A DNA stretch of 25,403 nt from a virus. A program made the translations under genes and the position numbers. How positions within the stretch are numbered: the first letter of the stretch is position 1; each line of letters starts with the position of its first letter. The stretch lies in IMG/VR virus record IMGVR_UViG_3300029309_000123, positions 1-25,403 of that record; one strand, given 5' to 3'. Positions 1 to 25,403 of this stretch are shown piece after piece. The notes beneath the pieces were generated by a model that saw nothing but the letters and a program-made list of their open reading frames with translations, was not told the origin of the DNA and made no database searches.

Positions 1-1
1 A

Positions 2-346
2 TTGATGCACGTGCTAAAGCAACAGCACGAAACGTTTGGCTTTCAGGTTCTAGTGACACCACAGGTTTACCCTAGTGACGGTGCATACAAGCCCTACAGT
101 AAAGAAATGCTACACGTGTACGTCAATGCAATATTAGAAGCTGCTGGGCTACCTCGACATCTTACAGCTATGGACATGAGGCGTACAGCTATCACTGAGA
201 TGGTAGAAGCTGGTGTAGATATAACACAGATCAAACAAGTAAGTGGACACACTAACATAAATAGCTTGACTCCTTATATCAAACACACGTACACTGGTGC
301 ATCAGAAGCACTAGCCCAGCGCCAAGCATTCAAGGATAAGAAATAA
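2..346 (+). CDS. Tyrosine recombinase/integrase, C-terminal part (cut by window edge)
   Basis: This is the catalytic C-terminal end of a tyrosine site-specific recombinase, the enzyme class that integrates and excises phage genomes. The 114 visible residues contain the box II arginine in MDMRRTAITEM (R60), the GHTNIN histidine (H83) and the nucleophilic tyrosine nine residues later in LTPYIKHT (Y92). The frame is open to the left edge, so the apparent TTG start at base 2 is an artefact and the core-binding domain and first catalytic arginine lie outside. The usual box II histidine (HxxR) is methionine here. The stop overlaps the primase start as TAATG, so the gene is part of the replication operon. 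No attachment site is recognisable. Family is confident; whether it is active is inferred. Confidence 0.85.
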   Translation: MMHVLKQQHETFGFQVLVTPQVYPSDGAYKPYSKEMLHVYVNAILEAAGLPRHLTAMDMRRTAITEMVEAGVDITQIKQVSGHTNINSLTPYIKHTYTGASEALAQRQAFKDKK

Positions 347-1218
347 TGTTTATAGATATCAATAGTTTAGATATATCTGAGGGTCAGACTATCAGACATG
401 ACTGCCCTAGATGTAAAGGTAAAAATACTTTTACTGCTACCAAACGTAATGGCTGCATAGCTTACAACTGTTACAAGATATCGTGTGATGTAGGAGGCTA
501 TGCTAACACAGGTATAGCAAAGGATGAGCTAGAGCACTATCTAGTCACGCCCCTGATCGAAACAGGTAATATAAACAAGAGGTTAGAGCACTTTGTTTAT
601 CCAGAACATGTAACGACTGACGTAAGTAACAAATATGTAAATAGATTTCGTATGCGCTGGGTGGGCGAGTACGCAAATCCCTTAGAAAACATAGACTTAC
701 TGTACGATCTTAAAGATAAACGTGCGGTGTTTCCTATCTACAATGATGGACTTATAGTAGATGCAATAGGAAGAGCGCTGGACGGTAAGCAACCCAAGTG
801 GTTACGCTACGGTGGTGCAGCAGAGTATGCCAAGTATTGCTACGGTGAGCCTAATGGTGTCTACATTGTAGTAGAAGACGTAATTAGTGCAGTAACTGTC
901 GCAAAAGTATACCCAAATGTCACAGGTTTTGCTTTATTAGGTACAAGCCTGACCGATGCACACAAAGAATGCTTGAGTGATAACGCTAACTATGTTATGG
1001 TTGCACTCGATCCAGACGCACTAAGAAAGACTTTAATTATGCGTAAAGAAATAGAAGCGTGGTGTGATATACCTACAAGAGCAATAAGATTGCGTGATGA
1101 TGTAAAGTATCAAGACCCAGAAGATATAGAACAGATAGGAGAATGGATACATGTTGCAGAAAAGTCACACAAACAAACAAAACCCAATGGCGAAGGAGGT
1201 AAGACAATCAAAGTATAG
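346..1218 (+). CDS. DNA primase with zinc ribbon and TOPRIM domain (T7 gp4 N-terminal type)
   Basis: Primase that would make RNA primers for lagging-strand synthesis. The N-terminus has a zinc-ribbon pattern, HDCPRC (C20, C23) with further cysteines at C37, C42 and C47, of which four probably bind zinc. The TOPRIM fold follows: the metal-binding glutamate is in YIVVED (E177) and the DxD pair is in ALDPDA (D222, D224). At 290 residues it matches only the primase half of T7 gp4. The helicase half is a separate gene about 1.1 kb downstream, beyond a GIY-YIG nuclease gene and small genes. The start is coupled to the recombinase stop (TAATG). Confidence 0.85.
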   Translation: MFIDINSLDISEGQTIRHDCPRCKGKNTFTATKRNGCIAYNCYKISCDVGGYANTGIAKDELEHYLVTPLIETGNINKRLEHFVYPEHVTTDVSNKYVNRFRMRWVGEYANPLENIDLLYDLKDKRAVFPIYNDGLIVDAIGRALDGKQPKWLRYGGAAEYAKYCYGEPNGVYIVVEDVISAVTVAKVYPNVTGFALLGTSLTDAHKECLSDNANYVMVALDPDALRKTLIMRKEIEAWCDIPTRAIRLRDDVKYQDPEDIEQIGEWIHVAEKSHKQTKPNGEGGKTIKV

Positions 1219-1306
1219 ACAACAAGTAGTACCCGATAAGAAGAAACCTAGACCCCAACGTAAAGACAAGCATAAAGGAGCAAAACATGATGTCTCAGGA
1301 GATTAA
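1187..1306 (+). CDS. Possible 39-aa basic protein
   Basis: An ATG at 1187 opens a 39-codon frame ending in TAA at 1304-1306. It bridges the gap between primase and nuclease genes and overlaps both. The product is very basic (MAKEVRQSKYRQQV, then a KKKPRPQRKDKHKG stretch), as would suit a small nucleic-acid-binding protein. No Shine-Dalgarno sequence precedes the ATG. The frame fills an otherwise non-coding gap and keeps the local habit of overlapping genes, but it may be a chance frame. No family is recognised. Confidence 0.3.
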   Translation: MAKEVRQSKYRQQVVPDKKKPRPQRKDKHKGAKHDVSGD

Positions 1307-1823
1307 CCCAAGAACAGGTAAGCCATACTACTATCAAAAAGGTAACGATTCAGAAACCCAAAGAAAAAGAAATAACAAAAGTAATCCCAAACACAACCCT
1401 AAACGCATGTGGGTTGATGGTAAGTATATATCAAACGATCATCCTCTACATAAACCTGGCAGATATACATCATTTGGTGATGCTGCATTCACAGCTTTAC
1501 AAAAGGATAAACAAGTAAAAGAGGGATACATTTATGTTATTACTAACCCAGCTTGGCCTGAGTGGGTCAAGATAGGTATGGCTATTGATGCAGAGGATAG
1601 ACTTAACGGATATCAAACAAGCTCACCTATGCGTGACTACCAGTTAGTTCACGCTATAGCGACACCTGACAGAGCCAGAGCAGAACGTGTAGCTCACAAA
1701 GCTGCTGCCCTGTGTGGTGAGAGACAAGGTGAGTGGTTCAAGATAGCAAACGAAGAAGCTGTGACAATATTGCAACACATAAAGGAAACTGAAGATGAAC
1801 AAAAAAGAGAGTCAACTAACTAA
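1287..1823 (+). CDS. GIY-YIG endonuclease, T5orf172-like
   Basis: A 178-residue protein whose C-terminal half matches the T5orf172 branch of the GIY-YIG nucleases, found in phage homing-type and defence-related enzymes. Visible motifs are GYIYV (80-84, GIY position), WVKIG (93-97, YIG position), a candidate catalytic arginine R105, a glutamate in ARAERVAH (E133), and GEWF (148-151). The N-terminal 75 residues are polar and basic with MWVDGKYIS and HKPGRYTSFGD, and may bind DNA. A clear ribosome site, AAAGGAG, lies at 1274-1280. It sits between the primase and helicase genes, a typical position for a mobile endonuclease, but it could equally degrade host DNA. Confidence 0.75.
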   Translation: MMSQEINPRTGKPYYYQKGNDSETQRKRNNKSNPKHNPKRMWVDGKYISNDHPLHKPGRYTSFGDAAFTALQKDKQVKEGYIYVITNPAWPEWVKIGMAIDAEDRLNGYQTSSPMRDYQLVHAIATPDRARAERVAHKAAALCGERQGEWFKIANEEAVTILQHIKETEDEQKRESTN

Positions 1824-2025
1824 AGATATTTATCGTATGATAAGAACTCTCAGCGCAAAGACGCTATCTGAAACTCAACGCAGAAGTATTGAGGAGGACG
1901 TAGCGTACAAGCAAAAGAAACTACAGGATCATATGGGCGTAAAGACTTTTATACGCCCTATGAACAACATGGAACGTAAAGCTGCAGCAGAAAAAAGAAA
2001 AGCTAATAGTAATGAGAAGATATAA
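1795..2025 (+). CDS. Small basic helical protein, unknown function
   Basis: A 76-residue, lysine-rich, probably all-helical protein (MNKKESQLTKDIYRMIRTLS, ending KAAAEKRKANSNEKI). It starts 29 bases inside the end of the nuclease gene and has AAAGGAAA about eight bases before its ATG. It overlaps the next small gene by 14 bases. No domain is recognised and it has no cysteine. Its place among replication genes suggests a role in DNA metabolism, but that is inference only. Confidence 0.6.
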   Translation: MNKKESQLTKDIYRMIRTLSAKTLSETQRRSIEEDVAYKQKKLQDHMGVKTFIRPMNNMERKAAAEKRKANSNEKI

Positions 2026-2173
2026 AGAAGTAAAATGTGATATATGTGAAGAGTACTTCGACACAACTAAGCACACATCATGCCCAAAAGAATCCTGTAA
2101 ATCAGTACAGGATGGTTGGGAAGATGAGACATCAACACAAATACAACAGACAAGCAGAGGATTTAACAGGTGA
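2012..2173 (+). CDS. 53-aa zinc-finger-like protein
   Basis: An ATG at 2012 opens a 53-codon frame whose product begins MRRYKEVKCDICEEYFD. It has C9 and C12 in a CxxC knuckle, then C24 and C29 (TSCPKESCK), a likely single-zinc ribbon, followed by a polar Gln/Thr tail. It overlaps the preceding gene by 14 bases and the following GTG-started gene by GTGA, the same coupling as elsewhere in the block. A longer frame from 2037 on the same strand has no sensible composition and is taken as a shadow. No specific family is recognised; small zinc proteins are common in phage early regions. Confidence 0.6.
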   Translation: MRRYKEVKCDICEEYFDTTKHTSCPKESCKSVQDGWEDETSTQIQQTSRGFNR

Positions 2174-2316
2174 GCGAACAGTATTGCACAACAAAAGGTT
2201 TAGGATGGGCGTTTCTAGTATGTATATTTTTTATAATAGGTGTACCTATACTGATGTGGTTAGCAATAGAGGGTTCAGATTGGTACGAGATATTTAAAAT
2301 GATGAACCCGATTTAA
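2170..2316 (+). CDS. 48-aa single-span membrane protein
   Basis: A GTG at 2170 overlaps the preceding stop as GTGA and opens 48 codons ending TAA at 2314. After a short polar start (VSEQYCTTKG) the product is a strongly hydrophobic segment, about residues 11-33 (WAFLVCIFFIIGVPILMWLA), then a short acidic/aromatic tail. This predicts one transmembrane helix. Its stop lies beside the helicase ribosome site (AAGGAG, 2315-2320), giving unbroken coding through the region. No family is recognised; host-membrane targeting is possible but inferred. Confidence 0.55.
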   Translation: MSEQYCTTKGLGWAFLVCIFFIIGVPILMWLAIEGSDWYEIFKMMNPI

Positions 2317-2320
2317 GGAG
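2315..2320 (+). promoter_or_regulatory. Ribosome binding site of the helicase gene
   Basis: AAGGAG lies six bases before the ATG at 2327. It is the strongest Shine-Dalgarno sequence in this part of the operon and fixes the helicase start. Confidence 0.7.
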
Positions 2321-2326
2321 AGTAGA

Positions 2327-3556
2327 ATGGAAAATGGAGAGTTAGCCTTACTTAGGACACTTATGGATAAGGAGTTCTATGACAGTAACAAAGGTATACA
2401 TACGCCTGACAAGCTGTTTACTAAAGATGTTCGTAAGGTCAAGAGAACTATAGACTACGCTATGAGTCAGTTCGACAAGGATTTAAACTTCTCAGAGTTA
2501 GAGGGGTTGTTCTTTACACGAGAGACATTGACCACAGCTAACAAAGAGTCTTACAAAAGATTGTTTGATAAGCTCCGGCAAGAAAAACCCATGAACCAAG
2601 AGGTAGCTCAAGAAGTTATGTCTAACCTATTCCAACAAGTAGTAGGTGAAGAGGTAGCTAACTTAGGCTTTGACTACGTGAATGGTGAGAAGAATACACT
2701 GGAGCCACTACGTAACATAATCACAGACTATCAAGATAACTTCCTACCCAACTTAAAAGTAGAGTGGGGTGACATATCTATTGACAATCTGTTGGTGGCT
2801 AATGAGATACAATCTAAGTGGCAGTTTAACATACCGTCACTGCAGCGCAAGGTAGAGGGCATATCAGGTGGACATCTAGTTTTAGTGGGTGCTAGACCTA
2901 ACACTGGTAAGACATCCTTCCACGCCTCTCTGATTGCCTCTGAGCGTGGATTTGCTAGACAGGGTGCTAAGTGTATCGTCCTGTGTAACGAAGAGGACTA
3001 CACTCGTGTAGGTGCTAGGTATCTCAGTGCTGCATCTAACATGCCTATGGAAGAGATCAAGGACAACTACGCTCTTGCGTCCACAAGGTACAAGCCAGTG
3101 TACGACAACATACGTATAGTAGACAGCACAGGCAAAGACATGGTGTGGGTTGAGGCTGTAGTAAAGCATCACAATCCTGATATCGTAGTGCTAGATATGG
3201 GTGACAAGTTTGCCAACAAGACAGGTGCAGACTCCCACGTGTATCTCAAAGATGCAGCCATACACGCCAGAAATATAGCCAAGCAGTATGACTGTGCAGT
3301 TATCTGGATGTCTCAGCTATCAGCAGAGGCAGAGGGTAAAATATATGTAGACCAGTCTATGCTTGAGGGTAGTAAGACAGGTAAAGCTGCTGAGTGCGAT
3401 CTGATGATACTGATATCTAAGAACCCACAAGTAGAGGGTGAGTATGAGTCAGACACACAGCGACACTTGAACGTAGCTAAGAATAAACTAAAGGGTGGAT
3501 GGCATGGGGTTGTCCACTGTCAGTTAGATGGAGAGAGAGCAAGGTACTCAGCATGA
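2327..3556 (+). CDS. Replicative DNA helicase, DnaB/T7 gp4 RecA-like fold
   Basis: Hexameric 5'-3' replicative helicase driving fork unwinding with the primase encoded upstream. A roughly 165-residue N-terminal region precedes a RecA-type ATPase core. The Walker A motif is GARPNTGKTS (188-197), the catalytic glutamate region is CNEED (220-224), Walker B is IVVLDMGDK (286-294), motif H3 is IWMSQLS (Q330), and H4 is around NVAKNKLKGG. At 409 residues it lacks a primase domain, so primase and helicase are separate polypeptides here. Its TGA overlaps the ATG of the polymerase gene (ATGA). Confidence 0.88.
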   Translation: MENGELALLRTLMDKEFYDSNKGIHTPDKLFTKDVRKVKRTIDYAMSQFDKDLNFSELEGLFFTRETLTTANKESYKRLFDKLRQEKPMNQEVAQEVMSNLFQQVVGEEVANLGFDYVNGEKNTLEPLRNIITDYQDNFLPNLKVEWGDISIDNLLVANEIQSKWQFNIPSLQRKVEGISGGHLVLVGARPNTGKTSFHASLIASERGFARQGAKCIVLCNEEDYTRVGARYLSAASNMPMEEIKDNYALASTRYKPVYDNIRIVDSTGKDMVWVEAVVKHHNPDIVVLDMGDKFANKTGADSHVYLKDAAIHARNIAKQYDCAVIWMSQLSAEAEGKIYVDQSMLEGSKTGKAAECDLMILISKNPQVEGEYESDTQRHLNVAKNKLKGGWHGVVHCQLDGERARYSA

Positions 3557-5595
3557 GAAGAGTAGTAGATGTAGAGAACTCAATAACTCTACGAGATGGT
3601 AAGATATTCAACGATCCTTACGAGCCAAGCAATACACTTACTGAGGTGGGTGTGCTGTGTTTGGATACAGGAGAGAAAAGACTGTTACCGTTTGACCACA
3701 AAGAAGCCACAGACAAACACAAAAAGAATGACTGTGTTTTACAGAGGATGCTAGACAGCACAACGCTGCTGATAGGACATAACCTACAGTATGATCTAGC
3801 CTGGCTTTGGGCTAATGGCTTCAAGTATGATGGTAATATATATGACACAATGCTTGCAGAATATTTACTTTTACGTGGACAAAAACAACCACTAAGTTTG
3901 GAGCAGTGTGCTATCAGACGTAACTTACAGTATAAGAAAGACGATACGCTTAAAGCGTACTACAAGAAAGGATACAACACAAATGAGATACCACTTGACG
4001 AACTCAGCCATTATCTTGAGTATGATTTGCTTACCACTGGCGAGTTGTACAAAGCCACTGAAGCTGACTTTTCAACCCCAGCCTCCGCTTCCCTTCGAGC
4101 AGTCAAAGACGTTACCTTTAGAACCTGCAAAGTCCTCACAAGAATGTCAATGGCAGGAATCAGGGTGGATAGACATGCCCTCGAACACGTCCGTGATAGA
4201 TTCGAGCGAGAGCGAAAAGAAATACTTGATAGATTGCAAACCACCACACGAGAGTTGATGGGTGGCACACCTATTAATCTCAACTCACCAGAGCAGATGT
4301 CGTGGGTAATTTTTAGCCGTAAGCCTAATGATAAAAAAGAATGGGTAGACATCTTTGAATACGTGGACGACAAAGGTTTTAAGGATGCAGTAAAAAAGAA
4401 TAGCAAGATGATCTTTAAAACAAAAGCAAGCACTTGCCCTACTTGTAATGGTGGTGGCAAAGTACACAAAACAAGAAAGGATGGTACACTACATAAGATA
4501 CCAAACAAATGCAAAGCCTGTGAAGCTAGGGGTTTCCTACTCACAGCAACAAACGAAATGGCAGGGCTTGGGTTCTTTCCACCAAGTAAGAAGTGGGTCA
4601 GTGCCAATGGCTTCGGTGTAGGTAAAACAAACTTAGATGCATTGATAGCCACAGCTAAAAACAACAACATGGAGAAAGCAAATGAGTTCCTTCAAGACCT
4701 TAAAAGGCTTAGTGCTATTAGCAGTTATCTTAGTAGTTTTGTGGATGGTATTATCACCAACTGTAAAACAAGTGACAAACTACACATCAACCTTACCCAG
4801 CATATCACCAGTACAGGTAGATTTTCTGGACGAAATCCCAACATGCAAAACATGCCCAGAGGAGGAACCTTCCCAATAAAACGTGTGTTTATCTCAAGAT
4901 GGGAGGGTGGCAAAATTATTGAGTCTGACTTTGCCCAACTTGAGTTCAGAACGGCTGCGTTCTTAGCACAGGACAAGACAGCAATGCACGAGATAGATAC
5001 AGGGTTTGATGTACACTCCTACACTGCAAAGGTTATCAGTGACGCAGGACAACCTACAACTAGGCAGGAAGCAAAGGCACACACCTTCGCTCCTCTCTTT
5101 GGTGCTACTGGATATGGTAGATCAAAAGCAGAAGCTGCGTACTACAAAGAGTTTGTTGAGAAGTACAAAGGCATAGCTAGTTGGCATACCAGATTAGGTA
5201 ACGAGGCTGTTAACGAGGGTAAGATAACCAACGTCAGTGGTAGACAGTACGCATTTCCTGATGTCATACGTAGAGAGAACGGCACTGTGTCGCACTTTAC
5301 TATGATTAAGAATTATCCTGTGCAAGGCTTCGCTACAGGAGATGTCGTACCAGTTGTACTGATAGAACTTGACCGTTTGTTACAGCCTATGCACTCATGT
5401 TTAGTCAACAGTGTCCACGATAGTATGGTAATTGACACACACCCTGATGAAATAGATGATGTGTTAAGTATAATTAGTTTGATTAACACTAATCTAAATG
5501 CTATGATTCAAAAAGAATATAATATAAAAGTTAACGTACCTTTGTTATTAGAATCAAAAATAGGAGACAACTGGCTTGACACAAAGGACGTTTAA
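3553..5595 (+). CDS. Family A DNA polymerase with inserted DnaJ-type zinc motif
   Basis: Replicative DNA polymerase of 680 residues with proofreading. I chose the ATG at 3553 (MRRVVDVEN) over an in-frame ATG 54 bases upstream because it overlaps the helicase stop as ATGA and places the exonuclease DxE motif at the N-terminus. Exonuclease residues are D6 and E8 (VDVE), N77...D81 (GHNLQYD) and Y154...D158. A zinc-type insert follows with C295, C298, C320 and C323 (CPTCNGGG, CKACEARGF), like two DnaJ CxxCxGxG units. Polymerase motif A is IESDFAQLEFR (D459), motif B RQEAKAHTFAPLFG (R504, K508, F512), and motif C NSVHDS (H622, D623). The Pol I Tyr766 position is Phe516. This layout is reported for HMO-2011-type phages. 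Confidence 0.93.
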   Translation: MRRVVDVENSITLRDGKIFNDPYEPSNTLTEVGVLCLDTGEKRLLPFDHKEATDKHKKNDCVLQRMLDSTTLLIGHNLQYDLAWLWANGFKYDGNIYDTMLAEYLLLRGQKQPLSLEQCAIRRNLQYKKDDTLKAYYKKGYNTNEIPLDELSHYLEYDLLTTGELYKATEADFSTPASASLRAVKDVTFRTCKVLTRMSMAGIRVDRHALEHVRDRFERERKEILDRLQTTTRELMGGTPINLNSPEQMSWVIFSRKPNDKKEWVDIFEYVDDKGFKDAVKKNSKMIFKTKASTCPTCNGGGKVHKTRKDGTLHKIPNKCKACEARGFLLTATNEMAGLGFFPPSKKWVSANGFGVGKTNLDALIATAKNNNMEKANEFLQDLKRLSAISSYLSSFVDGIITNCKTSDKLHINLTQHITSTGRFSGRNPNMQNMPRGGTFPIKRVFISRWEGGKIIESDFAQLEFRTAAFLAQDKTAMHEIDTGFDVHSYTAKVISDAGQPTTRQEAKAHTFAPLFGATGYGRSKAEAAYYKEFVEKYKGIASWHTRLGNEAVNEGKITNVSGRQYAFPDVIRRENGTVSHFTMIKNYPVQGFATGDVVPVVLIELDRLLQPMHSCLVNSVHDSMVIDTHPDEIDDVLSIISLINTNLNAMIQKEYNIKVNVPLLLESKIGDNWLDTKDV

Positions 5596-5630
5596 TGATA
5601 TAACTCTAACTCTAAAACTTTTTACATATG

Positions 5631-5635
5631 AAAGG
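5631..5635 (+). promoter_or_regulatory. Ribosome binding site deciding the start at 5643
   Basis: AAAGG lies seven bases before the ATG at 5643 and inside the frame if the earlier ATG at 5628 were used. No comparable site precedes 5628, so translation more likely begins at 5643. Confidence 0.5.
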
Positions 5636-5642
5636 TAAAATT

Positions 5643-6482
5643 ATGGAAAATGCAGTCGCACTTAAAGTAGACAACATGAACTTGTCTGATGCTATGGGTT
5701 TCTCAAGCCCAGCAGCACAGTCACAGTCTAGTCTACGTAGGATTACAGGTACAGTTATACAAGAAGTTGTTGATGGTAAGGTAGCTTCTTCACCTGTGTT
5801 CAAGATTACATCTGAAGATGATGTGGTATATGCCAGAGAAGTAGAAGTGAGACTATTTGCAGAGCGTCAGAAGTGGCAGCGTTGGGATAGTGAAAACAAA
5901 ACTATGCAAAAGTCTGTCATGTCCAACTCACTCAACGTTGATTTGAAAGATACACTTGGTACGTTTAATCTTGGTAGACCGTCAGGTTACATCAAGGACT
6001 TCCAAGCTCTGCCCAAAGATCAACAGGACTTGATACGCAGTGTTAGCCGTGTCAAAGTTATGATGGGTAAAGCTAAACTAGTTGGCGCTTTCTACGAAGG
6101 TGGTGATCCTGCTACAGGTTACGATGACGAATTTGACTTTGTAATGGACGTTAAAAACAGAGATAGTCTCAAGTTTATTGATGGCGTAGTGGGTAAACTA
6201 ATGAAGAAGAAGATCTCACCTGCAGAGCATACCATAGCTCTACTTGGTGAAACACGTAGCTTGCCTAACGGTAACCCCTACATGGTAACTAACGCCTCAC
6301 TCAGTGAGTTCGTTGGCTTGGCTGACGGTGATAATGAAACACTGCAGAACTTCTTGGACTACATTGATTCTAGTAACGAGTACGTTATTGGTAAGTGGGA
6401 AGAGAATAATGTGGAAACACTATCTCCATCTGACCAAGATATAGTTGCCAACATAGTTGATGTGGAGGACTTTGACCAGTGA
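5643..6482 (+). CDS. Putative single-stranded DNA-binding protein
   Basis: A 279-residue soluble protein starting MENAVALKVDNMNLSDAMGF. An alternative ATG at 5628 would add five residues. A beta-rich first part (RRITGTVIQEVVDG, VYAREVEVRLFAERQKW) carries aromatic and basic residues. The C-terminus is strongly acidic (IVANIVDVEDFDQ), the tail expected of phage ssDNA-binding proteins such as T7 gp2.5 and T4 gp32. Its place directly after the polymerase and before the nuclease matches gp2.5 order in T7-like phages. No signature motif makes the assignment certain, so the function is inferred from tail, size and position. Confidence 0.5.
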   Translation: MENAVALKVDNMNLSDAMGFSSPAAQSQSSLRRITGTVIQEVVDGKVASSPVFKITSEDDVVYAREVEVRLFAERQKWQRWDSENKTMQKSVMSNSLNVDLKDTLGTFNLGRPSGYIKDFQALPKDQQDLIRSVSRVKVMMGKAKLVGAFYEGGDPATGYDDEFDFVMDVKNRDSLKFIDGVVGKLMKKKISPAEHTIALLGETRSLPNGNPYMVTNASLSEFVGLADGDNETLQNFLDYIDSSNEYVIGKWEENNVETLSPSDQDIVANIVDVEDFDQ

Positions 6483-7342
6483 ACCACCCTGCTGAACTAG
6501 CTTTGCATCAGTATCTTAGGAGTGCTATTGAAGGTAAATCTGAGATGTCTCAGGATATCATTGATAAAATCAAGGAAGATATTGGTGCTGCTCTTGACAA
6601 GCAGTTCAACGCTGCTGATGAAAAGAAAGAGTTTAAACTTAGGATGTCCAACGTTGGGCGTCCGAAGTGTCAGCTATGGTTCGAGAAGAATGATCCCGAT
6701 CATCAGGAGCCTCTGCCTACTTCATTCAAAGTCAATATGATATTTGGTGACATGGTAGAGGCTCTACTAAAAGGTTTGCTCAGAGCATCTGGAGTGCAGT
6801 TTGGTGATAACGAAAAGGTGTCAATGCAACTCAACGATAAAGATGAACTGTCAGGTGAGTATGACATGCTACTGGATGGTAAGATAGACGATGTTAAGTC
6901 AGCTAGTACTTGGTCATACGATAATAAGTTTGTTGACTTCTACACGTTGAACAGCAGTGACTCCTTTGGTTATGTGCCACAGCTTGTAGGCTACGCCACA
7001 GCAGCTAACAAAAAAGTTGGTGGCTGGTGGGTTGTAAATAAAAACAACGGTAGCTTCAAATATGTGTCAGCAGCAGACGTAGACAAGGACATGGTTATCC
7101 AAAAGATAAAGGATGTACACACCTACCTTGAAAGCAATGCACCATTTGAGAGATGCTTTACAGACGAGCCAGAGGTATACAGAGGTAAAGCTAGCGGTAA
7201 CTACAAGCTACCCAAGTCCTGCACTTTCTGTAACCATAAGATTAAATGCTGGCCTAATCTAAAGAGTTTACCATCGAAGGTATACAGTGGTAAGAAAGAA
7301 CCACCAACCGTACATTATACAAAACTAAGAGGTGAATATTAA
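6479..7342 (+). CDS. PD-(D/E)XK nuclease, Cas4/RecB-like, probable Fe-S cluster
   Basis: A 287-residue nuclease of the PD-(D/E)XK superfamily, probably an exonuclease for DNA degradation or recombination. Candidate catalytic residues are E94 (GDMVEALL), D129 (SGEYDM), D138 and K140 (KIDDVKS), with the downstream Q168/Y172 motif (PQLVGY). One cysteine near the N-terminus (C64, GRPKCQLWF) plus three near the C-terminus (C248, C251, C257 in CTFCNHKIKCW) reproduce the split four-cysteine arrangement that holds a 4Fe-4S cluster in Cas4 and AddB-type nucleases. The GTG start overlaps the preceding stop as GTGA. Fold is confident; cluster and polarity are inferred. Confidence 0.78.
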   Translation: MNHPAELALHQYLRSAIEGKSEMSQDIIDKIKEDIGAALDKQFNAADEKKEFKLRMSNVGRPKCQLWFEKNDPDHQEPLPTSFKVNMIFGDMVEALLKGLLRASGVQFGDNEKVSMQLNDKDELSGEYDMLLDGKIDDVKSASTWSYDNKFVDFYTLNSSDSFGYVPQLVGYATAANKKVGGWWVVNKNNGSFKYVSAADVDKDMVIQKIKDVHTYLESNAPFERCFTDEPEVYRGKASGNYKLPKSCTFCNHKIKCWPNLKSLPSKVYSGKKEPPTVHYTKLRGEY

Positions 7343-7635
7343 TGACTACAATAACAATTAATGACAAAGACTATGCGACAGACGATATGTCTGATAAAGA
7401 AAAAGAGATAGTGCAACTTTTGCAGCAGAACCTAGTATCTGTAAATATGCTAGAGCATTGGCTACAATGCGTTAAGTTTGTAGGGGAGATGAAGACACGA
7501 GAACTAGAGAAGTCTCTAAACGAAGAGACAGAAATGGTTCGCGCTCGTAACGAAAAAGGACACTTTATAGCAGATGACCCAAACACCCCAGAAAACGAAG
7601 CGTGGGTTGAAAAGCCCAAAGAAAAGAAGGAGTAA
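7342..7635 (+). CDS. Small acidic protein, DUF6447-like N-terminus
   Basis: A 97-residue protein whose N-terminal half (MTTITINDKDYATDDMSDKE, then a helical segment) resembles the small DUF6447-type phage proteins I recall, while the C-terminal half is charged (ARNEKGHFIADDPNTPENEA). Function is unknown. Its start is coupled to the preceding stop (TAATG), and its last 62 bases overlap the junction resolvase gene, so its tail and the resolvase N-terminus are encoded by the same DNA in different frames. Confidence 0.6.
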   Translation: MTTITINDKDYATDDMSDKEKEIVQLLQQNLVSVNMLEHWLQCVKFVGEMKTRELEKSLNEETEMVRARNEKGHFIADDPNTPENEAWVEKPKEKKE

Positions 7636-8056
7636 CTCTAGAAGGTATCGCAGTGGATTAGAAAGTGATATTGCTGATTACCTAAAAGATAAACAAAACC
7701 AAGTCAGGTATGAACGTTTAAAAATAGAGTGGGAAGACTTACGCTATAGAACGTACACGCCTGACTTTATTTTAGACAACGGTATCATAATAGAAACTAA
7801 AGGGATCTTTGATACTGAGGACAGACGTAAACATCTAGCCATACGAGAACAACATCCAGAGCTAGACATACGTTTTGTATTTAGTAACAGCAAAGCAAAG
7901 TTGTACAAAGGTGCAAAGTCTAGATACTGTGAATGGTGTGATAAACACGAGTTCAAATGGGAACATCGTATTATACCTGAAGCATGGCTGAAAGAAAAAG
8001 GCAAACCTATTAAAGTTAAACTTATACCTTTTAAGGGGGAGAAGAAAACAACATGA
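7574..8056 (+). CDS. T7 endonuclease I-like Holliday junction resolvase
   Basis: A 160-residue member of the phage endonuclease I family, a PD-(D/E)XK dimer that cuts four-way and branched DNA before packaging and helps degrade host DNA. Candidate active-site residues match T7 gp3 spacing: E30 (RSGLESDIADYL), D64 (YTPDFILD), E74 and K76 (IIIETKG). Length is close to T7 gp3 (149 aa), with an extra basic N-terminus of about 20 residues (KSPKKRRSNSRRYR). A CEWC pair lies near the C-terminus. A start further inside the frame would remove most of the overlap with the preceding gene but also the basic extension. Confidence 0.88.
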   Translation: MTQTPQKTKRGLKSPKKRRSNSRRYRSGLESDIADYLKDKQNQVRYERLKIEWEDLRYRTYTPDFILDNGIIIETKGIFDTEDRRKHLAIREQHPELDIRFVFSNSKAKLYKGAKSRYCEWCDKHEFKWEHRIIPEAWLKEKGKPIKVKLIPFKGEKKTT

Positions 8057-8403
8057 CAAAATATGTAATAGGAAAGGATGAAGTAGCTTTAATTTTGAAG
8101 CCTTGTTCTTTTGATGGTAAAGGTAACTGGACAGGAGAGTTAAACACTGGTTTAGTTGTAGGTGAACTCAGCTTATTAAATCCAGATGATACTTCATACT
8201 TAGTACACCTAGCTACTATGATGGGTGCATTTTTAGAGCTTGCACAATACGATCAAGATCTATATAATTTAGTAGAAGAAAGAAGAAACGAACTAGTAGG
8301 TTATGAACAAGAAGAAGATACTCCACTGTACGAAAAGGTAGAAGGTACAGAAGGTAAAGTTCTAAAGCTTACTAGATTTACAAAAACACAAGGAAGCGCA
8401 TAA
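8053..8403 (+). CDS. Conserved-type phage protein, unknown function
   Basis: A 116-residue acidic protein (MTKYVIGKDEVALILKPCSF; central helix LVHLATMMGAFLELAQYDQD; charged tail EQEEDTPLYEKVEG). It is soluble, with no transmembrane segment and a single cysteine. I do not recognise a family with confidence. Its start overlaps the resolvase stop (ATGA) and its stop overlaps the next start (TAATG), so it is a coupled gene of the replication operon. Confidence 0.6.
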   Translation: MTKYVIGKDEVALILKPCSFDGKGNWTGELNTGLVVGELSLLNPDDTSYLVHLATMMGAFLELAQYDQDLYNLVEERRNELVGYEQEEDTPLYEKVEGTEGKVLKLTRFTKTQGSA

Positions 8404-8684
8404 TGGATACTATTGATACACTTACTATGAATGGACAAACAATTACATTAGACTTTGATCCAGTAGATAAACCTGCACACTATAATTTAAATGATGGGGT
8501 TGAGTGTATAGATTATATTAAACAAGTCTTAGGAAAAGAAGGTTTTGTTGCATACTGCAGAGGTAATGTTATGAAGTATAACCACAGGGCTATGTATAAG
8601 AACGCTACACCTGTAGAGGATTTAAAGAAAGCACAGCAGTATCTAACCTGGGCTAACGAAACATTAAGGGAAATACACAAGTGA
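8403..8684 (+). CDS. DUF3310 (SaV-like) family protein
   Basis: A 93-residue protein with the DUF3310 signature: DKPAHYN (22-28), GVECIDYI (32-39), a YCRGNVMKYNHRA block (51-63) and the closing EDLKKAQQYL segment (72-81). These proteins are widespread in phages and are sometimes annotated as nucleotide kinases, but their biochemical role is not established. It lies just upstream of the ribonucleotide reductase, which agrees with a nucleotide-metabolism role without proving one. Confidence 0.82.
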   Translation: MDTIDTLTMNGQTITLDFDPVDKPAHYNLNDGVECIDYIKQVLGKEGFVAYCRGNVMKYNHRAMYKNATPVEDLKKAQQYLTWANETLREIHK

Positions 8685-8857
8685 TAGGAAAGAAAAAGTT
8701 TAGCGTTACATTTCTACTAGAAGTAGAAGAGCCAAGTAACGTGCTATCAACTGTAGAGGATGCACACGTGGAAGATGTACACGATCTAATACACAATACG
8801 TTTCACGACATAGACGATGTGAACATAGAAAATTTAAATATAAGGGAGAGATTATGA
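8681..8857 (+). CDS. 58-aa acidic protein, GTG start
   Basis: A GTG at 8681 overlapping the DUF3310 stop (GTGA) opens 58 codons ending TGA at 8855-8857, which overlaps the reductase ATG at 8854. The product begins VIGKKKFSVTFLLEVEEPSN and continues with a His/Asp-rich acidic stretch (EDAHVEDVHDLIHN). The pattern of alternating hydrophobics then acidic helix suggests a small folded domain. Perfect coupling on both sides and full use of the gap support it as real. No family is recognised. Confidence 0.6.
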   Translation: MIGKKKFSVTFLLEVEEPSNVLSTVEDAHVEDVHDLIHNTFHDIDDVNIENLNIRERL

Positions 8858-10803
8858 TCAACGCTAGTGACATCGAAGCATTTGAATATTACAATGAACT
8901 GGAGTTAGGTAACGTGCTGCCTACAGACTATCAAACGTTTATACATAAATCTAGGTATTCTAAGTGGCTACCAGAAGAACTAAGACGTGAGAGTTGGGCA
9001 GAGACAGTTGATCGTTACATGAAGAACATTGTCGGTGATATGCTAGACAAGAAAGATTATGCTGAGATAAGACAAGCCATACTTAATCTAGAAGTTATGC
9101 CATCTATGAGAGCCATGATGACTGCAGGTGCAGCAGCAGATAGAGACAACACATGTATCTACAACTGTAGTTATTTACCTGTAGATGATCCTAAATCTTT
9201 TGATGAAGCTATGTTTATCTTACTGTGTGGCACAGGCGTTGGCTTCAGTGTTGAGAGACAATACATAAACAAGCTAGCTGAAGTGCCGGAGTTGTACGAT
9301 AGCGAGACTACTATTGTAGTGCAAGATAGCAAAGAGGGTTGGGCTAAGTCTTTCAGGCAGCTACTAGCTTTACTGTGGGCTGGTGAGATACCTAAGTGGA
9401 ACATGTCTAAGATTAGACCTGCAGGGGCTAGACTAAAAACGTTTGGTGGTAGGGCATCAGGCCCAGCGCCATTGGTTGACCTGTTTAACTTTACTGTGCA
9501 GACATTTAAGAACGCACAAGGACGTAAACTAAACGCACTAGAGTGTCACGACATTATGTGTTTTGTAGGACAGATAGTAGTTTCTGGTGGCGTTAGACGC
9601 AGTGCTATGATATCATTGTCGAACCTGAGTGATGATCGTATGCGTCATGCTAAGTCAGGACAGTGGTGGGAAAACGCAGGGCATCGTGCTCTAGCAAACA
9701 ACTCTGTATCTTACACAGAGAAGCCCGACATGGAGTCCTTCTTGCGTGAGTGGTCATCACTTGTTGAAAGTAAATCTGGTGAAAGGGGGATATTTAACCG
9801 TGAAGCATCTAAGAAACAAGCTGCAAAGTATGACAGGCGTGATCCAGAACACGAGTTTGGAACTAATCCCTGTAGTGAAATCATACTCAGGCCGTATCAG
9901 TTCTGCAATCTTACGGAAGTTGTTGTCAGGGCTGGAGATGATGTGGATTCTATTGCGAGAAAAGTCAGGCTTGCAACGATTCTTGGAACAGTTCAGTCCA
10001 CATATACTAAGTTCCCATATCTGCGAAAGGTGTGGCAGCGAAATACCGAAGAAGAACGACTGTTGGGTGTGTCACTCACAGGGATAATGGACAATCCTTT
10101 GATGACAACAAAGAATAAAGGTCTTGATAAAACATTGGAGTTTTTAAGAAATGTATCTGTATCTACTAATATTGAATATGCTGGTCTTTTTAACATACCC
10201 TGCTCTGTTTCGATTAGCTGCAACAAGCCATCGGGAACCGTATCTCAGTTGGTTGACAGTGCCAGTGGCATACATTCTCGTCATAGTGCATACTATATCC
10301 GTACTGTTCGCGCTGACGTAAACGATCCACTTACACAGTTTATGAAAGATCAAGGCATACCAAACGAGCCATGCGTTATGAAACCTGACACCACTGTAGT
10401 GTTTAGTTTCCCTATAAAGTCTCCTAACAAAGCAGTTACTAGAAATGATCTAACAGCTATTGAACAACTGGAGACATGGCTAATGTATCAAAGACATTGG
10501 TGTGAACACAAACCTAGTATCACCTGCACTGTTCGTGATGATGAATGGCTAGATGTAGGTGCGTTTGTGTACAAACACTTTGACGAAATGAGTGGTATAT
10601 CCTTCCTACCCCACTCAGATCACACATACCAACAAGCACCCTATCAAGAGTGTAGCAAAGAAGAGTACAACAAACTCCTCAAAGCCATGCCTCGTAACAT
10701 AGAGTGGTCAGCTTTGTGTGATTATGAAAAGGAAGATAACACTGCAGCTATGCAAACACTCGCCTGTAGTGGTGATGCGTGTGAGCTAGTTGATTTAACA
10801 TAA
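8854..10803 (+). CDS. nrdJ: Adenosylcobalamin-dependent ribonucleotide reductase (class II, monomeric RTPR type)
   Basis: Converts ribonucleotides to deoxyribonucleotides with a vitamin B12 radical, supplying dNTPs without oxygen or a small subunit. Key residues match Lactobacillus RTPR: the substrate-reducing cysteine in YNCSYLP (C105), N338, C340 and E342 in GTNPCSEI, and C351 in YQFCNL, exactly 11 residues after C340 as for C408/C419. The C-terminus carries a redox pair, ACSGDACE (C638, C643), for shuttling electrons. At 649 residues it is shorter than the roughly 740-residue Lactobacillus enzyme, as phage forms often are. No intein interrupts it. A ribosome site (AGGGAG, 8843-8848) precedes the ATG. 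Confidence 0.93.
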   Translation: MINASDIEAFEYYNELELGNVLPTDYQTFIHKSRYSKWLPEELRRESWAETVDRYMKNIVGDMLDKKDYAEIRQAILNLEVMPSMRAMMTAGAAADRDNTCIYNCSYLPVDDPKSFDEAMFILLCGTGVGFSVERQYINKLAEVPELYDSETTIVVQDSKEGWAKSFRQLLALLWAGEIPKWNMSKIRPAGARLKTFGGRASGPAPLVDLFNFTVQTFKNAQGRKLNALECHDIMCFVGQIVVSGGVRRSAMISLSNLSDDRMRHAKSGQWWENAGHRALANNSVSYTEKPDMESFLREWSSLVESKSGERGIFNREASKKQAAKYDRRDPEHEFGTNPCSEIILRPYQFCNLTEVVVRAGDDVDSIARKVRLATILGTVQSTYTKFPYLRKVWQRNTEEERLLGVSLTGIMDNPLMTTKNKGLDKTLEFLRNVSVSTNIEYAGLFNIPCSVSISCNKPSGTVSQLVDSASGIHSRHSAYYIRTVRADVNDPLTQFMKDQGIPNEPCVMKPDTTVVFSFPIKSPNKAVTRNDLTAIEQLETWLMYQRHWCEHKPSITCTVRDDEWLDVGAFVYKHFDEMSGISFLPHSDHTYQQAPYQECSKEEYNKLLKAMPRNIEWSALCDYEKEDNTAAMQTLACSGDACELVDLT

Positions 10804-10814
10804 AGGAAAATAAA

Positions 10815-10955
10815 ATGGAAATATTTGCATTAATTGCGGCTGTGTTTATAGCGTTACAAACAATAACTTACATACCAAAGGTATCAGTGTCAGCAGAGAT
10901 TAAACACCACGAGGTAGTTGAAGAAGTAATTAACAAAGCAGAAAGCACAGAGTAG
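10815..10955 (+). CDS. 46-aa membrane/exported small protein
   Basis: A 46-codon frame with ribosome site AAAGGA (10802-10807) eight bases upstream. The N-terminal 20 residues are hydrophobic (EIFALIAAVFIALQTITYI), followed by a polar, acidic tail (HHEVVEEVINKAESTE). It would be a type-I- or type-II-anchored miniprotein. The stop overlaps the next GTG start (TAGTG). No family is recognised. Confidence 0.55.
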   Translation: MEIFALIAAVFIALQTITYIPKVSVSAEIKHHEVVEEVINKAESTE

Positions 10956-11146
10956 TGTATGTACTAGTGATCATAATGTCTATTGCTCCAGGATTTGTTA
11001 GAGTCCAAGCAATTGATCACGTCTATCCCACCATAGAGATGTGTAGAAATGGTGCAGCTTATATACGAAGTGAACTTATGAGTCAAAAGCCTACACCTGA
11101 AGCTACTGTATCTGCTTATTGTACTGAGATACCAACAAAAGTATAA
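10955..11146 (+). CDS. 63-aa protein with signal-like N-terminus and two cysteines
   Basis: A GTG at 10955, coupled to the previous stop (TAGTG), begins a 63-residue product. Residues 2-19 are hydrophobic (YVLVIIMSIAPGFVRVQA) and end in a plausible signal-peptidase site after VQA. The rest is polar with two cysteines, C30 and C56, which could form a disulfide if exported. An internal ATG (M8) is an alternative start but would spoil the signal segment. Function is unknown; a periplasmic role is inferred. Confidence 0.55.
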   Translation: MYVLVIIMSIAPGFVRVQAIDHVYPTIEMCRNGAAYIRSELMSQKPTPEATVSAYCTEIPTKV

Positions 11147-11349
11147 TGAATCTAGAACGTGAAGCAAAGATACACATGGAAAAAAAGTTAAAGCTTTTTT
11201 ATGAGGAGTTAGAAACAAAGTTAAAGCCTGTAAGAAAGCATATAGAACAAAACCTAAGTGAAGGTTTGTACAAAGCTAGGGCTTTACAAGACATAGATGA
11301 CATACTTATGATAGCTAAACACGCTTCAGAAAAGTATGGTCTAAAATAA
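11146..11349 (+). CDS. 67-aa helical protein, last gene of the plus-strand block
   Basis: A charged, all-helical 67-residue product (MNLEREAKIHMEKKLKLFYE; ending IAKHASEKYGLK) with no cysteine or membrane segment. It starts by TAATG coupling to the preceding gene. Its TAA at 11347 lies two bases before a hairpin that closes the transcription unit. No family is recognised. Confidence 0.55.
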   Translation: MNLEREAKIHMEKKLKLFYEELETKLKPVRKHIEQNLSEGLYKARALQDIDDILMIAKHASEKYGLK

Positions 11350-11350
11350 A

Positions 11351-11385
11351 ATGGTAGCCGTTGACTTAGTGTTGGCGGCTACTAT
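11351..11385. terminator. Probable bidirectional terminator between convergent blocks
   Basis: Inverted repeat ATGGTAGCCG (11351-11360) and CGGCTACTAT (11376-11385) forms a 10-bp stem with one G-T pair and a 15-nt loop. Read on the minus strand it is followed by TTTATTTTAG, a good U-rich tail. On the plus strand it is followed by GGTTTTG, a weaker one. It sits exactly where the two gene blocks converge, and the stop codon of the minus-strand 1229-aa gene (11382-11384) lies inside the right arm. Confidence 0.7.
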
Positions 11386-14300
11386 GGTTTTGCAGCATTC
11401 TTATACAGAGATAGTATAGCTTTAAACTGGTTTAACTCAGAGGGAGTCATTGTCAGTGGATCTTTCATCTCTAACTTTTCTAGCTCTTCCTCTGTTGCAC
11501 CTTCATCTCGTAGCTGATCTAAACGTATCTTGTGAAACGTCTTCTTAGCATTCTTGTATTGCTCACTGTTACCAGAATAGTTTATGGTATCGTATCTCTG
11601 CTTGTTTAATCTGTGATCCTCTGACAACACAGGCATAGCTTGATTAACTGCTGCTCTAGTTTGTTTTAATATTTTATTTACTTCTTGTCTTCTGTAAGTG
11701 TTAGTGCCATTTATAAAGTTCTTATCTGCTAGTAGAACTCTGGCTTTTCTCTCTAGTAAAGGTGACAGGGTTTCGTTAAACAACCTATCGTACATAGCTA
11801 CCTGACTTCTTCTGTTAGCTTTAAATCCTCGTAGCCCTGCCATAGTGTATACTTTTTCTGCAGCAGTTTTAGATGGCACTACTCTTACGCCAAAGATAGA
11901 GGCTAACGGATTAGGATCATACAAGTCACCCTCTCTAGTTGACACACGTAACTTACTAAAATCATTCTCTTCATTAACATCACGGAATATGTCTAGTATA
12001 TTGTCTAGATATCTTGTTGCCTCTAAAGTAAACACTTCCGTACCACTTCTTTTTACTAGCTCCATCTTACCTGTTTCAGGGTCAATGACAGCTTTCTGTC
12101 TTTTGTCTTTGTGTATATCAGTATCACGAATAAACCCTACAGCCCTGTCTATAGTCTGAAAAGGTCTAGTAAAGCCAGCTAAGAAACTACCTGCACGTCT
12201 TTGTAGTTCTGCTGCACCAGCCTCCCCATTTGTTTCATCAAACATCATGTCCAGTATTCTGTACATATCGTTACCAAACTGTATGTCTTTAGCAAACTGA
12301 CCTACACCTATTTGTACGAGCGCGTCTTCTAGTGCTTCAGGTGTAGCTTTAGCAAAGTATGGTATCCCATCTTTCGTGGTAGGATCTGCCTCACCTATAC
12401 CACCAAACTTACCTTGCCTTGCTAACTGGTTAAACAGTCTGCCCATCGCCAAGAACTCAGACATAGGAAAAGCATTCTTTGTATCTATGGTAGTGCCACC
12501 ACCTACGTCTAGTTGTGTAGATTCTAACGCCCTGTCTTGCCTCTCTTGATCCATACGAGCAGCTAAGATTAAACCTGTAGTGCCTACTATCGCACGACTA
12601 AAAGCCTCTGATGTTTTTATGTCTGCTTTACCACGCATGATAGCAGCAGTAGGAGCAATCAAACCTGCAGGACCAACCTGCCACACTGTAGCTATCGTGT
12701 TATTAAAGAACCTACCAAACGGTAGTATAGAACCAAGTACAGGCAAGTTAGATATACTCTCAACAAACTTAGCTGTGCTTCTAATCACAGGAGCTTGCTC
12801 TATAGTTGTGTAGTCTTTAGAAAAAACACTCTTCATTGTGCTGTCCACAGCTAATCCCAACACATCCTCATCTATAGCGTTAAGATTGTATGTTCTCATA
12901 ACTTCAGCTAGACTTACGTTGTTCTTTATTCTTAGCTGTTTGTCTAACTCTGTCATAAACATCTGCGACTTAGTAAAGGTATCCTGCGCCCTAACGCCTG
13001 TCAGTCTAGTCGAGGCATCAACAAACCCCTCTACTGTTTTGTATACTTTACTGTCTGGATTTATGTCAAACTTATCTGCTGATATCTCTACACCAGTACC
13101 ACCAACTGTTTCATGTAGTAAGCTTCTTATATCTTTGTTTTCATCTAAGAACTTCATGTAAGCGTCATGCGTAGTAAACGGATCAGCCAAGTTTCTAAAC
13201 TTGTCTCCCTGTATCTTCCAATACACAGAGCCTATTCTTTGAGCTTCTTTATTACCTGAGACTATTCCATAAGCGTAGAATGCACCACCGTTTAACATGT
13301 CTGCTACCGTAGAGCCTAAGTAATACTGTGACCAACCAAATATGTTAGCTGCAGTTGTAGGCACAGAGGACACAAGTGCTCTACGCCAAACGTTTTGGAA
13401 GTACATTAGTTTCTTTGGTTGTTTTTCTTTACCTAAGAAATAACCAGGAATCCCATCCTCTAATGCATCTCTTATTTGTTTACGTTCTAACGACTGATTA
13501 ATTATATCATTGCCCATGACAACACCAGCGTTAAGCTTGTTCTTAGCTTGAGCAAATATGGATAGCTCTTTACCTAGTCCACTGGAGTATGATGCTATTA
13601 CGTCACTTAGTTTAACTTTAGCTGCTGCGACATCTCCTAAATGTATTCCTGTGGCTTTCTCAAAGTCTTTTGATATAGCAGCAAACTCTTTATCAGGCAT
13701 CACACGTATTACGTCTGTTAGAAAGTCTGATATAAAAGTATCCTTGTTTACTGTAATACCTTTTTTTCTGAGCAATCCTACAAGACCTGTCTCTTTATCT
13801 GGACCTAGAAGTATCTCACCAAGTAAACCCTCTGGCATCATCTGATTACCACGTATCTCTTTACCTGCTTCTACTTTCTTAGCCCAAGACTTGTACCCCT
13901 GACGTATAACCTTAGATGCTTCAAAACCTATAGCTGCATCCACTACACCTTTTGTTGCAAACTTTTGCATAGCCATTTCTTTTTGAGCATCCGCTAGGCT
14001 AGTCTTCTTACCTATCTTACGAGATGTGGTAGCTATGCCAGTGCCAGCCAAGGAGAATGCAGGAGCCATAGCTCCACCTAGTATTGTACTAAGTAACACT
14101 TGTTTTTTGTTTATTGAATCTATAGAGTCATCTACGTTTACGTCTAGGTATATATCCTGTATTGCTATGTCTTGAAATGCGGCAACTGTAGCATCTGCAC
14201 CAAACGTGGCTGCTAACTCTGCTACCCTGCCCTTTTTTAATCTACTTTTTTCAAACTCTTTGAGAGAGCTAAATCCAAGCTTACGAAATGCTTCTGTTCT

Positions 14301-15071
14301 AGTATTGATAGCAGCCTGTTGAAGAGCTAGTTTACCTGCTTTACTTCTAGCTGCACCCTTACCTATCTTAGCAATTACATCATCTTGTGCTTCTTTTATT
14401 GCTTTGTTTATAGCCTTTGAGTTAGCACCCTTACGAATACCCTCTTTGTATGCTCTGTTAGCTGCTTCTTTAATTAGTTTTTTACTAGCAGTTGTCACAC
14501 CTAGTGTGGTTGCTTTACCTATACCACCAGTGAGAAGTCCTAAGTAGTTTGATGGATCTGCAGCAGCAGCAAAGATATAATCTTTTATACCGTCTATTTT
14601 ACCAGATAAAGTTTCTCCTCTGTTAAACAAGTTGCCTAAACTGTCATACAATCTATATGCATCTGCTGCAGCAGCTTTGTCTGCTTCACTGCCCTTACGT
14701 ACAAACTGCACCTCACCTGCAGTTGACAAGGTGTTTGCATTGAACCAGCGCATATGATCTACAAAGTCATTGACTAGCTTAGTGTCATCTTCCATAGTGC
14801 GATAGTCATCGCCTTTGTTTCTAGACATATACTCACGTATAATATTTAAGTTTTCTCTTTTGTAGAAATCCTCTAGTTTTAGTTTCTTGTCAGGAACTTT
14901 ACTGTCAAAGATAACATCTTCGTCCTCTTCCTCTTTGTACGTGCCATCTATAGCACCTTGCACAAGATTAGATATGCTACCTGAGTATACTTTTTTAGGA
15001 GGAACAGTTAAAGCTGTACCTTGATTACCCTCTACTAAATCAAATAAACTACCTGTGTAAACGTCTGCCAT
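11382..15071 (-). CDS. Large putative DNA-ejection/internal virion protein (1229 aa)
   Basis: Last gene of the late block, coupled to the 601-aa gene by TAATG. It is probably a T7 gp16-like ejectosome component. Evidence is size, position after two smaller candidate ejection genes, and several hydrophobic Gly/Ala-rich helices in an otherwise charged protein (about 164-197, 325-350, 560-605, 770-815, 824-840). WRRALVSSVPTTAANIFG (562-579) and LPFGRFFNN (783-791) resemble motifs I associate with large injected phage proteins. A segment VYTGSLFDLVEG (4-15) recurs as VYSGSISNLVQG (28-39). Unlike T7 gp16, no lytic transglycosylase domain is seen; the muralytic domain is in the separate 514-aa protein. 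Function is inferred. Confidence 0.6.
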   Translation of the reverse strand: MADVYTGSLFDLVEGNQGTALTVPPKKVYSGSISNLVQGAIDGTYKEEEDEDVIFDSKVPDKKLKLEDFYKRENLNIIREYMSRNKGDDYRTMEDDTKLVNDFVDHMRWFNANTLSTAGEVQFVRKGSEADKAAAADAYRLYDSLGNLFNRGETLSGKIDGIKDYIFAAAADPSNYLGLLTGGIGKATTLGVTTASKKLIKEAANRAYKEGIRKGANSKAINKAIKEAQDDVIAKIGKGAARSKAGKLALQQAAINTRTEAFRKLGFSSLKEFEKSRLKKGRVAELAATFGADATVAAFQDIAIQDIYLDVNVDDSIDSINKKQVLLSTILGGAMAPAFSLAGTGIATTSRKIGKKTSLADAQKEMAMQKFATKGVVDAAIGFEASKVIRQGYKSWAKKVEAGKEIRGNQMMPEGLLGEILLGPDKETGLVGLLRKKGITVNKDTFISDFLTDVIRVMPDKEFAAISKDFEKATGIHLGDVAAAKVKLSDVIASYSSGLGKELSIFAQAKNKLNAGVVMGNDIINQSLERKQIRDALEDGIPGYFLGKEKQPKKLMYFQNVWRRALVSSVPTTAANIFGWSQYYLGSTVADMLNGGAFYAYGIVSGNKEAQRIGSVYWKIQGDKFRNLADPFTTHDAYMKFLDENKDIRSLLHETVGGTGVEISADKFDINPDSKVYKTVEGFVDASTRLTGVRAQDTFTKSQMFMTELDKQLRIKNNVSLAEVMRTYNLNAIDEDVLGLAVDSTMKSVFSKDYTTIEQAPVIRSTAKFVESISNLPVLGSILPFGRFFNNTIATVWQVGPAGLIAPTAAIMRGKADIKTSEAFSRAIVGTTGLILAARMDQERQDRALESTQLDVGGGTTIDTKNAFPMSEFLAMGRLFNQLARQGKFGGIGEADPTTKDGIPYFAKATPEALEDALVQIGVGQFAKDIQFGNDMYRILDMMFDETNGEAGAAELQRRAGSFLAGFTRPFQTIDRAVGFIRDTDIHKDKRQKAVIDPETGKMELVKRSGTEVFTLEATRYLDNILDIFRDVNEENDFSKLRVSTREGDLYDPNPLASIFGVRVVPSKTAAEKVYTMAGLRGFKANRRSQVAMYDRLFNETLSPLLERKARVLLADKNFINGTNTYRRQEVNKILKQTRAAVNQAMPVLSEDHRLNKQRYDTINYSGNSEQYKNAKKTFHKIRLDQLRDEGATEEELEKLEMKDPLTMTPSELNQFKAILSLYKNAAKP
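14955..15062 (-). repeat. Duplicated N-terminal motif in the 1229-aa protein
   Basis: Residues 4-15 (VYTGSLFDLVEG) and 28-39 (VYSGSISNLVQG) share VYxGSxxxLVxG, 24 residues apart. The conservation of Val, Tyr, Gly-Ser and Leu-Val suggests a repeated short binding motif. Confidence 0.7.
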
Positions 15072-16876
15072 TATAAATCCAATTGTTTTCTTAGTTCTTC
15101 TTCAACTTGTTTCATGACGTAAGGAGTCAATCTGTTCTTAGCTGAAAACCTTTTCCAATAACCCATTAGTTTAGCTTTATCATTCAGTAAACCTTTTTCA
15201 TTTGCATCTGTAATAAAAGTAATTATCGCATTAGTTACAAACTCTTTATTCTTTTCTAGAACTCCGTCTATTACTGCTTGATCTGTAACCAAAGCTTTAG
15301 GTTTATTTGTTATACGATCATTAATGTATACCTTGCCATCTGGAGTTATACTAAAGTTCTGTTGAGCAAAACTTGTTATTCCATATACTGTAATATCTGT
15401 TGGTGCTTCTTCAATTGGCTCTTCTTTTTCTTCGTCAGTTTCTCCTGCCTCTGCTTTTTCTTTTCTTCTTTCTTCTTCTCTTCTTTTTATTGCTCTACCA
15501 GAAAGCCCTCCTTCATTAGAGAAAGCTATAAAATCATCAAGTAAACTTGCTGTATCTTTAGGATCTACTTTAGTCTCTGGTATTACTATTTCAGGATCGT
15601 CATCTCTACGCTCATCTGCTAATGGTGTCATTTGACCACCAAGGGGTGCTGGTGGTAGCACCTCTGTAGTTATCTCTTGACCTGGAAATAAAAAGCTAGG
15701 CTCTGGTATAGCACTTATAGCAGCTTTTATAGTTCCATCATCCTCATACATTGTGTCAAAGTTAAAACCCATTTGAGTTAGTTCTTTTATTTGTTCTTTA
15801 TTATTTGGATCTATTTCTCTTTCTAGTAAACCTCCCTCTGCATTAGGAGTTATAAAAGTAATATTACCTAGCATCTTACCGTCTGCATCAATATTATATT
15901 TTAACGTTATATTACCTTTAACTTCTTCTATCAGCGTACCCATGTCTGCTGCTGTAGCTTTTATCAATGCTTTAGATGTAGCGTTGTTTCCTCCTACACC
16001 TAGTCCATCAGTCACTAACTCAATTAAAGATGGATCTATGTCATAAAGTTCAGGATTAAGATTATCAATAAAAGTTTGACCACCTAGTTTTACATATTTT
16101 TCAATAATAAATGCTTTAGCACGATCTACCACTGCTGTAGTTGCTGGTATTTTACTACCGTCAGGTAGTTCAACATCAGGTAGAAGACTAGCATTTAAGT
16201 ACGCTTTGCTTTTTTCTATATTATTAAGCAATAACTCCATCTCTCTATTAAAGTCTCTCATGCCTTGTTGCACGTCAAACACTCTAGCCTGATCTGTAGT
16301 TAAATATACTGAACTTCTGTCAGGAGCTAGGCTATCGTAAGCATCCTGTCGAGCAAGTTCTATCATGCTAACCCTGTCTTTACCAAATGCTAGTTTAGCT
16401 GCAGTTCTTGTGTCACCAGATGCAAACAACTTTTGTAGTGTGGTTCTATCGTCTTCTAAATCAGTATCTATTTCTCTTTCTAAACCATAAGATCTGCTTA
16501 AAAAATCTTTTACATCACCCTCTTCAAAAAGCTCTGCACCTTCTACCAATGTATCTACCTCTGGCAATGTCATTGTGCCTCTGCCTGTTTTCATAACGTG
16601 CTTTTCCATAGCCTTAACTAAGGTAGCAAGTCCGGCCTCTCCTGAAGATATAGCAGCTTTTATTTGCATGTCGTTAGCGCCTAAGTTTCTAGCTTTACCA
16701 ACAAGCATCATATTACCTGCAACTAATTTTTTACGGTTATTAAATACGGCTCTGGCGTCTTCGTATTCTTTATCTAACAGCTTTTTCTCATCTTCTTGAG
16801 CTTCAAGACGTTCATTTATACCTGTGCTAACTGTGTTAAGAAAGTTAGCTGTAAATGCATTCCAATCAAATCCCAT
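15071..16876 (-). CDS. Putative internal virion/ejection protein (601 aa)
   Basis: A soluble, mainly helical protein lying between the 201-aa and 1229-aa genes, starting one base after the upstream stop (TAA-G-ATG). The N-terminus (MGFDWNAFTANFLNTVSTGI) leads into a charged coiled-coil-like helix (about 20-50). The middle is mixed helix and strand. A Lys/Arg/Glu-rich disordered linker spans about 464-494 (REEERRKEKAEAGETDEEKE), then a small C-terminal domain follows. There is no signal peptide, membrane span or enzyme motif. By size and order it could correspond to T7 gp15, but I see no sequence motif that proves it. Confidence 0.5.
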   Translation of the reverse strand: MGFDWNAFTANFLNTVSTGINERLEAQEDEKKLLDKEYEDARAVFNNRKKLVAGNMMLVGKARNLGANDMQIKAAISSGEAGLATLVKAMEKHVMKTGRGTMTLPEVDTLVEGAELFEEGDVKDFLSRSYGLEREIDTDLEDDRTTLQKLFASGDTRTAAKLAFGKDRVSMIELARQDAYDSLAPDRSSVYLTTDQARVFDVQQGMRDFNREMELLLNNIEKSKAYLNASLLPDVELPDGSKIPATTAVVDRAKAFIIEKYVKLGGQTFIDNLNPELYDIDPSLIELVTDGLGVGGNNATSKALIKATAADMGTLIEEVKGNITLKYNIDADGKMLGNITFITPNAEGGLLEREIDPNNKEQIKELTQMGFNFDTMYEDDGTIKAAISAIPEPSFLFPGQEITTEVLPPAPLGGQMTPLADERRDDDPEIVIPETKVDPKDTASLLDDFIAFSNEGGLSGRAIKRREEERRKEKAEAGETDEEKEEPIEEAPTDITVYGITSFAQQNFSITPDGKVYINDRITNKPKALVTDQAVIDGVLEKNKEFVTNAIITFITDANEKGLLNDKAKLMGYWKRFSAKNRLTPYVMKQVEEELRKQLDL

Positions 16877-16877
16877 C

Positions 16878-17483
16878 TTACATACCTCTCCTTGCCATTA
16901 GACCCTGCTCTTGAACAGGTTGCTCTTCGACAAGCTGTAACTCTACTGGTTCAGGCGGCTCATCTTGTACATTTTCTTTTGTTTCTTCCTCTATCTCACC
17001 CTCATCTCTAAGAGTAGCTGCCATTTCTTTTAGTAAAGCAACTCCCTTGTCATCCTCTCCACTTGCCTCTATGCCTTTGTCTATGGCTGTCCTCAACATC
17101 ATTTCTACTTTCTGTTGTTCTTTTTCGTTTCTAGCTTCTTGAGGATCAATATTAGCGTATCTAAAATCTATCTCGTATGTTTTTGCTACGGCTGCTAAGA
17201 ACTCAGTCAACACAGGTGCAACAATAAGACCTACATCTAAGTTGTGTATACCCATCATAACTGATGACATATACATAGTCTTGACGATAGGCTCTAACGG
17301 TATGCCCATGTCAACCACAGTCATAACGTCATCTATGATTTCAGGATCACGCAGGTTAGTAAAGTAGTAGGCTAACGCATCATCTACTGTATCTAACTCA
17401 GATGGACGCTCCCACGGTACATCACTAGGTGTAGTGAATAGAGAGTTTCCTGGTATCGGTGCTCCAAAATTTGTTGCTTCCAT
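16878..17483 (-). CDS. 201-aa phage protein with acidic tail
   Basis: A mostly helical protein starting MEATNFGAPIPGNSLFTTPS with a Pro-rich opening (PWERPSEL). A fairly hydrophobic middle (about 60-97: GIPLEPIVKTMYMSSVMMGI and LDVGLIVAPVLTEFLAAVA) is followed by a long Glu-rich tail (160-192) and a basic end, GLMARRGM. This layout recalls small proteins of unknown function in marine phage structural regions. The ribosome site AGGA lies before the ATG, within the nine-base gap after the 147-aa gene. A T7 gp14-like role is possible from position only. Confidence 0.5.
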   Translation of the reverse strand: MEATNFGAPIPGNSLFTTPSDVPWERPSELDTVDDALAYYFTNLRDPEIIDDVMTVVDMGIPLEPIVKTMYMSSVMMGIHNLDVGLIVAPVLTEFLAAVAKTYEIDFRYANIDPQEARNEKEQQKVEMMLRTAIDKGIEASGEDDKGVALLKEMAATLRDEGEIEEETKENVQDEPPEPVELQLVEEQPVQEQGLMARRGM

Positions 17484-17492
17484 TTTCTTTTC

Positions 17493-17936
17493 CTATTTAG
17501 TAAACCCAGCGCCAAAGTATAGTCCTACTATGGCTGATACGATGTGTGTATCTAGTGGTGTAATTACAAAACCTTTAGCCATCTTCCATTGTATAGCTTC
17601 GTCAGGCCCAAACAACCAGTTCATAAAACCGCCAGTTGCTTCTGTATATCCTACATAAACGCTGACATCAGGATACCACACTGCGACTAGTTTTGGCAAG
17701 ACAATAATGCTAAATACTGCACCTAATGCTATTAATCTTCTAGTCCAAGCAAAGTGTTTGTCATCTTTGCCAGCGTTACGTGCTTCAGCTACGGCTTCTT
17801 TTCTAAAGTTAGCACGTTGTAAAAGCATCTTGTTGTTAGCTTCTTTAGCTTTTACAGACTGCCCCCATATGGACATCACCCCACCTAGTACAGTGGAGAA
17901 AAGCATGGTTATTAGTTCTAAAGGTAATCCCATCAT
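17493..17936 (-). CDS. Three-span membrane protein, holin-like candidate
   Basis: A 147-residue protein with probable transmembrane helices at about 4-25 (LPLELITMLFSTVLGGVMSI), 66-87 (RRLIALGAVFSIIVLPKLVA) and 121-144 (ending AIVGLYFGAGFTK), and a charged linker between the first two. Similar membrane proteins recur in marine phage genomes. It directly follows the peptidoglycan hydrolase gene (TAATG overlap), the classic neighbour of a holin, so a role in lysis or in genome ejection through the inner membrane is likely. A second in-frame ATG directly follows the first, so the product may begin at either methionine. Confidence 0.6.
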   Translation of the reverse strand: MMGLPLELITMLFSTVLGGVMSIWGQSVKAKEANNKMLLQRANFRKEAVAEARNAGKDDKHFAWTRRLIALGAVFSIIVLPKLVAVWYPDVSVYVGYTEATGGFMNWLFGPDEAIQWKMAKGFVITPLDTHIVSAIVGLYFGAGFTK

Positions 17937-19480
17937 TATGTGTTCTCATTTACAAATATTGCTAGTTTTATCTTATCCTCGTCTGAAAAAGACTGATAAG
18001 TTTCTCCTGCTCTTTCGCCACCCCTGTAAGTTTTAGTAATTGGTGTGACTTCAGGAACAGTTAAGTTTCTCTCACCTGCCCAACGTTGTATTGCATCATA
18101 ACTGTTCACGCCAATTTTACCATCAACCACAGTTTGAACTGTTCTTTGAGCTTGATACTCATTTCTTAACTGCATCTCTCTTGCTTTTTCTTCTTCTCCT
18201 GCAGCTTCAAGAGCCTCAACTACATTAGCCCATCTTTCTTCAGCCACTGCAGCAGAAGCACCGGGGTTTATTAAGTCGTTTAAAGTATCCGTAGAAAGTT
18301 TAGAGGCTGTTTGACTATTCAATCCGTTCATTTCTAGGTAAGCTAAAGTTATTGGTAGGGTGTATCTGGTATCAAGAGCTAAATCTGGATTTCCTACAAG
18401 ATCAATGTTAATACCTTTAGCCGCTAAACGATCTTGTACGGCTTGATAGTTTCTACGATGTGTAAGTTGAACCAGCCCTCTACCTCTGTAATTACTGCCT
18501 CCATCATAATTTATATCCATTATAGCTAGTCCAAGAGCATTAGAGGGTGTACCACGATTTCTTTTAAGCCTATTTTGTTCTGCTTGTGGTAGAGATGCTA
18601 ATGCAGCATTAACACTTGCATCATTGTACACTTCATAAGCTCTGTTTAAACTATATCCTGTATTTTCTATTATTGGACCGTCATCTCCTACCTCTACTCT
18701 TATTAAACCCAGTGTTAAAGCCTGTTGATATGGATTAGGCACTGCGTTCTTTAAAGCTGTTTCTAAAGCGTCTTGAGAAAAGTTGCCATCTGCATCCGTT
18801 ATGCTAGTATCATTCTCCTCTTGAAAGAAAGCTCTTACTATAGCATCTCCCTCTCCTAATGGATCTCCTACATCTTTAGGACCAACTGGACGTGACATTA
18901 ATCCTATCTCTACATCGGTTGTTGTTGGAGGACCAAGAACACTTTCTTTATCCAATGACTCCTCATCTGTAGGAGGATCTCCTAATTTTTGTAACTCTGC
19001 ACCGTACTGGATATCTTGTACACTTCCCTCTGGTGGTCTTAAATCTAGTTTGTCTAGTATTCTACTTTGTAGTCCATCTATATCCAACGTTGGATCTGGC
19101 TGTCGTAACATACGCATGGGCATTTTAATTATGCCTTGCTTCTCTAGACCATCACGATTAGCACTCAGTATATCTAACACAGTAGATTTATTTATATTGC
19201 TAAATCTAGGAGCGTTGTCCACACGAACCTCTTGAGTAGGGAACTCAGCAGGCTGATAGTATAATGGGTCAGACATATCACTTAAAACACGAGTGGAAGT
19301 AGATACTGGTGTTTCGGCTGATGGTAATTCTTCTGTTTCTATTTGTGTGTTACTTATAACCCTATTGCCAAGACCCATTTGTTGAATGCCTTGTTGCTCT
19401 CGTGCTGCTGCTGCAGTATCGTCCAACTCTGCAAACTTTTCTTTTATAACTGTTGCTACAAAGGTTTCAAAATCTAACAT
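17936..19480 (-). CDS. GH19 chitinase/lysozyme-like peptidoglycan hydrolase, virion-associated or endolysin
   Basis: A 514-residue protein with a long polar N-terminal region (1-245) and a C-terminal hydrolase. The candidate catalytic glutamate is E263 (LIRVEVGDDGP), followed by IIENTGYS (270-277). The diagnostic GH19 segment is YRGRGLVQLTHRRNYQA (331-347), with NPDLALD at 364-370. A possible peptidoglycan-binding repeat lies at about 451-473 (VVDGKIGVNSYDAIQRWAGE). The enzyme would cut the murein glycan strand. The extension and its position among candidate ejection proteins suggest a virion-borne enzyme for DNA entry; adjacency to a holin-like gene suggests endolysin. Ribosome site AGGA precedes the start by nine bases. 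Confidence 0.75.
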   Translation of the reverse strand: MLDFETFVATVIKEKFAELDDTAAAAREQQGIQQMGLGNRVISNTQIETEELPSAETPVSTSTRVLSDMSDPLYYQPAEFPTQEVRVDNAPRFSNINKSTVLDILSANRDGLEKQGIIKMPMRMLRQPDPTLDIDGLQSRILDKLDLRPPEGSVQDIQYGAELQKLGDPPTDEESLDKESVLGPPTTTDVEIGLMSRPVGPKDVGDPLGEGDAIVRAFFQEENDTSITDADGNFSQDALETALKNAVPNPYQQALTLGLIRVEVGDDGPIIENTGYSLNRAYEVYNDASVNAALASLPQAEQNRLKRNRGTPSNALGLAIMDINYDGGSNYRGRGLVQLTHRRNYQAVQDRLAAKGINIDLVGNPDLALDTRYTLPITLAYLEMNGLNSQTASKLSTDTLNDLINPGASAAVAEERWANVVEALEAAGEEEKAREMQLRNEYQAQRTVQTVVDGKIGVNSYDAIQRWAGERNLTVPEVTPITKTYRGGERAGETYQSFSDEDKIKLAIFVNENT

Positions 19481-19511
19481 GTCTTATTATCCTGTTTTTA
19501 TAATTTTTTAA

Positions 19512-22500
19512 TTAACCGCCTGCGGCAGGTTTACCACCTGCAAAAAGACCTGTACCTGTTCTTGCCATACCGTTAATTATTGTGCCTAAGAAACTTCCTG
19601 CTGCGCCAGCTAAACCAGCGCTAGAACTTGCATCAGCACTAATATTTTGAATAGCTAACTTGTTTTGTCTTTCAAGCTCATTATCTGCTGTCTGCCATGC
19701 GTAGTTCATTAAGTCACGCTCTTGCTGCCACAACTCAGCAATACCTTGTGCTGTTAGATTGTTAGCTGCCATAGCCTCACGCATGTTAGCTTCATTAATG
19801 GATGCGTTGTTTATTGTTGCTATGTTCTGCCTCCACTGTGTGTTAGCTTGCGCTACAACAAGTTGATTCTGTGCGTTAAACATGTCTCGCTGATTCTGTA
19901 TCTCTTGATTAAATCTAGCGATAGCATTTAGTTCACCAACGTTAAACTGGTTCATAGCATTCATCTGTGTATTGTTAAACATATCTACTTGAGAATCTTG
20001 ATTCATCATAAACTGTCTGATCTGATTTTGACTAGCTGCATTGAACTGTGATGCTGCATTAGATGCACCCTGATCACTAAAGATACTTTGTATTGACTCT
20101 TGCGCTTTAAACAACTCCATCTGTTGTAGCTTGTCAATGTTGGATAAGTCTAACTGTAGAAACGCATTGGCTTTTTGTTGCGCTGCTTGTTGCTCGTTAG
20201 ACAGGTTAGTTACATCAACTTGTGTTAGTGCTGCTGCATCCGCTAATAGTTTAGCTTGTGCATTAGTCACATTAGTCAAGTCAAAGGTTTGCACTAGTTC
20301 TGAGTTACGTAACACACGATTCTGATCTGCACTGAACTGCAGGTTAGCTATCTCAGCTATACGTTCTGCACGTATTACATTTACTTGTTGTTCGTTAGTA
20401 AGTTCTTGCCCACGCATGGATGCTTCTATCTGTGCATTAGCTAGTGCAGTCTGTTGACGGTTAGACAAGTTTTCTACTTCAATGTTTAACTTATTACTCA
20501 TGTTAAACAGTCTAACTTGTTGTTCGTTGTTTAGTTCTAGTTCACGTTCTTGTAACTGATTAGATACGTTAAACAGAGATGTTTGTTGTCTGTTGTCTAA
20601 GGCTCTACCTTGCATAGCTGCAGTGGATGTAGCATCCTGTAAGAAAGCTTGTTGTTTACTTGTAGCGTTTAGCATCTCTGTTTCAAATGCCTGTGTGCTT
20701 GTAAGAATAGCTACCTGCTGCTCATTAGTAAGCTCTTGCCCCATCATAGATGCTTTTACTTGTAAGTTAGCCAGCGCAGTTTGTTGTGCGTTTGACAAGT
20801 TGGTAAGATCTACTTCTAGTGCCTGTGTGGATTCTAGTATGGATGCCTGTTGTCTGTTAGTTAAGTTTAAGTTATTTACTTCTGCAAACCTACCTGCATT
20901 TGCTAATGCAATGTTTTGTGACACACTAAGGTTTTGATTTCTTAGACCAGCCCTTAGTTGTGCCTGTGCCAACACAGCCTCTTGTGTATTGCTCAAGTTT
21001 GTTAGCTGTAAGTTAGCATTGTTAATACTGTTTTGCACTGCAGTGGATTGTCTATTAGTTAGGTTTTCTAGCTCAAACCTCTGTGCAGCAGCAGCGTTAG
21101 CTAAAGCTACAGCTTGTTTGTTACGAACATTTTCCATGTCCATAGCTTGAAAGATAGATGCATCAGCCTGTGCTATTGGTATGGCACTCTCCATAGCAGC
21201 CTGTATCATAGCTGCCCCTGCCATAGAACTAGCACCTAAACCTCTAGCGTTCATGACTTCGTTTACTTTACGTAGTGCTCCTGCAGCCCATGCAGGTGTG
21301 CCATCGTTGAAAGAGTCCATAAGTTTTTCTAATTGAAAAGATACTGTAGACTGTGGGCTAACTTCACCTTTAGCAAACTGTGCCTCTAGCTGTTGTGAGA
21401 ATGTAGCAGTCTGTGCTTTTAGTGTAGCTGCTTCGTTTAGTCCACTGAGTGTTTGTCCAGTTACAACAATCTCTTCTGTATTTAGTATGTTGTTTACATC
21501 TACTATTTCATTTGCATCTACAACTGACGCTTGTTCTGCTGTTATGTCAGGTACAAACTCTGTCTGTTTTTGTTGTGCATTTGCTATCTCAGAAAACTCT
21601 GCAGCGTTCTCTACTCGTGTAGCCTCTGCAGTAGCTGTCTGTGTAGGTGGTAATGTGTAATCAACTTGAGGTGTGGCTATAGGTGTATCTGTTGCAAACT
21701 TAGCAGCATCTACTTCTTCTACAGGTTCTGTAATCTGTTGATCTGGAGCTTGTACAATCTCATCAAAGGTAGCTGGATCAGGTAGTTCACCCTCCTGAAT
21801 CTCTCTAGTTATTTTTTGTACTTCTCTTATTTCTTCTAAAGTTTTAGGATCTAAGTCTAACTGAGCCAACTCTTCTGGTGGCATAGTGGCAGCTTTAGCT
21901 ATAGCGTCATCAGACAGTGTGCCTGTCTTGGCTGCAAACTCTTCTAGTGCAGTTCTAACTTTTGCTTGAGACAAGTAGGCATTGTAGATAGCTGCTGCTG
22001 CATCTGTAGCATCCTGTGCCACCTGTGCTTGTTGTCTAGCTACATACTCAACTAAATCCTCTTCAGGGGTTCCTACAGGTGCAGGTGGGTATTTCATATT
22101 TATTTCATCTGGAGACATTCGAGCTAGATAGCCTCGAACTGCCTTAACTGATGGTGAGTTTACTGCATCTGCAAGTGTTGCTTGTGCTGCAATGATATCA
22201 TCTATACTAGCTACTTCACCTGTGCCTTTATCTATAAGTTGACCATTCTCTACTTTAAGTAAAGATACATCTTGTTTAGTTACAAGTGTCTGAGGTGAGC
22301 TTATTGTCTGCGCTAAAGATTCTGCTACACTAGGTATATCAGTAACCTTCATGCGTTCCTGTGCAGCCTGTAAGTCTCCGTAAGTAGTTTCTATGAGAGA
22401 CTGTGCATTCTCCAAGTTTAGTTTTGCTGCATTATACTCGTTTGTTAATCTTGTTTTTTCTGCATTGCTGATTATAGATTCAGAACCTTTAAGCATAGCT

Positions 22501-23876
22501 TTAAGCATATTTACTTTACTTAGTGCGTACTTTTCTTCCCTATGCCGTAAATCTATTTTATAATCTGGGCCTAGCGAAGGTGCAATAATATGATAAAAAC
22601 TTCCTATCTTTTTAAGCTCTAGTTCAGTATTAGATTTTATTGCAGGGTAATCAAACATAATCTGCAAGACTGCGTTCATCTCTGCATCAAGTTTTACTTT
22701 TGGATGATGGACACCATCAGTGCCAGCATTATAGTCGCTATTTAAAACTCCTTGTTTTACTTCCTCTAAATTAGTGTATAAGTTAGACGGATTTGTAAGA
22801 TTGTTAAACGCTTGCTGTGCATCTGTTAATGTTTTCTGTGCATCAGCGTATGCTTGCTGTGCCTGATCTAATTGTGTCTGACCTTGACCAGACATAAATG
22901 TAACACCGGGTTGTTGCTGTTGTTGTGTTGTAGTTAAATCAGTACGTAAAGAAGGATCTAATGGAGTTCCTGTAAGATCTGGCGGTGTGTCAGTTCCTTC
23001 CGTAATTTGTTTTAAATCATCTTCTGTTGTAGTTATTGCACCAGGTGGTGGCGTGGCTGGTCCAACAGGATCTGATACTCCTTGGTAACCTTCAACAAAT
23101 CTGTTTGACGGTAACGAGTCTAATAAAAAATTAGTTCCTGATGTATCTAACCCAACACCAAACAGTTCACCTGCTTCTTGAGCACGTTCTAATGTGTCGT
23201 AGCCACGTAATGTCTGTCCATTTGCATCAACTATGGCAAACGTACCTAAAGCTGTTTCAACTATAGTAGGTCTATCAAATGTTTGACCAACGTTAAAGTA
23301 TTCTATTTGCTCCCCTTGTTCATTAATTTTTCCAATCTGATCTGGGTCAGAAGTTGATTTACTAACCACATTAGTATTAGGAAGTCTGTGTGTTAACGCT
23401 TGACCTGAAGCTGTTTTAGCAGCAAGTTCAATATCAGGAGCAGCCATAATAGCATCCCAATTACGAATGTCTGCATGTACTCCTGTCGTACCATACAAAA
23501 GCTCTCTACCTAAACCACTTTCAACCTTTTCTTTATACGTTGGATCATTCCTATAATCAGGATTATCTTTAGGTTTAATACCTGCAAGAGCAGCAGCTAG
23601 TTCTGCAGTGTTAGGCTTACGTGGTCTAGAAGGATCGTAGGCATATGCAGGATCTACCCAATCTGGTATCTGACCACCAGGGAAAAATCCCATAGACATT
23701 GGCCTACCCTCAATACGATCTCTAGCCATTTCGTTATAACGGCCTAGCATGGATGCAGCAGATGGTGTAGCTGCTACAAAAGCATCCATCATCTCTTTAT
23801 CTACAGGACCATCGTAGCCAAGCTCACTTAGCAGTTGATGTGTTTGTTGATCTGTAAAACCTTTAAACTTAGCCAT
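19512..23876 (-). CDS. Giant hendecad-repeat structural protein (1454 aa)
   Basis: The largest gene in the window, starting directly after the upstream stop (TAAATG). The N-terminal 100 residues look globular (MAKFKGFTDQQTHQLLSELG). A Pro/Thr/Gln-rich linker with a five-Gln run lies at about 260-325. Ala/Gln-rich helical segments fill 330-870. Residues 916-1267 are 16 gapless 22-residue repeats, and 1277-1364 are eight 11-residue repeats rich in Asn, Gln, Phe and Met. The C-terminus is hydrophobic and Gly/Ala-rich (about 1415-1454: GLAGAAGSFLGTIINGMA). I see no cysteine anywhere. It is probably a virion component, either a rod-like fibre or an ejected protein forming a channel through the envelope. 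No family is recognised. Confidence 0.75.
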   Translation of the reverse strand: MAKFKGFTDQQTHQLLSELGYDGPVDKEMMDAFVAATPSAASMLGRYNEMARDRIEGRPMSMGFFPGGQIPDWVDPAYAYDPSRPRKPNTAELAAALAGIKPKDNPDYRNDPTYKEKVESGLGRELLYGTTGVHADIRNWDAIMAAPDIELAAKTASGQALTHRLPNTNVVSKSTSDPDQIGKINEQGEQIEYFNVGQTFDRPTIVETALGTFAIVDANGQTLRGYDTLERAQEAGELFGVGLDTSGTNFLLDSLPSNRFVEGYQGVSDPVGPATPPPGAITTTEDDLKQITEGTDTPPDLTGTPLDPSLRTDLTTTQQQQQPGVTFMSGQGQTQLDQAQQAYADAQKTLTDAQQAFNNLTNPSNLYTNLEEVKQGVLNSDYNAGTDGVHHPKVKLDAEMNAVLQIMFDYPAIKSNTELELKKIGSFYHIIAPSLGPDYKIDLRHREEKYALSKVNMLKAMLKGSESIISNAEKTRLTNEYNAAKLNLENAQSLIETTYGDLQAAQERMKVTDIPSVAESLAQTISSPQTLVTKQDVSLLKVENGQLIDKGTGEVASIDDIIAAQATLADAVNSPSVKAVRGYLARMSPDEINMKYPPAPVGTPEEDLVEYVARQQAQVAQDATDAAAAIYNAYLSQAKVRTALEEFAAKTGTLSDDAIAKAATMPPEELAQLDLDPKTLEEIREVQKITREIQEGELPDPATFDEIVQAPDQQITEPVEEVDAAKFATDTPIATPQVDYTLPPTQTATAEATRVENAAEFSEIANAQQKQTEFVPDITAEQASVVDANEIVDVNNILNTEEIVVTGQTLSGLNEAATLKAQTATFSQQLEAQFAKGEVSPQSTVSFQLEKLMDSFNDGTPAWAAGALRKVNEVMNARGLGASSMAGAAMIQAAMESAIPIAQADASIFQAMDMENVRNKQAVALANAAAAQRFELENLTNRQSTAVQNSINNANLQLTNLSNTQEAVLAQAQLRAGLRNQNLSVSQNIALANAGRFAEVNNLNLTNRQQASILESTQALEVDLTNLSNAQQTALANLQVKASMMGQELTNEQQVAILTSTQAFETEMLNATSKQQAFLQDATSTAAMQGRALDNRQQTSLFNVSNQLQERELELNNEQQVRLFNMSNKLNIEVENLSNRQQTALANAQIEASMRGQELTNEQQVNVIRAERIAEIANLQFSADQNRVLRNSELVQTFDLTNVTNAQAKLLADAAALTQVDVTNLSNEQQAAQQKANAFLQLDLSNIDKLQQMELFKAQESIQSIFSDQGASNAASQFNAASQNQIRQFMMNQDSQVDMFNNTQMNAMNQFNVGELNAIARFNQEIQNQRDMFNAQNQLVVAQANTQWRQNIATINNASINEANMREAMAANNLTAQGIAELWQQERDLMNYAWQTADNELERQNKLAIQNISADASSSAGLAGAAGSFLGTIINGMARTGTGLFAGGKPAAGG
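19785..20048 (-). repeat. Eight tandem 33-bp units (11-residue repeats)
   Basis: Residues 1277-1364 of the 1454-aa protein divide without gaps into eight 11-mers, for example QFNAASQNQIR, MFNNTQMNAMN, QFNVGELNAIA and RFNQEIQNQRD. Position 2 is Phe in six of eight and position 3 is Asn in seven of eight. The period is half that of the adjoining array. Confidence 0.85.
20076..21131 (-). repeat. Sixteen tandem 66-bp units (22-residue repeats)
   Basis: Residues 916-1267 align as 16 consecutive 22-mers with no insertion or deletion, exactly 1056 bp. A typical unit starts NLSNRQQTALANAQ. Position 6 is Gln in all 16 units, position 2 is hydrophobic in all 16, and position 4 is Asn in 12. Units 6-7 and 11-12 are especially similar, 330 bp apart, which suggests growth by duplication of multi-unit blocks. 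The DNA copies are diverged, so selection acts on the protein pattern. Confidence 0.95.
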
Positions 23877-24335
23877 TTATGTCACCATGTATATTATGAA
23901 ACCTAGCATTGCTGCCCCAGTTAGTATTATTAGTATTGAAAGCGTCCAAGTAACTATTGCCTCTTGTATTTCTGCTTTACGATACTCTTGATCTTTCTTT
24001 TGTTTACGTATCTTGCCCTCAGTGGCTATAAGCTCATCCCATGCAGATGGCCCCATGCTAAAACTAATCCAATCTTTTAGCTCTTTTCGCATTGCTTCAG
24101 CTTTTTTCTTAGCTGTAAATATAGCCAAAGCCTCCGCTTCAACAGACTGTCCGTTAAGTGCTTTCCACCACGGAGGGTTTTTATTTTTTTGTTCTGCGTA
24201 GGACAGATCACTCATAGCACCTGCCCATTGGGTCAACTGTCCTGACATATCTTGTAGATCTTTGCCTACTTGAAAGCCTCTCTTTAGCGCATTAAACGCA
24301 ACAGTCGCACCACCAATAATGGTAACTGGGTCCAC
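23877..24335 (-). CDS. 152-aa C-terminally membrane-anchored protein, GTG start
   Basis: The N-terminal part is soluble and amphipathic (MDPVTIIGGATVAFNALKRG), the middle is Lys-rich (AKKKAEAMRKELKDWI; GPSAWDELI), and residues about 126-151 form one transmembrane helix (TWTLSILIILTGAAMLGFII). The start is a GTG preceded by a strong ribosome site, GGGAGAGG (24340-24347, minus strand). Proteins of this layout (NPP..., ...KKKAE..R.EL, GP.AWDEL) are familiar from marine phages but have no assigned function. A role at the host membrane in lysis or ejection is inferred. Confidence 0.6.
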   Translation of the reverse strand: MDPVTIIGGATVAFNALKRGFQVGKDLQDMSGQLTQWAGAMSDLSYAEQKNKNPPWWKALNGQSVEAEALAIFTAKKKAEAMRKELKDWISFSMGPSAWDELIATEGKIRKQKKDQEYRKAEIQEAIVTWTLSILIILTGAAMLGFIIYMVT

Positions 24336-24339
24336 GAGT

Positions 24340-24347
24340 CCTCTCCC
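24340..24347 (-). promoter_or_regulatory. Strong ribosome binding site for a GTG start
   Basis: GGGAGAGG, read on the minus strand, ends four bases before the GTG at 24335; its GGAG core is seven bases away. It supports the GTG as the start of the 152-aa gene. Confidence 0.6.
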
Positions 24348-24362
24348 TACTCTTGGTATATA

Positions 24363-24608
24363 TTATTTAAACGTCATCCAAACTGCTGTAGCTAAAAATG
24401 TTAACACGGCTACGGTTCCCATCTTTACTGTCGTAGCCCATATGCTTTTCTTAGTGTATCTCCATGCCTCTAACAAACCACGCATATCTCTGATGTCGTT
24501 AGCTGCATCTTCATCCTGCAAACCTATCTCACGCAATGCTGCACTCGCACCTTTCTTAGCGGCACGATCTAGCATATCCTCTAGTTGCTCTGGTGTAATG
24601 TCAGCCAT
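24363..24608 (-). CDS. DUF6127-like small membrane protein (81 aa)
   Basis: The N-terminal half (ITPEQLEDMLDRAAKKGASA, then GLQDEDAANDIRDMRGLLEA) matches the DUF6127-type proteins I recall from alphaproteobacterial phages and gene transfer agents. A C-terminal transmembrane helix spans about 56-79 (ATTVKMGTVAVLTFLATAVW). With a cytosolic helical domain and one span it could be a holin or holin accessory, but the family has no proven function. It overlaps the end of the 261-aa gene by eight bases. Confidence 0.65.
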   Translation of the reverse strand: MADITPEQLEDMLDRAAKKGASAALREIGLQDEDAANDIRDMRGLLEAWRYTKKSIWATTVKMGTVAVLTFLATAVWMTFK

Positions 24609-25386
24609 CTGTCTTATCCTCTAGCTGTGGTGTGTTTGTTAAAGATGTTTTATCTAGTATGTTAAATCCACGACTGTTAGCAAAGTCACCTGGACAATGC
24701 GCCCACTTATCTGCACAAGCCTCTAACCACTTTACTGTGTGCTGATGCTCTGGTGCTTTACCTTCTTGTATTAATTTGTTTTCCCACTCTAGGTAAGCAA
24801 ACACTTCAGCCTGTGCCTGTGCTGCATTGATACCTAAGTCAAACAAGTAAATCATGTTACCTTCATCAATGACACCGTTACGTGGTCTTGCACTATTCAA
24901 TGCTTGTTTCATACAGGTCATAATGTGGTACTTGATTTCTTCTAACTCGTAGTCTTCTTCTGTTAGTTCTTCTTTACCTATCTTCTCCATCAGGTTGTCG
25001 TACTGGTTAGTAAAGAAGTTTAACTTACGTACTGCACCTTCGACATAACCACGAGAGCTTGCAGCCTGTGCTTGCTTCTCTGTTATCTTAATCTCTAGCA
25101 TCTCTCGTTCTAGTGGGTCAGTTTCTTTTAATAGCTTACGTTCTAGCTTTTTTAGTTTTACTTCATCCTTCTTCATCTTAAAGTAAGATTCTTGTAGTGC
25201 AGACTTAGTTTTTTCTATTTCAGCCAGACTGTGCTTAATAGAACGTATAGGTGTGATAGCTGTAACGTCTAGTGTTACACTCATCATCTGTGAGTGAGAC
25301 TTATAGAAGTTGCTTGATGCCTGTCGTATAGCAGGAGCATGTTCTTTGATATTAGCCAACATAGATTTATATTCAGGCTTTGACAT
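24601..25386 (-). CDS. 261-aa late protein with coiled coil, unknown function
   Basis: First gene of the late block inside the window. A long charged helix at about 62-120 (KTKSALQESYFKMKKDEVKL) suggests a coiled coil. The C-terminal half is globular with several Trp and Cys residues (AYLEWENKLIQEGKAPEHQH; EACADKWAHCPGDF). The chosen ATG at 25386 has no evident ribosome site, and the frame is open up to the right edge of the window, so the real start may lie further upstream. It could be a packaging or head-assembly protein by position, but no terminase, portal or scaffold motif is visible. Confidence 0.55.
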   Translation of the reverse strand: MSKPEYKSMLANIKEHAPAIRQASSNFYKSHSQMMSVTLDVTAITPIRSIKHSLAEIEKTKSALQESYFKMKKDEVKLKKLERKLLKETDPLEREMLEIKITEKQAQAASSRGYVEGAVRKLNFFTNQYDNLMEKIGKEELTEEDYELEEIKYHIMTCMKQALNSARPRNGVIDEGNMIYLFDLGINAAQAQAEVFAYLEWENKLIQEGKAPEHQHTVKWLEACADKWAHCPGDFANSRGFNILDKTSLTNTPQLEDKTDG

Positions 25387-25403
25387 TGGTAGCTGAATGT
25401 CTA

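Follow-up and report, generated by a model that had tools for sequence, protein, structure and literature searches.

Podophage ejection genes cluster as gp14-gp15-gp16, with products of about 200, 430-980 and 610-1340 aa (PMC8954989). The same small, medium and very large cassette order unites T7 gp14/gp15/gp16, the ejection proteins of N4 and DEV, and the locus analyzed here; by contrast, a large hendecad array is not among the features given for the T7, N4 or DEV proteins in the accessible portions of their published descriptions. Hendecads are found in protein H of phiX174, a decameric tube of hendecads and heptads in which 18 of the 23 inward positions are N, Q or R (PMC7354561). In phage LUZ24, gp53-gp52-gp51-gp50 (313, 126, 505 and 1055 aa) are each annotated as a phage particle protein. 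Phages of the HMO-2011 type are reported to be dominant and widely distributed in the sea (PMC9038755). Their proteins that carry DNA across the host envelope are so far without names, and our search of the open-access literature found no virion proteome for this phage type.

Here, we explored a window of 25,403 nucleotides, namely, bases 1-25403 of the 36,265-base virus record IMGVR_UViG_3300029309_000123, in which gene content and order match those of Puniceispirillum phage HMO-2011, with a B12-dependent ribonucleotide reductase and PolA on one strand and the tail and structural genes on the other. Its late operon encodes a 1454-aa protein with a long 22-residue repeat, an orthologue of HMO-2011 gp25 (ADW08438.1, 706 aa, annotated as hypothetical), CHOED_013 and phiM6_25. 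We propose, with a probability of roughly one half, that this is a virion protein, the first of an ejection cassette, and that its hendecad array forms a parallel bundle or tube for genome delivery, the length of which is set by whole repeat units.

The late block and its counterparts

The genes of the block considered here are the following:

11382-15071, minus strand: 1229-aa protein, the final gene of the late block, in the slot of T7 gp16 and LUZ24 gp50
15071-16876, minus strand: 601-aa protein, in the tunnel-protein slot (T7 gp15, LUZ24 gp51) by position and size
16878-17483, minus strand: 201-aa protein (p201), second conserved component of the putative cassette, with a homologue downstream in relatives
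17936-19480, minus strand: 514-aa protein carrying a GH19/endolysin-like domain; its gene lies downstream of the repeat gene and upstream of that for the ~200-aa protein
19512-23876, minus strand: repeat protein, 1454 aa, a late virion-type protein of an HMO-2011-type podophage according to synteny and tblastn
23877-24335, minus strand: 152-aa protein, immediately upstream of the repeat gene, with a strongly hydrophobic C-terminal helix (predicted)

Downstream of the repeat gene, the order of products is 514 (GH19-like), 147, 201, 601 and 1229 aa, after which the late operon ends; upstream in the record lie genes matching tail-fibre, minor-tail, amidase and tail proteins. In every named relative with annotated genes, the repeat gene opens a block of about 200, 600 and 1200 aa that closes the late operon (201/601/1229 aa in the window and 165/503/1129 in HMO-2011). 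Of the 97 loci long enough to test, 96 carry a homologue of p201 on the strand of the repeat gene and downstream of it. Relatives of the repeat protein are encoded by roseophages, pelagiphages, Rhizobium and Sinorhizobium phages, Vibrio phage CHOED, Aeromonas phage MQM1 and Pseudoalteromonas phage Slicky01, and a single alignment-based pattern scan of IMG/VR recovered at least 541 stretches encoding them. HMO-2011 gp25 and its orthologues (in RCA roseophages, pelagiphages HTVC103P/104P/115P/033P, phiM6, CHOED, MQM1 and Slicky01) represent the same gene in the same slot and share with the window protein the pre-repeat domain, the 22-residue units and the C-terminal hendecads, but they are shorter, have 2-9 contiguous units instead of 16, differ in their N-termini and tails, and are annotated only as hypothetical.

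The LUZ24 gp53-50 block has the same gene order, sizes and place at the end of the late operon as the block in the window. The fourth gene in the Slicky01 block encodes a homologue of LUZ24 gp50 (tblastn, 6e-4; hhalign, 1.4e-6) that also matches KPP25 (tblastn, 1e-15). The 1229-aa protein of the window has no detectable similarity to LUZ24 gp50, so that the link runs via Slicky01 and the shared gene order. Between the repeat protein and LUZ24 gp53, hhalign gives an insignificant match, with a probability not above 5.6%; gp53 lacks 22-residue units, its points of likeness being a GSSRAGVAEG motif and a Gly-rich tail. Profiles of T7 gp8 and gp11-gp16 gave no homology to the repeat protein or its three partners (hhalign probability, at most 0.7%), the 601-aa protein showed no detectable homology, and sequence-profile searches of the PDB with the same four proteins yielded chance-level matches only. 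By hydropathy, the repeat protein has no clear transmembrane segment, let alone multiple transmembrane helices as in T7 gp14, and p201 has one marginal segment. Searches of Pfam and PHROG with the window repeat protein returned zero matches; the family is without a name in both databases. A weak match to a ‘DNA transfer protein’ was found in BFVD (E 6e-3). A PHROG ‘DNA ejection protein’ match was not accepted as direct evidence, as it is confined to the C-terminal Peptidase_S74 domain of the CRP-738 orthologue.

Pfam and PHROG searches detected no counterpart of the peptidoglycan hydrolase domain of the T7-type large member, with neither a hydrolase nor a transglycosylase domain in the 1229-aa protein or the homologues tested; a separate GH19-like gene is present within the block. 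The 514-aa protein may belong to the virion as a peptidoglycan hydrolase instead of being a plain endolysin. At the corresponding place, HMO-2011 has only a 188-base gap. The 152-aa protein may be holin-like, tail-associated or an unrecognized membrane part of the ejection system.

The 22-residue repeat and its register

The repeat protein consists of the following parts, all on the minus strand:

23742-23876, minus strand: N-terminal part of about 45 aa, FKGF...LGYDGP...FxxxxP
21132-21344, minus strand: conserved pre-repeat domain, residues about 845-915, TPAWAAGAxRxVxxxMxARGLGxSSMAxAAxxQAxMESxxPIAQ
20076-21131, minus strand: 16 gapless 22-residue units, residues 916-1267, with Gln6 in all 16 and no proline
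19677-20075, minus strand: C-terminal hendecad helix (predicted), residues 1268-1400, in which the 11-residue register runs on from the 22-mers
19539-19631, minus strand: Gly/Ala-rich hydrophobic tail, residues about 1416-1446

The N-terminus resembles the motif FKxFKP...GYxGxMxxFxxYLxxNP that is common to many relatives; in a separate group of relatives (several loci, L042-L059), a basic, K/R-rich N-terminus followed by DYxxGGRV replaces the FKxFKP motif. The columns of the pre-repeat domain are among the most conserved of the family. The C-terminal tail differs among relatives, and in the orthologues from CRP-3 and CRP-738, a Peptidase_S74 chaperone domain is located C-terminal to the same helical protein.

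A first-pass annotation of the window had recognized 16 units of 22 residues without an indel, with an invariant Gln6, a hydrophobic position 2 and a usual Asn4, and its coordinates and counts proved correct: position 2 is hydrophobic throughout (L11/V2/A/F/I) and Asn4 is found in 12 of the 16 units. The hydrophobic positions that it listed hold up in part, given that the strong ones family-wide are 2, 10, 19 (missed at first) and 21, and position 13 holds small residues. The extent of the periodic region was underestimated as well, in that in-register hendecads continue to about residue 1400. Autocorrelation under BLOSUM62 peaks at lags of 22, 44, 66, 88 and 110 residues, reaching 0.72-0.77 at 22, 44, 66 and 110 and 0.40 at 88, against a maximum of 0.015 over every lag in 1000 shuffles. 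Different units within one protein share 27% identity, compared with 75% for the same unit across orthologues, and TRF detects no tandem array in the DNA of this region; thus, the repeat is ancient, exists at the protein level and is kept by selection on the protein. Units 6 (20736-20801, minus strand) and 11 (20406-20471, minus strand) are alike at 17 of 22 residues, which, together with an autocorrelation at 110 residues as high as that at 22, suggests that a five-unit block was duplicated long ago. Proline is absent from residues 901-1449 of the window protein, compared with 52 prolines in residues 1-820.

A position-specific matrix, for which the units were the training set, served to recognize units in homologues. 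In each of the 20 distinct close homologues, the contiguous run is exactly 16 units long, and the remaining relatives have 2-9, most commonly 6, with no run of 10-15. The contiguous unit counts are thus bimodal, with 16 in one clade and 2-9 elsewhere. Gln6 is kept in 299 of the 320 units (93%) of the 20 distinct 16-unit proteins, with variation in units 4, 13 and 14, and in 597 of the 697 distinct units (86%) of the family as a whole, and the 22-residue register is retained among the homologues, as the first-pass annotation expected. These 697 units (15,334 residues) contain no proline at any position. Among 116 distinct homologues, all 60 non-zero gaps between successive recognized units are multiples of 11, 36 of them odd, a count to be read with the caveat that a matrix with internal 11-residue similarity favors offsets of 11 too and that the homologues are non-independent. 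Most odd multiples are located where the 22-mers meet the C-terminal segment, or beyond that point, and, therefore, mainly show that the 22-mers and the 11-mers that follow share one register.

Helical seams and possible hinges

The hendecad (11/3) periodicity claimed for the units is borne out by hydrophobicity, which has a period of 11 with z = 23, versus z of about 0 for 7, 10, 12, 15 and 18; among the periods tested, only 11 and its multiples were detected. In the 121 residues past the last unit, the period of 11 persists at z > 3 in 88 of 110 homologues, and a period of 7 appears in one. Projected on an 11/3 helical wheel, the array displays two hydrophobic seams, separated by about 164 degrees (one at phases 2, 6 and 10, the other at phase 8), and, between the seams, one uncharged face rich in N/Q/S/T and one charged face. 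In the window protein, charged residues make up 19 of 128 (15%) on the former face (phases 3, 7, 11 and 4) and 36 of 96 (38%) on the latter (phases 1, 5 and 9), with a Fisher p of 1.4e-4 that is only descriptive because the face boundaries were picked after viewing the family profile. The two-seam hydropathy harmonic (163.6 degrees) exceeds the one-seam harmonic (98.2 degrees), and in a plain Fourier analysis of hydropathy, the 22/8 and 22/10 harmonics stand above 22/6; 22/10 corresponds to the two-seam helix as its second harmonic, and the 22/8 term is without an explanation. With two seams, a helix would pack against neighbors on either side, forming a wall or tube of helices instead of a minimal thin coil.

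AlphaFold2 was run on two different family members, with 54 and 57 aligned sequences. Both models consist of helices only, at low confidence (pLDDT 61.4 and 64.0, pTM 0.23 and 0.28), which is lowest in the 22-mer block and better in the C-terminal hendecads. The predicted absence of beta strands speaks against a beta-solenoid and, along with the units being free of proline, favors the helical fold that had been expected for the array. With its register also retained in homologues, the array withstood both refutation tests set in the first-pass annotation. A PDB fold search gave no match. In both members, helix breaks within the 22-mer block fall mostly at unit positions 20-3, and the C-terminal hendecad helix (454-543 of the modelled fragment) is left unbroken. 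The unit borders also carry a potential capping box, S/T/D/N3-x-x-Q/E6, which is present in 79% of units compared with 0.9% at the +11 position. The initial proposal that Gln6 forms a polar core layer in a single coiled-coil seam is unsupported or at least unproven, given that the two-seam harmonic predominates and that Gln6 fits the capping box too; this residue may serve in capping, as a polar layer of the core, or in both ways. Likewise, a single 50 nm helix of 352 residues is possible, but the capping box and the predicted breaks at unit borders, as well as the two-faced hydrophobicity, leave a continuous rod, about 53 nm for 16 fully extended units, unproven. The lack of proline, the hydrophobic positions 21 and 2, and phase coherence favor a continuous helix, whereas the capping box and the AlphaFold2 models favor potential hinges; on balance, helix continuity across units appears likely.

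Candidate roles of the array

The ejection reading builds on the repeat, its hendecad period, the lack of proline, the conserved unit number, the two polar faces between the seams and the operon context. The N-terminal part and the PAWAAG...ARGL domain would anchor or organize the protein, and the C-terminal third (residues about 885-1410), as a hendecad alpha-helical array, would assemble in parallel with its own copies into a bundle or tube. Packaged in the head and ejected, such a tube could guide or enclose DNA, or other ejected proteins, across the cell envelope, as the H tube of phiX174 does, with its length fixed by the count of whole 22-residue units. The likeness to H (PDB 4JPP) includes alpha-helical structure, 11-residue repeats, an amide-rich polar face and genome delivery and concerns only how the two proteins might work, given that profile searches over all PDB sequences did not return H; unlike the array, H changes to heptads after three hendecads, forms a 17 nm tube and belongs to a single-stranded DNA phage. 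Position and annotation support the ejection-cassette role and, among the options raised in the first-pass annotation, trans-envelope ejection best fits the cassette order, the ~200-aa partner and the LUZ24 block.

A rather unlikely alternative is an external trimer serving as fibre, needle or tail plug, in which a thin three-stranded hendecad coiled coil would project from the tail, or plug it, and carry exchangeable C-terminal tips. The repeat gene directly follows tail-fibre and minor-tail genes, and in N4, a tail plug is encoded next to the ejection trio (PMC12633501). Furthermore, the CRP-3 and CRP-738 orthologues end in Peptidase_S74, suggestive of trimers. The S74 chaperone domain is known from trimeric fibres. 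An extended rod of 53-77 nm, moreover, equals or exceeds the typical podophage head, so that the protein would need folding inside the head. The S74 argument for an external fibre is, however, weakened, and the ejection role supported, by S74 C-termini on proteins in the first slot of injection cassettes: pSal_026 of Salmonella phage pSal-SNUABM-01, annotated as a DNA injection protein, and AH02_11 of Pseudomonas phage AH02, which precedes a P22-like injection translocase. Both resemble the present family in the slot, in the S74 end shared with CRP-3 and CRP-738, in a Gly-Ser-Ser type motif and in a Gly-rich segment, but lack 22-residue units, and the window protein, conversely, lacks an S74 domain (Pfam search). 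Two seams also exceed the need of a thin trimer, linkage to the ~200-aa gene is tight, and the tails of most relatives lack receptor-binding domains, the window protein ending in a Gly/Ala-rich segment.

In another alternative, each unit would form a separate helix of ~16 residues and a 6-residue linker, the helices packing antiparallel as an alpha-solenoid or core scaffold with Gln6 as N3 of the capping box. The frequency of the capping box in units relative to the +11 position, the breaks in both modelled members and the low confidence in the block agree with such segmentation, which we nevertheless consider unlikely: the supposed linkers, too, are free of proline, and their positions 21 and 2 are hydrophobic in 66% and 86% of cases and share the phase of hendecad positions 10 and 13; the hydrophobic pattern recurs every 11 residues, not just every 22; and the register carries on, 11 residues at a time, through a helix left unbroken by AlphaFold2. 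An internal scaffold or molecular ruler (for instance, a tape-measure-like rod or a core) that stays behind on ejection and makes no contact with DNA in transfer would account for the strictly constant unit number among close relatives, and the PHROG families matched by the S74-bearing relatives are labelled virion structural or head and packaging. Nonetheless, this role is very improbable, given that tape-measure proteins belong to long-tailed phages and the HMO-2011 type is short-tailed (PMC6918029), and that 2-16 units occur among phages with similar gene blocks.

A more elaborate form of the ejection tube, which at present is speculative and distinctly unlikely, would be a switchable, length-coded one: in the head, the units would fold back as short helices at the capping boxes, and on ejection, they would straighten into a continuous hendecad helix. 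Many copies would then form the tube, with Gln/Asn rings in the lumen every 3.3 nm, near the pitch of B-DNA. If so, the principle of phiX174 H would also apply to a group of double-stranded-DNA podophages that ranks among the most common in the ocean. More generally, if the repeat gene opens an ejection cassette, functional candidates become available for four unnamed virion proteins, and the countable repeat would open to testing the long-standing question of whether the length of an ejection conduit matches the envelope width or the host.

Outside the late block, the PolA-type DNA polymerase (3499-5595, plus strand) matches a DnaJ central (CXXCXGXG) domain in the stretch that separates the exonuclease part from the polymerase part, as in the HMO-2011 annotation.
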